Below, piece by piece: positions 1-64,000 of a DNA stretch of 64,000 bases. Every line of letters begins with the position of its first letter. Position 1 is the first letter of the stretch. Source of the DNA: Zhongshania aliphaticivorans. GTDB taxonomy: Bacteria; Pseudomonadota; Gammaproteobacteria; Pseudomonadales; Spongiibacteraceae. Both the position numbers and the translations under genes were made by a program. The DNA lies in assembly GCF_902705855.1 (NCBI RefSeq), contig NZ_CACSIJ010000014.1, forward strand, positions 143,519-207,518, in the 5' to 3' direction. A model generated the notes under the pieces. That model saw nothing but the letters and a program-made list of their open reading frames with translations, was not told the DNA's origin and made no database searches.

Positions 1-946
1 CAAAGGTTTGTTGCGATTGAAGTGGCAAATCATACAGCGACAATGCCCACAGTTTATTCTCTTTGCGCTCGGCAATAGACTGCGCGAGCATAATGGAATT
101 CATGGTTCTTTGATTAGCGGTGACTTCAATTTTAAGATTGCGTCCGCCCTCAACAGAGGCCATTGGCTCGTCACCGGTCCACCACACAACGCGATCATTG
201 GGGAGGCCTTGGGTGCCGGTTTCTGGATTGAAATACAACCAGCGTTTGCCGTTGTAGCTGCGCATCCATAATTCCGACACCTGCGCTACGCTGCTAACTA
301 ACCGTAGGGTATGAACCCGTTCAACGGGAATATGTGCAGACGACAGTAGCAGTTCAAGAACGCGGGATTTATTGTCCTGTGTGTAGTCATTACCCAGCAG
401 CAAGCGGGAATTGTCGTTGCTGGGTTCGTTAATAAGTTTAATGGCTTCGCGAATAAATGTTTCGATATCGGCAGATTGTTCACGAATAGGCTTGAGAAGT
501 GCTTCTACCGCGACTTTCTCAACACCGATAAGCTCAGGGCTTTCGCTGAATTGTGGCCCAGGCTCAGACTCTGAGAAGCGTGAATTACTGCGCTTGGTGA
601 GCATTAATCGGTAAAACAGTTGTTGGTTGCCGTCAGCGCGTCGAGCAGACCAGACCGCTTGACGATTATCGCCAACAACATCGGTATTCACGCCGTAACT
701 TTTAGAAATAAAACTTTCGTTCAGGGTGATGAATTTGCTCCACACCGGCGGCAGGTACATTTGTACCTTTACGGGGCTATTGTCGCGGGCATTAAAGCTG
801 AGCTTGGCGTCGATCACCCATACCGGTTCGGTGGTTTCTGAGGATACTGGAATATTGAGAACAAAAATCTGCCATGCGGTGCTGGCGACACCAATAAATA
901 ATAGTGCCAGCGCCAGTACCCTGACATGCAGTTTTACGCCCTTCAT
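1..946 (-). CDS. UUP1-family / inactive transglutaminase-7TM membrane protein, N-terminal part (runs off the window)
   Basis: This minus-strand frame is open from the ATG at 946 to base 1 and continues beyond the window. The product starts MKGVKLHVRVLALALLF, an N-terminal signal anchor, followed by a soluble beta-rich part of about 290 residues with WSKFITLNESFISKSYG and a transglutaminase-like stretch ending near residue 300. From family knowledge this is the periplasmic inactive transglutaminase-like domain that precedes a seven-helix membrane domain; the helices would lie outside the window. Its ATG overlaps the stop of the upstream zinc protease gene (ATGA), so the two are translationally coupled. 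In related genomes a RimK-like ATP-grasp gene completes the operon, but that cannot be seen here. The family has no firmly known function. Confidence 0.82.
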   Translation of the reverse strand, partial: MKGVKLHVRVLALALLFIGVASTAWQIFVLNIPVSSETTEPVWVIDAKLSFNARDNSPVKVQMYLPPVWSKFITLNESFISKSYGVNTDVVGDNRQAVWSARRADGNQQLFYRLMLTKRSNSRFSESEPGPQFSESPELIGVEKVAVEALLKPIREQSADIETFIREAIKLINEPSNDNSRLLLGNDYTQDNKSRVLELLLSSAHIPVERVHTLRLVSSVAQVSELWMRSYNGKRWLYFNPETGTQGLPNDRVVWWTGDEPMASVEGGRNLKIEVTANQRTMNSIMLAQSIAERKENKLWALSLYDLPLQSQQTF

Positions 947-1500
947 TCTTTTTGCTCCTCGGATTTATCTTGTTTGGCGCAGAGCGTTTTGTCCTGCAGA
1001 TATTTTTTACTGGGGTCGACTAAGGCATTAAACGCAGATAGCGGCTCCGAGCCAACCAGCATGGGCTTGGAAAACTGTCTGCGGTCGGCCAAATTCACTT
1101 CTACTTTATGGGATTCACCGCCAACACAAAGGGTGAGCTCTAGCACGGGACGGCGGCTGTAGTCCTTTTCGTCTTCATCGTAATCAGATGCGCGGCGCTT
1201 TATACGAATATGTTTGCTAAGCGGCAGGCTCACCGATTTAAGGGTGTCGTCGGGCAATACTAAATCGAAGTGCACAATGTCATCAGCACCGTCTTTGCCC
1301 TTTTCTACCTGTGAGTTTATCGCATTGATAGAGGCACTTTCTGCGCCGGTATCAATTTTCGCCTTGTAGCGAACACCTAGTTCTTCGATATAAACGTATT
1401 CGCTTAAGCCAAATATTTTATGAGAGCCTTCATCGGCGTAACTAGCTGTGGTGAATAAAAGGGTGTTGGTCAGTAGTAGCGTAAAGAAAACAAATCGCAC
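943..1500 (-). CDS. ATP-dependent zinc protease family protein (RimK-linked, retropepsin-like)
   Basis: A protein of 185 residues with a clear signal peptide (about residues 1-22, ending near SYADE), so it is exported. The core carries the motif KIDTGAESASINA at about residue 48, the D-T-G-A turn of aspartic-protease-like folds that defines the family named ATP-dependent zinc protease (PF05618 type). No metal site or ATPase domain is visible, and the family name is not strong evidence for either activity. It overlaps the following UUP1-type gene by four bases (ATGA). This pair, usually with a RimK-like ligase, is recurrent in gammaproteobacteria; a role in peptide or envelope modification is inference only. 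Confidence 0.85.
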   Translation of the reverse strand: MRFVFFTLLLTNTLLFTTASYADEGSHKIFGLSEYVYIEELGVRYKAKIDTGAESASINAINSQVEKGKDGADDIVHFDLVLPDDTLKSVSLPLSKHIRIKRRASDYDEDEKDYSRRPVLELTLCVGGESHKVEVNLADRRQFSKPMLVGSEPLSAFNALVDPSKKYLQDKTLCAKQDKSEEQKE

Positions 1501-1613
1501 GGTCTCTCCTTTTCATCTTATTGTGCCCCCAAGTGCCTATATAGAATAGATCAGGCTGGCTAGTGTTAGCCAGTGCAGTATAGCTGCAGAGCATTAAATA
1601 TGTCTGAGTGGGC

Positions 1614-2993
1614 TTAGTCTCTTATTTGTTGAAAAAGTGCGAGGGTAATATTCCTACTTTCTTTATGATCGACAATCGGGGGTGGATAGCCCGCCGTGGC
1701 GGGTACTTGGTGTAGTTGCTTGCCCTGTAGGCCCTTTAACTCTGGTACAAAGCGCAATATGAATTGACCCTCGGGATCAAAACGTAGGCCTTGGGTGGTG
1801 GGATTGAAAATTCGAAAATACGGCGCTGCGTCGGTGCCGGTAGAGGCGGCCCACTGCCAGCCGCCGTTATTTGAGGCGAAATCGGCATCGATGAGGTGTT
1901 CTAGAAAGTGCCGCTCGCCCCAGCGCCAGTCGATGTGTAGATCTTTGCAGAGAAAAGATGCGGTGATCATTCGCAGTCGATTGTGCATCCAGCCGGTTTC
2001 TTTAAGCTGGCGCATTGCCGCGTCAACAATGGGGTAGCCGGTTTGTCCTTCACACCAAGCCTCAAATAGCGCGGGCTTATTGGGCCATGGAATCGCGTCG
2101 GTGTAGCTTTGAAAAGCTCGCCCTTTTACAACACGGGGAAAATGAAAGGCAACGTGGCGGTAAAATTCTCGCCACAGCAGCTCGTTTAGCCATGTTCCAG
2201 CATCGCTTTTGGCATCCCATATGTCTTCTCCGCATTCTTGCTGCAGACGGGCTAGGCATTGGCGCGGGCTTATTAAGCCGAGCGACAGGGCTGCAGAAAG
2301 TCGAGAGGTGCTGTCTAGTGCGGGAAAATCACGGTGTTTTTGATAATCGCCCGCCCGCTCGGCACAAAACTGCCGTAGTTGCTGTAGCACGCCTTCCTCA
2401 TCTGCAGGCCATGCGCTGGAGTCCTTCTCATCGCCAAAGATCGGGCATGGTGTAAATGCACTTGCTGTGATGGGCGTTTTAACGGGCGGTCGACGCATTA
2501 CCCTGGGAAGCTGGGAGGCGAGTAGGTCGCGGCAGCGCCTAGAAAAGGGTGTGAAGACTTTATAGGGTGTGCCGTCAGATTTGCTCAGGGCGAGTGGGCT
2601 GATAAAGCTATCGTCAATAAGATGCAGCGGTATGTCTAATTGCTTGGCGCAGCGCTCATCGCGGTCAATTTCATCCACTAGCCACTCGCGGTGAGCGTAA
2701 ACAGCACTTATGTCGTGTTTGCTGCAATAATTCTGCAAGTGGCTGGGGGTGTGTTTAAAGTGCTCGGCCTCGACAATATCTAAGGGAATACCAAGGCTAG
2801 ATAGTTGGCGCTGCAATTCATCTAAGGCGCGGCGTAAAAAATGTCGTCGAATGGGCGCAATGCCGTGCTCGTTTAATTGTTGTGGACATAAAAAATAGAC
2901 TGCGCGCAACGACGCATGGTTTTTGCTGGCGCTACATAGTGCGGGGTGATCGAGACTGCGCAAATCGTTGCGAAACCAAATAAGCCCAGTCAT
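1614..2993 (-). CDS. phrB: Deoxyribodipyrimidine photolyase (class I CPD photolyase)
   Basis: The 459-residue product has normal length for a class I photolyase. It opens with the Rossmann-like antenna domain (TGLIWFRNDLRSLDHPAL) and ends with the helical FAD domain, where family signatures are plain: WREFYRHVAFHFP, GYPIVDAAMRQL, TGWMHNRLRM, and the tryptophan-rich segment DWRWGERHFLEHL followed by SNNGGWQWAAS. It would repair cyclobutane pyrimidine dimers using blue light and FADH-. The start lies three bases after the stop of the DUF523/DUF1722 gene, so the two are almost certainly cotranscribed; the same neighbour order (ybgA-phr) is known in enterobacteria. A cryptochrome-like role cannot be excluded but the sequence looks like a repair enzyme. 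Confidence 0.96.
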   Translation of the reverse strand: MTGLIWFRNDLRSLDHPALCSASKNHASLRAVYFLCPQQLNEHGIAPIRRHFLRRALDELQRQLSSLGIPLDIVEAEHFKHTPSHLQNYCSKHDISAVYAHREWLVDEIDRDERCAKQLDIPLHLIDDSFISPLALSKSDGTPYKVFTPFSRRCRDLLASQLPRVMRRPPVKTPITASAFTPCPIFGDEKDSSAWPADEEGVLQQLRQFCAERAGDYQKHRDFPALDSTSRLSAALSLGLISPRQCLARLQQECGEDIWDAKSDAGTWLNELLWREFYRHVAFHFPRVVKGRAFQSYTDAIPWPNKPALFEAWCEGQTGYPIVDAAMRQLKETGWMHNRLRMITASFLCKDLHIDWRWGERHFLEHLIDADFASNNGGWQWAASTGTDAAPYFRIFNPTTQGLRFDPEGQFILRFVPELKGLQGKQLHQVPATAGYPPPIVDHKESRNITLALFQQIRD

Positions 2994-2996
2994 TGC

Positions 2997-3947
2997 TTAT
3001 AAACCGATACGCAGTTTGAGGTCGCGCGGGTAAGGCGTAAAGTAGTATTGGTCTAGTAAGTAATCGATCTGATATTTTTTCAGAAACATGCTGAGCATTT
3101 CTAGCGGTACTAATAGGGGCAGCATGCCGGCGGCATACTCTTTAATTACGTCGCTGAGTTGAGCTTTATCACTAGAATCTAAATGATCTTTGAAGAAGCC
3201 TTGAATGTGCATCAGCGTATTGGTGTGGTTTTTAATGGTGGCGGGCTGACGAATGGCCTGCATAAACTTTTGAATATAGCGGTCTGCCATATCATTCAGA
3301 TCGCCAGACTCAGCAACTATGGGGCCTAGTTCGCGGTAAAGCGGTTGATTGTGCGCGAGCAGTAAAAACTTGTGACGACGGTGAAAGTCTTGCAAGCGCT
3401 TGGCACTTAGCCCTTCGGCCATCATTGTTTGCCAGCGAGAATAGGCCACGACGCGCAGCACAAAATTTTCACGCAAATGCACATCATTTAGACGGCCATT
3501 TTCTTCTACTGGCAGCAAAGGCTGGGCGTCCATCAATTGCTTAGCAAACAGCCCGACACCGATTTTGCCGAGGCCCGCGCCTTCCTCCGAATACACCGGC
3601 ACCCGCTCCATGCCACAGCTGGGCGATTTCGCACATAGAATATAACCACTGATGTAGTCGAGTGTCGCCGCCGTGTCGCGGGCGAACACCGTCATTTTTT
3701 CGGTCACATCTAGGCTGCTGTCAGTACTGCCAAGCAAGCGTGGACTGTCGGCGTCGCCGACTAAGCGTATCGTAGGTCTTGGTACGCCCATGCCAATCGC
3801 TTGTTCGGGGCAGATTTTGATAAAGTCGAAGTGCCGCGATAACTCCTCAGAGGCAAAAGGAAGCCGCTTGTGGCCGCCATCGTAACGCACCTGATCGCCC
3901 AGCAGGCAGGCGCTTATACCAATGCGAATTGACGGGGTGTCACTCAT
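2997..3947 (-). CDS. DUF523 and DUF1722 domain protein (YbgA fused to DUF523)
   Basis: A 316-residue protein in two parts. Residues about 5-160 are DUF523, recognised by IGISACLLGDQVRYDGGHKR at the N-terminus and by cysteine-bearing segments (ICPEQAIG, CAKSPSCGM). Residues about 180-310 are DUF1722, the YbgA domain, with the typical HKFLLLAHNQPLYRELG. DUF523 cysteines may hold a metal or Fe-S cluster, but this is inference. The gene precedes phrB by three bases; genetic association with photolyase is widespread, which suggests a role in light-dependent or DNA-damage responses. No biochemical activity is established for the family as far as I know. Confidence 0.9.
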   Translation of the reverse strand: MSDTPSIRIGISACLLGDQVRYDGGHKRLPFASEELSRHFDFIKICPEQAIGMGVPRPTIRLVGDADSPRLLGSTDSSLDVTEKMTVFARDTAATLDYISGYILCAKSPSCGMERVPVYSEEGAGLGKIGVGLFAKQLMDAQPLLPVEENGRLNDVHLRENFVLRVVAYSRWQTMMAEGLSAKRLQDFHRRHKFLLLAHNQPLYRELGPIVAESGDLNDMADRYIQKFMQAIRQPATIKNHTNTLMHIQGFFKDHLDSSDKAQLSDVIKEYAAGMLPLLVPLEMLSMFLKKYQIDYLLDQYYFTPYPRDLKLRIGL

Positions 3948-4062
3948 AGCTTGATAAGTCCTTGCTCATAAATTTAGTTTGGCTATTACGAGCTTAGCCT
4001 ATTGCCAGATCAGTGTGGGGCCAAGAGTGATGTTTTTATCGGTTTATCAACAAAGTTTGTGA

Positions 4063-4458
4063 TTACTCACGTTGTCCCGAAAGGAATAAAATTAGCTGGG
4101 TAAATTCCTCGTCGCTGCAAGCGATGCACATGCCCTTGGGTGGCATGCTGTTAATGCCGTGAATCGTATTATGGAGTAGTACGTCCATGCCCTTTTGCAA
4201 TCGCGGCGCCCAATCTGCGATATTGCCGCTACGCGGCGCGCCAGCAGCTCCGGAGCTATGGCAGCCGTAGCAGCTTTGAATATAGAGTGATTTTAATGCG
4301 GAGTCGCTCGGCATACGGCTACGGGGGGTACTCGCAACGCTTTGGCTCGCACCGTTGCCTGCCTTTGATGACGGGTCTGGGCTGGGCCCGCAGGCCGAAA
4401 GGCCAAGGAGTATAGTGGTGGATAATAAAATATTGAGTATTCGATATTGAAAACGCAT
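4063..4458 (-). CDS. Cytochrome c5-type lipoprotein
   Basis: A 131-residue protein with a lipoprotein signal peptide: the lipobox LSAC places lipidation on Cys23. One c-type haem site, CYGCH, covers residues 63-67; the probable axial methionine is in NSMPPKGM, and a further CIAC pair follows, as in cytochrome c5, where these cysteines form a disulfide. The segment between Cys23 and the haem site is a serine/alanine-rich linker. The protein should be a membrane-tethered periplasmic electron carrier. It stands alone between the DUF523/phrB pair and a methyltransferase gene on the same strand, with no obvious oxidase partner next to it. Confidence 0.9.
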   Translation of the reverse strand: MRFQYRILNILLSTTILLGLSACGPSPDPSSKAGNGASQSVASTPRSRMPSDSALKSLYIQSCYGCHSSGAAGAPRSGNIADWAPRLQKGMDVLLHNTIHGINSMPPKGMCIACSDEEFTQLILFLSGQRE

Positions 4459-4526
4459 AAACGTGTCCGGCTAAAGTCGATAAAGCCCAAAGTTTACGCG
4501 TGAACCCGTTGCCTTGTCTCTTTGCT

Positions 4527-5252
4527 TTACACCGCCGCCGCGTCTTTGCGTGCGAGCAGCTTAATCGTGGGTTTTAAATTGGGCCGGAAATTAATTTTTC
4601 GAAAATGATGGGCCTCTAGCAGCTTAGCCAGCGAGGGCTTTGAAAAGTACAGCAGATGCTCCGGCGGTCGCACGGCGGTCCATTCCAGCAGGTTTTGTTG
4701 AACAGAGAAGTGCGCGATGTCGGGGGTGGTTAAAAACAGCACACCGTTTTCATTGAGCAAAGTGTAAAGCGCACTCACAAAGCTATGTGGCTCCGATAGA
4801 TGCTCTATCACTTCGCAGCAATAAATTATATCGAAGCGTTCGGTGCTGGCCGCCAGGTCTTGGGCGCTAACTGTTCTGAAATCGCCCATCGGGTACTCCT
4901 GGCGGGCAAACCTTATACTCGCTTCATCTAAATCGATACCGCAGGCCTCTAAGCCCAAGCTGCGGGCGGCTTCTACTGCAAAACCGGCGTTGCAGCCAAC
5001 ATCCAAAAATTTACTACCTTTGGTGAGACGCTTTAAAGACCAGATGCGTTTCTTTGCTCGGCGCTGCTTAGATTTTAACTTGCGGGTGTACTGCGGGGTT
5101 TTGTGATAATCCTGATAGTAGCAGATTAGCTCATCTGCGGCGGGCATGGGGTGAACATGAAGTAGGCTGCAGTTGGCGCAGCGGTGTAACTTGTGTCCGT
5201 TTTTGCTGCCCACTAAACTTGATTCGGTGCTGTGGCAGGTGGGGCACTCCAT
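4527..5252 (-). CDS. Class I SAM-dependent methyltransferase with N-terminal zinc ribbon
   Basis: The 241-residue product begins with a four-cysteine ribbon (Cys3, Cys6, Cys25, Cys28) and continues into a Rossmann methyltransferase domain. Motif I is FLDVGCNAGF at about residues 81-90, the acidic residue of motif II is in CGIDLDEASI, and IIYCCEVIEHL is the usual post-I segment of the Methyltransf_11/23 group. Proteins with this layout often modify sugars, lipids or cell-surface precursors, but no glycosyltransferase or similar gene is next to it, so the substrate is unknown. The ribbon may bind zinc and help substrate recognition; this is inferred from the cysteine spacing. Confidence 0.88.
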   Translation of the reverse strand: MECPTCHSTESSLVGSKNGHKLHRCANCSLLHVHPMPAADELICYYQDYHKTPQYTRKLKSKQRRAKKRIWSLKRLTKGSKFLDVGCNAGFAVEAARSLGLEACGIDLDEASIRFARQEYPMGDFRTVSAQDLAASTERFDIIYCCEVIEHLSEPHSFVSALYTLLNENGVLFLTTPDIAHFSVQQNLLEWTAVRPPEHLLYFSKPSLAKLLEAHHFRKINFRPNLKPTIKLLARKDAAAV

Positions 5253-5341
5253 TCGTAATTCCTAATCTGGCAGCCTTGCTGGCTCGGTGATTAGTCTGCC
5301 AATGTACAGGTTGAATGTGGCGCTTATATGACGGCGGCGAT

Positions 5342-5860
5342 TTAAACTTCTTTATTGTCAAAGCCGAAGGTTCGATTCTCCTCCTCACTTTGGCGGTCAA
5401 TTGCGCCAACATCCAATAGCGGTGCGGCGTCTATATGCTGGGCGTCCATCATGTGGGCGACACGTTGGAGAGCGCTGATGATTTGCGTTTGCTCCCAGTC
5501 CTGTAAATCGCTGAATTGGCGAATAAAGTAATCTTGTAGTGGCATGGGGGCATTGCGAATTAATTCGTTGCCGGCATCAGTAAGGCAGGCGTAGACCTTG
5601 CGTTTATCTTGCTGTGAGCGCTCCCGCATCACCAATCCGCGTTTTTCTAGACGATCCAAAATGCTGGTGACAGTTGCTTGGCTAAGGCTAATTTGGTGGG
5701 CGACATCGCTAATAATCGCGTCGCCTTGGTCGCGCAGGGTTTGCAGAATCAGCATTTGCGGGGCGGTAAGGCCGGCGGTCTTCATTAGATGCTTTGAGTG
5801 CAAATCAATGGCGCGGGTCACTCGCCGCAGCGAGATTAATACTTCGTCAATTCGATTCAT
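5342..5860 (-). CDS. MarR-family regulator, EctR-like, divergent from the ectoine operon
   Basis: From the ATG at 5860 the protein has 172 residues and starts MNRIDEVLISLRRVTRAID. A longer frame exists from a GTG at 5920 but adds a segment unlike the family, so the ATG is preferred. The winged helix is clear: TAPQMLILQTLRDQGDAIIS, SLSQATVTSILDRLEKRGL as recognition helix, and the wing RERSQQDKRKVYACLTDAG. MarR proteins encoded divergently from ectABC-ask are known as EctR, repressors of ectoine synthesis that respond to salinity in methylotrophs and other marine bacteria. Position, size and family fit that role; direct evidence of binding is lacking. Candidate binding sequences lie in the 250 bases between this gene and ectA. 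Confidence 0.9.
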   Translation of the reverse strand: MNRIDEVLISLRRVTRAIDLHSKHLMKTAGLTAPQMLILQTLRDQGDAIISDVAHQISLSQATVTSILDRLEKRGLVMRERSQQDKRKVYACLTDAGNELIRNAPMPLQDYFIRQFSDLQDWEQTQIISALQRVAHMMDAQHIDAAPLLDVGAIDRQSEEENRTFGFDNKEV

Positions 5861-5952
5861 TTCAATTTTCTTAGATTCCTTTAGCGGCCCAATGGTAGCG
5901 GCTTGGCGCCAGTTTTGCACCAGATAAACTACGTTGTTGTCAATACCTAAAC

Positions 5953-5982
5953 TTGAAGTTACTAAGATAAATCGCGTATAAT
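5953..5982 (+). promoter_or_regulatory. Sigma-70-type promoter of the ectoine operon
   Basis: A -35 box TTGAAG (5953-5958) and a perfect -10 box TATAAT (5977-5982) are separated by 18 bases and point toward ectA. Transcription would start near 5989, giving an untranslated leader of about 120 bases. The TACTAAG repeats described separately touch both sides of this promoter, which would suit repression. Confidence 0.72.
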
Positions 5983-5997
5983 GCTTCGTGTACTAAG
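5960..5997. promoter_or_regulatory. Direct repeats TACTAAG flanking the ect promoter -10 box (candidate EctR sites)
   Basis: TACTAAG occurs at 5960-5966, inside the promoter spacer, and again at 5991-5997, just past the expected start point. The spacing is 31 bases, about three helical turns, so two bound dimers would lie on the same face of the DNA. These are visible repeats; their use by the MarR regulator is inferred. Confidence 0.45.
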
Positions 5998-6023
5998 TAA
6001 TTAATCAGGAGGTTGAGTTCACA

Positions 6024-6038
6024 ATTTAGTGATTAAAT
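6024..6038. promoter_or_regulatory. Dyad ATTTA-N5-TAAAT in the ectA leader
   Basis: An imperfect AT-rich palindrome with five-base arms and a five-base centre lies in the ectA leader. It resembles, from memory, the ATTTAGT half-site reported for EctR1 of a methylotroph. In so AT-rich a region a chance match is possible, and its position downstream of the start point would make it a roadblock operator. Confidence 0.3.
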
Positions 6039-6110
6039 AAGATATAAAGCGATAATTACGGTACTTTATATACTATTTGCTTATTAAATTAGAATGAACA
6101 CAAATAAATT

Positions 6111-6638
6111 GTGTTGAAATCAAATAGCGCGATGCACGCCGACGCTGCCACGCTTCGTTTTCGCCAACCAACGGCGGAAGATGGCTATGCCCTAAATCAA
6201 TTAGTGGCGGCCAGTCCCCCACTAGATACCAATTCTGTTTACTGCAATCTACTGCAGTGCACCCACTTTGCCGCGACCTCGGTTGCTGTAGAAGAAGATG
6301 GTCGTTTGGTTGGTTTTATATCAGCCCACCGCCCACCAGAAAAAAGTGACACGGTGTTTGTATGGCAGGTAGTTGTAGATAAATCTCAGCGTGGCCGTGG
6401 TTTGGCAAAAAGAATGCTGAAGGAAATTGTAAAGCGCCCTGCCTGTGCGGGAGTGAGCTTTTTAGAAACCACAATTACCCCAGACAACGAGGCCTCTTGG
6501 GCGCTGTTTCGCAGCTTTGCCAGAGACCTAGACACCGAATTGAATCACGACATTTGGTTTGAAAAAGACGCCCATTTTGGGGGCCAGCACGACAGCGAAG
6601 CGTTGCTGCGAATAGGTCCATTTTCTGCGCGAAAATAG
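6111..6638 (+). CDS. ectA: L-2,4-diaminobutyrate N-acetyltransferase
   Basis: EctA transfers an acetyl group from acetyl-CoA to diaminobutyrate, the second committed step of ectoine synthesis. The 175-residue frame shows a GNAT fold: LRFRQPTAEDGYALNQLV at the start, PPLDTNSVYCNLLQC (substrate region), and the acetyl-CoA loop VVDKSQRGRGLAKRML at about residue 100, then FLETTITPDNEASWALF. The start is uncertain: a GTG at 6111 gives the longest form, and an ATG at 6132 (MHADAATLRF) is equally near the conserved part; neither has a good ribosome site. It is the first gene of the operon, followed by ectB after about 60 bases. Confidence 0.95.
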   Translation: MLKSNSAMHADAATLRFRQPTAEDGYALNQLVAASPPLDTNSVYCNLLQCTHFAATSVAVEEDGRLVGFISAHRPPEKSDTVFVWQVVVDKSQRGRGLAKRMLKEIVKRPACAGVSFLETTITPDNEASWALFRSFARDLDTELNHDIWFEKDAHFGGQHDSEALLRIGPFSARK

Positions 6639-6699
6639 CCATAAGGCTGGCGTCGTAGAAACAAATTTAACTTAGTAAGGGATACTAGGAGGAGTGAAT

Positions 6700-7974
6700 A
6701 TGACTATCTTTGACAGGCTCGAATCAGAAGTACAATCTTATGCCCGATCTTTCCCCGTGACCTTTGATAAGGCGCAGGGTGAGCATTTGTACGACACCAA
6801 CGGCAAGCAATACATCGACTTTCTCGCCGGTGCCGGCACACTTAATTACGGGCATAACAACCCAGTACTAAAGCAGGCGCTTGTCGATTACATCATGCGC
6901 GACGGCATCACCCACGGCCTAGATATGCATACTTTGGCGAAAGGTGATTTCTTACAGGCGTTCAATGAACATATATTGGCGCCGCGCGATATGGAATATA
7001 CCTTCCAGTTTACCGGCCCTACCGGCACAAATGCGGTAGAAGCCGCGCTGAAATTAGCGCGTAAAGTGACGGGTCGTACGTCGATAGTTTCGTTTACCAA
7101 TGGTTTTCACGGCGTGACTCTTGGCGCGGTTGCGGCAACGGGCAATAGCCATCATCGCGGTGGTGCAGGTGTTGCACTGGGCGATGTAAACCGCATGCCC
7201 TATTGCGGTTACTACGGTCGTGATGCCGACAGTCTTAAAATGATGGATAAATTATTGTCAGATCCGTCATCTGGTGTTGATCTTCCTGCGGCTATGATTG
7301 TTGAGCCAGTGCAGGGCGAGGGTGGCTTAAACGTTGCCAATAATGATTGGTTGCGCGGCCTAGAAAAGCTGTGTCGTAAACACGATATCTTATTAATTGT
7401 TGATGATATTCAAGCGGGTTGTGGTCGAACTGGCACCTTCTTTAGCTTCGAAACCAGCGGCATTAAGCCAGACATTATCACCATGTCAAAATCATTAAGT
7501 GGTTATGGCCTGCCCTTTGCGATTGTATTATTGCGCCCCGATTTAGATGTATGGGAGCCGGGTGAGCATAACGGCACCTTCCGTGGTAATAACCACGCGT
7601 TCATCACTGCTGCGGCGGCTATTCGCCACTACTGGACTGATGAGAAATTTGCAGCCGAGATTGTTGAGAAATCAGCCATCGTTAGCCACCGCTTCAAGAA
7701 AATATCTGACCGCTATGGCGTGACAAAATTACAGCCTAAAGGCCGGGGCATGATGCAAGGCTTGGCATGTGCCGATGGCGAAACCGCCGATGAGATTGGT
7801 CGTGCCTGCTTTGAGCGGGGGCTGATTATTGAAACCTGTGGTAATCGCGGCCAGGTCGTTAAAGTCTTTTGCCCACTCACTATTGAGAAGGCTGAGTTAA
7901 TGCGCGGCCTAGATATTCTCACCGACGCTATTGCTGAAGTATTAAGCGAAACGGTCGAAAAAAAAGCCTCTTGA
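6700..7974 (+). CDS. ectB: Diaminobutyrate--2-oxoglutarate aminotransferase
   Basis: EctB makes L-2,4-diaminobutyrate from aspartate semialdehyde using glutamate as amino donor and PLP as cofactor. The product has 424 residues from the ATG at 6700, which sits seven bases after a strong AGGAGG (6687-6692); a GTG at 6694 lies within that site and is rejected. Class III aminotransferase signs are visible: [20 protein letters not shown], the glycine-rich [24 protein letters not shown], the cofactor aspartate in [10 protein letters not shown], and the PLP lysine in TMSKSLSG. ectC follows after 130 bases containing a hairpin. Confidence 0.97.
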
Positions 7975-7985
7975 ATGAATGAGTA

Positions 7986-8027
7986 AAGCGCTTCTTCTGC
8001 AGGATACATTCTGTGGAAGAGGCGCTT
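7986..8027 (+). promoter_or_regulatory. Intercistronic hairpin between ectB and ectC
   Basis: Bases 7986-7998 can pair with 8015-8027 over 13 positions, including two G-U pairs, around a 16-base loop. There is no T-run after it, so it is more likely an RNA processing or stability element, or a partial terminator, than a full terminator. It could set the ratio of EctB to EctC. Confidence 0.6.
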
Positions 8028-8104
8028 ATTAACGGTTTGTTTATGCCGCCCCTGCCTTAGTAGCAACTGCGGCATTAATTATTTAAGAAAGAAAGGACAT
8101 TTAA

Positions 8105-8488
8105 ATGATTGTTAGAACTTTAGCAGAATGTGAAAACTCAGAGCGTCGCGTAGCTACCGACACTTGGCAAAGTGTGCGCATGATTTTAAAGAACGACAAT
8201 ATGGGTTTTTCGTTCAACATAACCACTATTTTTGCGAATACTGAAACGCCCATACATTATCAAAATCACCTTGAATCGGTGTACTGCATATCCGGTAACG
8301 GTGAAATTGAAACCGTAAACGACGGTAAAATTTATAAACTAGAAGCCGGCACCATTTATCTTTTAGATAAGCACGACAAACATTTGCTGCGGGGCGGTAG
8401 CGAAGATATGCAAATGGCTTGCGTATTTAACCCTCCGCTTAGTGGCAAAGAAGTGCATGATGAAAATGGCGTCTACCCTATCGACTAA
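8105..8488 (+). CDS. ectC: L-ectoine synthase
   Basis: EctC is a cupin that closes N-gamma-acetyl-diaminobutyrate to ectoine with loss of water. The 127-residue product has the expected length and start ([22 protein letters not shown] would be typical of the family; here the first eleven residues are [11 protein letters not shown]). Iron-binding and active-site segments are seen: [20 protein letters not shown], in which histidine, tyrosine and glutamate are characteristic, [15 protein letters not shown], and the C-terminal [18 protein letters not shown]. An AAAGGA ribosome site lies before the ATG. No ectD hydroxylase follows, so ectoine rather than hydroxyectoine is the expected product from this locus. 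Confidence 0.97.
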
Positions 8489-8536
8489 TTCTGCTGAAAA
8501 CCGAAAGCCTATTTCAGTTATTCAACGGAGAGAAAA

Positions 8537-9973
8537 ATGACACACAGTGTAGAGAAAATCGGCGGCACCTCAATGACCAATTACGACGCGGTTAGAGACA
8601 ATATCGTGCTCGCCGGTGGTGAAGATGGCAATGTTTATGGTCGCATATTTGTCGTCTCCGCCTACGGCGGCGTAACCGATTTACTGTTGGAAAATAAGCG
8701 CAATAGTCATCCTGGTGTTTACGCCCTGTTTGCCGACGATGGCGCAGAAACACTTTGGCGAGATGCCCTGAGCAAAGTGGGTAACACGCTTAAAGAAATT
8801 AATGCCGGTTTGTTTCCTGATGTAGAACAATTAGCAGAAGCAAACAAATATATTGAAGGTCGTTTGTTTGAGGCAGAGCGCTGCATGGATAATTTGCACC
8901 GCCTTTGTCAGCATGGTCATTTTGGTTTGGAAGATCACTTGCTAACGGTGCGTGAAATGTTGGCGAGTATTGGCGAGGCGCACAGCGCATGGAATACCGC
9001 CGCCTTACTAAATCGCGACGGTGTGAATGCGCGCTATGTTGATCTTTCCGGTTGGCGCGCCGACGAGGCCCTGCCTTTAGATGACCATATTAGCGAAGCA
9101 CTTGCTGGTATCGATTTGTCAACCACCTTGCCAATTGTGACGGGATACGCTCATTGCAAAGAGGGCTTAATGGCCAGCTTTGACCGTGGCTATAGCGAAA
9201 TGACATTTAGCCGTATGGCAGTTATTAGTGGCGCACGCGAGGCGGTAATTCATAAAGAATATCACCTTAGCAGTGCAGATCCACGTCTGGTAGGTGCAGA
9301 TAAAGTAGTGCCGATTGGTCGCACAAACTACGACGTAGCTGACCAGCTCGCTAATTTGGGGATGGAGGCAATTCACCCTCGTGCCGCAAAAGGTTTGCGC
9401 CAACAGAAAATTGCACTGCGGGTAAAAAATACCTTTGAGCCGAATCACGCGGGCACTCTAATTGATTGCGATTACCGCAGCGAAAAGCCCTGTGTAGAAA
9501 TTATTGCCGGCCGTAAGCAAGTTTACGCCTTAGAAGTATTCGACCAAGATATGGTCGGTGCACTTTGGCAGTATGAGCAAAAAATACTGGCGGCAATCGA
9601 ACGCTTTAAAGGCACGGTGATTACCAAGGATATTAACGCAAACACGATCACTAATTACCTTGGTGTTAATTTAAAAACGGTTAAACGTATTGTTAGCGCA
9701 GTAAAAGAGCTGTTCCCTAGCGCTGAAGTGAGTACCCGTAAAGTCGCGATTATTTCTGCGATTGGCAGCGATATGCAAGTACCAGGTATGTTGGCTAAAA
9801 CGGTTGCCGCATTGGCATCAGCCAATATCAGCGTATTGGCGATGCACCAATCTATGCGTCAGGTAGATATGCAGTTTGTGGTGAATGAAGACGATTATGA
9901 AATGGGCGTAGCCAGCTTGCACCGTTGTCTTGTTGAAGTACATGACCACGGCGAAGCGATATGCGCAGCATAG
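8537..9973 (+). CDS. ask: Ectoine-operon aspartate kinase (Ask_Ect)
   Basis: This 478-residue aspartokinase supplies aspartyl phosphate for ectoine synthesis. The kinase domain starts with VEKIGGTSM, the family form of the K-x-G-G-T/S motif, and contains IVTGYAHCKEG, SADPRLVG and DVADQLANLGMEAIHPRAAKG. Two ACT-type regions occupy about residues 325-475 (VYALEVFDQDMVG, then VSTRKVAIISAIGSDM). Ectoine-linked aspartate kinases form a separate subgroup that is less inhibited by lysine and threonine; placement here fits. An internal insertion of about 70 residues after the first strand is typical of that subgroup. The gene end overlaps the start of the next gene by 13 bases, so the next gene belongs to the same transcript. 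Confidence 0.95.
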   Translation: MTHSVEKIGGTSMTNYDAVRDNIVLAGGEDGNVYGRIFVVSAYGGVTDLLLENKRNSHPGVYALFADDGAETLWRDALSKVGNTLKEINAGLFPDVEQLAEANKYIEGRLFEAERCMDNLHRLCQHGHFGLEDHLLTVREMLASIGEAHSAWNTAALLNRDGVNARYVDLSGWRADEALPLDDHISEALAGIDLSTTLPIVTGYAHCKEGLMASFDRGYSEMTFSRMAVISGAREAVIHKEYHLSSADPRLVGADKVVPIGRTNYDVADQLANLGMEAIHPRAAKGLRQQKIALRVKNTFEPNHAGTLIDCDYRSEKPCVEIIAGRKQVYALEVFDQDMVGALWQYEQKILAAIERFKGTVITKDINANTITNYLGVNLKTVKRIVSAVKELFPSAEVSTRKVAIISAIGSDMQVPGMLAKTVAALASANISVLAMHQSMRQVDMQFVVNEDDYEMGVASLHRCLVEVHDHGEAICAA

Positions 9974-10854
9974 TAAAAAAACTTTTCGTAATATGCTGCG
10001 TTTGTATTCCGCTGACCTTGTCAGCGGAAGCTGCCAGCAGCCCCAGCGATGAGGCAGTAGATGCGTCTATTAATAAATTAAGTGAGCCACTTTACTCGCC
10101 ATTTATTGAGCGTTATATGCTTGATGAAATCCGCAGTCTACGTATCGATATGGAACGTTCGCATCGAGAAATGGCGGCAGAAGTCGTTGATCGCGAACTA
10201 GGTGCTGCCGACAAGGCAGTGTCTTATGCCACGAGCACAGTTACCTATTTTTTCTATTTAATTGCGGCGGTGAGTTCTGCGTTGGTGTTAATTGGTTGGA
10301 ACTCAATTCGCGATATTAAAGATAAGGTCCACAAAGTAGCCAATGAGCAAGTGGCAGAGTTGGTTGAAGAATACGAAAAGCGTTTGCGCACAATAGAAAA
10401 ACAATTAAAGCAAGAAACCGCACATATAGAGTCTAATCGCGAAGAAATCACCCTTACCCAAGAAATGCATTCTCTTTGGTTGCGTGCCAGTCAGGAATCT
10501 AGCCCTGCCGGGAAAATTGCGATTTATGATCAAATACTCGCGTTGCGTAAAGATGACATCGAAGCCATAACTTACAAGGCAGACGCGGCGCTAGATCAGA
10601 ACGAGCCCCAGTGGGCAATAAATCTATGCCATCAAGCATTGGTTTTAGACGACGCAAATGCCCATGCTTTTTATCAATTAGCATGTGCGCACACCTGCCA
10701 AGGTAATTTAGATGATGCTGCGCGTTATTTTACTCACGCTGTGGCGCAGTCTGAATCTTACCGAGACGAACTGCACCGAGATCCGGCTTTGTCTGAGCTG
10801 CGAGAGCACCCTTTATTAATTGAACTACTTACACCGATAGCGACAAACGCATAA
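9961..10854 (+). CDS. Membrane-anchored coiled-coil/TPR protein of the ectoine operon, function unknown
   Basis: The 297-residue product is not a recognised ectoine protein. It begins with a signal peptide (about 1-24, ending LSAEAAS), then a short periplasmic region (25-90), one membrane helix (about 93-113, TYFFYLIAAVSSALVLIGW), a charged coiled coil (about 115-165, rich in K, E and Q) and a C-terminal helical repeat region (about 175-275) with TPR character: YDQILALRKDDIEAITYKA, INLCHQALVLDDANAHAFYQ, CHTCQGNLDDAARYFTHAV in outline. The soluble repeats would face the cytoplasm. Its ATG lies inside the last codons of ask, so translation is coupled. A role as membrane scaffold or osmotic sensor is speculation from architecture and place. 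Confidence 0.85.
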   Translation: MRSIVKKLFVICCVCIPLTLSAEAASSPSDEAVDASINKLSEPLYSPFIERYMLDEIRSLRIDMERSHREMAAEVVDRELGAADKAVSYATSTVTYFFYLIAAVSSALVLIGWNSIRDIKDKVHKVANEQVAELVEEYEKRLRTIEKQLKQETAHIESNREEITLTQEMHSLWLRASQESSPAGKIAIYDQILALRKDDIEAITYKADAALDQNEPQWAINLCHQALVLDDANAHAFYQLACAHTCQGNLDDAARYFTHAVAQSESYRDELHRDPALSELREHPLLIELLTPIATNA

Positions 10855-10897
10855 GTCATCACGGAAACCAATACCTGCAAACATCACGGAATTAAAT

Positions 10898-12319
10898 ATG
10901 ATAACAGCCTGGAGTTTTGCCGCCTTTCTCAGTGTATTTGTGCTTATTGGTTTGTCGTCTTTATTTTTTAATACCCACCAAAGCAAAGACTATTATCTAG
11001 CTAGTAACACCGTTAAGCCATGGTTGGTTGGCTTGTCTGCGGTGGCAACTAATAACAGTGGTTATATGTTTATTGGGGTCATTGGCTATACCTACACAGT
11101 GGGTCTGTCGGCGTTCTGGGTGATGGTCGGCTGGATTTTTGGTGACTTCCTTGCCTCCCACTTTGTACATAAAAAATTGCGTGGCATGACGGAGAAAAGC
11201 GGCGAAGTAAGCTATCTCGGTGTGTTGGCAAACTGGAATGGCAGCATATTGCCTGGCTATCAACGGCTTGCCGCACTGATTTGCCTATTGCTTCTTACCG
11301 CTTACGCGGCGGCGCAATTATTGGCGGGTAGCAAGGCCTTGCATGTATTGTTTGATTGGCCGACATGGGCCGGCGCGGTGTGTGGTGCAGTGCTAGTCGC
11401 AGTGTATTGCTTGGCCGGCGGCATTCGGGCGTCCATATGGACAGATGCGGCCCAGTCAGTAGTGATGATTACCGCCATGGGTATACTCATGTGGGTAGCC
11501 ATCGCAAATTTAGGCGGCGTATCAGCAACAGTTAGCGCGCTACAAGATGTACCAAATTACATGGATTGGTTCCCAGAAGATCTCGCCTTCCCCGGCGTAC
11601 CGGGAGCCTTCCTATTTGCATTGGGTTGGCTGTTCGCGGGCCTTTCGGTTGTTGGTCAGCCCCATGTGATGGTGCGCTTTATGGCATTGAGCAGTGGCGA
11701 CGATATGAACCGCGCAAGAGCGTGGTATTACCTGTGGTTTACCGCATTCTATTTAATGGCGACAACGGTTGGCTTGCTCTCACGCCTATATTTGCCAGAG
11801 GTAGGTAGCTTTGATGCCGAGTTAGCATTGCCGACTATGGCACAAACTTTATTACCTCCGGTATTGGTTGGCCTTATTCTCGCGGGTATTTTTGCCGCAA
11901 CATTATCCACCGCCGACTCTTTAATTCTTAGCTCGTCTGCTGCATTTACCCACGACCTAATGCCCAATAATATTGAGCGCCCGTTTTTGATTAAAGCCTC
12001 TACTTTGGGTGTGTGTATTCTGGCCTTGGCTTGGGCTTTACTCAGTGCGCAGAGCGTATTCGCGATGGTGGTGATGGCGTGGTCAGGTTTGGCCAGCGCC
12101 TTTGTTCCTATGCTAGCGGTACTGATTTTTGGCGGCCGACCAAGCCAGAGTGTTGCCATTGCAATGAGCTGTGTGGGCATAACAACTGCCCTAGCATGGC
12201 GATACTTTGATTTACACAATATGGTTTATGAAGGCTTGCCGGGCATTCTTGCAGGGGTGTTGGTGTACTGGTTGGCGAAGCCTTTTGTTAAAAAGACCGG
12301 CTCTGTTGTTGGGGCTTAA
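10898..12319 (+). CDS. Sodium:solute symporter (SSS family, PutP-like)
   Basis: The 473-residue product has about 13 hydrophobic helices and SSS signatures: SKDYYLASNTVKPWLVGLSA, NNSGYMFIGVIGYTYTVG, GGIRASIWTDAAQSVVMI and GIFAATLSTADSLILSSSA, the last being the conserved sodium-site helix. The closest characterised relatives by motif are proline and pantothenate transporters. It lies 43 bases after the TPR gene at the end of the ectoine operon, so uptake of a compatible solute (ectoine, proline or similar) driven by sodium is the likely task. Substrate cannot be told from sequence alone. A perfect 16-bp hairpin follows the stop. Confidence 0.92.
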   Translation: MITAWSFAAFLSVFVLIGLSSLFFNTHQSKDYYLASNTVKPWLVGLSAVATNNSGYMFIGVIGYTYTVGLSAFWVMVGWIFGDFLASHFVHKKLRGMTEKSGEVSYLGVLANWNGSILPGYQRLAALICLLLLTAYAAAQLLAGSKALHVLFDWPTWAGAVCGAVLVAVYCLAGGIRASIWTDAAQSVVMITAMGILMWVAIANLGGVSATVSALQDVPNYMDWFPEDLAFPGVPGAFLFALGWLFAGLSVVGQPHVMVRFMALSSGDDMNRARAWYYLWFTAFYLMATTVGLLSRLYLPEVGSFDAELALPTMAQTLLPPVLVGLILAGIFAATLSTADSLILSSSAAFTHDLMPNNIERPFLIKASTLGVCILALAWALLSAQSVFAMVVMAWSGLASAFVPMLAVLIFGGRPSQSVAIAMSCVGITTALAWRYFDLHNMVYEGLPGILAGVLVYWLAKPFVKKTGSVVGA

Positions 12320-12350
12320 AAATTATTTAAAGTGCGGCAATTTCTTTACT

Positions 12351-12388
12351 TAAACCATAAAATGGCAGCATGGCCATTTTATGGTTTA
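12351..12388. terminator. Perfect 16-bp hairpin after the ectoine operon (probable bidirectional terminator)
   Basis: TAAACCATAAAATGGC (12351-12366) is matched exactly by its reverse complement at 12373-12388, around a six-base loop. AT-rich ends on both sides can give U-runs in either direction, so it may end both the ectoine operon and the small minus-strand gene at 12450-12620. Confidence 0.75.
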
Positions 12389-12449
12389 TAACTGTTTTGC
12401 TAGACGTTGGGCAGAAATTTTATGCTGAATACAGCGTGCCGGTCTCCCC

Positions 12450-12620
12450 TTAGTCTTTTTTCTCAATAGTTATTTCAAGTGATTTGGTATTGCCAGCAAA
12501 CCACTTTTGAACATACAAAGAACCAATGATGGGAGGGGTTCCATCATCTGGAATTTCTTTATAACGCACACTATTTTTTGTTTCTTTCTCGTACTCAAAC
12601 TGCACTATTTTTTTCGTCAT
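12450..12620 (-). CDS. Small hypothetical protein, 56 residues
   Basis: A minus-strand frame runs from the ATG at 12620 to TAA at 12450-12452 and encodes MTKKIVQFEYEKETKNSVRY at its start, with the core DDGTPPIIGSLYVQKWF near the middle and a strand-forming, charged C-terminus (LEITIEKKD). The composition (lysine/glutamate rich, with a conserved-looking PPIIGSLYVQ turn) is typical of small bacterial beta proteins; I recall similar short hypothetical proteins in other genomes but can name no function. There is only a weak ribosome site (ATGAGAAA). It is convergent with the ectoine operon and follows the DUF2254 gene on the same strand. Confidence 0.7.
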   Translation of the reverse strand: MTKKIVQFEYEKETKNSVRYKEIPDDGTPPIIGSLYVQKWFAGNTKSLEITIEKKD

Positions 12621-12681
12621 ACTATTTTCTCATTAAGTTATTTTTTGTTGAACAGTGGCAATGATGTAGCTCGCGATCTTA

Positions 12682-13950
12682 TTATGAAGCAGTGGGTTCA
12701 GCGAACTGCGCAGCATCTTGAACAAGCTTCAAGTCCTCTTCTACATTAAGTGCCAGCCGCGCACGTTTCAGCGCCAGTCGGCCATGATATTCGGCGGCAT
12801 TTCGCATTTCCGGGTCGCCGATTGATGCAAGAGAATCCAGTACTTTTTGTAAGCGCAGGGCCACTTCAACAAAACCGGCACCGTCTCTAGCAATTGCCGT
12901 AAAGGCGTCATCGAACATGTCTTGAATCGATAGCGCGGGCACTTCTACGCGGTCGTAGCTTGGCGTCTGCTCCTCTTCAGCCGCTGCGGAGTCATTCCAC
13001 AGCGTAAAGAGGCGTAGCAGTGTTCCAGTGATATGGATCGCGGTACCGGGATCATTGACGGCGGGAGAAAGCGCGCGGCCGGCAATTTCTGACAGAACTA
13101 CCAAGCCAAATCGCGGATCGTCGTCGAAGCGGCGAATAGGGCCTATTTCAAATGACTCGATAAGTCGCGTGTAATCAATGTCGCAGTCGCCGCTAACGTA
13201 GGCTAATGGCCGGCTTGGTGCGGCTAAGACACCAGGTAAGGCAGCCACTACCACCCGCACATCGACTTGCTCCGCCCAGGCTTGGAGAGCGGCGATATCC
13301 ACATGTTGAATGTAACCGACATCCGCTGCGAACACGGCATGTCCGCGTGCTTGGGAGCTCACTGAGGTGCCGCGAAGGTGTGGCTCAGCCCGTCGTCGCT
13401 TTAATGCGGCCGCAGTGGCACTCTCAACTTTAGCGATGGTTGATCCCATACGGCCAAGACGTGCGATGCCATCGACCCAGCGTACAAATGTAATAATAAC
13501 GGTGCCGAATATGGTCACCGTCAGGACAAAGAGAATAAAGAGACCGGCGGTTTCGAAGTAGTCGTTCTTGACTGCCGTGAGAGCGACGATACTGAATATG
13601 AATGAACCAACAAAAGTCGACAGCGCGTTTTGTGATGCGTCGTCGGCAACCACTAAAGTGAATGATCGCGGCGTGGCGGTGCTGGCGGCTGAGGCGTAGG
13701 CCGATACCATCGATGCCACCGAAAATGTGGCAATGACCAGCATGCTGGCGGCCATGATGGACAGCAGCGCTTCAATAGAGTCCGCCATAATGACCGGCGC
13801 TATTTGTGCAAACGCAGTGCCGTCGGCAAGTTTTGCGCCGAATGCCGCTGCGATTGACAACAGGCAAACGGTTAATGGCCTCACCCAAAGTCGGGCGCGA
13901 AGCCGATTGATGAAAAACCTAGCGCGATCGGTTGACATGAACAATGTCAT
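12682..13950 (-). CDS. DUF2254 family membrane protein
   Basis: A 422-residue protein with N-terminal membrane helices at about residues 25-50, 60-85, 105-130 and 140-160, followed by a large soluble cytoplasmic part. Typical DUF2254 segments are RPLTVCLLSIAAAFGAKL near the start, ASTATPRSFTLVVADDASQ, and EIAGRALSPAVNDPGTAIHI in the soluble domain. A good AAGGAG site lies seven bases before the ATG at 13950, which settles the start. The family has no firm function; four-helix placement suggests a channel or transport-associated protein. It is a single gene with no obvious partner. Confidence 0.88.
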   Translation of the reverse strand: MTLFMSTDRARFFINRLRARLWVRPLTVCLLSIAAAFGAKLADGTAFAQIAPVIMADSIEALLSIMAASMLVIATFSVASMVSAYASAASTATPRSFTLVVADDASQNALSTFVGSFIFSIVALTAVKNDYFETAGLFILFVLTVTIFGTVIITFVRWVDGIARLGRMGSTIAKVESATAAALKRRRAEPHLRGTSVSSQARGHAVFAADVGYIQHVDIAALQAWAEQVDVRVVVAALPGVLAAPSRPLAYVSGDCDIDYTRLIESFEIGPIRRFDDDPRFGLVVLSEIAGRALSPAVNDPGTAIHITGTLLRLFTLWNDSAAAEEEQTPSYDRVEVPALSIQDMFDDAFTAIARDGAGFVEVALRLQKVLDSLASIGDPEMRNAAEYHGRLALKRARLALNVEEDLKLVQDAAQFAEPTAS

Positions 13951-14324
13951 TTCAGTCTCCTTTGCGCGGATTAATGAGGCTGGCGACTAAGGTATCTAAT
14001 CTCAGGGAGCGTCGTCGATCTACTATTGTTAGCCATTTAATATTCATGTGAAATTTTTCGTCGATCGTTAATTTTTATATCACGGTACTAGCACGGCATC
14101 TCAATTTCCTATGCCAGCTACTATACAGTAGCGCTTTCACGGTGCATCTACCTTAACTTTTCGCGCCAGTGAACACGTTTGATACCCGCGACCGGACAGT
14201 GGGTAAGCTGTTGTAGCTTGCATAAATATAAGCGATTTATAAATTAAAACGCCCAAAATTAATGGGTGGAATAACTAGCGCGGTATAAACTCACTGTAAA
14301 ACGTCGCGTAGAGTTTATGTCCTT
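13951..14324. other. Intergenic region with no recognised gene
   Basis: This 374-base AT-rich stretch separates divergent genes for the DUF2254 and DUF3465 proteins and must hold both promoters. It contains hexamers resembling promoter boxes near 14211-14244 but none at a convincing spacing. No coding frame with a ribosome site was found. Confidence 0.5.
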
Positions 14325-14801
14325 ATGAAGAAGTCGATTTTTGCTGCGTTGCTTGTGGTGGCGCTGTACCAAGTTTACCAACAGAATCCACAGTTTGCTG
14401 AACAGGTTCAGGCGGTATTACCAGCAGGCTTAGCGCCCAATGCGCCGGGTAGTCGTGCTGAAGCAGCCGGAGAGCGGCAATTAGCCGAGGCTTATCAAAA
14501 CCGAGTCAGCGATGTTCAGGTGGGCGGTAGCGGCCGAGTGATCAAGATTTTAGCGGATGACACCAAGGGTAGTCGCCACCAAAAATTCATTCTTAAACTC
14601 GTCTCCGGTCAAACGCTATTGGTTGCTCACAATATCGATTTAGCGCCTCGCCTTGATGGTTTGCGCGTAGGCGATAGCGTCACATTCTATGGTGAATACG
14701 AGTGGAATAAGCACGGTGGGGTCTTGCATTGGACACACCACGACCCCGCCGCAAGACATGTTGGTGGCTGGTTAGAGCTTCATGGCCGACGTTATCAATA
14801 A
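14325..14801 (+). CDS. DUF3465 domain protein
   Basis: A 158-residue exported or membrane-anchored protein: an N-terminal hydrophobic segment (MKKSIFAALLVVALYQVYQ) precedes a variable linker and a compact beta domain at about residues 55-158. The latter shows DUF3465 features: GSGRVIKILADDTKGSRHQKF, LVAHNIDLAPRL, GDSVTFYGEYEWN and HWTHHDPAARHVGGWLEL. The histidine- and tryptophan-rich end suggests an OB-like nucleic-acid or metal-binding fold, but no activity is known. The stop lies three bases from the stop of the convergent TauE/SafE gene. Confidence 0.9.
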   Translation: MKKSIFAALLVVALYQVYQQNPQFAEQVQAVLPAGLAPNAPGSRAEAAGERQLAEAYQNRVSDVQVGGSGRVIKILADDTKGSRHQKFILKLVSGQTLLVAHNIDLAPRLDGLRVGDSVTFYGEYEWNKHGGVLHWTHHDPAARHVGGWLELHGRRYQ

Positions 14802-14804
14802 CAC

Positions 14805-15581
14805 CTAACCTTCTAGCGCTTTCCATAGCCCCAAGGCGCTTATCAATAATAGTGTTATACCCAATACCCTAAAAAATACGGGTGTTTCTGCTTTTAGCAT
14901 GCGCTCGTGGAAGCGCAGGCCAATAAAATGACCGATGGCGGCGCAGGGCAATAACCAGAGATGATGAATTAGCTGCAAGCTCACACCGGCATAAATAAAT
15001 GCCGCGAGTTTAATGCTGACTAAAATAAACCACAGTGCAAATAAAGTGTCGCGCAGACGCTCGCGGGCGACGTGTTGTGCGGCTACGGCAATAATCAAAG
15101 GTGCGCCGATAAGTGAGGTGCCGCTTATATAGCCGCCGGCCATTAAAAATATGGCGTCGACAAATTTGCTATTACTTTTGAAGGGTTTATTGGCAATGTA
15201 GGTGATGGCGTAAACCGATACCACCACAAAAATAATAATGCTGAGAATATTGGCAGGCATGGTGATCAAACCAAAAACCCCCAGTAGTTTTGGAACAATC
15301 ATTATCGCGAGCATATACCTAAGATAGGGCCAGTCGACGGTGCTTTTGTGAGTGCGCTGGGCGGCGGTAGATTTGCGGTTATTTAGCGCCAGCGTAATTG
15401 ATGAAAAAAATAATAACTGAACTGAAATTAAAGGTAGAAACACCAAGGGCTGATTGTGAACCAGAAGCAAAAACGGCAGCGACAATACCGCGCCGCCAAA
15501 GCCTAAGCCAGAGCGGACAAAGCCGCTCCAGATGAAAATCAAACCAATCAGTAAATACTGATAATAGTGAAGGTCAGACAT
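14805..15581 (-). CDS. TauE/SafE family sulfite exporter-like permease
   Basis: The 258-residue product has seven to eight membrane helices and the two half-repeats of the TauE/SafE family: the first begins IFIWSGFVRSGLGFGGAVLS, the second FLMAGGYISGTSLIGAPL. Members export sulfite, sulfoacetate or other organosulfonates, or act as general anion permeases. No sulfonate-degrading gene is adjacent and the sulfide operon of this window lies 24 kb away, so the substrate is unknown. Confidence 0.9.
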   Translation of the reverse strand: MSDLHYYQYLLIGLIFIWSGFVRSGLGFGGAVLSLPFLLLVHNQPLVFLPLISVQLLFFSSITLALNNRKSTAAQRTHKSTVDWPYLRYMLAIMIVPKLLGVFGLITMPANILSIIIFVVVSVYAITYIANKPFKSNSKFVDAIFLMAGGYISGTSLIGAPLIIAVAAQHVARERLRDTLFALWFILVSIKLAAFIYAGVSLQLIHHLWLLPCAAIGHFIGLRFHERMLKAETPVFFRVLGITLLLISALGLWKALEG

Positions 15582-15794
15582 TGGAATCCAAAGAGTTTGG
15601 GTGATCTAAAGGCAAATGCGAAGAAGGCAAATTGTAAGGCGCAGCGCCATGTATTGGTAGCATTGGCTTATATTGGGACAATATTTATTTTTTGATTTCT
15701 GCCCTCGCCTATAGCTAATGGTAGCAAAGGGCGTACTCTGGAGGAGCCACAGTTGACGCCGTGGCATCTCAAAGATCTATTCGCTTTATCGGCT

Positions 15795-15817
15795 GATGAC
15801 TTCTCAACGAAGTCGTC
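15795..15817 (+). promoter_or_regulatory. Hairpin just upstream of the small lysine-rich gene
   Basis: GATGACTTC (15795-15803) can pair with GAAGTCGTC (15809-15817), nine pairs including one G-U, around a five-base loop. It ends 13 bases before the GGAG ribosome site of the gene at 15842 and so may affect its translation or mark the 5' end of the messenger. Function is inferred. Confidence 0.4.
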
Positions 15818-15841
15818 ACCTCACAGAATGGAGTTCGGCAA

Positions 15842-15961
15842 ATGAGTAAAGAACAGAAGAGTAATAAAGAAACGAAGAAAAAGCCGCTGTTAACACAGAA
15901 AGAAAAGAAATTAGCAAAGAAGGATAAAATGAGCACGACCAAAAGCTCGCCTTTCTCCTGA
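15842..15961 (+). CDS. Small lysine-rich protein, 39 residues
   Basis: The frame starts at ATG 15842, eight bases after GGAG (15830-15833), and ends with TGA at 15959-15961. The product starts MSKEQKSNKETKKKPLL and has about 14 lysines in 39 residues, so it is strongly basic and probably unstructured when free. Such short lysine-rich proteins in gammaproteobacteria are often annotated as hypothetical; nucleic-acid or ribosome binding is possible from the charge only. Hairpins lie on both sides (15795-15817 and 15974-15995), which supports an independent small transcript. The rest of the 530-base gap between the TauE/SafE gene and the sigma factor holds nothing else I can recognise. Confidence 0.6.
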   Translation: MSKEQKSNKETKKKPLLTQKEKKLAKKDKMSTTKSSPFS

Positions 15962-15973
15962 TAAGAAACGAAT

Positions 15974-15995
15974 TGTAGGTGTCTTGGCACCTACA
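15974..15995 (+). terminator. Hairpin downstream of the small lysine-rich gene
   Basis: TGTAGGTG and CACCTACA form an 8-bp perfect stem with a six-base loop, beginning 12 bases after the stop codon at 15961. The following bases are only moderately T-rich (TTCCTTGT), so termination may be weak. Confidence 0.5.
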
Positions 15996-16113
15996 TTCCT
16001 TGTGCAGAACACCTTCACCGCCTAGCCCATCTATAAACACCGTCTTCCGCTGCTGCCTTCCGCTAAGGGCTGGGTTAGTATTGGCATAAATTCTAAACAG
16101 CAGAGATCTGACG

Positions 16114-17388
16114 TTGACGAAAGCGACGGGGCAGGTACATCAACAGATTGAGGCGCTATATCGGTCTGAGTCGCGCCGTGTATTTGCGACCTTGCTGCGT
16201 CTGCTTGGCGACTTTCAATTGGCTGACGAGGCCTTGCAAGACGCGTTTACCGCTGCGCTAAAGCAGTGGCCTCTTGACGGTGTGCCGGCAAATCCTCGGG
16301 CGTGGTTGGTGTCTACGGGACGATTTAAAGCCATAGACGGACTGCGCCGTCAGTCGCGCTTTGTGCAGGGTATTGACGAGTTTGCCGACCAGCTTGAAGT
16401 AGATACCCCAGATTTTGTCGCCTACGCGGATGAGGACATTGAGGATGACCGTCTGCGACTTATCTTTACCTGTTGCCACCCCGCTCTTGCTGAAGAAAGC
16501 CGCGTTGCACTGACGCTACGCGAAGTCTGCGGGCTGACGACGGAAGAAATCGCCAGCGCCTTTCTCAGTCGGCCCACCACCATTGCCCAGCGCATTGTGC
16601 GCGCCAAAGCAAAAATCCGCGACGCGAATATCCCCTACCAAATACCCAGTGCGGCGGAATTGCCGGAACGTATGAGTGCGGTATTGCAGGTGCTTTACCT
16701 GATGTACAACGAGGGATATTCGGCGTCGTCTGGGGCGAATGTAACGCGGGCGGATGTATCCACTGAGGCAATTCGCTTGGCGGAGTTATTGTTAGATTTG
16801 AATCGAGATAGCAATGCCGACACGGAAATAGCCGGGCTGCTCGCGCTCATGTTGTTGCAAGAGTCGCGTCGTGCCGCTCGCAGCGACGCGCAGGGCGAAT
16901 TGGTGCTGATGGCGGATCAAGATCGCCGTCTTTGGAATCGCGACTATATCGACAAGGGTGTGGTCCTAGTGCGCCGCGCTCTCAAAGATGGCCGTTTCGG
17001 CCCCTACTCTATTCAAGCCGCTATAGCTGCAATTCACGCCGAATCGGTTTCGGCAGAAACCACTGACTGGGCTGAAATTGTAGGTCTGTACGACGTTCTG
17101 CTGAGGGTCAATGCCAGTCCGGTTATTGCCCTGAATCGCGCGGTTGCCCTTGGAATGCGTGACGGCCCAGCAGCGGGGGCAATGGCCGTTGATGAGATTT
17201 ATGAACGCGGTGACTTGGCGGACTACCACCTTTTACACGCCGCGCGGGCCGACTTTAATCGTCAGCTTGGGCAGTATCAGGCAGCCTTGGTGGCTTACCA
17301 AGCGGCGCTTGGCTATGCCCAGCAAATGCCAGAAATTCGATTTTTAGAAAAGCGTATTGCCGAAATGCGCGCGAAATTAACGAAATAA
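16114..17388 (+). CDS. ECF42-type RNA polymerase sigma factor with C-terminal helical extension
   Basis: A 424-residue sigma factor. Region 2 (about 10-85) includes LYRSESRRVFATLLRLLGDF, LADEALQDAFTAAL and PRAWLVSTGRFKAIDGLRR; region 4 (about 120-170) includes CHPALAEESRVALTLREVCG, LTTEEIASAFLS and the recognition helix TIAQRIVRAKAKIRD. The last 230 residues are a helical, TPR-like domain (DUF6596 type) with LLLDLNRDSNADTEIAGLLA and YDVLLRVNASPVIALNRAVA. This layout defines the ECF42 group, which is usually encoded beside DGPF (YciI-like) proteins, as here, and lacks a classical anti-sigma factor. The start is a TTG at 16114 with a poor ribosome site and is not certain. Confidence 0.93.
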   Translation: MTKATGQVHQQIEALYRSESRRVFATLLRLLGDFQLADEALQDAFTAALKQWPLDGVPANPRAWLVSTGRFKAIDGLRRQSRFVQGIDEFADQLEVDTPDFVAYADEDIEDDRLRLIFTCCHPALAEESRVALTLREVCGLTTEEIASAFLSRPTTIAQRIVRAKAKIRDANIPYQIPSAAELPERMSAVLQVLYLMYNEGYSASSGANVTRADVSTEAIRLAELLLDLNRDSNADTEIAGLLALMLLQESRRAARSDAQGELVLMADQDRRLWNRDYIDKGVVLVRRALKDGRFGPYSIQAAIAAIHAESVSAETTDWAEIVGLYDVLLRVNASPVIALNRAVALGMRDGPAAGAMAVDEIYERGDLADYHLLHAARADFNRQLGQYQAALVAYQAALGYAQQMPEIRFLEKRIAEMRAKLTK

Positions 17389-17461
17389 TATTGGGCTTGT
17401 TGTCGATTTAGACGGCCCCAATTCGACTAGGATAAGAACAGGTATTTAGAGGGCAAAATTC

Positions 17462-17797
17462 ATGAAGTATTTATGTTTAGTTTACGGCGAAGAAGCAAAA
17501 ATAGCAGCGATGGACGACGCTGAGTGCATGTCCTGCGCTGAGGGTTTAGTAGAGAGCGGTCATTTCATTGCCGGCGAAGCACTACAACCGGTGGAGACGG
17601 CGACTACTTTGCGTATTCGCAATGGCAAAGTTTCTTATACCGATGGCCCCTTCGCTGAAACCAAGGAGCAGTTAGCGGGATTTTATTTGCTAGATGCTCG
17701 CGACCTTAACGAGGCGCTAGACAAGGCGGCAAAAATTCCACCGGCCCGTGTCGGCTCCATAGAAGTGCGGCCAATACGCGAGTTACAGCCAGATTAG
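17462..17797 (+). CDS. YciI/DGPF-domain protein
   Basis: A 111-residue protein with the name-giving motif TDGPFAETKEQLAGFYLLDA at about residues 58-77, followed by helix NEALDKAAKIP and the end VGSIEVRPIREL. The fold is a ferredoxin-like dimer. DGPF proteins accompany ECF42 sigma factors and are thought to be targets or partners of them; no reaction is proven. The gene follows the sigma factor by about 70 bases in the same direction and overlaps the convergent acyltransferase stop by four bases. Confidence 0.93.
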   Translation: MKYLCLVYGEEAKIAAMDDAECMSCAEGLVESGHFIAGEALQPVETATTLRIRNGKVSYTDGPFAETKEQLAGFYLLDARDLNEALDKAAKIPPARVGSIEVRPIRELQPD

Positions 17798-18699
17798 GCG
17801 GGCTCAGTTTTGCCGTGAAGCTCGCCCAAGAGCTGATCTTTATGCGCCCATAATTCAGACACCCACTGCTGAAACTCGGCCCTAAACTGCTGATCGCTCA
17901 AATAATCACGGCTTAAAAAGCGGGGTGGAATGTTTTGTCGCTCTATACGAACCACTACTTTGCGTATTCTGCCACACAGAAAATGCCAAAAGCTGCGGTC
18001 ATCGCTGGGGTAGTGAATCGTAATATTTAAGAGGGTGTGCAACTGCTCCCCCATTGCCCCCAGCACAAAGGCCGCGCCGCCGGCCTTGGGTTTGAGCAAG
18101 TACTGATACGGCGACTCTTGGCTGCGGTGTTTGTCTGGGGTGTAGCGGGTGCCCTCCATAAAATTAAACACCGTGACCGGGGTGTATTTAAACTTCTCGC
18201 AGGCCTTGCGGGTGGTTTCTAAATCCTTGCCCTTCAATGCCGGATTCTTTTCGATCTCCGCCGCCGAATAGCGCCTCATAAACGGAAAATCCAGCGCCCA
18301 CCACGCCAAGCCAATCACCGGAACCCAGATAAGTTGTTGTTTAAGAAAGAATTTAAGCATTGGAATCTTACGGAATAGAGCCTTCTGCGCAACCAAAATA
18401 TCTGCCCACGACTGGTGATTACAGGTAACAAAATACCAGTCTTTGGGATCCAGCCCTTCAGCGCCGTCAATGTCCCATTCAATGTCATTAACGACACTGA
18501 GCAGCAAATTGTTAAAACCTACCCAGAGATTAGCAATCTCTATCGACACAATCGTAAACCAGCGGCGGGTGGTCGCCAGCGGAATAAGTAGCTTGAGCAT
18601 CGCTGCAAGAAATAAAAATGGGACTAGCATTAGCGTAGAGCAAATAATCAGCAGCATAATTAGGCTGCCGCGCACGAAGGGGGGAAGGAATGTCAGCAT
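17794..18699 (-). CDS. 1-acyl-glycerol-3-phosphate acyltransferase-like protein (YihG type)
   Basis: The preferred start is the ATG at 18699 (MLTFLPPFVRGSLIML), giving 301 residues; a longer frame from 18855 adds 52 residues that do not look conserved. The PlsC signatures are present: NHQSWADI (the HX4D motif) at about residue 90, then FPFMRRYS, FNFMEGTRYT (glycine-rich substrate loop) and KPKAGGAAFVLGAM. Two N-terminal membrane helices anchor it in the inner membrane. YihG-type proteins place acyl chains on lysophospholipids. It lies on the opposite strand inside the ECF42 gene group and overlaps the end of the first DGPF gene by four bases. Confidence 0.9.
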   Translation of the reverse strand: MLTFLPPFVRGSLIMLLIICSTLMLVPFLFLAAMLKLLIPLATTRRWFTIVSIEIANLWVGFNNLLLSVVNDIEWDIDGAEGLDPKDWYFVTCNHQSWADILVAQKALFRKIPMLKFFLKQQLIWVPVIGLAWWALDFPFMRRYSAAEIEKNPALKGKDLETTRKACEKFKYTPVTVFNFMEGTRYTPDKHRSQESPYQYLLKPKAGGAAFVLGAMGEQLHTLLNITIHYPSDDRSFWHFLCGRIRKVVVRIERQNIPPRFLSRDYLSDQQFRAEFQQWVSELWAHKDQLLGELHGKTEPA

Positions 18700-18900
18700 G
18701 GTTTCGTATCTGTAACTTTTATGATGTTTGCCATTGTAATGCCAATATTGGGTGTGAGTAAAAACTTTGCCAAATACTGTATACCGGCGCGATGTGACGA
18801 ACGGCAGATGGGGGGTGAGAAAAAATATTTTGTATAACCTGTCGAATTGACACATAGCCCTTCGACTAATGATAGAAATTGATTAATAAAGGAGTGATTT

Positions 18901-19329
18901 ATGAAATGTATCGTTTTAATGAAGGCGAGTGCCAGCAGCGAAGCGGGCGTAATGCCAAGTGAGCAGTTACTCACTGAGATGGGCGCCTTTAATGAAGAAT
19001 TGGTAAAGGCTGGCATTATGCTGAGTGGTGAGGGCTTACACCCAACTAAGACCGGTGTGCGGGTACACTTTGGTGAGGGCGAGTCTCACGCAGAGTACGG
19101 CCCGTTTGCTGAGGGTAAAGAACTAGTAGCGGGCTTTTGGATGTGGCAGGTGGCGTCGATGGAAGAAGCCATTACGTGGGCCAAACGCATTCCGAATACC
19201 GATGGCGAACATAGCAATGTCGAAATTCGTCCGGTATTTGAAGGCGAGGATTTTGGCGAAGAATTCACCCCAGAATTGCAAGAGCAAGAGGCGCGCTTAC
19301 GCGAGGCTATGGAGCAGCAACAACAATAG
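18901..19329 (+). CDS. Second YciI/DGPF-domain protein
   Basis: A 142-residue relative of the protein at 17462. It starts MKCIVLMKASASSEAG, has the variant motif AEYGPFAEGKELVAGFWMW in place of DGPF, and a conserved IRPVFE region after the EEAITWAKRIP helix. A glutamate- and glutamine-rich tail (ending EAMEQQQQ) is added. A good AAGGAG site lies eight bases before the ATG. It is the first of three closely spaced genes (DGPF, VOC, DUF1428) that look like one transcript and belong to the ECF42 neighbourhood. Confidence 0.92.
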   Translation: MKCIVLMKASASSEAGVMPSEQLLTEMGAFNEELVKAGIMLSGEGLHPTKTGVRVHFGEGESHAEYGPFAEGKELVAGFWMWQVASMEEAITWAKRIPNTDGEHSNVEIRPVFEGEDFGEEFTPELQEQEARLREAMEQQQQ

Positions 19330-19355
19330 TTTGAATGGAACTTAGGAGAGCAAAA

Positions 19356-19787
19356 ATGAAAATTAATCCCTATTTGAATTTTTCCGGTAATTGCCGGCAA
19401 GCCTTTGAATTCTATGCTGCGTGTTTTGATCTTGAACCAGTGATTATGGCGGTGGCAGAAACTCCAGCGGCGGAACATTTCCCCGCCGACAGTCAGCACC
19501 ATGTCATGCATGCACAAATTGATAACGGCGATGGCTTAATCTTAATGGGTTGCGATGCCCCCGCCGAAATGTATGAGCGGCCCGCCGGTAGCAGCGTAGC
19601 GATTCAAGCAGATACGATTGCTGAAGCCGAGCGTATTTTTGCGGCACTGTCTGAGGGTGGCAATATCACCATGCCAATAGCAGAAACCTTCTGGTCTCAG
19701 CGCTTTGGTTCCTTTGTCGATAAATTTGGTATTTCGTGGATGGTAAATGGGCCTGCGCCGCTTGGGGTTGAGCCAGACTGTGCTTAG
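19356..19787 (+). CDS. VOC/PhnB-like glyoxalase-fold protein
   Basis: The ATG at 19356 follows GGAGAG by six bases; an upstream in-frame start at 19335 is less likely. The 143-residue product starts MKINPYLNFSGNCRQAFEFY, the standard opening of PhnB-like proteins of the vicinal-oxygen-chelate fold, and has MHAQIDNGDGLILMGCD, VAIQADTIAEAERIF and the end FGSFVDKFGISWMVN. Members are commonly encoded with ECF42/DGPF genes. Metal ligands and substrate are unknown. Confidence 0.92.
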   Translation: MKINPYLNFSGNCRQAFEFYAACFDLEPVIMAVAETPAAEHFPADSQHHVMHAQIDNGDGLILMGCDAPAEMYERPAGSSVAIQADTIAEAERIFAALSEGGNITMPIAETFWSQRFGSFVDKFGISWMVNGPAPLGVEPDCA

Positions 19788-19808
19788 ATAATTGCGGAGA
19801 TAAAAGTG

Positions 19809-20168
19809 ATGAACTACGTAGATGGTTTTGTGTTGCCTGTGCCAGAAAAAAACTTGGATGCCTATTTTGAAATAGCCAAGACCGCGGGTGAAATTTGGAA
19901 GGAGCTTGGTGCGCTAGAGTATATGGAGTGTGTCGCCGACGACGTAAAAACCGGCGTGCACACTTCGTTTCCGCAAAGCGTTAAGCTAGAAGAGGGCGAA
20001 GTGGTGGTCTTCTCTTACATTGTTTACACCTCGCGCGAAGATCGCGATCGAATTAACGAGGCGGTCATGAAGGATCCGAGAATGCAGGCGATGATGGGCC
20101 CAGATATGATGCCATTTGATGGCAAACGGATGATTTTCGGTGGTTTCAAAGCGCGGGTAGCTTTATAG
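19809..20168 (+). CDS. DUF1428 family protein
   Basis: A 119-residue protein (ATG at 19809; a GTG immediately before it is also possible) starting MNYVDGFVLPVPEKNLDAYF, with GALEYMECVADDV, VVVFSYIVYTSREDRDR and the end PFDGKRMIFGGFKARV, all characteristic of DUF1428. The fold is a dimeric alpha-beta barrel related to YciI. It closes the DGPF-VOC-DUF1428 row after the ECF42 sigma factor. No activity is known. Confidence 0.92.
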   Translation: MNYVDGFVLPVPEKNLDAYFEIAKTAGEIWKELGALEYMECVADDVKTGVHTSFPQSVKLEEGEVVVFSYIVYTSREDRDRINEAVMKDPRMQAMMGPDMMPFDGKRMIFGGFKARVAL

Positions 20169-20252
20169 CTAGCCACATTTCCTTTTGCACCAGACGACAA
20201 AGCTTGGTAGCTTCAAAGGCAAGTAGCTTTTTGTCTATGCAGAAGGTGATCA

Positions 20253-21644
20253 ATGCCGTTTAGCGTCAACCTAGGTCATCAGCATTATGTTTTTGGCGAC
20301 CTAAAAACCTTGCTCGCCAAGGCGACCCCTGCCCGCTCTGGCGATGTGCTTGCCGGCATCGCCGCCAGCAGCAGTGAAGAGCGTGTTGCGGCGCAATATG
20401 CCTTGGCCGATTTGCCCCTTCGTCATTTTCTGAATGACCTTGTTATTCCCTACGAAGATGACGAAGTAACGCGGCTGATTATCGATAGTCACGATTCCCA
20501 AGCCTTCGCCCCCGTTTCCCAATTAAGTGTTGGCGAATTTCGCGATTACTTGCTATCAGATGCGACCACGACAGAATCGCTGCGCCAATTGGCGCCGGGC
20601 TTAACACCCGAAATGGTCGCGGCGGTGAGTAAATTAATGCGGGTGCAAGACCTTATTCTTGTTGCCAAAAAGTGTGAGGTGGTCACGCGCTTTCGCAATA
20701 CCCTCGGTCTTGCCAATCATTTTTCAACGCGTTTGCAACCCAACCACCCCACCGACGACGCAGCGGGAATTGCGGCGAGCATCGTTGACGGTTTGTTATA
20801 CGCCAGTGGTGATGCGGTCATCGGTATAAATCCTGCGTCAGATAACACCCAAACCGTGTCGCGCTTATTGTATTTATTAGAAGATGTGATTACCCGTTTT
20901 GACATTCCCACCCAGTCCTGTGTGCTTACCCACGTTACCACTACGTTGGAATTGATTAATCAGGGCGCGCCGGTCGATTTGGTATTTCAGTCTATTACTG
21001 GCACAGAGGCGGCAAATAACAGCTTTGGTGTGAATCTATCAATATTGGCGGAGGCTCATGCGGCTGCGCAATCTTTGCAGCGTGGCACCGTGGGTAACAA
21101 TGTAATGTATTTTGAAACTGGGCAAGGTAGCGCGCTGTCTGCCAATGCGCATCACGGCGTTGATCAGCAGACCTTAGAAACCCGTGCCTATGCCGTGGCG
21201 CGAGCATTTTCACCGCTGCTAGTAAACACCGTGGTGGGCTTTATTGGCCCAGAATATTTGTACAACGGTAAGCAGATTATTCGTGCGGGTTTAGAAGACC
21301 ACTTCTGTGGAAAATTGCTGGGCCTGCCCATGGGTTGTGATATTTGCTACACCAATCACGCCGAAGCAGATCAGGATGATATGGACATGCTGCTTACCCA
21401 GTTCGTGGCGGCGGGCGGTAATTTCATTATGGGCATACCCGGTGCCGACGACATTATGCTCAACTATCAAACAACCTCATTTCATGACGCACTTTATATT
21501 CGCCGCCTTTTAAACTTGCCGCCAGCGCCGGAGTTTTTTCAGTGGCTGCAAAGCTCAAATATTATGGACAGTCAGGGTGCGTTGTTTTCCGGTGAATTGC
21601 CGGCGCGTTTTGCTCAGGCGCTTTCTTTGAAGGGGCAGGCATGA
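20253..21644 (+). CDS. eutB: Ethanolamine ammonia-lyase large subunit
   Basis: EutB is the catalytic barrel subunit of the adenosylcobalamin-dependent enzyme that splits ethanolamine into acetaldehyde and ammonia. The 463-residue product has normal length and family segments VNLGHQHYVFGDLKTLLAKA, NTLGLANHFSTRLQPNHP, MYFETGQGSALSANAHHGVD and LPMGCDICYTNHAEADQDD. An AGAAGG site precedes the ATG. It overlaps eutC by four bases (ATGA). No microcompartment, regulator or reactivase genes are adjacent, so this is the short form of the pathway that uses ethanolamine mainly as nitrogen or carbon source in the cytosol. Confidence 0.97.
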   Translation: MPFSVNLGHQHYVFGDLKTLLAKATPARSGDVLAGIAASSSEERVAAQYALADLPLRHFLNDLVIPYEDDEVTRLIIDSHDSQAFAPVSQLSVGEFRDYLLSDATTTESLRQLAPGLTPEMVAAVSKLMRVQDLILVAKKCEVVTRFRNTLGLANHFSTRLQPNHPTDDAAGIAASIVDGLLYASGDAVIGINPASDNTQTVSRLLYLLEDVITRFDIPTQSCVLTHVTTTLELINQGAPVDLVFQSITGTEAANNSFGVNLSILAEAHAAAQSLQRGTVGNNVMYFETGQGSALSANAHHGVDQQTLETRAYAVARAFSPLLVNTVVGFIGPEYLYNGKQIIRAGLEDHFCGKLLGLPMGCDICYTNHAEADQDDMDMLLTQFVAAGGNFIMGIPGADDIMLNYQTTSFHDALYIRRLLNLPPAPEFFQWLQSSNIMDSQGALFSGELPARFAQALSLKGQA

Positions 21645-22450
21645 AAGAGCTGAATACACAGAGAGATGTATGGCAGGTGCTGCGAGAATACACCCCAGCG
21701 CGTATTGCCCAAGGTCGTGTAGGGGTGTCACTGCCGACGAGGGCGAATTTACTATTTCAACTCGACCACGCCCGAGCCCGCGACGCCGTGCACTGCCCTT
21801 TTAATGCTGCCCAATTTGCCAGAGATTACCGCGCCAAGTTTTCTGCTGAGCAGGCGGCCTTAATACTACAAAGCGAGGCCGCAGATCGCGCGCAGTATTT
21901 GCAGCGCCCAGATCTTGGTCGCCGGCTAGCAGATGCCCAATGGCATAAGCTAAGACAAACCGCGAATGATGCCCAGCCTTTTGATATTGCGATAGTCGTG
22001 GCGGATGGTCTGTCGTCGGCAGCCGTCGAGCATCATGCTCTGGCTCTATTGGAATTCATTGTTCCCGCAATGCATGCACAAAACCTTAGACTTGCACCGC
22101 TGAGTATTGCAACTCAGGCGCGGGTCGCCTTAGGCGATGATATTGGTGAGGCACTAAAGGCGCGTTTAGTCGTTGTGCTCATTGGCGAGCGCCCAGGCTT
22201 GAGCTCACCGGACAGCTTGGGTGCGTACATCACCTATGCGCCACAGCGAGCTTGCACCGACGCTCAGCGCAATTGCATTTCAAATATTCGTAATGGTGGC
22301 CTTAGCTACCAACAAGCTTGCGATACGGCCATGTATCTCATTACCACTGCCTTAAAAAAATCGCTGACAGGCGTTGGTTTAAAAGACGAGTCTGTATTGC
22401 TAGAGGGACAGACTACAAAACATATCCCATTCTTTAGATCGTCTAAGTAA
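21641..22450 (+). CDS. eutC: Ethanolamine ammonia-lyase small subunit
   Basis: The 269-residue partner of EutB helps bind the cobalamin cofactor. Signatures are TPARIAQGRVGVSLPTRANL at the start, FQLDHARARDAVHCPF, DIAIVVADGLSSAAVEHHAL, VLIGERPGLSSPDSLGAYIT and the end CISNIRNGGLSY. The start overlaps the eutB stop (ATGA), ensuring coupled synthesis. No cobalamin riboswitch was seen upstream of the pair. Confidence 0.97.
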   Translation: MKELNTQRDVWQVLREYTPARIAQGRVGVSLPTRANLLFQLDHARARDAVHCPFNAAQFARDYRAKFSAEQAALILQSEAADRAQYLQRPDLGRRLADAQWHKLRQTANDAQPFDIAIVVADGLSSAAVEHHALALLEFIVPAMHAQNLRLAPLSIATQARVALGDDIGEALKARLVVVLIGERPGLSSPDSLGAYITYAPQRACTDAQRNCISNIRNGGLSYQQACDTAMYLITTALKKSLTGVGLKDESVLLEGQTTKHIPFFRSSK

Positions 22451-22611
22451 GCTTTTTCACCCATTTACCGAACCTAAATATCATAGGGATAAGCCCGTAT
22501 GGGACAGCCTACGGCTGAGGGTCACAATGTCACAACGATTCAAAATGTTCACAGCGATAAATTTTGACGCCAAATAAGGCGCCGAAGGATGGCTTATGTT
22601 GAGGTGCAGTA

Positions 22612-23595
22612 GTGGAAATCCCCCGAACACCAGATAATGAGAGCAAGCGCTTAGCCTCTCTGCAATCGCTGAACATTTTAGACACGCCCTTTGAAGAGCG
22701 CTTTGACCGCATTACACGTTTTGCCAGCCAATTATTTGATGTTCCCATCGCCCTAGTCAGCTTAATTGACCACGACCGCCAGTGGTTTAAGTCGGCGCAG
22801 GGCTTGGACGTGCGAGAAACCTCGCGGGCTATCTCCTTTTGCGGCCACACCATATTAAGCCGCAAAATTATGAGCACCGCAGATGCGCGTGTTGATGAAC
22901 GTTTTTTCGATAACCCCCTAGTTTTAGGCGACCCTCATATTCGCTTTTATGCGGGTTGTCCTCTCCTAGCAGAAGATGGCAGCGCGCTGGGCACCTTGTG
23001 TCTTATCGACCGTCGCCCACGAGTGTTAAGCCAAGACGATCTCGATGTGTTTAGAGATCTTGCTTTAATTATTGAGCGAGAAATTATTCGTCCAGAATTC
23101 GACATCTTGGATGAGGTCACCAGCATCAGCACCCGTAATAGCTTTTCGGTACTGGCAGAAAAAGGCCTTGATTTATGTGCCCGTCGTAATATTTCGGCAT
23201 CTTTGGTTTTTTTAGAGTTAGATGTTGTTGAAAATAAAAATGAAACAGAAAACGCGGAGCGCAATAAAATGCTCATGCGATTTAGTGAATGTTTGAATGC
23301 TGACCTAGAGCAATCTGCCCTAGTGGCGAGAGTGGGCGAGAATCAATTTTCTGCACTCTTAGTTGACACGTCGGCAGCTGAAGCAGAATTGGCAGTGATG
23401 AAATTTAAAACCAGGATTGATGAACTAAACCGCCATGAAGAATCAGGGTTGCAATTAGCAATCAGTCACGGCGTCGCCGAATTTAATTCTGGCAAGCATT
23501 CTACCGTAGAAAAGTTGATCACAGATGCTGATTTAATTATGTATGATAATAAGAAACAAAAGCGTTATGCCGCAATGAAAAGTGAATGTATCTAG
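22612..23595 (+). CDS. GAF domain protein with degenerate GGDEF-like domain
   Basis: Translation probably starts at a GTG (22612), seven bases after GAGG. Residues about 1-160 are a GAF domain of the group found before diguanylate cyclases (RLASLQSLNILDTPFEERFD, VPIALVSLIDHDRQWFKSAQ, SFCGHTIL, FYAGCPLLAEDGSALGTLCL). Residues about 165-325 have GGDEF fold features (RNSFSVLAEKGL, ARVGENQFSALLVDTSAAEA, ISHGVAEF, DADLIMYDNKKQKRYA), but the GG(D/E)EF signature is replaced by GENQF, so cyclase activity is unlikely. It may bind a ligand in GAF and c-di-GMP or GTP in the second domain as a receptor. It stands alone after eutC. Confidence 0.88.
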   Translation: MEIPRTPDNESKRLASLQSLNILDTPFEERFDRITRFASQLFDVPIALVSLIDHDRQWFKSAQGLDVRETSRAISFCGHTILSRKIMSTADARVDERFFDNPLVLGDPHIRFYAGCPLLAEDGSALGTLCLIDRRPRVLSQDDLDVFRDLALIIEREIIRPEFDILDEVTSISTRNSFSVLAEKGLDLCARRNISASLVFLELDVVENKNETENAERNKMLMRFSECLNADLEQSALVARVGENQFSALLVDTSAAEAELAVMKFKTRIDELNRHEESGLQLAISHGVAEFNSGKHSTVEKLITDADLIMYDNKKQKRYAAMKSECI

Positions 23596-23740
23596 TAACA
23601 AATTTATTAAACAGATTTTAATTGCTAAGGTAGCCCAGTAATAACTTCACGCCCACATTGCTTTGTTGTAAAACCGCCGCTTTCGGCGTTACTATGTTTG
23701 CCATTCAAATATCCATCCCTTATTAAAATTGGGAGTTTGT

Positions 23741-24157
23741 ATGGCCGATATCCAATACCCTATCTCGGGTTCCTGTCAGTGTGGCAATGTGCGCTATCAG
23801 TTGCTGTCACCACCATTAAAGGTGATGGCCTGTCATTGCAAAGAGTGTCAAAAATTATCGACTAGCGCTTTTAGTCTCACTGCCTTAGTCACCGCAGATA
23901 CCGTCGTATTTGAGGGTGAGTTACAGCAGTGGGAGCGACTAGCGGAAAGCGGCAATAAAAACTATGCGAAGTTTTGCCCAGTTTGCGGAAATCGCATATA
24001 CCACTTTAATCCTGACCAGCCGGACGTGATTAAACTTAAACCGGCAAATTTGAGTGACACCAGAATTCTTCAGCCAGAAGCCCATATTTGGGTTAGCCAA
24101 AAGCAAGATTGGTTTCACATCCCTGATGACGTGCCGCAGTTCGACAAACAGCCTTAA
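23741..24157 (+). CDS. GFA family zinc protein (CENP-V/GFA domain)
   Basis: The ATG at 23741 lies five bases after GGGAG; an in-frame TTG at 23729 is rejected. The 138-residue product has the full set of zinc cysteines: GSCQCGNVRYQ, CHCKECQK and CPVCGNRIYHF. The domain is named after glutathione-dependent formaldehyde-activating enzyme, but most members have no known reaction. Two further GFA genes lie near 27.7 and 28.2 kb; this one is the most different of the three in context. It is followed after one base by a small lipoprotein gene. Confidence 0.92.
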   Translation: MADIQYPISGSCQCGNVRYQLLSPPLKVMACHCKECQKLSTSAFSLTALVTADTVVFEGELQQWERLAESGNKNYAKFCPVCGNRIYHFNPDQPDVIKLKPANLSDTRILQPEAHIWVSQKQDWFHIPDDVPQFDKQP

Positions 24158-24158
24158 T

Positions 24159-24377
24159 ATGACGGTACGGACGTTAACAAGCATTACCGCTATCGTGGCG
24201 TTGGCTAGTGCCAGCGCCTGCAGTAACAAGCGGATTTACGAGGCGAGCCATCAAAATCGTTTGCAGGAATGCGAAAAGCTACCCGCTAGCCAGCGGCAGA
24301 CTTGCAAGGCGGAATACAGCGAATCCTATGACGAGTATCGTCGTCGCTTAGCGGCAGAAAAACAGTCGCAGATGTAA
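24159..24377 (+). CDS. Small lipoprotein
   Basis: A 72-residue protein starting MTVRTLTSITAIVALASASA, with a lipobox ASAC and lipidation expected on the following cysteine. The mature part is short, charged and probably helical, with two cysteines (LQECEKLPASQRQTCKAEYS) that could form a disulfide and an arginine/glutamate-rich end. It starts one base after the GFA stop codon, so the two are coexpressed. The two-cysteine helical pattern resembles many small envelope lipoproteins in gammaproteobacteria; function unknown. Confidence 0.75.
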   Translation: MTVRTLTSITAIVALASASACSNKRIYEASHQNRLQECEKLPASQRQTCKAEYSESYDEYRRRLAAEKQSQM

Positions 24378-24546
24378 TGCGCTGCTTCTGCCCGGCCGCT
24401 GCGACATCATGTCACATTACCCAGTGTTTAAACTTTGCTAAAATACGCCGCCTGCTCAGCGCTGCGCGGGAGAGCTATGTGATTAGCCCCTCAGCCAAGT
24501 CGAGTTTAAAGCAGCTTTTTTGCCGCATACTAATGGGTCATCTCTT

Positions 24547-25953
24547 ATGTCTAGCAATTCCCCGCGCCGTCCATCGTCGCTTATAGGCTGGTTGCTGCGC
24601 TGGCATCCTCGGCTTGGCGCGGTAGTGGGCTTGGCAATTATTGCATGGGGTTTGAGCGGCCTAGCTCACCCAATTATTTCTCGCATACAACCCTCCGCTG
24701 AGGCATACCTTTACAAGCTAGAGGCGTTTTCAACGGCAGACTTGCTCAGCGTTAGCGAAGCTGCAAAACACGCTGGTGTAGCGCAGCCATTGACCGCCGT
24801 GCGCCTCTTAGCGTGGCAAAAGCAAGCCTATTACCGCCTGCAAACCGAGTCAGACATTATCTGGCTGAATGCGAATAGCGGCGCAGTCGTCGACAATGCC
24901 GAGCGTGATTACGCGGAGTTTCTCGCGCGCCACTACTTGGGCGACCAGCACAGCGCAGTAAAATCTATCAGCCTGCAAACCGAATTCGACGAAGATTATG
25001 TATTTGTAAACCGCCTGCTGCCGGTGTGGCGAGTCGCCTTTGAGCGCGAAGATGGTATGCGGGTGTACGTAGACACCGCCAGCGATCGCCTCGGCACCGT
25101 GGTGAATAACACCAAGGCGGCGACGAGCGTGTTCTTCCGCTACGCTCATTCATGGATATTTATTAAAAACGACAGCCTGCGTTTGGCATTAATGAGTATT
25201 TGCCTTGTCGGTGGCGGAATCATCGCGCTGGCGGGCATGCTGCAATATTTTTTGCAATGGCGTGCTGGTCGCGGTTGGCGACAAGGCCGCCCTGCCCTTA
25301 AGGTTCATCGCCTATTGGGTGTCACCGTCGCCATTACCGCCGTCACCTTCACCAGCAGCGGCTTATACCATTTATGGCAAAAGCAATTTGTATTACAGCC
25401 CTTGGTGGCTCCGGTACAGAGCTTTAGTGCAGAGCAATTAACAGTGAATTGGTCGGCCCTGAACGCTAAAATCGTGCAGGCAGATTTGGTCGCTATCAAT
25501 GAACAGGCCTATTTCCGCACCTGGTATGAGGGTGAACTACATTATATAGATGCGAGTAATGGCAAAGTCCTAGCCGATGGTGAGCGCTTACATGCTATAG
25601 CCTTGGCGGCGCAATATATGCCCACGGACGCGCCAATCAAAGCGACGCGAACCGTAGAATCTTTTAATGACGAATATGGCTTTGTAAACAAGCGCCTACC
25701 CGTTGTTGCAGTAGATTACGAGCGCGCCGATCACCTCAGCGTATATGTAGAGCCACGCAGCGGCGCCTTGGCAACGGTGGTGAGAGACGCCGACCGCTAC
25801 GAAGGATTCAGCTTTGCCTTTTTGCATAAATGGCATTTTATCGACGGCCTAGGCCACACCGCACGAGACATCATTTCAGCCTGCTTTGCCGCCGGCATTG
25901 CCCTTACCTTTTCATTAGGGATGTTTCTAGTCATACGCCGAGCCAGGCGCTGA
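24547..25953 (+). CDS. PepSY domain membrane protein
   Basis: From ATG 24547 the product has 468 residues. It has a first membrane helix at about 17-40 (HPRLGAVVGLAIIAWGLSGL), a periplasmic PepSY-like domain, two central helices at about 215-280, a second PepSY domain (VESFNDEYGFVNKRLPVVAV mirrors DEDYVFVNRLLPVWRVAF in the first) and a last helix near the end (ACFAAGIALTFSLGMFLVIR). The internal repeat is plain. Such proteins occur with siderophore receptors or as flavin-linked iron reductases; no TonB gene is next to it here, so role in iron reduction is only a suggestion. Confidence 0.88.
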   Translation: MSSNSPRRPSSLIGWLLRWHPRLGAVVGLAIIAWGLSGLAHPIISRIQPSAEAYLYKLEAFSTADLLSVSEAAKHAGVAQPLTAVRLLAWQKQAYYRLQTESDIIWLNANSGAVVDNAERDYAEFLARHYLGDQHSAVKSISLQTEFDEDYVFVNRLLPVWRVAFEREDGMRVYVDTASDRLGTVVNNTKAATSVFFRYAHSWIFIKNDSLRLALMSICLVGGGIIALAGMLQYFLQWRAGRGWRQGRPALKVHRLLGVTVAITAVTFTSSGLYHLWQKQFVLQPLVAPVQSFSAEQLTVNWSALNAKIVQADLVAINEQAYFRTWYEGELHYIDASNGKVLADGERLHAIALAAQYMPTDAPIKATRTVESFNDEYGFVNKRLPVVAVDYERADHLSVYVEPRSGALATVVRDADRYEGFSFAFLHKWHFIDGLGHTARDIISACFAAGIALTFSLGMFLVIRRARR

Positions 25954-26056
25954 TCTGGCTTTTCGCTCGCCTAAACGCTGCCATTTCAAGCAAGAAATGA
26001 GTACAGTAAGCCCACGTTTTATCCCAATCTTGTCGATTATTAAGCAGTGAGTACCC

Positions 26057-26488
26057 ATGTCCCGCAAAACCATAGACCTACCAGAACGTTTTCAATTTAG
26101 TACCGAATACACCGTCCTCTATTCAGACGTAAATGTGGCTAACCACCTAGCCGCAGATCGCATCCCCGCCATCGCCATTGAAGGGCAATTGCGCTTTGTT
26201 ATCGCCCTAGGTTACGAGCACGCCACCGCCTTTGAAGAAGCCGGATTAATAATGGCCCATTCAGAAATCTCATACCTAAGCGAAACCGACTACGGCGACA
26301 GACTGCGCATCGACGTCGCAGCCGTCAACTTTACGGCCAAGAGCTTTGAACTCGCGTTTCGCCTATTTAATATAAGCAAAAATATCGAAACCGCCCGCCT
26401 CCGTAACACCATGTTATTTTTTGACTACAATACAAAATCGGTTTGCGAAGTACCGGCGGGCTTTAAAGAAAAAGTAGCGGCAATGTAA
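26057..26488 (+). CDS. Acyl-CoA thioesterase-like hotdog protein
   Basis: A 143-residue protein with a 4-hydroxybenzoyl-CoA thioesterase-type hotdog fold. The segment TEYTVLYSDVNVANHLAADR carries the conserved aspartate of this group, followed by IEGQLRFVIALGYEHATAFE, IMAHSEISYLSETDYGDRLR and the strand FELAFRLFNISK. It likely hydrolyses or binds a CoA thioester in the cytoplasm. It stands alone between the PepSY gene and the DUF5655 gene; substrate cannot be told. Confidence 0.85.
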   Translation: MSRKTIDLPERFQFSTEYTVLYSDVNVANHLAADRIPAIAIEGQLRFVIALGYEHATAFEEAGLIMAHSEISYLSETDYGDRLRIDVAAVNFTAKSFELAFRLFNISKNIETARLRNTMLFFDYNTKSVCEVPAGFKEKVAAM

Positions 26489-26533
26489 TTAATTATTGAA
26501 GCTAAGCCAAAGAAACAATGGAGTAATCATCAA

Positions 26534-27484
26534 GTGCCGATTTTCGATATTTCAGGAGACAAGCTATCTGCCGTCGAGCAGAAGAACTTTGCTCTGGAAA
26601 AGGATTTGCAGTCCCTGATGGAGAAAAATCTCGAAACGGTCTTCAATTGCAGATTTGTTGCCAGTGAGTTTTCAACCGGCGCGCAGCATGCAGGTCGAAT
26701 TGATAGCCTCGCCCTATCGGAAGAAGATAATCCGGTGATTATTGAGTACAAAAAAGTCGAATCATCCGAGCTTATTAATCAAAGCCTTTTTTACTTACAC
26801 TGGATCCAAGATCACAAGGGTGATTTTGAGATCGCGGTACAAAAGCGGCTAGGAAATAGTGTAAAGGTTGATTGGTCTGACGTGAGGGTTATTTGCATTG
26901 CCCCAAACTATAAGAAATATGATTTGCATGCAGTTCAGGTAATGGGCGCAAATATTGAACTATGGAAATACCGCTTATTTTCCAATAACTCACTTTATCT
27001 AGAAGAGGTTTTTCATACTACCAAATCAACGGTAGTGTCAACGTCTGCAGCTACCACTGAAAATGGATACAAAAATCCCGTTATGGTTGAGGCTGGTAAA
27101 AAAGCAGCATTAACTCGCGCCACGGCGACCTATACGTTTGATGAAAGGCTTGAAGGAAAAAGCGACGGTATCCAAGAGTTAACAGCAATCATACGAGAGT
27201 TCATCATTGGCTTAGATGAATCCATCGAAGAAGTTCCAAAAAAATTCTACGTTGCTTATAAAATCTCGCAGAACATCGCTTGTATGGAAGTCAAGGGTAA
27301 GAACGTCAAGCTGTTCTTAAAGCTCAAGTCGTCGGATATTCCAGAGGGCACTAAAAACTATCGAGATGTAACATCAATAGGTCATTATGGTACTGGTGAT
27401 GTTGAGTTTACCGTATCTTCGGAAGCGGAGTTTGAGCCAGTTAAAGAATTTATAGCAATGGCGTATAACAAGGTCGGTGGCTAA
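26534..27484 (+). CDS. PD-(D/E)XK nuclease-like protein with C-terminal DUF5655
   Basis: Start GTG 26534 follows GGAG by ten bases. The 316-residue protein has an N-terminal nuclease-like domain: Asp57 in HAGRIDSLALSEE, Glu71 and Lys73 in VIIEYKK, and a nearby glutamine (INQSLFYLHWI), an arrangement close to the D-ExK core of restriction-type and archaeal nucleases. Residues about 200-315 are DUF5655 (ELTAIIREFIIGLDESIEE, KFYVAYKISQNIACMEVKGK, SIGHYGTGDVEFTVSS). The family is scattered among genomes on mobile or defence-rich segments. Base composition here is AT-richer than its surroundings. DNA cleavage is inferred from the motif, not shown. Confidence 0.85.
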   Translation: MPIFDISGDKLSAVEQKNFALEKDLQSLMEKNLETVFNCRFVASEFSTGAQHAGRIDSLALSEEDNPVIIEYKKVESSELINQSLFYLHWIQDHKGDFEIAVQKRLGNSVKVDWSDVRVICIAPNYKKYDLHAVQVMGANIELWKYRLFSNNSLYLEEVFHTTKSTVVSTSAATTENGYKNPVMVEAGKKAALTRATATYTFDERLEGKSDGIQELTAIIREFIIGLDESIEEVPKKFYVAYKISQNIACMEVKGKNVKLFLKLKSSDIPEGTKNYRDVTSIGHYGTGDVEFTVSSEAEFEPVKEFIAMAYNKVGG

Positions 27485-27488
27485 TGGC

Positions 27489-27571
27489 TTCTAACAATCG
27501 CAGCTACAGCGCAGCTTTTCCGTTGCGGCTTGGCCTTACTACAAAGCCGTGCGTGTTGCGGGCGCTATGCC
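27489..27571 (+). other. Weak integron attC-like stretch after the DUF5655 gene
   Basis: Four bases after the DUF5655 stop the sequence reads TTCTAACAATCGCAGC, ends 83 bases later with GGGCGCTATGCC, and has a central dyad (CGGCTT and AAGCCG). The size, placement right behind a stop codon and the TAAC-type left edge recall integron attC sites. The outer arms pair poorly, however, so it would be decayed or simply a chance likeness. Confidence 0.22.
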
Positions 27572-27581
27572 TATTTGGAGT

Positions 27582-27669
27582 CAGTGTAAAAATTCCAAAT
27601 CGTAGATTGCTCAATCCTTTAACGTAATAAATTAATATTCTTTTGTTCCAATGGACGTTTTTTACACTG
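27582..27669. repeat. 88-bp element bounded by 11-bp perfect inverted repeats
   Basis: CAGTGTAAAAA at 27582-27592 is matched by TTTTTACACTG at 27659-27669. The inside is AT-rich with no coding frame. It may be a very small inverted-repeat (MITE-like) element or a long stem. No flanking target duplication is obvious. It lies in the 220-base gap between the DUF5655 and GFA genes. Confidence 0.45.
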
Positions 27670-27705
27670 GCCCTAAATATCTAATAAATACAATGGAGAA
27701 CAAGT

Positions 27706-28110
27706 ATGGCCAATGGTAGTTGCCTGTGTGGCAGTATTCGTTACGAAGTAGAAATACTTCCAGAGAAAATTTTTAACTGCCATTGTAAGTTTTGCAGAAA
27801 GGCGCATGGTGCGGACTACGCGACGGTGGCTGTCGTAAAGTATTCTACGTTCAAATTATGTGATGAGAAGGGTGTTCTAAAGGAGCATAAAAATGGTGCG
27901 GGTGGCTTCCGAGCATTCTGTTCTGAGTGTGGTACGAGGCTTATAAACTACGCACCTGATAAGAATTTATTTTTCTGCATCGCGCTCTCGACGATAGATA
28001 GTCCAATCAGCTTTAAGCCAGTAGCCCATGCAAACACAGAGTCAAAAGCAAGTTGGTGCGAGCCGTATGCGGGAATCCCGCAATTTAGTGGTTTTCCTGA
28101 TAGCTTGTGA
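27706..28110 (+). CDS. GFA family zinc protein
   Basis: A 134-residue protein with the zinc cysteines GSCLCGSIRYE, CHCKFCRKAHGADYA and CSECGTRLINYAP. It starts MANGSCLCG, with a GGAG site eight bases before the ATG. It is followed after 90 bases by another GFA gene. As with most family members no substrate is known; the name from formaldehyde activation should not be taken as evidence of that reaction. Proteins of this family are frequent in integron cassettes, which fits the possible attC-like site upstream. Confidence 0.9.
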   Translation: MANGSCLCGSIRYEVEILPEKIFNCHCKFCRKAHGADYATVAVVKYSTFKLCDEKGVLKEHKNGAGGFRAFCSECGTRLINYAPDKNLFFCIALSTIDSPISFKPVAHANTESKASWCEPYAGIPQFSGFPDSL

Positions 28111-28200
28111 ACTGACGCGGTATTATTTTTGAAAACTTTGTTATAAAAAACGTAACGATAAAAGACGTCATGTAAATTCATTTGTAGAAAGGAGTCAGCT

Positions 28201-28599
28201 ATGAAGGGTAAATGCTTGTGTGGAAAAATTGAAGTAGAAACAGCCGATACTATTGATCTTGGCATTTGTCATTGTTCGATGTGTCGTCGTTGGTCAGGCG
28301 GGCCAATGTTCGCAGTGCATTGCGGTTCGGATGTTAGTTTTGTAGGCGATGCTCCGTCTAAGTATCAGTCGTCTGACTGGGCAGAGCGCGGATTTTGTTC
28401 AAGCTGTGGCACACATCTTTTTTATCATTTGCTCCCTAATAATGAATATATTCTTCCGGCGGGCTTGTTCCAAGATCAAGATTTCCAGCTATCTAATGAA
28501 ATATTCATTGATGAAAAGCCGGAATTCTATGAGTTTAGTAATCAAACCACCAAGCTAACTGGGCAGCAGGTATTTGAGCAGTTTTCGCCTGATAGCTAG
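28201..28599 (+). CDS. GFA family zinc protein
   Basis: A 132-residue protein starting MKGKCLCGKIEVETAD, with the second and third zinc segments CHCSMCRRWSGGP and CSSCGTHLFYHLL. It is preceded by an AAGGAG site. Its aromatic variant after the second cysteine pair (RRWSGGPMFAVHCG) marks the group of GFA proteins different from the gene at 27706, so the two are not recent duplicates. A hairpin lies 14 bases after the stop. Confidence 0.9.
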   Translation: MKGKCLCGKIEVETADTIDLGICHCSMCRRWSGGPMFAVHCGSDVSFVGDAPSKYQSSDWAERGFCSSCGTHLFYHLLPNNEYILPAGLFQDQDFQLSNEIFIDEKPEFYEFSNQTTKLTGQQVFEQFSPDS

Positions 28600-28612
28600 G
28601 TAGGTGATTGGC

Positions 28613-28632
28613 CGCTGCTATATAAAGCAGCG
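28613..28632 (+). terminator. Hairpin after the second GFA gene
   Basis: CGCTGCT and AGCAGCG form a perfect 7-bp stem around a six-base loop. No T-run follows, so termination would be weak or factor-dependent. Confidence 0.35.
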
Positions 28633-28778
28633 ATGCGAGGCTAAACATTACACTGGTAGCTGGGTGGTCTAGGCTCGCGCATTTCGTGTATTAGTATTTG
28701 CACTAGCCCATGCCGCCTTTTAAGCGGCTATGCTATAAGTTTGTTTCAGGCTGTTTAATGGCAATCACCGAGAAGTTT

Positions 28779-29624
28779 ATGAGCTCAGTTTTGCGTATAT
28801 TGGTTTTGGCTGTGCTATCTGCTGGTGTATATGCCAGTGACGAGCAGCGCTTGCCAAAATGGGAGCTCGGTGTAGGTTTGTCAGCCTTTAGCCTGCCGGA
28901 CTACCCCAGTGCAGACCAAGATCAAGCTTATGTGTTGCCGTTCCCCTATATTATTTATCGCGGTGAGCGTGTAAAGGCGGGCCGCGATGGTCTGCGTGGA
29001 TTGTTATTTGAGCGAGGCCGCTGGGATCTGGATATTTCTGCAGGTGGTAGCTTGCCGGTGAATAGTGAAGACAACCGCGCACGGGAAGGTATGGATGATC
29101 TCAATGTGAGTCTTGAGCTAGGGCCGTCCCTGCGCTTTAAGTTTATTGACACGCCTGAGCAAAAAATTCAGCTGCGATTAAATTTGCGGGCCTTATTGTC
29201 CGCAGATGACTTTCCATCCTTGGACTACGAGGGCTGGTTATTCAACCCAGAATTACGCTGGCGTCAGCATTACGGTGAGCGCTATGTGCTGGGTGGCTCC
29301 TTGCAATTGCGCTACGGAAGCCGTGATTACCACAATTATTTTTATGGTGTGGCGCCACGGTTTGCTACTGCGTCGCGGCCGAGCTACCAAGCCGAGCGCG
29401 GATACAATAGCGCCGGAGTGAGCGCTTACGCGGCGGCGAAGCTAGATCGTAATTGGCGGATTACCGCGTCGGTCTCGTATTACGATTTACACGATGCTGC
29501 GTTCAACGACAGCCCGCTGTTTCGCAAGAATAGCGGTGCCTACATTGGGTTTTCTATATCGCGTATTTTGTGGCGTTCGGAAACCACTGTTAGCCCAGCC
29601 CGCATAGATGACATAGCATTGTAG
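28779..29624 (+). CDS. MipA/OmpV family outer membrane protein
   Basis: The ATG at 28779 (MSSVLRILVLAVLSAGVYA) gives a normal signal peptide with cleavage before SDEQ and a 281-residue precursor; ATGs further upstream, e.g. 28758, are possible. The mature protein is a predicted beta-barrel: WELGVGLSAFSLPDYPSADQ, VLPFPYIIYRGERVKAGRDG, the repeated strands LELGPSLRFKF and GSLQLRYGSRDYHNYFYGV, and the terminal GAYIGFSISRILW. The family holds scaffold proteins such as MipA and porin-like OmpV. No partner gene is adjacent. Role in the outer membrane is clear, substrate not. Confidence 0.88.
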   Translation: MSSVLRILVLAVLSAGVYASDEQRLPKWELGVGLSAFSLPDYPSADQDQAYVLPFPYIIYRGERVKAGRDGLRGLLFERGRWDLDISAGGSLPVNSEDNRAREGMDDLNVSLELGPSLRFKFIDTPEQKIQLRLNLRALLSADDFPSLDYEGWLFNPELRWRQHYGERYVLGGSLQLRYGSRDYHNYFYGVAPRFATASRPSYQAERGYNSAGVSAYAAAKLDRNWRITASVSYYDLHDAAFNDSPLFRKNSGAYIGFSISRILWRSETTVSPARIDDIAL

Positions 29625-29703
29625 CTCGAGCGTTGCGCAGTAAGTCTCAAAAGCGAGGCGAATCCGGTACAATCTCTGCACTGTCATTTACCGAGTTGTC
29701 CCC

Positions 29704-30942
29704 ATGTCTGATTCAGTTACTCACCTAGCCGCCGTGGTCATTGGTGGCGGCCCTGCGGGCCTGATGGTGGCTGAGCAGTTGAGCAAGGCGGGGATAATAG
29801 TAGATGTATATGACGCGATGCCCACCGTCGGACGTAAATTTCTGAGGGCTGGCATCGGCGGTTTAAACCTTACCCACAATGAAAACTGGCAAAGCTTTGT
29901 TGGCCGCTACGGCGATAAGGCAGACATACTTCGACCAGCATTAGACGCATTCACCGCAAACAACCTGCAAGCGTGGGTCGCCGGCTTAGGGGTAGAGACC
30001 TTTGTAGGTAGCTCAGGACGGGTTTTTCCGGTAGAAAAAAAGGCCGCACCACTGCTGCGGCGCTGGTTGAGCCGGCTTAGAGAAAACGGTGTGCGAATTC
30101 ACAGCCGTCACCGCTGGCTGGGCTGGAATGATCGGGACGAATTACTCATCCAAGGCCCTGAGTCACTGTTGACTATAAAGGCGGAGCATTGCTTTTTTGC
30201 GATGGGTGGCGGTAGTTGGTCGGCGCTGGGTTCAGACGGCCATTGGCTGGCGCGGTTTAAAGATCACGGCGTGCCCTGCCAAGCTTTTCGGCCTAGTAAT
30301 TGTGGTTTTGAATATAGCTGGCCTGCGGACATTAAAAGTAATTTCAGCGGCGAGCCGCTTAAGTCTATTGCCGTGTCGATACGCGACGCTAAAGGAATCG
30401 AGTGGCGCCAGCGCGGCGATGCCGTTATCGCAAGCTACGGCATTGAAGGTGGGCCGGTATATGGAATCTCTGCACCGATGCGCGATGCGATCGAACAAGA
30501 CGGCCGTTGCACAATATATTGGGATCTCGACCCAGATAGGTCAGTCGAAAAATTACAGCAGGCTATTGCTAAGCGCCGCCCCAAAGATTCCCTCGCCAAT
30601 GTGCTGCGCAAGCAGTGTGGTCTTAACGGCAGCAAATTGGCGTTGTTTAAAGCCTTAACCAGTAAAGAGCAAATGGCTGATATTGACGCCCTGCCCGCCC
30701 TTATCAAACACCTGCCGCAAACTTTTAATGCCACCCGTGAAATAGACGAAGCAATTAGCACCGATGGCGGAATTTGTTTTACCGCCTTAGATGATAAGCT
30801 GATGCTCAAAACTTTACCCAATAGTTATTGTGTAGGTGAAATGTTGGATTGGGAGGCGCCAACTGGCGGCTATTTGCTAACAGCTTGTTTCGCAACGGCA
30901 GTGTGGGCAGCAAAGGCCGCCTTGGCAGGCAAAATAAATTAA
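29704..30942 (+). CDS. FAD-dependent oxidoreductase, TIGR03862-type (BaiN/HI0933-like)
   Basis: A 412-residue flavoprotein. The FAD dinucleotide fold is at the start (AAVVIGGGPAGLMVAEQL), followed by the family mark GRKFLRAGIGGLNLTHNE at about residue 45. FFAMGGGSWSALGSDGHW is the second FAD-contacting part and the end GGYLLTACFATAVWAA is typical. The HI0933/BaiN group is widespread, and except for a gut member acting on bile acids its reactions are mostly unknown. It precedes the DUF2164 and AddAB-like genes. Confidence 0.92.
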   Translation: MSDSVTHLAAVVIGGGPAGLMVAEQLSKAGIIVDVYDAMPTVGRKFLRAGIGGLNLTHNENWQSFVGRYGDKADILRPALDAFTANNLQAWVAGLGVETFVGSSGRVFPVEKKAAPLLRRWLSRLRENGVRIHSRHRWLGWNDRDELLIQGPESLLTIKAEHCFFAMGGGSWSALGSDGHWLARFKDHGVPCQAFRPSNCGFEYSWPADIKSNFSGEPLKSIAVSIRDAKGIEWRQRGDAVIASYGIEGGPVYGISAPMRDAIEQDGRCTIYWDLDPDRSVEKLQQAIAKRRPKDSLANVLRKQCGLNGSKLALFKALTSKEQMADIDALPALIKHLPQTFNATREIDEAISTDGGICFTALDDKLMLKTLPNSYCVGEMLDWEAPTGGYLLTACFATAVWAAKAALAGKIN

Positions 30943-30959
30943 AATATGACGGAGATGAG

Positions 30960-31214
30960 ATGGCTATTATTGAATTTTCTAAAGAAGAAAAAGACATTAT
31001 TATCGCCAAGGTTCAGCGCTATTTTGAGGATGAGCTGCATCAGGAGCTCGGTAAGTTTGATGCTGAATTTCTAACAGATTTTTTCTCAGAAGAAATTGGC
31101 GCGTATTTCTACAATCGCGGTTTAAACGATGCAAAGATGGTGCTAGAAGACAAGCTGGTTGATATTGGTGATGCGCTTTATGAAATTGAGAAGCCCACTC
31201 AATTTGTAAAATAA
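30960..31214 (+). CDS. DUF2164 family protein
   Basis: An 84-residue protein starting MAIIEFSKEEKDIIIAKVQR, with ELGKFDAEFLTDFFSEEIGA and FYNRGLNDAKMVL, the whole length of DUF2164. It is acidic and helical. ACGGAGATGAG before the ATG gives the ribosome site. It lies 17 bases after the flavoprotein gene and 33 bases before the AddB-like gene, so it may be cotranscribed with the repair pair. Function unknown. Confidence 0.92.
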   Translation: MAIIEFSKEEKDIIIAKVQRYFEDELHQELGKFDAEFLTDFFSEEIGAYFYNRGLNDAKMVLEDKLVDIGDALYEIEKPTQFVK

Positions 31215-31247
31215 ATTATATTTTGAAAAACAAAAAGGGATGACTGC

Positions 31248-33926
31248 GTGGCCGTAATGGAATTGAAAGAACTACTGAGCTTTACTGGTCACAGTATTGT
31301 TCTTATGCCCAGTGATGCGAGTGCGCGCCAATGTCGAGATCGCATCGCGCGCCTGCGCGGCAGTCACGATCAGGCGTTTATCGAAACCGTTACGGTAATG
31401 CCCGTTGATCAATGGCTGGCGGAATTATGGGATGCCACCTTCCCCGCGAAGCAAGTGCTGCGCCCTATCCAGTTACTTGCCTTGGGCCGCGAGATTATTG
31501 AAAGCAGCGAGTTTTTCCCCGACAACTGTTTGAATAGCATGGCGATTACCCGCCAGTTTGTAGATGCCTTTCAGTTGCATGCCCAGTATCAACTCAGCAG
31601 TGACGAAGACTTTTATAGGTTCTCTACAGAGTACCAAGCCTTTTATCAGTGGCGCCAAACCTTGCAGGAAAAGCTGGACGCACAGTCGGCCTTGAGTGGG
31701 CAGCAATTACCCGCACAGTTATGTGACTTGCTAGAACAGTCAGGATTGGATTTGCCAGATCAGTTACTGTTGTGTGAAGGCTTAGACCTTAGTCCTGCCG
31801 CGCAAACATTTATTGAACGCTGCGCAGATAAAATAGCTATTTCAACATTGGCCGAAGATCGGCCGAGTAAATCGGTGCCGATATTATGTTCCGCGCCACA
31901 AATTTTGCAGGAATGCGAGGCTGTCGCTGCGTGGTTAAGCGAAAAATTTAGCGCAGAAGCTAAGGCAGAAAAACCATTAGAGCATTCCATTTTCGCGATT
32001 TTAGTGCCGGATATGAATCGCTATCGGGGAATACTACATAATGTATTGCAGCGGCAGTTTTATCCTAATGGTTTGTTTCCCACGCAGGATCAAGAAGTGC
32101 GTGAACCGTGGCTATTTGACGCTAGCGAAACGCTTATGTCCTACCCGCTAATTAAGTCGGCCTGGGATATCATTTCTTTGAATTCTAGGGCGCTACCTCT
32201 AGAGCAGCTCAGCCGCATATTGCGTTCGCGCTTTGTGCGCGGCTGGCCAGAAGCTCGGAGTGTTCGCGCAAATTTAGACCTTCGTTGGCGGGATCGTCTT
32301 GGCCCAGAAACCAGTTTGAAAAATGCATTATCCTTGGCAAAAAAAGTAGAGTTAGAAGACCCCAGCGTTTGCGATTTTCTACATGAACTAGAGGCGATGT
32401 TAAAGGCCGCTCCAGCCAAGCAGCTACCGTCATCGTGGGTGCGATTTTTTGATCAACTATTACTGACTTCTGCGTGGCCAAATGCTAGCGATGACGACGA
32501 GATTGTACTGCAATGTCGCCGTGGTTTTAGTCAGGCGATGGATGTATTTCGCGCCTTAGATAGACAGCTTGGCGACATTAGTCACGACACGGCGCTGTCT
32601 TGGCTGCAACACATACTGAGTACCAAGCGTTTTTCGGTTAGCCGCAATTGGGCTTGTCCGATTCATATTATGGAGTACGATGGCGCCCTAGGCCTGCAGT
32701 TCGATGCAACGTGGATTATGGGCTTAGACGACAATGCCCTGCCCCGCCGGGTTGAGCCTTCCGCTTTTCTACCACTGGAATTACAGCAAAAAGCAAAGTA
32801 TCCAGAGAGTGATCCGGGGCTGTGTTTACAGCGCGATCAAAAACTCCTCTCGGGATTGCTGCAGTCAGCGCCGCAGTTGCGCTTGAGTTATTGCCGCGAG
32901 AATGAAGCAGGTAGCCCGTTGGGTTTATGCACATTACTGACAGAGTATCTTGAAGAAAGTGTGCCAACAGTAACAGAGCGATTTACAGCGTGTGGTGTTG
33001 TTACCATGCCAAGCGCTGATGAGGTGCGGCCGGTGAATCCTGCGCAGCGCAATGGAGTTCGCGGCGGCACAGGATTGTTTAAAGAGTATGCTAGCAGTCC
33101 CTTTTTTGCATTTTTAAAATATCGACTAAATTTGCGCGAATTTCCCGTGGCCGCCGAAGGTTTGGATCATCGTATACAGGGAATATTGATTCACGACACC
33201 ATGCAGTATGTGTGGGAAACACTGCAAAACAAGGCTGCGCTCGATGCCTGTAGTGCTTTGCAGCTAGAGGCTGTGGTGCGTAAAAGTTGTGAGCGCGCCT
33301 TAGAAAATCCAGAGCTTAGTGTGGCGCGCTTTGGTGAATCCTTGCTGAATATCGAGAAAGAGCGTGTGATTAGTTTGGTCTGTGCATGGATGGAAAAAAA
33401 TGAACGCAGGCGCTTACAAGACTTTGAGGTGGTGGCGACTGAGCAGCTAGTTGAAAGCGAATTGATGGGTATACCACTGAAAATTCGCATGGACCGCATT
33501 GATAAAATTGGCGAAAAACGTCTTGTAATAGATTATAAAACGGGGACGATTGATGGTCGTTCCCTTAGCGTTGAAAACCTAACAGAGCCGCAGCTTCCCA
33601 TCTATGTGTTGGCGCAAAAAAATGAAGCGCAGCAGCTTGACGGTGTGATGCTGGCACAGCTTAAAAGTCCCGACGATTTAAAAATTCATATGCGCAGCAA
33701 TTGGGCAAATAGTGTGCTCGCAAAAAAGCCCCACGGTAATGACGTCGATAATCCCGAAAAATGGCAGGCAGAATTAGAGGCGTGGTCAAATACCTTGCAA
33801 GACATGGCGGCGGGAATATTAGCGGGTAATATTGAGCACGATTTCAGTCAGAATCACAGCCGAGGTTTTAGTGCGTTTTTCTTGCCGCTGCTGCGTGATT
33901 TAAGTGTCGAGGAGGATGCGCAATGA
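31248..33926 (+). CDS. AddB-like PD-(D/E)XK nuclease, probable DNA repair protein
   Basis: An 892-residue protein (GTG start 31248, seven bases after AAGGGA; an ATG at 31257 is an alternative). The long N-terminal part is an inactivated helicase-like fold (FTGHSIVLMPSDASARQCRD, LLLCEGLDLSPAAQTFIERC, IMEYDGALGLQFDATWIMGL). The nuclease lies at about 690-780, with RMDRIDKIGEKRLVIDYKTG holding the catalytic D and D-x-K. This fits the TIGR03623 group, partner of a UvrD-type nuclease-helicase. The four-cysteine iron-sulfur site of classical AddB is not visible. Its stop overlaps the start of the helicase gene (ATGA), so the two act as one AddAB-like or RecBCD-like break-processing complex. Confidence 0.9.
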   Translation: MAVMELKELLSFTGHSIVLMPSDASARQCRDRIARLRGSHDQAFIETVTVMPVDQWLAELWDATFPAKQVLRPIQLLALGREIIESSEFFPDNCLNSMAITRQFVDAFQLHAQYQLSSDEDFYRFSTEYQAFYQWRQTLQEKLDAQSALSGQQLPAQLCDLLEQSGLDLPDQLLLCEGLDLSPAAQTFIERCADKIAISTLAEDRPSKSVPILCSAPQILQECEAVAAWLSEKFSAEAKAEKPLEHSIFAILVPDMNRYRGILHNVLQRQFYPNGLFPTQDQEVREPWLFDASETLMSYPLIKSAWDIISLNSRALPLEQLSRILRSRFVRGWPEARSVRANLDLRWRDRLGPETSLKNALSLAKKVELEDPSVCDFLHELEAMLKAAPAKQLPSSWVRFFDQLLLTSAWPNASDDDEIVLQCRRGFSQAMDVFRALDRQLGDISHDTALSWLQHILSTKRFSVSRNWACPIHIMEYDGALGLQFDATWIMGLDDNALPRRVEPSAFLPLELQQKAKYPESDPGLCLQRDQKLLSGLLQSAPQLRLSYCRENEAGSPLGLCTLLTEYLEESVPTVTERFTACGVVTMPSADEVRPVNPAQRNGVRGGTGLFKEYASSPFFAFLKYRLNLREFPVAAEGLDHRIQGILIHDTMQYVWETLQNKAALDACSALQLEAVVRKSCERALENPELSVARFGESLLNIEKERVISLVCAWMEKNERRRLQDFEVVATEQLVESELMGIPLKIRMDRIDKIGEKRLVIDYKTGTIDGRSLSVENLTEPQLPIYVLAQKNEAQQLDGVMLAQLKSPDDLKIHMRSNWANSVLAKKPHGNDVDNPEKWQAELEAWSNTLQDMAAGILAGNIEHDFSQNHSRGFSAFFLPLLRDLSVEEDAQ

Positions 33927-36900
33927 GTCAGTATCCTCGCCCACCAGATCAAGATCAGCGCGAACAGGCGGTAGACCCGCGTCATTCGGTATTAGTGAGG
34001 GCGCCCGCCGGCTCGGGTAAAACCGGTGTGCTGCTACTGCGCTATTTACACTGCTTACTCGTGGTTGATCAGCCCGAAACCGTGGTGGCAATTACCTTTA
34101 CTAATAAAGCTGCTGGCGAAATTAAAGAGCGGGTGGTATCAGCGCTGCAAGATGGCGCTAAGGCCTTGGCGTGTTTGTCAAATGGCGAACAGCTAGCGAG
34201 TGTCGAGAGTGGCTTTGAGCATGATATTCGCGAAGCAGTTTTTAAAGTATTAGAAAAAGATGCCGCCAATCATTGGCATTTATTAAAGAACAGTGCGCGT
34301 TTGCGCATTACGACCTTTGATAGTTTTTGTGGGAGTTTGGTGCGCCGCTTGCCACTGCTGTCAGGGCTTGGCGCTGCGGTTCCGCTTACCGATGCCGAAG
34401 CTCTTTATCGCGAGGCAATTCTCAGCTTATTTAGGCAGTTAGATGATAAAAATTGTCCCCCCGCCCTCGCCGTTGCCTTACAAAATTTATTGGCTTACGG
34501 CAGCAATCGGATTGAAACTTTGTTGCCGTTGTTATCGGCCTTATTATCTAAGCGAGACCAATGGTTGCGTGATGTAATCAGTGGCGATTTAGATGTCATG
34601 GAAGCCGCGCTGGCAGAGGAGGTCGCCGCGCAGTTTGAGCCCGCGTGGGCGGCCTTGCAGGATTTAAATATTGATCAGCTGATTGGCGCTTTTGTTGCTT
34701 CGTCAGGATCGAATGAAGATCACGCTTGGGCGGCGGATTTACGACCAAGCGAGCAACTGGGTATAGCTGATTTTGAATTAATTCAAACATTGGCCAGCAC
34801 GATTTTGAGCGGTAAAGGAGAATTATATAAACCCCGTTCTTTAAATTATGCAGGATTAAAAGCGGGTCAGGCGGGCACAGCCGAAGCTAAGGCTTGGCTC
34901 AAAGGTTTGGAAGACGACGGCCTGTATGAAGAGGCATCGCAGAGCTTAGCGTGTATTGCCAGTTTGCCGCCGCCGTATTTTCCCGAGAGCAGCCGTGAAT
35001 TGGTTGGGCATTTCCGTATCGCCCTAGCCTATTTGCTAGCGCATTTGCGCCTGAGCTTTGAGCACAAAGGTGGGGTGGATTTTGGCGAGATTGCGCAGCG
35101 CGCCATTACAGCCTTAAGCGCCGAGCATGGTGAAGAAGTTGGCGATGCTTTATTACTTGAGGATCGCGTTCGCCATATTTTGGTCGACGAAATGCAAGAC
35201 ACCTCGGTGAGCCAAATAGATTTGCTAGAGGCCTTGTGCCAAGGCTGGGAAGAAGATGACGGTCGCAGTGTGTTTTTCTGCGGTGACTTACAGCAATCTA
35301 TTTATGCATTTCGCGGTAGTTTGGTTAGCTTATTTGACGAGCTGCAGCAGCGCGGTAGCTTTGCGGGCAAAACATTAAAACCGCTACAGTTAAAGGCGAA
35401 CTTCCGGTCCTCGCCAGATTTAGTGAATTGGGTAAATGACTGTTTCAAGATCTTATTTACGGATCGCGGCCGCTACTACGAAGCGGCTCTACCCCAGCGT
35501 AATAACGCCGGTGAAGTGTGTATTCATCCCCAGGTTTTGGGTCAGCAGGTAGATGCCAAGCTCGGCGCCGGTCAAGCGGAAGCTCAGCAGATCGTTGAGT
35601 TGATTCAACAAGTACAAGCCCAGGATGCGGAGACGGGTAAAACGTCGTCGATGGCGATATTGGTTCGCAATCGTGGCCATCTAAAACATATTGTGCCAGC
35701 GCTGAAGGCGGCGAAACTGACATTTTCTGGCCAAGATATTGATAGTTTAACCACCACGCCAGCGGTGATGGATTTTATGGGTTTGCTCAGGGCGCTGTGG
35801 CATGAGGCCGATAATGTGGCGTGGGCGCGGCTCGTGCGTGCGCCCTTTGTTGGCTTGAGCTGGGATGATTTGCTATTGCTGCGCGAAGCTGGTGGCCTGC
35901 TTCGTGATGCGATTATGGATGTCGATATATGTGCAGGGCTTAGTCAAGACGGTCAGCAAGCGCTAACTCACCTTCGAGATACCGTGATGTGGTTAGAGAA
36001 CTGCCCGCAAAGTCGCGATCTGCGCTGGGCCTTGCGGAGCGCTTGGCATTTACTCGGCGGGCCGGCCTGCATTGAACTCCATCAACAAGGGGATATTGAT
36101 CGGGTTTTAGGTTTGCTAGACCAGTATGCGCCAGCAGGGTTGCTGGAAGATATTGGGGTGTTAGAGCGAGCTTTAGAGCGCCTTTATGCCACGCCACCCA
36201 GCAGTAATATCGAGTTAATGACCATTCATAAGTCCAAGGGATTGGAGTTTGATGTGGTTATTTTGCCAAGCACGGGGGGCGCTGGTCGCAATGCCGACCG
36301 CGACTTATTGGCGTGGCAACGCCTGCGCGGTCATATGATTTTTGCTCCTAAACCTCAGAGTTCTACGGGTGATCCAGCAGCCGACAAACTGTATCGCTAT
36401 ATGAGTGATACTCAGGCGCGCGCGCTGGATGAAGAAATAGATCGCTTAATATATGTTGCCCTCACCCGCGCTAAGCGCGCTTTGCATGTGTTTGGCGTGG
36501 CGCAGATGAATAGCAAAGGTGATGTTGCAGCGACTTCAGGCAGTATTTTGCATCGCCTGTGGGCCAGTGTTGGCGATGCGTTTGAGCGATGCGAGATTAT
36601 TGAAACCGACGACGCCGTTCTGCCGTTACGGGTGCCGATGGCGCCTAGGCTACGGGAGTTGAAAATTGTCAGCGAGCCGGTCTGGCAGCCTCCGCAGCCG
36701 CCAGAATCACCTTTGCAGCGGGCCCAGCGCCAAACCGAAAATGCGGTGCTGGAAGACAATATTGAAGATCGCGCGGTGGGTATTGTATTCCACGAGCTGA
36801 TGGAGCGTTTGGGCCGTCGCAATGATCGTGAGCAGTGGATATTAGATACCGATAGGCTCCGGCGTGGTGTTACTCAGCGTTTGCGCCATCACTGTCACCC

Positions 36901-37282
36901 CGAACCAGATTTAGATAGCAGCGTGGCCCGAGTGATGGACTTGGTTACCAATACCCTGTCCTGTGACAAGGGCCAGTGGATCTTGGCCAGCTATCAATGG
37001 CAGGCCAGTGAGCAAACAATCCGTCGAATGATTGGCGGGCAATGGCAAACACTTATTCTAGATCGGGTGTTTATCGACGAAGATCGCTGCTGGATCGTGG
37101 ATTATAAGACCGCAAAAGCCAAGGGGAATGTGCAGCGCTTTTATGAGGAGCAGGCCGAAAGATATCGCGCAAAAATGCGAATTTATCAGCAAGCTTTGCA
37201 CGCAACTGGGGTAGAATGCGCGATCACAACGGCATTGTATTTTCCGGCTCACCAGCACCTGTTGGTATTGGACGAAACCTAA
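33923..37282 (+). CDS. AddA-like UvrD-family helicase with C-terminal nuclease
   Basis: A 1119-residue superfamily 1A helicase-nuclease. Walker A is VRAPAGSGKTGVLLLRYL; Walker B ILVDEMQDTSVSQIDLLEAL; motif III FFCGDLQQSIYAFRGS; motif V MTIHKSKGLEFDVVIL; motif VI IYVALTRAKRALHVFG. The PD-(D/E)XK nuclease is at the C-terminus: RVFIDEDRCWIVDYKTAK. Together with the overlapping upstream nuclease gene it should resect DNA double-strand ends for recombination, in place of or in addition to RecBCD. Both partners carry a nuclease motif, as in AddAB. Chi regulation cannot be judged. Confidence 0.94.
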   Translation: MSQYPRPPDQDQREQAVDPRHSVLVRAPAGSGKTGVLLLRYLHCLLVVDQPETVVAITFTNKAAGEIKERVVSALQDGAKALACLSNGEQLASVESGFEHDIREAVFKVLEKDAANHWHLLKNSARLRITTFDSFCGSLVRRLPLLSGLGAAVPLTDAEALYREAILSLFRQLDDKNCPPALAVALQNLLAYGSNRIETLLPLLSALLSKRDQWLRDVISGDLDVMEAALAEEVAAQFEPAWAALQDLNIDQLIGAFVASSGSNEDHAWAADLRPSEQLGIADFELIQTLASTILSGKGELYKPRSLNYAGLKAGQAGTAEAKAWLKGLEDDGLYEEASQSLACIASLPPPYFPESSRELVGHFRIALAYLLAHLRLSFEHKGGVDFGEIAQRAITALSAEHGEEVGDALLLEDRVRHILVDEMQDTSVSQIDLLEALCQGWEEDDGRSVFFCGDLQQSIYAFRGSLVSLFDELQQRGSFAGKTLKPLQLKANFRSSPDLVNWVNDCFKILFTDRGRYYEAALPQRNNAGEVCIHPQVLGQQVDAKLGAGQAEAQQIVELIQQVQAQDAETGKTSSMAILVRNRGHLKHIVPALKAAKLTFSGQDIDSLTTTPAVMDFMGLLRALWHEADNVAWARLVRAPFVGLSWDDLLLLREAGGLLRDAIMDVDICAGLSQDGQQALTHLRDTVMWLENCPQSRDLRWALRSAWHLLGGPACIELHQQGDIDRVLGLLDQYAPAGLLEDIGVLERALERLYATPPSSNIELMTIHKSKGLEFDVVILPSTGGAGRNADRDLLAWQRLRGHMIFAPKPQSSTGDPAADKLYRYMSDTQARALDEEIDRLIYVALTRAKRALHVFGVAQMNSKGDVAATSGSILHRLWASVGDAFERCEIIETDDAVLPLRVPMAPRLRELKIVSEPVWQPPQPPESPLQRAQRQTENAVLEDNIEDRAVGIVFHELMERLGRRNDREQWILDTDRLRRGVTQRLRHHCHPEPDLDSSVARVMDLVTNTLSCDKGQWILASYQWQASEQTIRRMIGGQWQTLILDRVFIDEDRCWIVDYKTAKAKGNVQRFYEEQAERYRAKMRIYQQALHATGVECAITTALYFPAHQHLLVLDET

Positions 37283-37343
37283 AGCCGTGACACCGAATAC
37301 AAAGTAGATGGCCCGGCGGGCTAATTTAGGAACGATTTTTTGC

Positions 37344-37925
37344 ATGAAAAAGCAGCTTGGTTTTTTATTGTTATCAACCTTACTAGCGGCGTGCTCGCAG
37401 CTAAAAACGAGCAAGCCAATTGCGCCGACAAACCTGCTAGATACGGCGCAGGTAGAGGAAAACCTACAGATTGATGAGCCCGATGAGGTTCAAAAATTGG
37501 CCAGCAGCGCGTCTCGAGAAATGCTATTGGGTAAGTGGTACGGCATTCGTAAGTTAAAAGATGGGGGCCAGAAAGAATGGCTTACTGAGCGCTCGGCTGA
37601 TGGAACTTATCGTGTCGATTTTCGCTTCGTTTCCGCCGACGGCAGCGCTCGCTCGCAGTCGGAGGTTGGTTTTTGGGGCGTGTCTGGCGATATTTATTTC
37701 CGCATATTTCGCGGCTGGGTAACGGTTGAAGGTATGAAGCCCGCTGACCCAACGGTGGCGGAGCACTACGACGCCTACAAAATTGACGGCTTAGATGGCG
37801 AGTATTTTAGCTATGTACACAAGGTTAGAGGCCAGCAATACACCGTTAAAAAAATGCCGAATGACTTCCGTTTACCAGTCACGGTAAATAGTCAGGAAGT
37901 AGAACCCCTCACCTTTAGTTACTAA
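37344..37925 (+). CDS. Lipoprotein of unknown function
   Basis: From ATG 37344 the protein has 193 residues with lipobox LLAAC, so Cys is lipidated and the protein sits in the envelope. The mature part has a linker and then one compact beta domain of about 120 residues (LLGKWYGIRKLKDGGQKEWL, TYRVDFRFVSADGS, GFWGVSGDIYFRIFRGWV, DGLDGEYFSYVHKVRGQQY). The LGKWYG opening recalls lipocalin-like or META-type beta folds, a weak likeness only. It ends overlapping the convergent CNNM gene by four bases. Confidence 0.8.
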   Translation: MKKQLGFLLLSTLLAACSQLKTSKPIAPTNLLDTAQVEENLQIDEPDEVQKLASSASREMLLGKWYGIRKLKDGGQKEWLTERSADGTYRVDFRFVSADGSARSQSEVGFWGVSGDIYFRIFRGWVTVEGMKPADPTVAEHYDAYKIDGLDGEYFSYVHKVRGQQYTVKKMPNDFRLPVTVNSQEVEPLTFSY

Positions 37926-39010
37926 TCAGTTTTCGGCGCCTGCCACGACGTGGCGGCGCTGATTTTCTCGTCATCGAACACACCGAGTCGGCGCGCCCTC
38001 TTAGCCCATAGTTCGCGGGCCAGTGCCTGCATATCTACGGCGGTATCGGTTTCATCGACAATTTCCATGCCCAGCATGGTTTCCACCAAATCTTCCATTG
38101 TCACCAAGCCCATCACACTGCCGTATTCGTTAACAACTAGGGCAATTTGCAGGCGCATTTCGGTTAGTTTCTTGAGCAGTTCGGGTGTCGGTAGTGATTC
38201 GGGAACGACGAATAGTTCGCGACGCAAACTGCTTAGCGGTGAGTCTGGGCTGCGAGCCATGGCGAGCATTAGCTCGTCTTTGCGGATAAAGCCGGTGATA
38301 TTGTCGGGATCATCGGTGTAAACTGGGATTCTCGAGAATAAAATGGCTTCGTTGCCCTCCACTACCTCTTTAACACTGGCAGTTTCTGACACGCTAAAAA
38401 TTACCAGTCGTGGGGTCATGACATCGCGGGCCTGCAACGATCGAAATCGAATTAAGCTAGCGACTGCGCTGGATTCCTCTTGATCTAAAATGCCCTCACT
38501 GACCGCGACTTCAGCTAAGGCGACAAACTCTTCTCGGCTAATCGAGTGCGAGCCTGCGCCACGGGATAGTATGCGTGTTACAACCTGTGCCATTGCGACC
38601 AAGGGAGTCATCGACCACATGATGAAGCGCAAAATTATGGCGCACGGTGGCGATAGTTGACGCCAAAATAAGGCGCCAAGGGTTTTCGGAATGATCTCGG
38701 ATATAAATAAAATTAATAGGGTGAGTACAGCTGAAATAAGCCCGAAATAGGCTTCGCCAAACAGCGCCGTTGCCTGCGCCCCTGCTCCAGCCGCTCCCAC
38801 GGTGTGGGCGATGGTATTAAGGCTCAGAATCGCCGCTAGTGGTCTGTCGATATCTGTTTTATACCTGCGCCACAAGCGGCCATTGCGATGCCCGCGTTCT
38901 TCCTCCGCGGCAATATAAGATGGTGTAACACTAAGTAGTACCGCCTCTAAGACAGAACATAAAAAAGACACGCCTAGGGCGATGGCAACATAAATTAGCA
39001 ATAAGATCAT
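37922..39010 (-). CDS. CNNM/CBS domain membrane protein lacking the CorC domain
   Basis: The start at 39010 (MILLLIYVAIALG) gives 362 residues; a frame from 39049 adds 13 doubtful residues. The first 175 residues are the four-helix CNNM domain (LEAVLLSVTPSYIAAEEERG, PLAAILSLNTIAHTVGAAGA, FISEIIPKTLGALFWRQLSP). A CBS pair follows (DVMTPRLVIFSVSETASVKE and ALVVNEYGSVMGLVTMEDL). The transporter-associated CorC/HlyC domain usual at the end is absent. Family members are linked with magnesium or cobalt transport; function here is inferred from homology. Confidence 0.9.
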   Translation of the reverse strand: MILLLIYVAIALGVSFLCSVLEAVLLSVTPSYIAAEEERGHRNGRLWRRYKTDIDRPLAAILSLNTIAHTVGAAGAGAQATALFGEAYFGLISAVLTLLILFISEIIPKTLGALFWRQLSPPCAIILRFIMWSMTPLVAMAQVVTRILSRGAGSHSISREEFVALAEVAVSEGILDQEESSAVASLIRFRSLQARDVMTPRLVIFSVSETASVKEVVEGNEAILFSRIPVYTDDPDNITGFIRKDELMLAMARSPDSPLSSLRRELFVVPESLPTPELLKKLTEMRLQIALVVNEYGSVMGLVTMEDLVETMLGMEIVDETDTAVDMQALARELWAKRARRLGVFDDEKISAATSWQAPKTD

Positions 39011-39122
39011 GGCAGATCCGGCATTAAAGTGTATGGCAGATTGCCGCATTGCCAGCGTATAAAGTCAAGCAAAGTTGCGGGGAGGCGTCGCCTAGGGATG
39101 GCCGTATTCAACGAAAGAGTTA

Positions 39123-40883
39123 TTATATATTCCAATTCGTTGTGTCGCCCTCCTCCGGTTTTGTATTTAAGGCCAGAATTTTTTGAACGCCAAGGTGGTG
39201 GCTTAGAAATATTTCGCCATTTAGATTTTTAATAAAATTTGTTTTTAAAAGTACATCTGTTACCGGTCCTTTCACTTCTGACAAGTGCAGTTTAACGCCG
39301 CTGTCATTTAATCGATGATTAATAGATTCCAGTGTTTCTAAAGCACTAAGATCAATTTCATTCACCGCTGTGCACATTAAAATAACATGACGTATTGCAG
39401 GACTTTTTTCTAATAGCTCATAAATTCTATCTTCAATAAATCCGGCATTTGCAAAATATAAACTCTCATCTACACGCAGCGATAATATTTCGCTATGCGT
39501 AATCACCTTGTGACGATTCACATTGCGATAGTGCTCGGTGCCGGGCACTTCGCCGACCACGGCCATGTGTGGCGTGGATGTCTTATATAGATGCAAAGCA
39601 AGCGAGGCGAATACGCCGCAGGCTACGCCGCTTTCCACGCCGGCTAGCAGTGTTACTAATAAGGTCGTACTCACCGCAATAAAGTCACTGCGGGCATAGC
39701 CCCAGCTGCGTTTTAATATCGAGAAATCAACTAGCGATAGCACGGCCACAATTATCGTCGCAGCTAATGTCGCCTGAGGTAAATAAGCGAGATAGGGTGT
39801 GAAAAATAGCGCAGCAAGGCCAATGCCTATTGCGGTAAAAATACCTGCGGCGGGGGTCACGGCGCCCGCATCGAAATTAACAACTGAGCGGGCGAAGCCG
39901 CCTGTGACCGGATAGCCGCCAGAAAATGCGGCGGCAACATTGGCGGCTCCAAGCCCAATAAGCTCTTGATTTGGTATAATTTTCTGGCGTCGTTTAGCGG
40001 CGAGGGTGTGGCCCACAGAGACTGATTCGACAAAGCCGATAACAGAAATAAATATGGCGGATACCAATAATTCTCGCCATGCACTGTGGCTAAGGTTGGG
40101 TATGCTTAAGCTGGGTAAACCACTCGGTACATTGCCAACTAGCTTTACGCCATGGCTGCCAAGATCAAATGCATAGGCGGCAGCACTGGTTGCAACAATG
40201 CCTATCACTGGGCCAGTTTTTGACAGCATGGCTGCTGATTTATCACTTAATCCGGCACGTACTAACAGTGGTTTTAAGCCGCTTCGAACCCAAAATAAAA
40301 ACGCGAGTACCGGCAGGCCAACGGCCAGTGTGTAGACGTTGGTGTTAGTTATTTCATTCGCTAAGGCATGTAATAAATGGAATACATTTTCGCCAGACGC
40401 GGTAACGCCAAGTATGTGCTTTAGCTGGCTGACGGCAATGATAATTCCCGATGCGGTGATAAATCCCGCGATAACGGGATGGGATAAAAAGTTGGCTAAA
40501 AACCCCATCCGTAAAATTCCCATGCCCAATAAGAAAACACCAGAAAGTAGGGCGAGGAGTAAAGCCGCTTCAATATAGCTAACACTGCCCGGTGCAGCGA
40601 TATGGCCAATGGCTGAGGCCGTCATTAGCGAGACTACCGCGACCGGGCCTACAGACAAAGTGCGGCTGGTGCCGAAAATGGCGTAGGCGATCAGCGGTAA
40701 CATGCTGGCGTACAAGCCCATTTCTGGCGGAAGGCCAGCTAATAAAGCATAAGCGAGTGATTGCGGAATCAGCATAATGGTGACGATGACCGCTGCTAAA
40801 AGATCACTAATTAATGTGTCGCGTTGATAGTCAGCGGTCCACGTTAATATGGGGAAATATTGCTTAATTGCTGTTATTTTCAA
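39123..40883 (-). CDS. SulP family anion transporter with STAS domain
   Basis: The 586-residue product has an SLC26/SulP membrane domain of about 14 helices (PQSLAYALLAGLPPEMGLYA, GTSRTLSVGPVAVVSLMTAS, FSGGYPVTGGFARSVVNFDA) and a cytoplasmic STAS domain at about 440-560 (ILSLRVDESLYFANAGFIED, MCTAVNEIDLSALETLESIN). SulP proteins move sulfate, bicarbonate or other anions. It is the last gene of the sulfide operon, 11 bases after the SQR fusion, which suggests sulfite, thiosulfate or sulfate as cargo. The direction of transport is not given by sequence. An AGGAA site precedes the ATG. Confidence 0.94.
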   Translation of the reverse strand: MKITAIKQYFPILTWTADYQRDTLISDLLAAVIVTIMLIPQSLAYALLAGLPPEMGLYASMLPLIAYAIFGTSRTLSVGPVAVVSLMTASAIGHIAAPGSVSYIEAALLLALLSGVFLLGMGILRMGFLANFLSHPVIAGFITASGIIIAVSQLKHILGVTASGENVFHLLHALANEITNTNVYTLAVGLPVLAFLFWVRSGLKPLLVRAGLSDKSAAMLSKTGPVIGIVATSAAAYAFDLGSHGVKLVGNVPSGLPSLSIPNLSHSAWRELLVSAIFISVIGFVESVSVGHTLAAKRRQKIIPNQELIGLGAANVAAAFSGGYPVTGGFARSVVNFDAGAVTPAAGIFTAIGIGLAALFFTPYLAYLPQATLAATIIVAVLSLVDFSILKRSWGYARSDFIAVSTTLLVTLLAGVESGVACGVFASLALHLYKTSTPHMAVVGEVPGTEHYRNVNRHKVITHSEILSLRVDESLYFANAGFIEDRIYELLEKSPAIRHVILMCTAVNEIDLSALETLESINHRLNDSGVKLHLSEVKGPVTDVLLKTNFIKNLNGEIFLSHHLGVQKILALNTKPEEGDTTNWNI

Positions 40884-40894
40884 AGTCTTATTTC

Positions 40895-42562
40895 CTAGGC
40901 TTCATCGCTCATCACGGGATTTACTAACCACTCTTTGCCCTTGAGCATACCCTGCCAGTAGATCGGCGGTAGCAATTTTTCTTTTAAAAGCCACGCGGCG
41001 CGTGTTGGTTTGGTGCCATCTAATATCCATTTGGGCATGCTCGGTAAAAGCTTTCCGCCGTAACCGAATTCGGCGAGGACGATTTTGCCACGCTCTACCG
41101 TTAGTGGGCAGGAGCCATAGCCATTGTAGTGAGCAACTTGGTGAGTGCCCTTGATGTCGGCAATGATATTGGCAGCTACAATGGGTGCTTGCACTCGCGC
41201 AGCGGCGGCGGTTTTGGCATTGGGCGCATTACATACATCGCCTAGCGCCCAGATATTGTTGTAGCGCTTATGGCGGAGCGTGCATTGATCTACATCTACC
41301 CAGCCGGCGGCGTCTACCAGCGGGCTACTGCGAATAAAGTCAGGCGCGGTTTGCGGTGGGCAAACGTGAATCATATCGAATTCACGGCTCACAATTTCGG
41401 TGCTGCCGTCGGCGGCGGTGGTTTCAAAGTAGGCGGTTTTGTTGTCGCCATCGATGCGTACCAGTTTGTGGTTAAACTTTAAGTCCGCTTGGTATTTTTC
41501 GACGTATTCCATTAACGCAGGCACGTAGTCGGCCACGCCAAACAACACCGCACCGGCATTGTAAAATTCGATATTAATATTGTTTATATCTTGGTTTTTG
41601 TACCAGTGGTCGCCCGACAGATACATGGCCTTTTGCGGCGCGCCCGCGCATTTAATGGGCATTGGCGGCTGGGTAAACAGCGCGCGGCCACCTTTTAAAT
41701 TGCGAACTAATTCCCAGGTGTAGGGCGCCAGATCATAGCGGTAATTTGAGGTTACGCCGTTGCGACCTATGGTTTCGCTAAGACCTTCGATACCGTCCCA
41801 GTTGAGCTTTATACCGGCGGCAACTATCAGGCGAGTGTATTTAATAAGCCGACAGCCTTCGAGGGTAACGATGTTGCTGTCGGGGTCGAAGGCGGCAACC
41901 GCAGCCTTGATCCAGTCGGCGCCTTTGGGAATGAGTGAGGCCATTTCGCGCATGGTTTGCTCTGGCGTAAAAATGCCCGCGCCAACCAAGGTCCAGCCGG
42001 GCTGGTAATAGTGTTTTTCGGCTGGGTCAATAATGGCAATAGACAGCGCGTTGTTTCTGGCCAGCAGGCTGGCTGCGGTCGAGATGCCAGCGGCGCCACC
42101 ACCAACAATAACCACATCGTAACTTCGCAGCGTGTCTATTTCGCCACTCTTGCCGGCAATACGGGCGGCCACGCCGCTCATGTCGTAGCCCGCGGCTTTG
42201 GCGGCGGCAACAATCTCTGTGAGCGGAAGTTGCTTGGCCTGGCTCAGTGCCCACAGGGTGGTAGAGCGCATGCCGCTGCGGCAGTAGGCGTGAAAGGGGC
42301 CGTTCTGTTTGAGTAGTAACTCGCCAAAGGCGGCGGCTTCTGCATCGCCAACTTTGCCGGTGATAACCGGCAGATAATGGCATTGTATGCCGTGCTCAGT
42401 GGCAGCCTTTTCTATTTCAGTAAATAGCGGTTGGTCTGCGCCTTCGCCGTCGGGTCTATTGCAAATTAGGGTGCGCACGCCGCGTTTTGCTAGCTCGCTA
42501 ATATCGCTGGGCAGTATTTGTTCAGAGACACTTAAGTTGGCATTCAATTCTTTAATGTTCAT
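40895..42562 (-). CDS. Fusion of TIGR01244-type phosphatase/sulfurtransferase domain and sulfide:quinone oxidoreductase
   Basis: A 555-residue two-domain protein. Residues 1-115 are the phosphatase-like TIGR01244 domain with the loop HAYCRSGMRS (Cys94, Arg99); it is also found fused to persulfide dioxygenase as Blh. Residues about 148-555 are a type II, human-like SQR: FAD motif VVIVGGGAAGI at 150-160, first catalytic Cys305 in MPIKCAGAPQK, second Cys485 in YGSCPLTVERG, and HYYQPGWTLVGAG. SQR oxidises sulfide to persulfide and passes electrons to quinone. The N-terminal domain may transfer sulfane sulfur to a thiol acceptor. Located between the dioxygenase and SulP genes. Confidence 0.93.
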   Translation of the reverse strand: MNIKELNANLSVSEQILPSDISELAKRGVRTLICNRPDGEGADQPLFTEIEKAATEHGIQCHYLPVITGKVGDAEAAAFGELLLKQNGPFHAYCRSGMRSTTLWALSQAKQLPLTEIVAAAKAAGYDMSGVAARIAGKSGEIDTLRSYDVVIVGGGAAGISTAASLLARNNALSIAIIDPAEKHYYQPGWTLVGAGIFTPEQTMREMASLIPKGADWIKAAVAAFDPDSNIVTLEGCRLIKYTRLIVAAGIKLNWDGIEGLSETIGRNGVTSNYRYDLAPYTWELVRNLKGGRALFTQPPMPIKCAGAPQKAMYLSGDHWYKNQDINNINIEFYNAGAVLFGVADYVPALMEYVEKYQADLKFNHKLVRIDGDNKTAYFETTAADGSTEIVSREFDMIHVCPPQTAPDFIRSSPLVDAAGWVDVDQCTLRHKRYNNIWALGDVCNAPNAKTAAAARVQAPIVAANIIADIKGTHQVAHYNGYGSCPLTVERGKIVLAEFGYGGKLLPSMPKWILDGTKPTRAAWLLKEKLLPPIYWQGMLKGKEWLVNPVMSDEA

Positions 42563-42597
42563 CGTAACTCCCTAATTTGGCCGGTTGTACTGGTGGT

Positions 42598-43491
42598 TTA
42601 AAGTAGGTTCAGCGGCAATTTCAGGTAGACCACATCATTGGTGTCAGCCTTGGGCAAATGACCGGCGCGCATATTCACCTGCAGCGATGGCAGGATCAGC
42701 TTGGGCATGCCTAGGGTCGCGTCACGCTTTTCGCGCATGGCAACAAAATCACTTTCGCTCACACCTTGGTGAACGTGAATATTGTTGTCGCGCTCTTGTT
42801 TTACGGTGGTTTGGTATTCAACGTCGCGGCCATTGGGCATGTAGTCGTGGCACATGAATAGGCGCAGCTCGTCGGGCAAGCTCAGAATACGTTGAATGGA
42901 GCGATATAAAATTTTGGCGTCGCCACCGGGAAAGTCGGCTCGGGCGCTGCCGCCGTCGGGCATAAACAAGGTGTCGCCGACAAAGGCCGCGTCGCCCATG
43001 ATGTGGGTCATGCAGGCCGGGGTATGGCCGGGGGTGTGCAGGGCGTGGCAGCGCATTTCTCCCACCAGATATTCATCACCGTCTTTAAATAGTTGATCAA
43101 ACTGGGTGCCGTCGCGGCAGAAGTCGCTGCCTTCGTTGAAAATTTTGCCAAAGGTGTTTTGTACTGTGGTGATCTCGGCGCCAATGCCAATTTTGCCACC
43201 CAGTTTTTCTTGAATATAGGGTGCGGCAGAGAGGTGGTCGGCGTGTACATGGGTTTCGATAATCCATTGCAGTTCTAGGTTTTGACTGCGGATATAGTCA
43301 ATCACTTTATCTGCGCCATTCAGGCTGAGTCGGCCTGCGGCGTAGTCGATCTCCATTACTGAGTCCACTACCGCGCAGGCATTGGAGGCGGGATCCTTTA
43401 CCACATAAGTAAATGTGTTAGTTGGTTCGTCAAAAAACGCGATCACTTCAGGGTTAGTGTTCATATCGGTTTTAAAGGGCAATGTCGTCAT
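42598..43491 (-). CDS. Persulfide dioxygenase-type metallo-beta-lactamase
   Basis: The 297-residue protein has the metal motif ETHVHADHLSAAPY (His81, His83, Asp85, His86) and later histidines CHALHTPGHTPACM and LFMCHDYMPNGR, plus EKLGGKIGIGAEI. This pattern marks the ETHE1/PDO group with one iron, which oxidises glutathione persulfide to sulfite. It lies 35 bases before the SQR gene and 21 bases after cydB. Distinction between PDO type and the Blh hydrolase type rests on the neighbourhood; both would act on SQR product. Confidence 0.93.
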   Translation of the reverse strand: MTTLPFKTDMNTNPEVIAFFDEPTNTFTYVVKDPASNACAVVDSVMEIDYAAGRLSLNGADKVIDYIRSQNLELQWIIETHVHADHLSAAPYIQEKLGGKIGIGAEITTVQNTFGKIFNEGSDFCRDGTQFDQLFKDGDEYLVGEMRCHALHTPGHTPACMTHIMGDAAFVGDTLFMPDGGSARADFPGGDAKILYRSIQRILSLPDELRLFMCHDYMPNGRDVEYQTTVKQERDNNIHVHQGVSESDFVAMREKRDATLGMPKLILPSLQVNMRAGHLPKADTNDVVYLKLPLNLL

Positions 43492-43512
43492 TTTTAAAAC
43501 TCCTTCTTAAAC

Positions 43513-44505
43513 TTATTCATAAGACAGTGCGGTGGCTTTGCCATGAAATATTCGGTAGACAAAATAGGTGTAAAACAAAATCACGGGCAGGGTGATCACC
43601 ACGCCCACTAAGGTAAATTGCAGAGACTTCACCGACGCGGCAGATTCCCAAATAGTTAGGCCGCCAATAATAATGTCGGGGAATAAGCTGTAGGCCAGTC
43701 CTAGGCTTGCCATCAGACAGATCGCGACGGTGCAGGCATAAATCAAGTAGCTACGATTTTTATCGAGCATGGTGGGTTTGTTTAGCGCCGCCACAATGAG
43801 GCCGTAGCAAAATAGGCAAATCATCGGAATGGGCATTAAGTACAGCGCATTGGGTAGGGTGAACCATTTCTCGGCAATCGTGCTGCTTACCAGCGGGGTG
43901 GCAATAGACACCATAAACAGCCCTAGCCCCATCGGCCAAATTGCCATGCGCGCCCAGCCGATGGCTTTGTTGCGCAGTTCGCCGTCGGTTTTCATTAACA
44001 GCCAGCCGCAGCCTAATATAAGGTAGAGGGCAGGTAGGGTCATCGCGATAAGAGCGGAAAATAGTAGGCTGGTGGCGCTGGAATGCAGGCCGGTGATATA
44101 GGCTCCAAGCATCCAACCCTGCGCTAATGAGGCGATTAAGGAGCCGGCAAAAAAGGCTTTATTCCACAGGCCGCGGCGGTGATCGCCGGCTTTTACCCGT
44201 AAATCAAAGGCCACGCCGCGCAGAATTAAACCCATCAGCATGATAGTGACCGGCAAATATAGGCTGGTGAGAATAATACCGTGGGCGACGGGAAAGGCGA
44301 TCAGTAGTACGCCAATACCGAGGACAATCCAAGTTTCGTTGGCGTCCCAGAAGGGGCCAATAGAGGCGATCATCATGTCTTTTTCGGCCTCGTTTGCCAG
44401 TGGTACTAACATGCCAACACCGAGGTCGTAGCCGTCGAGAATCACATAGATCAATAAGGCCAGACCCATAATGCCCATATAAATAATTGGTAGCCAATAT
44501 TCCAT
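43513..44505 (-). CDS. cydB: Cytochrome bd-type quinol oxidase subunit II (CIO type)
   Basis: A 330-residue membrane protein with eight to nine helices. It starts MEYWLPIIYMGIMGLALLIY and contains LDGYDLGVGML, ANETWIVLGIGVLLIAFPVA, LILRGVAFDLRVKAGDHRRG and the end VILFYTYFVYRIFHGKATAL, all typical of CydB/CioB. It pairs with the cydA gene three bases upstream. bd oxidases of the CIO group resist sulfide and cyanide, which explains their place in a sulfide operon. Confidence 0.96.
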   Translation of the reverse strand: MEYWLPIIYMGIMGLALLIYVILDGYDLGVGMLVPLANEAEKDMMIASIGPFWDANETWIVLGIGVLLIAFPVAHGIILTSLYLPVTIMLMGLILRGVAFDLRVKAGDHRRGLWNKAFFAGSLIASLAQGWMLGAYITGLHSSATSLLFSALIAMTLPALYLILGCGWLLMKTDGELRNKAIGWARMAIWPMGLGLFMVSIATPLVSSTIAEKWFTLPNALYLMPIPMICLFCYGLIVAALNKPTMLDKNRSYLIYACTVAICLMASLGLAYSLFPDIIIGGLTIWESAASVKSLQFTLVGVVITLPVILFYTYFVYRIFHGKATALSYE

Positions 44506-44508
44506 TGC

Positions 44509-45861
44509 TTAGACCTCTTTGTTAACGGTTTGGGGTGCACTGACGGCCGTTAGCTTAAGTGATGCAGCGGGTTTGCGTGACAGGTTAAGTAGGGCGCCGA
44601 TATAGGAGGCCAGCAGAAATCCATAGAGCAATATATAGCCAATTAAGGTTCCGCCCACGGTGGCGCTGCTGTGGTCGGCGACTACGTCTTGCACTTTAAG
44701 TACGCCGGTGACAATCCAAGGCTGACGGCCAATCTCGGTGACATACCAGCCTGCTAAAACCGCGATCCAGCCTGAGAAGGTCATGGCTGAGAGGGCGTAT
44801 AGCAGCGGTTTTGTAGGGGTGTTTTTGCCTCGTAACTGCCAGGCCGCCCACCACGACACTAGTAGCATAAGGCCACCCACCGCTAGCATTACGCGGAAAG
44901 ACCAAAACACCATGGCAACCGGTGGGTGTTCGCCCTCAAATTCATTGAGACCTTTTACTTCACCCATTGGGTCGTGGGTGAGAATAAAGCTCGCCGCGTA
45001 GGGCACTTCAATGGCGTAGCGGTTGGTTTTGCTTTCTTCGTCGGGCAGCGCAAATAGCGTAAAGGCCGCGCCTTTCTCGGTTTCCCATACCGCTTCCATC
45101 GCTGCAATTTTGGCGGGCTGATGTTCTAAGGTGTTCAAACCGTGAAAGTCGCCAACCAGTATTTGAATAGGGGCCAGCACGGCGGCCATCATCACACCGG
45201 TTTTCATTACCTTCCACGTAGCGGGGCCGTCGACATTGCGCAGCGCCCGCCAGGCGCTAACACCGGCAATCACAAAGGCAGAGGTCAATAGGCAAGCTAT
45301 GAGCATATGGAAAAAGCGGTAGGGGAAGGAGGGGTTGAAGATCACTTCCATCCAGCTGTCGACCATGACCACGCCGTTTTCCAGATAGTAGCCGGTGGGG
45401 GTTTGCATCCATGAGTTAAGGCTGAGAATCCAGAACGCCGACAAAGTGGTGCCAAAGGCTACCAAGAAGGAGCTGATTAAATGCATACGGTTAGAGACGC
45501 GGTCTTTACCGAATAACATAATGCCGAGAAAAGAGGCTTCGAGGAAAAACGCGCTTAGGACTTCGTAACCCAGTAGCGGTCCCGCCACATTGCCAGCTTT
45601 TTCCATAAAGCCCGGCCAGTTGGTGCCGAATTGAAAGCTCATGGTAATGCCCGATACCACCCCCATGGCAAAGGTGAGGGCAAAGATTTTTACCCAAAAT
45701 TGGTAGGCGTATTCCCACGCTTGATCGCCGGTTTGGGTGAAGCGCAGCCGAAAGAACAGCAGAATCCAGCCGAGGCCTATAGATATGGCCGGAAACAGGA
45801 TGTGGAAGCTTATATTGGTCGCAAATTGGATGCGGGCCAAAATGAAGGGGTCGAAATCCAT
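44509..45861 (-). CDS. cydA: Cytochrome bd-type quinol oxidase subunit I (CIO type, short Q-loop)
   Basis: The start at 45861 fits an AGG nine bases upstream; an ATG at 45870 abuts it and is rejected. The 450-residue subunit starts MDFDPFILARIQFATNISFH, has haem ligands in helices 1 and 5 by homology, GKDRVSNRMHLISSFLVAFG and GRQPWIVTGVLKVQD. The quinol loop is short, as in the cyanide-insensitive (CIO) group. It would oxidise quinol with oxygen and sustain respiration in the presence of sulfide. It is the first gene of the operon and is preceded by a sigma-54 promoter. Confidence 0.96.
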   Translation of the reverse strand: MDFDPFILARIQFATNISFHILFPAISIGLGWILLFFRLRFTQTGDQAWEYAYQFWVKIFALTFAMGVVSGITMSFQFGTNWPGFMEKAGNVAGPLLGYEVLSAFFLEASFLGIMLFGKDRVSNRMHLISSFLVAFGTTLSAFWILSLNSWMQTPTGYYLENGVVMVDSWMEVIFNPSFPYRFFHMLIACLLTSAFVIAGVSAWRALRNVDGPATWKVMKTGVMMAAVLAPIQILVGDFHGLNTLEHQPAKIAAMEAVWETEKGAAFTLFALPDEESKTNRYAIEVPYAASFILTHDPMGEVKGLNEFEGEHPPVAMVFWSFRVMLAVGGLMLLVSWWAAWQLRGKNTPTKPLLYALSAMTFSGWIAVLAGWYVTEIGRQPWIVTGVLKVQDVVADHSSATVGGTLIGYILLYGFLLASYIGALLNLSRKPAASLKLTAVSAPQTVNKEV

Positions 45862-45951
45862 ATTGATCATCCTAGTGAGAGCTGCGCTACTGTTTTTGAA
45901 TCTTCATCCGGTGGCTGTCGCAAGTTTCGCCAATGGCACTTACTACCATAG

Positions 45952-45967
45952 AGCAATGCACATGCCA
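45952..45967 (-). promoter_or_regulatory. Sigma-54 promoter of the sulfide-oxidation operon
   Basis: Read on the minus strand the sequence is TGGCAT-GTGCA-TTGCT, an almost exact match to the -24/-12 consensus TGGCAC-N5-TTGC(A/T). Transcription would start near 45941, about 80 bases before cydA. The divergent gene encodes a sigma-54-dependent activator, which strengthens the call. A 15-bp dyad, ACATGC-CAT-GCATGT (45960-45974), overlaps the -24 element. Confidence 0.85.
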
Positions 45968-46005
45968 TGCATGTAATACTTGTGGCTATACACATTAAGT
46001 CATTG

Positions 46006-46029
46006 GTTTATATATAGTATTTTATAAAC
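46006..46029. promoter_or_regulatory. Dyad GTTTATA-N10-TATAAAC, candidate activator site
   Basis: Perfect 7-bp arms lie at 46006-46012 and 46023-46029, between cydA and the regulator gene. They are centred about 76 bases upstream of the expected cydA start point, a workable position for a sigma-54 enhancer site. AT-rich sequence makes chance occurrence possible; use by FisR is inferred. Confidence 0.45.
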
Positions 46030-46115
46030 ACAATGCGCTTCGCTTGCGTTGTGCTGGTAAAGTTGCTGCCGAATTGTCATTATTGGCAAAAATAAATGAC
46101 AGAAATGACAATACC

Positions 46116-47417
46116 ATGCAGCTTATCGCCAAAGATTCAGACAAAGACGTTGCCTATATGCTCGATGGCTTCGATTACCCTGCCATATTGGTGTCGGCTG
46201 ACTACCGAATATTGGCAACGAATGAGCTATACCGTTCAACCTTTGGCGAAATTGATGTCGATAAGGGCGCGCGTTGCTATCAAGTCTCCCACGGCTACCA
46301 AGTGCCTTGTGACCAAGCCGGTGAAAGCTGCCCGCTGGCGGCCTGTAAAAGCTCCGGCAATAAAGAGCGCGTGCTGCACATTCATAGCACGCCACGGGGC
46401 AAGGAGTATGTCGACGTTGAAATGCTGCCCATCCGTGGCGACGACGGTGAGCTAAAGTACTTTGTAGAAATTCTTAAGCCCGTTCATATTGCCAGCGCTG
46501 AATTGAGCACACAGACGATGGTTGGCCGCAGTCCCGCATTTAATACCCTAGTTGAAATGATTAATTTGGTGGCGAAAAGAGATACCTCGGTATTGCTGAT
46601 GGGGGAATCTGGCACTGGTAAAGAGTTGGCCGCAAAAGCGATTCATGATGCGAGCAGTCGCAGCAGTCGACCTTTGGTGACGGTTGAGTGCGCGGGCCTC
46701 ACCGAAACCCTGTTTGAAAGTGAGCTATTCGGCCACGTTAAGGGAGCGTTTACCGGCGCGACATCAAATAAACGCGGCTTGTTGGAAACAGCGGAAGGCG
46801 GCACGCTATTTCTAGATGAAATTGGCGACGTATCAATGGGTATGCAGGTTAAATTATTGCGCTTGATTGAAACCGGCACGTATCGAACCGTGGGCAGTAC
46901 TGAACTTAAGCGGGCGCAATTTAGATTAATTTGCGCCACCCATAAAAATTTATCTGCCTGTGTTGCCAGTGGCGAATTCCGTGAAGACCTTTATTATCGA
47001 ATAAATGCCTTTCCGATAGTGCTTCCACCTTTGCGAGAGCGCGGTGAAGATATTTCTCTTATCGCTAAATCTATATTGGAAAAATTCAGTAAAAAAGATA
47101 TGTATCACCTTACTGAGTCGGCGATTAAAGTGCTAGAAAAAAGCTATTTTGAGGGCAATGTTAGGGAGCTTCGCAATGTTTTAGAGCGCGCAATAATTTT
47201 TGCACATTCAAATATTATTGATGTAAAAATATTAGAGCGTTGTATGTTAGATGTTAGTCCGCGAAATGATGAAAAAAAAGAACGTTGGGAAAATTTAAAA
47301 ACAAAAGAGCTACACTATTTGAATGAGCTATTAATTTATTGCGATGGCGATAAAGCTAAAGCGGCAGATATTGCAGGTATTAGTTTGCGGTCACTCTATA
47401 GAAAACTCGGCACCTAG
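46116..47417 (+). CDS. fisR: FisR-type sigma-54-dependent activator with sulfane-sulfur-sensing cysteines
   Basis: The ATG at 46116 ([11 protein letters not shown]) gives 433 residues. The N-terminal PAS-like domain carries Cys54, Cys65, Cys72 and Cys77. The first three have exactly the spacing of the polysulfide-sensing cysteines reported for Cupriavidus FisR (53, 64, 71). The AAA+ domain has [19 protein letters not shown], the sigma-54 loop GAFTGA in [14 protein letters not shown] and [13 protein letters not shown]; the end is a Fis helix-turn-helix ([20 protein letters not shown]). It is divergent from the sulfide operon, which has a sigma-54 promoter. It should activate that operon when sulfane sulfur builds up. 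ORF parts before 46116 are not translated. Confidence 0.9.
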
Positions 47418-47419
47418 TT

Positions 47420-47737
47420 ATGAATACGATGCTAAATGACACATGGTACTGCTGCAATCTTGGCGATGCGATGTTAGCTGCTCCCGCCTTGGATGGTATC
47501 GAGGCGCAGGTCTTAACGGCCTTGGCTAATGATGTAAATGCTGATGGGTGCGCGGTGTATTATCGCCATGAGTCCGAAGGACGTTTGCACTGCGATCTAG
47601 TGGTGTATTTTTCTCCGCAAGCAGGGCGTATGCCAATAGAGGTGAAGCTGCGAGCTTGTGCTAAACCCGACAAACAGGGTTTAAGTTTACTTGTTGGTGA
47701 AGCTTCTTCTTGGGCGATTTTCTTTCCTGAGGCTTAG
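47420..47737 (+). CDS. Small protein of unknown function after fisR
   Basis: A 105-residue protein, starting two bases after the fisR stop (MNTMLNDTWYCCNLGDAMLA). It contains five cysteines, including a CC pair near the start, a likely alpha/beta fold (ALDGIEAQVLTALANDVNAD, LHCDLVVYFSPQAGRM) and no signal peptide. I do not recognise the family. Position directly behind the regulator and the cysteines suggest a link with sulfur sensing, but this is a guess. Confidence 0.7.
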   Translation: MNTMLNDTWYCCNLGDAMLAAPALDGIEAQVLTALANDVNADGCAVYYRHESEGRLHCDLVVYFSPQAGRMPIEVKLRACAKPDKQGLSLLVGEASSWAIFFPEA

Positions 47738-47826
47738 CTAGCGGCGGGCTTATATTCCGCTCGACATTGACCATATTAAAAGCCGCTGTCTATACTCAGG
47801 TTTCAATTCCCATTAAGCGTAAAATC

Positions 47827-48645
47827 ATGGAAGAGAAAACACTAATACGTGCCTTTGGCGTGACCGATATTGGTCGAGTGCGTGATCACAATGAAGACGC
47901 AATTCACCTAGCCCTCGATGAGGCTTATGTTTTGGTGGCTGACGGTATGGGCGGCCACAACGCTGGTGAAGTGGCGAGCGCCTTGGCCATAGAGGGTTTT
48001 ACGCAATATTTAGCGATGGATCCAAGTAGTGACGACACTGTTGCTGAAATGTCAGAGTTCTCATTGCAGACCTTAGCGCTGCGCGACGCTATTTATGCGG
48101 CTAATATGGTGATCTATGAGAATTCACTTAGCAATACCGACCGTCAGGGAATGGGCACCACTTTGGTGGCGGCGAGTTTTGATGGGGCTAGGCTTGCGGT
48201 TGCCCACGTTGGTGACTCTAGACTGTACCGATTCCGTGAAGGTTTTTTAGATCAACTCACCACTGACCACACCTTGGTTCAAGAGATGCTAGATCGCAAG
48301 GTGTATACGGAAGACGAAGCACGTCGTTCCCGCAATAAAAATGTGATTACCCGCGCCTTGGGCCTTGCTGATATTGTTGAAGTGGACCTCTTGGAAGAGC
48401 TGTTGCGGGAAGGGGATGTGTATTTACTATGCTCCGACGGCTTGACCGGTATGGTGACAGACCCTGAAATTGGCGAGGTTTTAGCCACCTGTGGCGCAGA
48501 GCCAGAGCTAGCTGCTACACAATTGTTGAAAATGGCGAATAATTCCGGCGGCAATGATAATATTTCGATTATTGTCGTGCACGTAGACAAAGTTGTAGCT
48601 GGGCAGGAAAGCTCATCAGAAGAAGAGCTGGACTGGTTTGATTAG
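47827..48645 (+). CDS. PP2C-type serine/threonine phosphatase
   Basis: From ATG 47827 the protein has 272 residues; an in-frame start at 47767 adds 20 doubtful ones. The metal-binding motifs of PPM phosphatases are clear: FGVTDIGRVRDHNEDA, VADGMGGHNAGEVAS, VAHVGDSRLYRFR, LLCSDGLTGMV and GGNDNISIIVV. It removes phosphate from serine or threonine with two manganese ions. The next gene encodes an FHA protein, so the two may form a signalling pair. No kinase gene is seen in the window. Confidence 0.94.
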   Translation: MEEKTLIRAFGVTDIGRVRDHNEDAIHLALDEAYVLVADGMGGHNAGEVASALAIEGFTQYLAMDPSSDDTVAEMSEFSLQTLALRDAIYAANMVIYENSLSNTDRQGMGTTLVAASFDGARLAVAHVGDSRLYRFREGFLDQLTTDHTLVQEMLDRKVYTEDEARRSRNKNVITRALGLADIVEVDLLEELLREGDVYLLCSDGLTGMVTDPEIGEVLATCGAEPELAATQLLKMANNSGGNDNISIIVVHVDKVVAGQESSSEEELDWFD

Positions 48646-48713
48646 GGTGACTGACACGCTGCTATGTCGCTGCGCCTCACCTAGGGAATACAGGTCAATT
48701 ACGGATAAGGATT

Positions 48714-49367
48714 ATGGCTAAGCTGGTTCTCAGTTTTCAGGGTAGAGTGCTTGAAGATTTTCCGCTGAATAAGGAGCGGATATCCGTTGGCCGTGCGCCT
48801 GACAATGATATTTGTATTGAAAATTTGGCGGTAAGCGGACGCCATGCCGCCATTGAAACGGTGCTGAAAGACAGCTTTCTAATTGATCTTGGTAGTACCA
48901 ATGGCACATTTGTTAATGGTGCGGCGATTACCCGACATCCCCTCAAGAATGGCGACTACATTACGATTGGTAAGCACTCACTGACCTATCATAGTGAAGC
49001 TTATTCCAGTGGCGATGCCGAAGTTGAAAAGACCATCGCGATGCGGCCAAGCGCCAAGCCAGCGGCAGCAGCGCCAATACCGATGATTGGTAAATTGCAG
49101 GTTCAAAATGGTGGTTCAGCTGGACGCGAAATGACCTTGAACAAGCCGCTAAGCAAATTGGGTAAGGCGGGCCTCCAAGTGGCGGCAATTAGTCGTCGCC
49201 AGCAGGACTATTACCTCGAACATATTGAAGGTAAAGATGGCCGCACACCTAAGCTCAATGGGGTTGAGATTGGCTTACAGCCACGCCAACTAAGTAGCGG
49301 CGATGTGGTGGAAATTGCGGGCACTCAGTTAAAGTTTGTTATGGTCGCTGCGCCGCAAGTGATGTAA
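48714..49367 (+). CDS. Protein with two FHA domains
   Basis: A 217-residue protein. The first FHA domain (about 1-95) has KERISVGRAPDNDICIENLA, VSGRHAAI and DLGSTNGTFVNGAAI, with the arginine, serine, histidine and asparagine that bind phosphothreonine. A proline/alanine linker follows, and a second, worn FHA-like domain (about 125-215: SKLGKAGLQVAAISRRQQDY, KLNGVEIGLQPRQLSSGDV) in which the phosphate-binding residues are not all kept. It lies 68 bases after the PP2C gene. A rho-independent terminator follows the stop. Confidence 0.92.
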   Translation: MAKLVLSFQGRVLEDFPLNKERISVGRAPDNDICIENLAVSGRHAAIETVLKDSFLIDLGSTNGTFVNGAAITRHPLKNGDYITIGKHSLTYHSEAYSSGDAEVEKTIAMRPSAKPAAAAPIPMIGKLQVQNGGSAGREMTLNKPLSKLGKAGLQVAAISRRQQDYYLEHIEGKDGRTPKLNGVEIGLQPRQLSSGDVVEIAGTQLKFVMVAAPQVM

Positions 49368-49387
49368 TCAGTCTCTCTGTTTCTTTT

Positions 49388-49417
49388 AAGGCACGACCTC
49401 AGCGTCGTGCCTTTTTT
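49388..49417 (+). terminator. Rho-independent terminator after the FHA gene
   Basis: A 10-bp perfect stem (49388-49397 with 49404-49413) and six-base loop are followed by a T-run to 49417. It ends the PP2C-FHA transcript. Confidence 0.92.
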
Positions 49418-49493
49418 ATTTACGGCCTCGTGAACTTGATAGCGCTTAGCGATTTACAGTGAGGCTTTGCTTTAGTAGGGAAGGAGATATGTA

Positions 49494-49583
49494 ATGAACG
49501 CCGCTGTTGTCCATGCCTATGACGCCCCGCCTCGAGATACCGAGTTTGATGAACCAAAACCTGCCGGCGGCAGCTTTACGTAG
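49494..49583 (+). pseudogene. Truncated N-terminus of a zinc-type alcohol dehydrogenase / quinone oxidoreductase
   Basis: A strong ribosome site (AAGGAGATAT) precedes ATG 49494, and the 29-residue frame MNAAVVHAYDAPPRDTEFDE, then PKPAGGSFT, matches in style the first strand of medium-chain dehydrogenases (family opening M-x-A-A-V-V-H-x-x-G/D-x-P-P). A TAG at 49581 ends it and no continuing homology is seen in any frame downstream. The rest of the gene has been deleted. The surrounding 415-base gap (49368-49783) otherwise holds only the terminator and weak, unsupported frames. Confidence 0.6.
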
Positions 49584-49783
49584 CAGTGGGCTAGAGCCTA
49601 ATGGGCAGCGGCTTGGGGAGCGTGTCTAATGCCGCGTTGGTAGGGGGGGTAGGAGACATGATGAAGGTTGTTTTTCGCGTGGGTTTGCAAATCGAGACCT
49701 GTAGTCGCCCTTGGCTGAGGTAGAAACCACGTGGCAGAGGCCGGGCTCGGCACGCTTGGTGTTTACCCTTTAAATACTGGGAA

Positions 49784-50191
49784 TTAAGGTGTGCAGGCAC
49801 CAAGGGCAGGGTGGCAGATATGTATCTGGATTTCCTTTTGGCGTTCTTTATACAAGTCAGCCATGCACAAATGGTATTGCATAGTGGCCATACTTCCGCC
49901 CCAGCTTAACAGCAGGTGGCAGTGCTGCTCTGCGTACGTTAACCAAGCATCTTGGGAGCGTTGAATATCGTCGGGCTGTGGGCCAAAGCCCTGATTCTTA
50001 GATTTAGCAATCGCGAGTATTTCTGCAAGTGCGTCGTCAAACGCCGCTTTTTGTTCGTGGTGCTGTTGGGCGGCGCAGCTATTCATTTCTAGCTGGGTGC
50101 CGTCCAGCGTACAACTGGCAGTGCCTGATTCTGAGGACTGCGCCAGTGCAGTGAAAAATATAATGCCAATGTAAAAGCATAGCTTAAGCAT
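49784..50191 (-). CDS. LprI-like lysozyme-inhibitor family protein (DUF1311)
   Basis: The ATG at 50191 lies five bases after GGAGG; the next ATG upstream overlaps this site. The 135-residue precursor has a signal peptide (MLKLCFYIGIIFFTALAQSS). The mature part shows LprI features: CTLDGTQLEMNSCAAQQHHE, LAEILAIAKSKN, RSQDAWLTYAEQHCHLL and the terminal cysteine-containing helix YHLCMADLYKERQKEI. Four to six cysteines should form disulfides in the periplasm. Some DUF1311 proteins inhibit lysozyme; that role is not shown for most. Confidence 0.88.
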   Translation of the reverse strand: MLKLCFYIGIIFFTALAQSSESGTASCTLDGTQLEMNSCAAQQHHEQKAAFDDALAEILAIAKSKNQGFGPQPDDIQRSQDAWLTYAEQHCHLLLSWGGSMATMQYHLCMADLYKERQKEIQIHICHPALGACTP

Positions 50192-50359
50192 AAAAGCCTC
50201 CATCTGCTGCGGGGCGAAAACGTCGCTCTGATGCTTCGACCAGCAATTAGATGCAGTGTTATAAGCTCAGGGCTTTAATTAGCGTCAATATTCCCGATTT
50301 AGACTTCAATTGGCAAGGGCGAGGCTTGGTGTCGCCGTTTTGATGTTGCGCAATTCCTG

Positions 50360-50626
50360 TTATAAATCGAGATTACGAGTTAAGACTTCCGCAGACTTAA
50401 TAATACGCTTTGTGCGATAAAGATCTGGGTGCTTGTCGTCGGCGCTGTAGCCTGCGGGTTCGCCGGTACCATAATTAACTAGCCATGAGGTTTCGGGTCG
50501 GCGCTCTCCCAACAGCTTTTTCAGCTCTGGTGCGGTTATGCCCAATGCCTCTGCCGCTGCATTATTGCTACAACGGGTTTTGTTTTCATTTAGGTAATTC
50601 AATATAGCGGTAATTTTATCCTGCAT
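50360..50626 (-). CDS. Small helix-turn-helix-like protein of unknown function
   Basis: From ATG 50626, nine bases after AAGGAAAC, the protein has 88 residues. Its N-terminal half, ITAILNYLNENKTRCSNNAA and AEALGITAPELKKLLGERRP, looks like a winged-helix or helix-turn-helix domain, and the second half holds a YGTGEPAGYSADDKHPDLY loop and a basic helix (RTKRIIKSAEVLTRNL). A longer frame upstream to 50800 lacks support. No family recognised. A DNA-binding role is inferred from the helix pattern. Confidence 0.7.
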   Translation of the reverse strand: MQDKITAILNYLNENKTRCSNNAAAEALGITAPELKKLLGERRPETSWLVNYGTGEPAGYSADDKHPDLYRTKRIIKSAEVLTRNLDL

Positions 50627-50831
50627 GTTCAAACTGTTTCCTTGCAAATTAGTGCTGCCATAGCTTGCCAATAAGAGCGCAGCAGAAGGCTTTGAATTGA
50701 TGGCGTAGGTGATCGCTTTTGGTGAAATTGTTGACGAAAGCGCGTAATCACTACATCTGTATTTAAAAGGTCGATCTGGCGATGCTGGCCCAGCGAGCAT
50801 AAAAACCCGCTAAATTACCAACCGATTTTAG

Positions 50832-50984
50832 GAAGGCGAGGGAATACTGAAAGGCATTGCGGCGAATATTATGACGCAATGCAAGCAATTTGTCTGTAAT
50901 AGCAATTTTTATGATGCTGATAAGGGGCAATTTAGTGCGAAAACGGTGAGTGAAAGCCTTATTAATTACGTAGAACGTAACTAA
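50832..50984 (+). pseudogene. Possible 3' remnant of a lost gene
   Basis: A plus-strand frame is open from 50832 to TAA at 50982 and encodes text that looks protein-like: GILKGIAANIMTQCKQFVC, then YDADKGQFSAKTVSESLINY. There is no ribosome site at its only ATG (50871), but a terminator-like hairpin lies 24 bases after the stop. A frame-shifted segment just upstream (PAKLPTDFRKAREY) could be the preceding part. I do not recognise the parent family. The remaining parts of the 480-base gap 50627-51106 show nothing else. Confidence 0.3.
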
Positions 50985-51007
50985 GACATTGAAATGGGCG
51001 TAAAACA

Positions 51008-51046
51008 AAGGACGGCGATATTTTATCTCCGCCCTTCAATTTTTTG
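51008..51046 (+). terminator. Terminator-like hairpin
   Basis: AAGGACGG (51008-51015) pairs with CCGCCCTT (51029-51036) except for one A/C mismatch, followed by CAATTTTTTG. It points away from the possible gene remnant at 50832-50984 and lies between it and the convergent CoA-transferase gene. Confidence 0.5.
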
Positions 51047-51106
51047 ATTTATCTCGTACTACTGAATTAATGAGAACAGCAAGACTAGTTGTGAATAAAG
51101 TTGCGA

Positions 51107-52324
51107 CTAAATTACAGCGTTATTTTTAAGTGATTCTAATTTATCTGCGGACATATTTAGTAATTCTCGCAATACTTGCTCGGTGTGTTGACCAAGGCGT
51201 GGCCCTGCCCATTGAGTGCCACCGGGTGTGCCATCTAGTTTAGGGCACATGCCCGGAATGGTGACGCTATTGCTTGCGTCGATGGCTACTTTTTCGAATA
51301 GGCCACGAGCTTGAAAATGTGGATCATTCGCCATGTCTTCGGCATTGTAAATTGGGCCGGCCGGTACTCTCACTGCCTCAAGTTTTTCAATCACGCTGCG
51401 TATAGTGTGCTGACTGCACCAGAGACTGATCGCATCATCAATCTTTTGTTGATGGATAACGCGACCGGCGTTGTCGGCCATCGCCGTATCTGCAGCAAAA
51501 TCGCTACGCCCAATCTCGGTCATCAAGCGTTTAAAAATCGAATCGCCATTGCCACCGATAATGACAAATTTACCGTCTTGGCAGCGATAGGTATTGGTTG
51601 GAACAATACCGGTTAAGGTGGTGCCAGACGCTTCGCGGATAATGCCTTCCTCGGCGTATTCCGGCACCACGGATTCGAGCATATTAAACATGGTTTCATA
51701 CAGCGCGACATCAACCACTTGGCCTTTATGTACGCCGCGATCTCTAGCGTTAAGGGCCATTAAAATGCCGATAATCGCGTGCAGTGACGCAATGCTGTCG
51801 CCAAGACTTAAATTCGGTCTTACCGGTGCTTCGCCGGGAAATCCATTGAGGTGGCGGAAGCCGCTGATTCCTTCGCATACAGAGGCAAAGCCGGGCTTTT
51901 CTGCATAAGGGCCGGTTTGGCCGTAGCCAGAGATACGGGTGTAAACCAGGTCGGGGTTAGCGGCTTTTAAGTCCTCTGGTCCCAGCTGCCATTCTTCCAT
52001 TACGCCGGGCCGGAAATTTTCGACCAAGACATCGCATTGTGCGGCAAGATCGCGCACCAAGGCCTGACCGTCGGGGTGACGAAGATCTACCGTCACCGAT
52101 TTTTTATTACGAGCAATGCTATACCACCACAGGGAGGTGTCGCCCTTCATGCTGCGCCAGCGACGGATAGGATCGCCAATACCTGGCGGTTCGATTTTAA
52201 TCACTTCGGCACCAAAATATCCAAGCATTGTAGTGGCAAAAGGGCCGGCGATAAGTTGGCCAAGCTCTAAAATACGGATGCCCTTCAGTGGGCCAGTATT
52301 TGAGGGTGCAGATTCGTTAAGCAT
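51107..52324 (-). CDS. CaiB/BaiF-type (class III) CoA-transferase
   Basis: A 405-residue protein from ATG 52324 (a TTG at 52342 gives six more residues). Class III CoA-transferase signatures: GPLKGIRILELGQLIAGPFA, AEVIKIEPPGIGDPIRRWRS, SVTVDLRHPDGQALVRDLAA, DVLVENFRPGVMEEWQLGPE with the catalytic aspartate expected at about residue 165 (NLSLGDSIASLHAIIGILMA). These enzymes move CoA between acids; substrates include carnitine, formyl/oxalyl, and 3-hydroxy-3-methylglutarate with succinyl- or glutaryl-CoA. It ends the run of four minus-strand genes that includes HMG-CoA reductase. Confidence 0.93.
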   Translation of the reverse strand: MLNESAPSNTGPLKGIRILELGQLIAGPFATTMLGYFGAEVIKIEPPGIGDPIRRWRSMKGDTSLWWYSIARNKKSVTVDLRHPDGQALVRDLAAQCDVLVENFRPGVMEEWQLGPEDLKAANPDLVYTRISGYGQTGPYAEKPGFASVCEGISGFRHLNGFPGEAPVRPNLSLGDSIASLHAIIGILMALNARDRGVHKGQVVDVALYETMFNMLESVVPEYAEEGIIREASGTTLTGIVPTNTYRCQDGKFVIIGGNGDSIFKRLMTEIGRSDFAADTAMADNAGRVIHQQKIDDAISLWCSQHTIRSVIEKLEAVRVPAGPIYNAEDMANDPHFQARGLFEKVAIDASNSVTIPGMCPKLDGTPGGTQWAGPRLGQHTEQVLRELLNMSADKLESLKNNAVI

Positions 52325-52361
52325 ATTTTGTTGTCGGCTCAAGATTGGGTTAGTAAGTATT

Positions 52362-53285
52362 TTAGAGCGCTAATACACGCCGCAGAAATTGGTAGTTAGA
52401 TTCGAAAAGTTCGATGCTTACCGGCGCAGCGGGCACTATGGCTTCAAAGGCATGTGGGCCACCGGAAATAATTTTAAACTCACAGTTCACGTCGGTGTCT
52501 GTAAGGCGCTCGGCATAGCGTTGATCTTCTTCGTAAAACAGGTCTATATCACCAACGCCAATCCAGCTTGCCGGTAAGCCACTTAAGTTGTCTCGGCGTG
52601 CAGGTACGGAATAAAGCGGTACCTGCGCCAAGCCAGGTGCTTGGCCAAGATAATGTGCCCATGCACCACGGTTGTTTTTATTGCTCCATAGGCGATGTTT
52701 TAAGGCGTCTAGTTCGGTGCGTGTTGCGGTGCGATCATCCAGCATGGGGCAGAATAATGCTTGGCCCGCCGGTTGAATTCCACCGCTGTCGTGAATGCGT
52801 TGGACGAGTCCTGCTGCCAGTCCACCACCGGCACTTTGCCCAGAAATCACAATACGGTCTGGCGATACGCCTAAGTTTTTTGCCTTGTCTATAAACCATT
52901 GCCAGGCCATAAAGCAATCATCGCAGGCGGCTGGAAATGGGTGCTGTGGCGCAAGGCGATAATCAACAGAGACCACAGTTATGTTCAAGTTTTTAGCGTA
53001 AAGCGCGCATTCGCGATCATTCATGGCGGCGCTACCAATAATATATCCACCGCCGTGTATCCACAGTAAGCCCGCGCCTGATGTTGTTCCACTAGGCCGG
53101 TAAACCCGTACGGCACTCTTGCCAACGCTGTGATTTTCTATGGAAACGCCAAGCATTGATTTTGGCGTGGCTTGAAATTTTGAAATAAATTGAATAATTC
53201 GAAGTAAAATTGCATTGTGAAGCGGAATCGCCGGTATTCGACGATAGGCTTTTTGTAACTGCGGATTAAGGTTCTCTATTTTCAT
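52362..53285 (-). CDS. HSL-type alpha/beta hydrolase (esterase)
   Basis: The 307-residue product has the hormone-sensitive-lipase oxyanion motif WIHGGGYIIGS at about residue 75, the nucleophile elbow ISGQSAGGGLAAG at about 150, and the final aspartate and histidine in GVGDIDLFYEEDQR and ISGGPHAFEAI. It should hydrolyse short-chain esters in the cytoplasm. It lies between the CoA-transferase and HMG-CoA reductase genes on the same strand. Confidence 0.93.
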   Translation of the reverse strand: MKIENLNPQLQKAYRRIPAIPLHNAILLRIIQFISKFQATPKSMLGVSIENHSVGKSAVRVYRPSGTTSGAGLLWIHGGGYIIGSAAMNDRECALYAKNLNITVVSVDYRLAPQHPFPAACDDCFMAWQWFIDKAKNLGVSPDRIVISGQSAGGGLAAGLVQRIHDSGGIQPAGQALFCPMLDDRTATRTELDALKHRLWSNKNNRGAWAHYLGQAPGLAQVPLYSVPARRDNLSGLPASWIGVGDIDLFYEEDQRYAERLTDTDVNCEFKIISGGPHAFEAIVPAAPVSIELFESNYQFLRRVLAL

Positions 53286-53353
53286 ATTTTAATTTATTTT
53301 TTATGTTGTTTAGGCTGCTAAGACACAGTTTTTAATTCAATGGGAGTGCAACA

Positions 53354-54532
53354 CTAAGGTCTATTGCGACCAAGTTGATCGTGGCTAGATACCCATTCAT
53401 CGGCAACGATGGCGGCGGCTAAAGAGAGATCGCCGGCAAGTACCGTTGCCGCAACAATCTCCGCTAATTTACGTGCCTTACCCTGCCCGTAGCAGTCCAT
53501 CATTTCGAGGCATTCACGTTGGGTCGCTAAGCCAGTGCCGCCGCCGTAGCTAGCGCAAATTATTGAGGGCAGGGTGACGGAATAATACAAATCCCCCGCT
53601 GGCGTTAAGTCCATAAACGCGATGCCGGTATGTGATTCCACCACATTAGCCTCGTCTTGGCCGGTGGCAATAAACATTGAGGCGATGCCATTAGCGGAGT
53701 GCGGGCCGTTGTAGGCAGAACCTGCCAATAAGCTGCCAAGCATGGTGCGCTGCCTAAGGCGAAACATACGCTCAGGGTCGGCGCGCATAAGGTCTTTTAA
53801 TACATCTTTGCTAATGGTGGCTTCTGCGACGACTTTCTTGCCACGGCTGTGCAAGAGATTCATATGCGAATGCTTTTTGTCGGTTTCTATACCGCTTGAT
53901 AGCGAGAAGTTTTCTACAACGCCGGGGTAGTTGCCCAGTATCCATTGGCAGGCTTTGTGGGTTGCTTTGCCAGTCATGTTTTGTCCGGCGGCGTCGCCGG
54001 TGGTGTAATTGAAGCGGGTGAATAATTTATTGGCGATGACCCATTTTTGGATATGCTGTAATTTACCGACGGAGGTGGTGCTTTCGGCTTGTTGGCGAAT
54101 GGCGGTGTGCTGTTGATCTAGCCAGTCTGAAAAATGCCGTGCGTCGCGGGCGCTGGCAAATTCAAATAGCGGCGCGCGCTGCATAAACTCTTCTATGACA
54201 GTGACGGTGGCACCACCCGACTCAGAAATTACCCGCATACCACGGCTGTAAGACGCAATCAGAGTACCTTCGGTGGTCGCCATCGGCACATAAAAAACTC
54301 CCTGTGCATGTTCGCCATTAATGAGATAGGGGCCAGCGACACCAACCGGCATTTGCACCACACCGATAAAGTTTTCGGCATTGCCTTCAACGCTGCTTGG
54401 GTCAATTGAATAGTGGCTGGTGTGCTTAAGTTTTACACCGGTTTGTTCTTCTATAAATGCGCGGCGCAGTGTGGCGGCATCTTCGGAATAATTATCCCCC
54501 TTTATGCGGGGGACAGGTTTGCGGTCAGTCAT
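53354..54532 (-). CDS. Class I-like 3-hydroxy-3-methylglutaryl-CoA reductase
   Basis: The 392-residue protein carries the catalytic set of HMG-CoA reductase: Glu88 in MATTEGTL, Lys219 in the cis-loop IETDKKHS, Asp293 in ATGQDEANVV and His384 in WVSSHDQLG. The segments MPVGVAGPYLINGEHAQGVF and SYSRGMRVISESGGA are of the class I type rather than the mvaA-type class II usual in bacterial mevalonate degraders, and the NADP site is GDAAGQNMTG. It interconverts HMG-CoA and mevalonate. Gammaproteobacteria make isoprenoids by the MEP route, so this enzyme likely serves another pathway. Flanked by a symporter, esterase and CoA-transferase. Confidence 0.93.
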   Translation of the reverse strand: MTDRKPVPRIKGDNYSEDAATLRRAFIEEQTGVKLKHTSHYSIDPSSVEGNAENFIGVVQMPVGVAGPYLINGEHAQGVFYVPMATTEGTLIASYSRGMRVISESGGATVTVIEEFMQRAPLFEFASARDARHFSDWLDQQHTAIRQQAESTTSVGKLQHIQKWVIANKLFTRFNYTTGDAAGQNMTGKATHKACQWILGNYPGVVENFSLSSGIETDKKHSHMNLLHSRGKKVVAEATISKDVLKDLMRADPERMFRLRQRTMLGSLLAGSAYNGPHSANGIASMFIATGQDEANVVESHTGIAFMDLTPAGDLYYSVTLPSIICASYGGGTGLATQRECLEMMDCYGQGKARKLAEIVAATVLAGDLSLAAAIVADEWVSSHDQLGRNRP

Positions 54533-54573
54533 AAAGTATCCGTTTTATTGTTATTACTAGTTTTTTTCGGCGA

Positions 54574-55857
54574 TTATTTTGACGCGATTAAGGTGTCCTC
54601 GCCTTCGCTGCGGGCAATGACGACCGCCGCGCAGGAATCGCTAAATACGTTAACCGCGGTGCGAATCATATCGAGTATGCGGTCGGTCACTAAGAGTAAA
54701 CCGATACCCTCGAGTGGTAGACCGATTGCACCGAGAATTACTGAGATTGCCACCAAGCTAGCGGCAGGAATGCCGGCTACGCCAATAGAGGTAAGCAACG
54801 CAATCATGACAATAGTGAATTGTTGAACGAAGCCTAATTCCAAGCCGTAAACCTGGGCAATAAACATGGCGGCGACGCACTCGTATAAGGCCGTGCCATC
54901 CATATTTACGGTTGCACCCAAGGGCAGCACAAAGCCGCTGACCTGTTTGGATACGCCAGATTCCTCTTGAATACTTTTCAAAGTGAGCGGCAGCGTGGCG
55001 GAGCTAGATGCGGTAGAAAACGCCGTCAGTAGTGCTGGCGTCATGGCGGCATAGTGTTTTTTGGGGCTAACCCCAGCGATGTATTTAAGTACTAGTGGCA
55101 GTGCGACAAAGGCGTGAATAAGTAAGGCGAGCAGGGCGGTAAAGAAAAATAACAGCATGGGTTTGAAGGCCGCGAAGCCGGTAATGGCGACGGTTTTTGC
55201 GACTAGGCCAAATACCCCAATGGGGGCAAACCGCATAACCCACATAGTGATTTCGGTCATGATGTCCATAACGCCCTGCCAAAATTGGGTCAGCGTTTTG
55301 GCATGTTCTGATTTACTGCGGGCGAGGAAAAAACCGAATAATAAACTGAAAAATATCAGTCCCAGCATTTCGCCGTTGGCCGCGGCGCTCACGACATTGG
55401 TGGGCACCATGCGTACAAAGACCTGCACAATATCACTGGCGCCGCGACCCTCGACTTTGGATAAGGTGTCGCTGAGTTCGGGGTCATTGCTGCTGATGGT
55501 TGCGGCTAAGGCTTGATTGTCGCCACTACCAGGGGCGATAACATTGACGACAGCGAGGCCAATCAAAATAGCGATAAGGCTGCTCGATGCGTAAAACAGC
55601 AGGGTTTTACCGCCCAGTTTTTCCAGCTTGTCGCCGCCTACACCAGCCATGCCACTGATGATGGATGACATAACCAGTGGCACAATTAGCATTTTTAAGG
55701 CATTGAGAAACATCGTCCCTAAAAACGCGTAGACCGCAGTGAAATGTAAGCTGCCGATGCCTGCGTCGGGGCCGCCGATAATACCCGCTGCAACAGCAAG
55801 CAGAATGGCGGCAACGATTTGCCAGTGCAGGGGAATATTTCGCATAGTAACCGTCAC
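54574..55857 (-). CDS. Dicarboxylate/amino acid:cation symporter (DAACS family)
   Basis: A 427-residue transporter with eight helices and two hairpins: FLNALKMLIVPLVMSSIISG, GMAGVGGDKLEKLGGKTLLF, the serine-rich hairpin AFSTASSSATLPLTLKSIQE, FVLPLGATVNMDGTALYECV and VTDRILDMIRTAVNVFSDSC. The family imports C4-dicarboxylates, glutamate or aspartate with H+ or Na+. The gene comes 41 bases before HMG-CoA reductase on the same strand, so uptake of a dicarboxylate related to that enzyme (for example 3-hydroxy-3-methylglutarate) is possible but not shown. Confidence 0.93.
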   Translation of the reverse strand: MTVTMRNIPLHWQIVAAILLAVAAGIIGGPDAGIGSLHFTAVYAFLGTMFLNALKMLIVPLVMSSIISGMAGVGGDKLEKLGGKTLLFYASSSLIAILIGLAVVNVIAPGSGDNQALAATISSNDPELSDTLSKVEGRGASDIVQVFVRMVPTNVVSAAANGEMLGLIFFSLLFGFFLARSKSEHAKTLTQFWQGVMDIMTEITMWVMRFAPIGVFGLVAKTVAITGFAAFKPMLLFFFTALLALLIHAFVALPLVLKYIAGVSPKKHYAAMTPALLTAFSTASSSATLPLTLKSIQEESGVSKQVSGFVLPLGATVNMDGTALYECVAAMFIAQVYGLELGFVQQFTIVMIALLTSIGVAGIPAASLVAISVILGAIGLPLEGIGLLLVTDRILDMIRTAVNVFSDSCAAVVIARSEGEDTLIASK

Positions 55858-56055
55858 TCTTTGGCTTAAATGATGAGATCAATGGGCTTAGAAAAAAAGA
55901 TGTAATTAATACAAGAGCCAGCTTTACTCTAGCGTGCTAGGCCGATAATGGCCAGTGAGGTATTCGAATAAACCGCCTAGCTAAGGAGTTAGTGACGGCT
56001 GTGAGGGGCAATTTAGGCGAGGGGGTCTTATTCTTGCCAACGAGAGCGGGATGCC

Positions 56056-56800
<745 letters not shown>

Positions 56801-56978
56801 AAATCACCGCCGGATCTGTGGGGCGGAAATGGTAGCGAAATTAGACAGGGGTAACAAGTTGATACTGAGAATTACCACAATGGCACTTTAGCGGTGAAAT
56901 TTTTGTGATTCTGACTTTATGGCTCACAAAAGCGGTATATTCGATGTCGTTGTCATTAACACACAGAAGGAGTTAGGC

Positions 56979-57749
56979 ATGAGATTTATGATTTTCTTGT
57001 TCGCGGCTATGTTGTCGAGCGCGAGTTTGCAGGCAGCAGTGGTTGAAGAAAAACTCACCCTGCCAAATAAGTTGGGAACGGCGGTGATGTATCACGACGA
57101 CGCGGTCACCACGCCCGCCCCTGCGGTAGTTGTTGTGCATGAGTGGTGGGGCTTAAACGATTATGCGCGGCAACGTGCCAAGCAGCTTGCCGAAGCTGGT
57201 TATACCGCTATTGCGGTTGATATGTACGGCACCGGCAAGTCGGCCACGCATCCTAAAGATGCAATGTCATTTATGAATGCCGCCCTTGCCGAACCAGAAA
57301 AAATGAATGCGCGCTTTGATGCGGCCTTGGCCATTTTGCGTAAGCAGTCATCGGTGAATGGCGACAAATTATTTGCGATTGGCTACTGCTTTGGTGGCGC
57401 TGTGGTGCTGAATCAGGCGCGGCGCGGACTTGATCTTGCCGGTGTGGCTAGCTTCCACGGCTCCTTGGGTACTGAGATGAAGGTGGAGCCAGGCACGATT
57501 AAAGCCAAGGTTTTAGTTGCTACCGGCGGTGCAGATACGATGGTGCCAGCAAAACAAGTGGCGGGTTTTGTAGAGGAAATGACGGCGGCTGAAGTTGATT
57601 TTGAACTGCTGAGCTTTCCCGGCGTGATGCATAGTTTTACCAATCCTGGCTCTACCGCCGTTGGTAAAAAATATGACATGCCCCTCGCGTATGATGCCCA
57701 CGCAGATCAAGTAAGTTGGGCAGCGCTGATGTCGATGTTGGCAAAGTAA
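56979..57749 (+). CDS. Secreted dienelactone hydrolase family protein
   Basis: The ATG at 56979 follows AAGGAG by seven bases. The 256-residue precursor has a signal peptide (MRFMIFLFAAMLSSASLQA), so it works in the periplasm. The alpha/beta hydrolase triad is of dienelactone hydrolase type: cysteine nucleophile in AIGYCFGGAV, aspartate in VATGGADTMVP, histidine in GVMHSFTNPG, and the oxyanion region VVVHEWWGLNDYARQRAKQL. Natural substrate unknown. A pair of overlapping hairpins with a T-run follows the gene. Confidence 0.93.
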   Translation: MRFMIFLFAAMLSSASLQAAVVEEKLTLPNKLGTAVMYHDDAVTTPAPAVVVVHEWWGLNDYARQRAKQLAEAGYTAIAVDMYGTGKSATHPKDAMSFMNAALAEPEKMNARFDAALAILRKQSSVNGDKLFAIGYCFGGAVVLNQARRGLDLAGVASFHGSLGTEMKVEPGTIKAKVLVATGGADTMVPAKQVAGFVEEMTAAEVDFELLSFPGVMHSFTNPGSTAVGKKYDMPLAYDAHADQVSWAALMSMLAK

Positions 57750-57769
57750 GATTGGCGCAGTGATTGCTT

Positions 57770-57835
57770 CGCCCTGTTACTTGATGTGATGCGTAACAGG
57801 GCGGGAGCAATTGTCCCGCCTCCAGTTTGTTTTTT
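57770..57835 (+). terminator. Overlapping hairpins with T-run between dienelactone hydrolase and SET genes
   Basis: Hairpin one pairs 57770-57780 with 57793-57803 (11 bp, perfect). Hairpin two pairs 57800-57806 with 57814-57820 (7 bp, GC-rich) and is followed by a T-run at 57830-57835. The two share 57800-57803, so they exclude each other, as in an attenuator. The simplest reading is a terminator for the upstream gene. Confidence 0.6.
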
Positions 57836-57857
57836 ACGACAATGGCAGAGGCGGTGT

Positions 57858-58157
57858 ATGGCAAAGTGTTATCGGGTAGAAAAAAGTGCAATTCACGGCA
57901 AGGGCTTGTTTGCACGCAGCAATATAGCAGAGGGCACCGTGTTGGGTTTTTGCGCAACCCGTCCCGCACGGGAGGCGGGCCTGCATACGCTGACGATGGC
58001 CGACGGGCGTTTGATCGACGTCACCTGTTCTCTCAAGTACATCAATCATCATAAATCTGCCAATGTCATTTATTACGATGACTTCAGCGTTGTTGCGTTG
58101 CGTGATATCGCAGCGGGAGACGAGCTCCTGCACGACTACGGCGACGAGTGGAGTTAG
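57858..58157 (+). CDS. Small SET domain protein
   Basis: A 99-residue protein from ATG 57858, eight bases after AGAGG. It is a bare SET domain: VEKSAIHGKGLFARSNIAEG at the start, CSLKYINHHKSANVIYY with the N-H pair, and GDELLHDYGDEWS with the tyrosine at the end. It lacks pre- and post-SET parts. Bacterial SET proteins may methylate lysines on ribosomal or host proteins; substrate here is unknown. Its stop lies seven bases from the stop of the convergent Nramp gene. Confidence 0.88.
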   Translation: MAKCYRVEKSAIHGKGLFARSNIAEGTVLGFCATRPAREAGLHTLTMADGRLIDVTCSLKYINHHKSANVIYYDDFSVVALRDIAAGDELLHDYGDEWS

Positions 58158-58164
58158 ACATCAA

Positions 58165-59364
58165 TTACGATAAAAAATATTGCCCGCCAATAAACGTAAA
58201 TACCAAGAGTGCCAATACAATCGCCACATTGCTGAGTTTGCCGTAGCGCAAAGCTGGAATGATGATGCGGTTATTTAAGTAAAGTAGCGTGAGCGCTAAA
58301 AACGGCATAAATAAAGCGCCGGTGACGGAATATAAAATAATCAGCCAAACAGGTTTGCCCATATAGAGCAGGGCAATGGGTGGGATGGCGATATACAGTA
58401 GGGCCAGCCGATACGTGCTGTTACGTGTATCGACGGTCTCGACATTTTTGCGCCACTGGGCGCTTAGATCGGTGAAAATATACGGCACTCCCTGCCATAC
58501 CCCAAGCATAGAGCTGAACACCGCAGCCCACACGCCAATTAAAAATAGCTCTTTGAAGATGGGGCTTAGCAGCACGCCGAGTTGGTCGGCCATTGCCAGT
58601 AGTATATGTGTGCCGGACTCTGACGCCGGTGCGGATTGCGCTGCGAGGATCATAATGCCCATACCGAATAGCGCTGTAATCGTATAAGCAATGGTGAGAT
58701 CGACGCGGGCAAGACCAAGCGAGTCAGCATTGTGCCAGCCTTTTTCCCGCATCCAATAGCCGTAGCAAAGCAAGGTGACGCTGCCGCCGACCCCGCCAAT
58801 CAGGGCCATGACTAAATTAAAATGCTGATTGATGTCGTTGAGTGTCGTGGATGAGCTGTCAGCAATGCTCGACCAATCGCTAGCCAGCAATGCCGCCATT
58901 ACGGTGGCGAACATCAACAAAATGAGTATTTTCATTGCCTGTTCAAATAAGGAATAGCGCCCGAATAAAACTAATACGATGGCGAGTATAGAATGCAGCG
59001 ACGCCCAGCTATTGATAGAGAGTTGTGGGAACAGTGCATTAGCCGCCAAGCCGCAGGCGGCCATTAGTGCGGCGCCGACGAGAAAGGCCCAAATACATAA
59101 ATAGACTAGAAAATAGTAATTCATCCAGCGCGGCAAATACTGCAACCATCCGGCTAACAAGGTCGTGCCGCTGCCGAGCTGCCAGCGCGCGAGGCCTTCG
59201 TTGAGGGCGAGTTTAATCAGTGCGCCAAAAGCAATGGCCCACAGCAAAGAGGTGCCGAGGCTGGCGCCAGAGACGGCGGCGGCGACTAAATCCCCTGCAC
59301 CTAATCCGGTCGCCGCCACAACAAAGCCGGGGCCAATCAGGGTGAGGGCGCGGAGCTGTTTCAT
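58165..59364 (-). CDS. Nramp-related transporter without canonical metal-binding motif
   Basis: A start at 59364 (MKQLRALTLIGPGFVVAATG) with AGGACA upstream gives 399 residues; the frame extends to 59484 but the extra part lacks support. The eleven-helix layout and GPGFVVAATGLGAGDLVAAA are of the Nramp superfamily. The usual DPGN of helix 1 is replaced by GAGD (residues 22-25), and the MPH of helix 6 is replaced by GGSVTLLCYGYWMREKGW. This suggests that it does not carry Mn or Fe in the usual way. Similar proteins are often labelled Nramp family; substrate unknown. Confidence 0.88.
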   Translation of the reverse strand: MKQLRALTLIGPGFVVAATGLGAGDLVAAAVSGASLGTSLLWAIAFGALIKLALNEGLARWQLGSGTTLLAGWLQYLPRWMNYYFLVYLCIWAFLVGAALMAACGLAANALFPQLSINSWASLHSILAIVLVLFGRYSLFEQAMKILILLMFATVMAALLASDWSSIADSSSTTLNDINQHFNLVMALIGGVGGSVTLLCYGYWMREKGWHNADSLGLARVDLTIAYTITALFGMGIMILAAQSAPASESGTHILLAMADQLGVLLSPIFKELFLIGVWAAVFSSMLGVWQGVPYIFTDLSAQWRKNVETVDTRNSTYRLALLYIAIPPIALLYMGKPVWLIILYSVTGALFMPFLALTLLYLNNRIIIPALRYGKLSNVAIVLALLVFTFIGGQYFLS

Positions 59365-59473
59365 AGTGCTTGTCCTGTTAGGATGCAGGTTGCTGCTGTT
59401 CGTAGCGGAATAGTAAGTGACTAAGGTCTCTTGCGGTAGTGATGGGCATTGTTGAAAAGGGCATAGATGATTT

Positions 59474-60850
59474 ATGGGTGACAAGGAAAAATCTCTACAC
59501 CGACTTAAAACCGGCGCGTTTTCCCGCCGTTTTGAGCTGTCTAAACTGGGGGTTCGCTACGGTGCGCGGGCGGTGCGGCAGAGTCTTTGGCAGCGCCTTG
59601 CCGGCGACGATGATGCGGCGCTGGCCAAACGAACAGAGAATATCGATTTTTTCGTTGAGGAGTTAGGCCGCTTAAAAGGCAGCGTGGTAAAAATCGGTCA
59701 GATGATGGCGACCTACGGCGATTATATGATGCCGCCTGAGGTTGCCGAGGCCTTACACAAATTAGAAGACAATACGCCGCCTATGTCGTGGCGGGCAATT
59801 CAAAAAGTATTGCTTAAAGAACTTGGTGAAGAGGCATTACTGGCATTAGAGATCGACGAACAGCCCTTGGCGGCGGCGTCATTGGGTCAGGTGCATCGTG
59901 CCGTGCTGCGTGAAACCGGTGAAAAACTGTGCATAAAGGTGCAGTATCCGGGGGTGGAAGACACCATCGACGCCGATTTTAGCGCAGTAATGCAGCTAAT
60001 GAAGGTGTCGCGCTTAATGCCTAGCACCCGAAATTTAGATGAATGGTTTGGCGATATTCGTTTGCTGCTGCATAAGGAAGTGGATTACGAGCAGGAGCGC
60101 CGCGACCTCGATTTTGTAAGAAACGCGCTGAGCGATGATCCCCGCTTTGTGGTGCCCAAAAGCTACCCTGAGTTTTGTACGCGGCGGGTGCTTGCCATGA
60201 GTTATGAGCAGGCGGCTTCGGTCAATGCCCCTGAAGTTAGTGAGTTATCTCAGTCACGTCGCAATCGCTTGGGTAGCGCGGTGCTGGAATTATTTTTGAG
60301 TGAATTATTTGAATGGCGCCGCATGCAGACGGATCCGAATTTTGGCAATTTTCGGGTCCGCATCGATGAAAGCGGCGAAGACGATAAATTGCTGTTACTG
60401 GATTTTGGCGCCATGCGCTTACTGCCCGATGGCTTTGCCGGTGAGTTTTGCGATATGTTGCTGGCCGCCTGTCAGCGCAACAAGTCGCTGTTTTTAGAGC
60501 GGTCGATTAGCTTGGGTTTTATGAAAGCGCACTTTCCCCAGTCGGTGCTCGATAACTTTGTGGATATTGGTATTGATATCGCTGAGCCGCTGCGTCCCAT
60601 CGATGAGACTGTACCGGCGCGGGCTATTAATGCAGAGGGGCAATATTGGTGGCGTAACAGTGGTTTGCCGCAGCGTATTGCCAAGCGCGCGGTGGGGGCA
60701 TCTATCAGCAAATATTTTGCGCTGCCACCCAAGGATTTTTTATATGTGATGCGTAAGCTGATGGGGGTATATGCCTTAATCGCCTTGCTAGACGCGCAAT
60801 TTAATGCGGATGGCGTGGTAGAAAAATACCTGCCCGGATCTGAGAAATAA
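59474..60850 (+). CDS. ABC1/UbiB-family atypical kinase (AarF/ADCK type)
   Basis: A 458-residue protein. The family KxGQ motif is in GSVVKIGQMMATYGDYMMPP, and AAASLGQVHRAVLR replaces the glycine loop with the alanine-rich form of the ADCK/UbiB group; KLCIKVQYPGVEDTIDADF holds the lysine, MQTDPNFGNFRV and LLLLDFGAMRLLP the catalytic and metal residues. ABC1 kinases support ubiquinone and lipid metabolism. It is not in a ubi operon, so this is probably a second ABC1 protein rather than UbiB itself. The region at 60849-60869 after it is a terminator for the opposite strand. Confidence 0.92.
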   Translation: MGDKEKSLHRLKTGAFSRRFELSKLGVRYGARAVRQSLWQRLAGDDDAALAKRTENIDFFVEELGRLKGSVVKIGQMMATYGDYMMPPEVAEALHKLEDNTPPMSWRAIQKVLLKELGEEALLALEIDEQPLAAASLGQVHRAVLRETGEKLCIKVQYPGVEDTIDADFSAVMQLMKVSRLMPSTRNLDEWFGDIRLLLHKEVDYEQERRDLDFVRNALSDDPRFVVPKSYPEFCTRRVLAMSYEQAASVNAPEVSELSQSRRNRLGSAVLELFLSELFEWRRMQTDPNFGNFRVRIDESGEDDKLLLLDFGAMRLLPDGFAGEFCDMLLAACQRNKSLFLERSISLGFMKAHFPQSVLDNFVDIGIDIAEPLRPIDETVPARAINAEGQYWWRNSGLPQRIAKRAVGASISKYFALPPKDFLYVMRKLMGVYALIALLDAQFNADGVVEKYLPGSEK

Positions 60851-60869
60851 AAAAGGCCGCAAAGCGGCC
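60849..60869 (-). terminator. Rho-independent terminator of the YceI gene
   Basis: On the minus strand GGCCGC-TTT-GCGGCC is followed by a run of six T. Six GC pairs and a short loop make it convincing. It lies about 70 bases after the YceI stop and immediately abuts the stop codon of the convergent ABC1 gene. Confidence 0.85.
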
Positions 60870-60940
60870 AAATATATTGAGACTGAATGAGGGTAATTCC
60901 TAAACTTCGAGTACTTCTACGCCAAATAAGTTCATTTGGT

Positions 60941-61522
60941 TTACATCATTGTTTGGGCAATACCTTCAATATCAAGAGTTAGCTCGACAATTTGTGAAGC
61001 AGGGCCAAGATCATAGTCGATACCAAAGTCTTTTAAGGCTATTTCGGTAGTGCCGTGGAAGCCCTGACGCACGCCGCCCCAAGGGTCTTTGCCGCCGCCA
61101 ATTTCAGTTACCGCAATCGTTACTGGCTTGCTCACTCCGTGCAAAGTCAGGGTGCCAATCAGCTCAGCCTTACCGTCGCCAAGCGCTTTAAAGCTAGTGC
61201 TTTTAAAGGTGGCAGTGGGGTATTTGTCGACAGCCAAAAAGTCTTTGCCGCGCAAATGCTTGTCGCGCTCGGCGTGGTTGCTGTCGAGGCTGGCGGTTTT
61301 AATGGTGACGTTTACGGTCGAAGCCTCAGGTTTTGCGGGGTCGTAATTAAAGCGGCCTTCAAAGTCATTAAAGCGACCGTATAACCAGCTATAGCCAAGG
61401 TGCTTAATTTTAAACTGCACAAAGGCGTGGGCGCCGGCCGTGTCGATTTTATATTCGGCAGCGTGCAATGCGCCGCTGAATCCCAATAGTGCGGTGAAGC
61501 CTAATGCAATTAACTTTTTCAT
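60941..61522 (-). CDS. YceI-family periplasmic lipocalin-like protein
   Basis: A 193-residue precursor with signal peptide ([21 protein letters not shown]) and the YceI domain: [55 protein letters not shown] and the end [16 protein letters not shown]. The fold is a lipid-binding barrel that binds isoprenoids such as quinone in several structures. It lies 35 bases after a cytochrome b561 gene, a common pair whose joint function (perhaps quinone or redox stress) is unproven. A strong terminator follows. Confidence 0.95.
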
Positions 61523-61557
61523 CGTTCACATTCCTTTTGTGGTGTTTGCGTGGTTGA

Positions 61558-62124
61558 TTACGGTTTAGGGTTGTTTGCGTCTCGGCCCAGCATTTTGATC
61601 AGGGTCGAATCGCGGTTAATAAAATGATGTTTTAACGCGGCAAGTGCGTGAACACCAGCCAATAAAATAAGCACCCAAGCGAGAATTTCATGAATTTCGC
61701 CGGCGATGTCCTCTTGGTCAGGTAAGCCGTGTAATGTCGCCGGCACATTAAATAAGCCGAAAACGTCAATGGGACGACCGTCGGCGGTAGATATTAAATA
61801 CCCTGCGACCATCAGCGCCAGCATCAGAGCATACAAGGCGTAATGGGTGAGGTGCGCGGTGATGCGCTCCCAGGCTTTTAGGGCGGGGTCGTCGCTGGGG
61901 CGAATATTCATGCTGCGCCAGCCAATACGGGCCACTAAAAGGATAAATAATAAAATACCAATGCCCTTGTGGATGCTTGGCCCGTCTCGATACCAAGGGT
62001 CGTAGTAAGACAGTTGGCGCATCCAAATACCTAGCGCGAACATGCCAATGACCGCCAAGGCCATAAGCCAGTGCAGACTAAGGCTTACCCAGCCGTAGCG
62101 GCTAGCGGTGTTCTTTGCTGGCAT
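61558..62124 (-). CDS. Cytochrome b561 family protein
   Basis: The ATG at 62124 follows AGGGGAG by eight bases and gives 188 residues; a longer frame to 62217 has no support. Four membrane helices carry haem-ligand histidines: WVSLSLHWLMALAVIGMF, SIHKGIGILLFILLVARIGW, ERITAHLTHYALYALMLALM and EIHEILAWVLILLAGVHALA, ending with LKHHFINRD. It is the bacterial CybB type with two b haems, moving electrons between membrane quinone and periplasm. Coexpressed with YceI. Confidence 0.94.
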   Translation of the reverse strand: MPAKNTASRYGWVSLSLHWLMALAVIGMFALGIWMRQLSYYDPWYRDGPSIHKGIGILLFILLVARIGWRSMNIRPSDDPALKAWERITAHLTHYALYALMLALMVAGYLISTADGRPIDVFGLFNVPATLHGLPDQEDIAGEIHEILAWVLILLAGVHALAALKHHFINRDSTLIKMLGRDANNPKP

Positions 62125-62396
62125 AAGGTGTGCTCCCCTTTGACCTGATGTTGCTGTTGCGAGCTTTGCACAATGGCTGTGGGCTATGTCACGCCGGTAA
62201 TGCCGCTTAGTCAACAATCACTCGTTTTCACTACGATCTTGTTATGGTCTGAGTATATAAACAATAAATTAATAGAAAAGTGCAAAATTTAGGGTGAATT
62301 GATCAGTTTATTAGATTTAAACCTCTCGGCTAGATTTGAGATCTTGATTTTTACACAGTATGAAAATATGTCTTGAGCAAATTATTGCGAGCAAAT

Positions 62397-62427
62397 ATAC
62401 TTGATAGATATTTTACTATTCAAGTAT
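62397..62427. promoter_or_regulatory. Palindrome upstream of a MarR gene (candidate operator)
   Basis: ATACTTGA (62397-62404) and TCAAGTAT (62420-62427) are perfect inverted repeats with a 15-base centre, ending 14 bases before the marR ATG. This is a usual place for an autoregulatory operator. The divergent cytochrome b561-YceI genes may be controlled by the same protein. The rest of the 317-base gap (62125-62441) is AT-rich and must hold both promoters, but no clear boxes were found. Confidence 0.5.
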
Positions 62428-62441
62428 TAGGGTTGATTGTT

Positions 62442-62861
62442 ATGGAATTGCCAGTCTCTCTGAGTTTGTTAACCGAACTCGCGTCTTTGAGCTCTGCGTT
62501 TATAAAGCAAGCGGATCGGAAGCTCAGCGCACACGGTATTAGCTTTGCGGAATTTATGGTCATGCATCATTTGAGCAAGGCCGCTGATCTCACCATGAGC
62601 CGCACTGAGCTTGCGGATGCGGTGAGCTTGTCGCCCTCGGGTATCACTAAAAAATTAAACCCCATGCAAAAGCTGCATTTGGTTGAAAAAGAAGTGAATC
62701 AGCGTGATGCGCGTTTTAGCTTGGTTAAGCTAACGGCGACGGGGGTGGAGATATACAACGACGCATTAGTTAGCTGTATTCACTGCGCCAATGACTTAAC
62801 CGAGAATGTCACCGGCAAACAGCTGAATACCCTGCTCGAGATCTTCGCAAAATTAAAATAG
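62442..62861 (+). CDS. MarR-family regulator
   Basis: From ATG 62442 the protein has 139 residues. The winged helix is clear: GISFAEFMVMHHLSKAADLT, MSRTELADAVSLSPSGITKK, LNPMQKLHLVEKEVNQRDAR and FSLVKLTATGVEIY. An AGGG site precedes it; an in-frame start at 62373 is less likely. Ligand unknown. It is divergent from cytochrome b561-YceI and convergent with the LLM oxidoreductase, five bases apart. Confidence 0.92.
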   Translation: MELPVSLSLLTELASLSSAFIKQADRKLSAHGISFAEFMVMHHLSKAADLTMSRTELADAVSLSPSGITKKLNPMQKLHLVEKEVNQRDARFSLVKLTATGVEIYNDALVSCIHCANDLTENVTGKQLNTLLEIFAKLK

Positions 62862-62866
62862 TGGCC

Positions 62867-63745
62867 TTAGCGCCCTGCGAGCATATTTGCCAAGCGGTCG
62901 ACCTCGGCAATTTCTGCGCTCGCGGGCACTAATTGAATTTCGTCACAGCCTAGGGCTTCTATCGCATCCAGTCCGTCTTTAATGGCAATTGGGTCGTGCA
63001 TGGTCATAGTCTTGGCGATGTTGCGGGCATCCTCTTCGCCAAAGGTTTTTAGATAGTCGAATACATAATCGCTCAAGGCCGCTTCGGCATTGTTTGCTAG
63101 CGAATACCAAAACCCCGCCATGCGGTAGGGTTTGTCTTGCCGTCCAGATTCCTGCCACGCGGTATCGGCAGAGGTGAAAAAGTGATTGATTAAGTCGGCG
63201 TTGCCATCCATCGCAAAACCGTACAGGCCGTCGGCCCACTTCGACACTCTTTGGATGCTTTTGGGGCCCATCGCGCCAACCAATATTGGTGGGCCACCTG
63301 CTTGCACGGGGTTTGGGCCAATTTCCTCAAGGCCGTCGAGCAGCTCACCGCGCCATACCTTTTTCATGGTCGCAATTTGATCATCCATTGTTTGGAAGCG
63401 ATTTTTAAAGCTGGCCTCCAGTGCTGCATAGTCCTTTTCACGCCCGCCAACGCCGACAGTTACCGTGACACGACCCTCTGACAAAATGTCGAGGGTGGCA
63501 ATTTCTTTTGCTGCTTGCACTGCGCTGTGCATGGGCAGCACATATAAGGCGGGAATAATGCGCACGCGCTCAGTGGCCGCGGCAGCGAAGGCCAAGATAT
63601 TACGCATCTCATAGCTGTAGCCGGTGACGCGCTCACCGCAGGACAGACTGTAAAACGGGCCTTGATCGATGATTCGGCACCAGTCTTTAAAATTTTGACG
63701 ACTAATACCGCGCTGCATATAGGGAAGACAAACACCGATTTTCAT
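62867..63745 (-). CDS. LLM-class flavin-dependent oxidoreductase
   Basis: A 292-residue luciferase-like monooxygenase-fold protein: MKIGVCLPYMQRGISRQNFK, RNILAFAAAATERVRIIPAL, VLPMHSAVQAAKEIATLDIL, SEGRVTVTVGVGGREKDYAA and GPPILVGAMGPKSIQRVSKW. The group uses FMN or F420; gammaproteobacteria have little F420, so FMN is more likely. No reductase partner is adjacent. Substrate unknown. Confidence 0.92.
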   Translation of the reverse strand: MKIGVCLPYMQRGISRQNFKDWCRIIDQGPFYSLSCGERVTGYSYEMRNILAFAAAATERVRIIPALYVLPMHSAVQAAKEIATLDILSEGRVTVTVGVGGREKDYAALEASFKNRFQTMDDQIATMKKVWRGELLDGLEEIGPNPVQAGGPPILVGAMGPKSIQRVSKWADGLYGFAMDGNADLINHFFTSADTAWQESGRQDKPYRMAGFWYSLANNAEAALSDYVFDYLKTFGEEDARNIAKTMTMHDPIAIKDGLDAIEALGCDEIQLVPASAEIAEVDRLANMLAGR

Positions 63746-63880
63746 ACGTATTCCTGCGTTGTTTTTATTTTCTTATTCAAGGACTGGTGGGCCTTAACGT
63801 GCCCCGCCTTGTGAGTGCGTGGTTGTTTTGTGAAAGCTGTGAGATTATCAAATACATAAGCCAAGAAAGAGATAATCGGT

Positions 63881-64000
63881 ATGGATGATTTTTTGATATT
63901 CGCCAAATTGCTCGATGGCAATGGTGGCGCTCGAGATGTTAGCGCCGAGGAGATAGCCCAGTGGCAGCCGGCACAAGGTTTGTTGTGGTTGCACTTTGAC
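63881..64000 (+). CDS. zntB: ZntB-type CorA-family transporter, N-terminal fragment (runs off the window)
   Basis: The frame is open from ATG 63881 to the end of the window. The 40 residues read MDDFLIFAKLLDGNGGARDV, then EIAQWQPAQGLLWLHFD, which match the opening of ZntB zinc transporters (family pattern F-x-G-x-G-G-A and W-x-H-L/F-D). The membrane part with the GxN motif lies outside the window. AAGAGA eleven bases before the ATG serves as ribosome site. Confidence 0.8.
   Translation, partial: MDDFLIFAKLLDGNGGARDVSAEEIAQWQPAQGLLWLHFD

Follow-up and report, generated by a model that had tools for sequence, protein, structure and literature searches.

Gene content and conserved residues at the fisR-cydA locus

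Within the window (the whole stretch of Zhongshania aliphaticivorans DNA that was analysed, 64,000 nucleotides in length), five minus-strand genes encoding CydA, CydB, a persulfide dioxygenase (PDO), a sulfurtransferase-SQR fusion (ST-SQR) and a SulP transporter face the gene of a FisR-type sigma-54 activator (Table 1). Open reading frame coordinates together with profile searches placed all six genes where a preliminary description of this DNA had put them, and family matches confirmed the identities proposed there. Recomputed intergenic gaps of 3, 21, 35 and 11 nt, the 21 nt gap lying between cydB and PDO, reproduced the reported spacing of 3 to 35 nt, and the five genes probably share one transcript. 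For fisR, we took the ATG at 46116 as the start (433 aa) rather than the automatically called TTG at 46044, because orthologues align from the former and because the latter would place the upstream palindrome in coding DNA.

Table 1. Features of the fisR-cydA locus, in window coordinates
Feature	Position	Strand	Evidence
fisR: sigma-54-dependent activator, 433 aa	46116..47417	+	PF00158 219 bits, AAA lid, HTH_8, weak PAS_4
Palindrome TTGCCAATAATGACAA, proposed FisR upstream activating sequence	46074..46089	.	Pattern scans
Sigma-54 promoter -24/-12 TGGCATGTGCATTGCT, before cydA	45952..45967	-	Consensus match
cydA: cytochrome bd oxidase subunit I, short Q-loop, 453 aa	44509..45870	-	PF01654 540 bits
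cydB: cytochrome bd oxidase subunit II	43513..44505	-	PF02322 264 bits
PDO: persulfide dioxygenase, metallo-beta-lactamase fold	42598..43491	-	Lactamase_B; NF040641 378 bits
Sulfurtransferase-SQR fusion, whole ORF	40895..42562	-	PF04273 86 bits, Pyr_redox_2 51 bits, TIGR01244 125 bits
N-terminal sulfurtransferase domain (DUF442/PF04273) of SQR fusion	42158..42562	-	Loop CRSGMR with Cys94 and Arg99
SQR domain of fusion, mitochondrial SQOR type	40895..42127	-	phmmer; Cys305, Cys485
SulP: SLC26/SulP anion transporter with STAS domain	39123..40883	-	PF00916 350 bits; TIGR00815 440 bits

The FisR product combines an N-terminal sensor region carrying three cysteines with a GAFTGA loop and a Fis-type HTH. 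In an alignment of FisR proteins (29 of 33 requested rows, four Acinetobacter rows falling below the score limit), Cys54, Cys65 and Cys72 were invariant in all 29 sequences, those from Cupriavidus and Pseudomonas loci included, and the GAFTGA loop was present in 28, with GSFTGA in the remaining one. Genes for sigma-54 and glutathione synthetase were also found in the genome.

CydA is the sole PF01654 match in the genome, alongside two haem-copper oxidases. Its His23, His188, Met328, Glu103, Glu111, Lys254, Glu259 and GRQPW motif align with E. coli CydA, and we take their haem and quinol roles to be those of the E. coli residues. The alignment also revealed a short Q-loop, a property common to many bd oxidases; we dropped the earlier label "CIO-type" as unproven and refer to what is seen, a short-Q-loop bd oxidase. 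In a CydA tree of 65 rows (64 different), a FisR-linked CydA of Pseudomonas sits on a very long branch away from Zhongshania CydA.

The PDO aligns with positions 135-423, the C-terminal half, of the Blh model NF040641; lacking the N-terminal half, it scores 378 bits and so falls short of the 625 set for whole proteins. Its closest solved chains are 9g8t and 4ysk, and the HVHADH motif is found at residue 81. For the sulfurtransferase domain, which has a solved relative in 2f46, Cys94 and Arg99 of the CRSGMR loop are invariant in 16 genus sequences, with numbering equal to that of the Cupriavidus domain. The SQR domain matches mitochondrial SQOR chains (phmmer E 1e-96), and Cys305 and Cys485, both invariant in the same number of genus sequences (16), align with mitochondrial SQOR cysteines, positions which we take to be those of the SQOR redox cysteines. 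The likely substrates of SulP are sulfite, thiosulfate or sulfate, and export would fit the position of its gene.

A promoter-like architecture before cydA

The strict -24/-12 match at 45967-45952 is the only one in the 64 kb on either strand, and it lies ahead of cydA, in agreement with the earlier proposal of a sigma-54 operon. The palindrome starts 122 bp from the -24 element on its upstream side, and its pattern, TTGYCAN4TGRCA, recurs across relatives' upstream regions. Another candidate FisR site, the repeat CACAATGCG...GCGTTGTG near 46040, was dropped, as by eye it was not seen in the upstream regions of 8 relatives.

The strict composite of palindrome and -24/-12 element was found in 12 of 300 genomes scanned, once in each and always before cydA. 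By scan, the 18 genus genomes gave 10 matches, each lying between fisR and cydA, and 293 genomes of the order gave 9, each, judged by coordinates, immediately ahead of cydA; note that these scans overlap, with 7 of the 9 order matches coming from the same genus genomes. A reversed-pattern control gave 0 matches in the genus scan and 0 in the order scan. The architecture is thus specific and only partially conserved: the strict composite is absent from 8 of the 18 genus genomes, 6 of which (G007, G010, G011, G014, G015 and G018) have the intact gene set, and outside the genus it occurred in only 2 of 10 FisR-cydAB loci fetched (L123-L132). With a looser pattern, each of the other 13 intact loci of the genus had a sigma-54 site, while the palindrome was not found in three of the intact loci (L029, L035 and L037) and lay about 10 bp further off in two (L032 and L033). 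The invariant cysteines, the GAFTGA loop, the sigma-54 site and a palindrome whose distance hardly varies among most loci of the genus sustain the earlier prediction of FisR control. The placing of cydAB as the first genes of the FisR unit is also supported.

Gene linkage within and beyond the genus

The full gene set recurs in 14 of 18 genus genomes, so that the arrangement is more than chance, and cydAB lies inside the operon in 17 of the 18. The parts are nevertheless separable, since three genomes (G004, G006 and G019) have no SQR in the operon or elsewhere in the genome (E 0.001) but keep cydAB, PDO and SulP, and CydA was not found in G020 at E 1e-60; FisR was not found in G019 at E 1e-100.

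These losses bear on what the unit is for. The preliminary description had called it sulfide-respiring, and one could propose energy-conserving sulfide respiration as its main role, a lithotrophic supplement with electrons passing from SQR to quinone to CydAB to oxygen. SQR and the quinol oxidase do share the operon in the 14 genomes with the full set, and both act on quinone; yet G004 and G006 retain FisR, cydAB, PDO and SulP without SQR, bd oxidases do not pump protons and would be a poor choice for energy yield, and no sulfite-oxidising enzyme is encoded within the operon. We consider this proposal rather unlikely, and favour tolerance over dedicated sulfide respiration because the three genomes without SQR keep the rest of the enzymes and transporter.

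Outside the genus, genes for CydA and SQR were adjacent in at least 13 of 59 genomes having both, compared with about 0.5 expected (the CydA list covers 136 of 161 positive genomes). This adjacency takes several arrangements and involves several CydA lineages and several families, and the gene set itself also occurs in other families of the order; locus sets are not fully independent, as the contigs of L040 and L024 agree in length and range (64298), and so do those of L042 and L123 (196913). The check suggested at the outset, for co-occurrence of cydAB, PDO, SQR and SulP beside fisR, was thereby borne out in the genus, with adjacency recurring beyond it, and judging from these sequences the joining of a bd oxidase to the FisR switch seems to have arisen repeatedly.

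Some relatives are arranged differently. In G013, G015 and G018, extra genes, a CsoR-family gene among them, put cydB and PDO 0.6 to 2.9 kb apart, and in two of these three relatives (L034 and L036) FisR-like palindromes precede PDO; the cydB-PDO gap is about 0.4 kb in L032 and L033. A single transcript is doubtful in relatives with wide gaps. In L139, L140 and L142, cydAB is located elsewhere, no palindrome was found, and sigma-54-like sites are weak at best. Upstream of PDO in 8 FisR loci without cydAB first (L063, L067, L091, L130-L132, L138 and L141), the looser sigma-54 pattern was matched in 5 and the palindrome in 3 (L131, L138 and L141), without the genus spacing. Of ten regions upstream of alphaproteobacterial PDO genes, 2 contained weak sigma-54-like matches and none the palindrome.

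The CsoR-interrupted loci, the palindromes before PDO in two of them and the three loci with cydAB elsewhere would fit separate control of cydAB, its position being due to chance or oxygen-related reasons and only PDO-SQR-SulP responding to sulfide. Against this stand the window's only strict sigma-54 site and the palindrome, which precede cydA and not PDO, the strict composites of relatives, all before cydA, the short cydB-PDO gap in the window, and the recurrence of the linkage in several families. Sigma-70-like sites, moreover, were no commoner than in shuffles (12 vs. 12.4 in a scan of 37900-47800; a terminator scan of the same interval gave 12 vs. 11.8). We regard separate control as quite improbable.

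Among 80 ST-SQR loci (80 of 585 confirmed relatives), PDO was present in 69 and SulP in 66, with SulP coming after ST-SQR wherever present. We therefore rejected SulP as a new element; the earlier view of it as an unusual addition does not hold, PDO-SQR-SulP being common and pdo/sqrB/sulP clusters being in print for Methylophaga (PMC6548844). The SQR fusion was likewise rejected as new, having already been characterised in C. pinatubonensis.

Known systems and a proposed role

That SQR-PDO pairs under FisR are known, as the preliminary description held, is clear from Acinetobacter baumannii, where FisR switches on an operon of PDO and SQR, and cydAB is transcribed more strongly when sulfide is present (PMC7315123). 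Its FisR-PDO1-SQR-TauE locus (A1S_1707-1711) shares the divergent FisR, a predicted sigma-54 promoter, PDO and SQR, but the sulfide-induced cydAB lies at a separate locus (A1S_1433-1434) and the transporter is TauE where Zhongshania has SulP (PMC7315123). In four loci from other Acinetobacter (L089, L100, L101 and L105) this SQR fusion also lies next to FisR, with a PDO just 29-34% identical to that of Zhongshania. Cupriavidus pinatubonensis JMP134 shares the three-cysteine FisR and the DUF442-SQR fusion (PMC9774590, PMC6441731, PMC8533005), whose DUF442 domain transfers sulfane sulfur (PMC6441731, PMC8533005); a Cupriavidus relative (L119) has FisR-PDO-STSQR, with no CydA or SulP match within 21.7 kb. 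Among marine proteobacteria, the mto clusters of Methylophaga thiooxydans likewise hold pdo, sqrB and sulP together, but with methanethiol oxidase genes, and "cytochrome bd" and "Fis family" are absent from the main text of that report (PMC6548844). The Blh/bigR operon of Xylella and Agrobacterium uses the same blocks, a DUF442 sulfurtransferase and an ETHE1-type dioxygenase, but fuses the sulfurtransferase to the dioxygenase instead of to SQR, and has the repressor BigR instead of FisR and a TauE-related transporter (PMC5823870).

All parts are known, then, and what is little described is the joining, in this marine bacterium, of a bd oxidase to a sulfur-sensing switch. The less described part is cydAB inside the FisR operon, as had been suggested for the terminal oxidase: the nearest published case has cydAB at a separate locus, and we found no description of cydAB in a FisR/SQR/PDO operon in the open literature searched. 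As background, bd oxidases resist sulfide and are sulfide-induced in some bacteria, and most discussion of them treats their genes as regulated by oxygen, redox state or stress.

We consider it likely that this is a FisR/sigma-54 sulfide-response operon with the sole bd quinol oxidase as its first two genes and with tolerance and protected respiration as its main role. In this model, persulfide made from sulfide would modify the three sensor cysteines of FisR, and FisR bound at the palindrome would activate sigma-54 RNA polymerase at the -24/-12 element, switching on cydAB, PDO, ST-SQR and SulP together. SQR would oxidise sulfide and reduce quinone, the fused sulfurtransferase domain would pass sulfane sulfur to glutathione or sulfite, PDO would turn persulfide into sulfite, and SulP would probably carry one of its candidate anions over the membrane. 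CydAB would re-oxidise the quinol that SQR and general metabolism produce, at times when sulfide inhibits the haem-copper oxidases, energy from sulfide being a by-product of sulfide and persulfide tolerance. The enzyme activities, persulfide sensing and sulfide resistance of the bd oxidase are here predicted by analogy with characterised homologues; we only infer the single transcript, that FisR binds the palindrome, that cydAB responds to sulfide in Z. aliphaticivorans, and the substrate and direction of SulP. The sulfide-to-sulfite route of the preliminary description is well founded on gene identities, and was overstated with respect to SulP novelty and sulfide respiration.

The rhodanese domain and bd oxidase might instead serve tolerance of cyanide or mixed poisons, with the sulfide genes secondary. 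We find this highly improbable, as the FisR sensor cysteines match Cupriavidus-type proteins and PDO and SQR are not known to act in cyanide removal. DUF442 domains do show thiosulfate:cyanide activity (PMC8533005, PMC5823870) and bd oxidases are less cyanide-sensitive (PMC4815019), but rhodanese activity with cyanide is generic.

Returning to the sulfide-response model, in this genome a bd oxidase stands, by gene arrangement, immediately behind a persulfide sensor, and one probable transcript would couple it to the enzymes loading the quinone pool with sulfide electrons, a layout that yields a clear and cheaply tested prediction. A broader reading, to which we give even chances, is that the genus's sole bd oxidase has come under persulfide control from one FisR/sigma-54 promoter (palindrome and -24/-12 element about 122 bp apart, and no further strict copy anywhere in the scanned genomes) as a transferable unit that allows respiration despite sulfide, that different CydA lineages arrived at this coupling on several occasions, and that after SQR loss the rest would be a persulfide-tolerance and safe-respiration unit. 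The palindrome provides a candidate FisR site motif usable for searches, and the natural variants that have lost SQR, cydAB or FisR separate detoxification from sulfide-driven respiration.

Gene content and predicted route of the unit

The preliminary description proposed a single sigma-54 operon in which the activator FisR faces five genes for sulfide sensing and respiration, and our analysis bore out the genes, their order and their tight spacing: all six belong to clear families, cydAB faces fisR, and the gaps across the five minus-strand genes are 3, 21, 35 and 11 nt.

Features of the unit, its neighbors and related loci (window positions unless a locus from a relative is named)
Feature	Position	Strand	Remark
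fisR	46116-47417	+	faces the five-gene set; family clear
cydA, cydB, PDO, sulfurtransferase-SQR fusion, sulP, in that order	45870 down to 39123	-	families clear
strict sigma-54 site	45967-45952		upstream of cydA
105-aa ORF	47420-47737		2 nt after fisR stop
CBS/HlyC-like membrane protein gene	37922-39049		73 nt downstream of sulP
second PDO-STSQR-SulP copy	L038:8230-12625		genome G007
CsoR-family gene (PF02583)	L034:7592-7873		between cydB and PDO
CsoR-family gene (PF02583)	L035:5412-5747		between cydB and PDO
CsoR-family gene (PF02583)	L036:11975-12304		between cydB and PDO
TonB-receptor-like and PepSY-like genes	L031:12096-15663		genome G020; between PDO and fisR
peroxiredoxin-like gene	L126:11809-12471		genome G176; between fisR and cydA

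The fusion protein (STSQR), whose closest counterpart among named genomes lies in a Zhongshania MAG (locus L040, 95% identity; best 80 of 585 relatives), combines a DUF442/TIGR01244 sulfurtransferase (residues 3-133; loop CRSGMR, with C94 and R99) with residues 146-542 matching mitochondrial SQOR (E 1e-96), where Cys305 and Cys485 align with what we take to be the redox cysteines of SQOR. PDO aligns with the dioxygenase half of Blh and retains the HVHADH motif, and CydA retains the haem and quinol residues, roles we assume from E. coli CydA, without the long Q-loop insertion of that protein. In FisR, Cys54, 65 and 72 are invariant in 29/29 aligned proteins, from Zhongshania through Cupriavidus and Pseudomonas loci; of the 33 rows requested, four from Acinetobacter fell under the score limit. 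A review (PMC9774590) has Cupriavidus FisR sensing through three conserved cysteines, and by this alignment they would be the same three. The 3.95 Mb genome containing the window holds one CydA, two haem-copper oxidase matches, and genes for sigma-54 and glutathione synthetase.

For enzyme activities, sensing and sulfide resistance we rely here on homologues, while sulfide induction, a single mRNA, FisR binding at the candidate palindrome and the direction of SulP are our predictions. Sulfide entering the cell would be oxidized by SQR with reduction of quinone; the sulfurtransferase domain would pass on sulfane sulfur, as demonstrated for the homologous domain of Cupriavidus SQR (PMC6441731, PMC8533005); and PDO would yield sulfite. 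SulP would move an anion across the membrane, probably outward, since it stands where the Acinetobacter operon has TauE. CydAB would deliver electrons to oxygen while the haem-copper oxidases are inhibited; bd oxidase is described as sulfide-insensitive in the abstract of PMC4815019, and CIO is reported as the sole sulfide-insensitive oxidase of P. aeruginosa. Persulfide would modify FisR, whereupon sigma-54 transcription would begin.

The 105-aa ORF following fisR is 58-73% similar in three relatives (L025, L026, L028) and has no Pfam or NCBIfam match. On the other flank, the CBS/HlyC-like gene (named by sequence reading) may be co-transcribed with sulP, because five close relatives (L025-L029) also have it behind sulP and no minus-strand terminator-like site was reported between the two; the remaining genus loci showed no such gene behind sulP, so we left it outside the unit.

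Promoter motif ahead of cydA

The strict sigma-54 site is the single match on both strands of the 64 kb. A looser sigma-54 pattern precedes cydA in all 13 intact genus loci other than the window, and also in both SQR-less loci and the FisR-less locus. A palindrome of the TTGYCAN4TGRCA type accompanies it in 10 of those 13 (not found in L029, L035 and L037). Its distance from the -24 element is 120-123 bp in eight loci, 131-132 bp in the other two (L032, L033), and 121-122 bp in both loci that lack SQR.

Scanning whole genomes for a strict composite of palindrome and -24/-12 site gave one match in each of 10/18 genus genomes, all between fisR and cydA, and none in the other eight (G007, G010, G011, G014, G015 and G018, with intact units, plus G019 and G020). 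The 293 order genomes yielded 9 matches: seven in genus genomes from the first count and two more, in G096 and G253. All 9 lay directly ahead of cydA when positions were compared with CydA matches. Pooled, 12 different genomes carry 12 matches, every one at cydA, which strengthens the sigma-54 promoter originally proposed; a reversed control pattern gave 0 matches in either scan. Because no genome scanned has a second strict copy, the strict form may have no target other than this operon, though a scan confined to that form would pass over weaker sites.

Beyond the genus the architecture is looser: six of nine rows with cydAB first (L042, L043, L123-L129) have the palindrome, corresponding to five loci as L042 and L123 are one contig, with spacings of 120-121 bp in L043, L123 and L124, 113 in L125 and 146 in L128. 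Separately, G007 carries PDO-STSQR-SulP a second time, in a 19.9 kb stretch where no FisR was found. This copy has a relaxed form of the composite, with a FisR-type palindrome and a sigma-54 site 121 bp apart; G007 has one FisR at E 1e-100, and the copy is a probable target of it in trans.

Conservation and loss within the genus

Co-occurrence, a check suggested in the preliminary description, revealed FisR, cydA, cydB, PDO, STSQR and SulP in this order in 14/18 genus genomes, with cydAB inside the operon in 17/18. The unit is complete except for SQR in G004 and G006; G019 has cydAB-PDO-sulfurtransferase-SulP, lacking SQR and FisR; and G020 has PDO, STSQR and SulP without cydAB, its FisR being 4 kb off. 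With the fusion as query, no SQR was found elsewhere in G004, G006 or G019 (E 0.001). In the order scan (E 1e-60), exactly one CydA match appeared in each of 11 genus genomes, and G020 alone had none. These losses speak for a role in tolerance and protected respiration at least as large as that in sulfide-driven respiration; the sulfide-respiring reading is weakened by the three genomes without SQR.

In three relatives (G013, G015, G018) a stretch of 0.6 to 2.9 kb, holding a CsoR-family gene, separates cydB from PDO, and the G015 insert additionally holds ModA-like and alginate-export-like genes. The CsoR-family products share two conserved cysteines, the second of which has no histidine closely preceding it, a pattern presumably recalling the persulfide repressor CstR; if CstR-like, they would be a second sulfur sensor within the operon. 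The TonB-receptor-like and PepSY-like genes of G020 (named by eye) occupy the position of cydAB in relatives.

Linkage of cydAB and SQR beyond the genus

Among the best 80 of 585 STSQR loci from named genomes, taking loci cut by contig ends as they stand, PDO occurs in 69, SulP in 66, FisR in 16 and CydA in 13; PDO-STSQR-SulP is therefore a common module. The literature already holds FisR with SQR and PDO, the SQR fusion, and PDO-SQR-SulP clustering in Methylophaga (PMC6548844), so of the two parts initially thought less described, SulP does not qualify, whereas cydAB inside a FisR operon was not found in the literature searched. In A. baumannii, sulfide-induced cydAB forms a separate locus (PMC7315123), whereas here it comes first in the FisR unit.

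SQR, fused or unfused, was present at E 1e-100 in 100/293 order genomes, 68 of them with CydA among the matches listed, and the two lay within 15 kb in 22/68. Outside the genus this held for 13/59 (CydA again among the matches listed), vs. about 0.5 expected under random placement in 4 Mb, the relatives counted not being independent. Seven loci (L123-L129) have cydAB first, no SulP match being present in L126 or L128; five (L130-L134) have it last, L133 and L134 without FisR; and L135 has SQR-cydAB with no PDO or SulP match. We also observed cydAB 1 to 5 kb off in the opposite direction (six Rhodobacterales-like loci and one Roseomonas locus), immediately ahead of STSQR (L053), and after fisR (two Pseudomonas loci). 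On a CydA tree of 65 rows, cydAB first takes a minimum of 4 changes and cydAB last a minimum of 3, and most Rhodobacterales, Pseudomonas and f20/f6 CydA fall in other lineages, some long branches being unsure. Such repeated linkage of different lineages, whether by gain, loss or transfer, supports functional coupling. Together, the promoter motif, repeated linkage and loss variants make the unit directly testable, a result logical rather than startling.

In L126, the peroxiredoxin-like gene (named by eye) is first of the unit. In L133, L134, L127, G075, G159 and G296, the sulfurtransferase and SQR regions match separately, or their joined alignment is interrupted by in-frame stops, or only SQR matches, so both fusion and fission have probably occurred.
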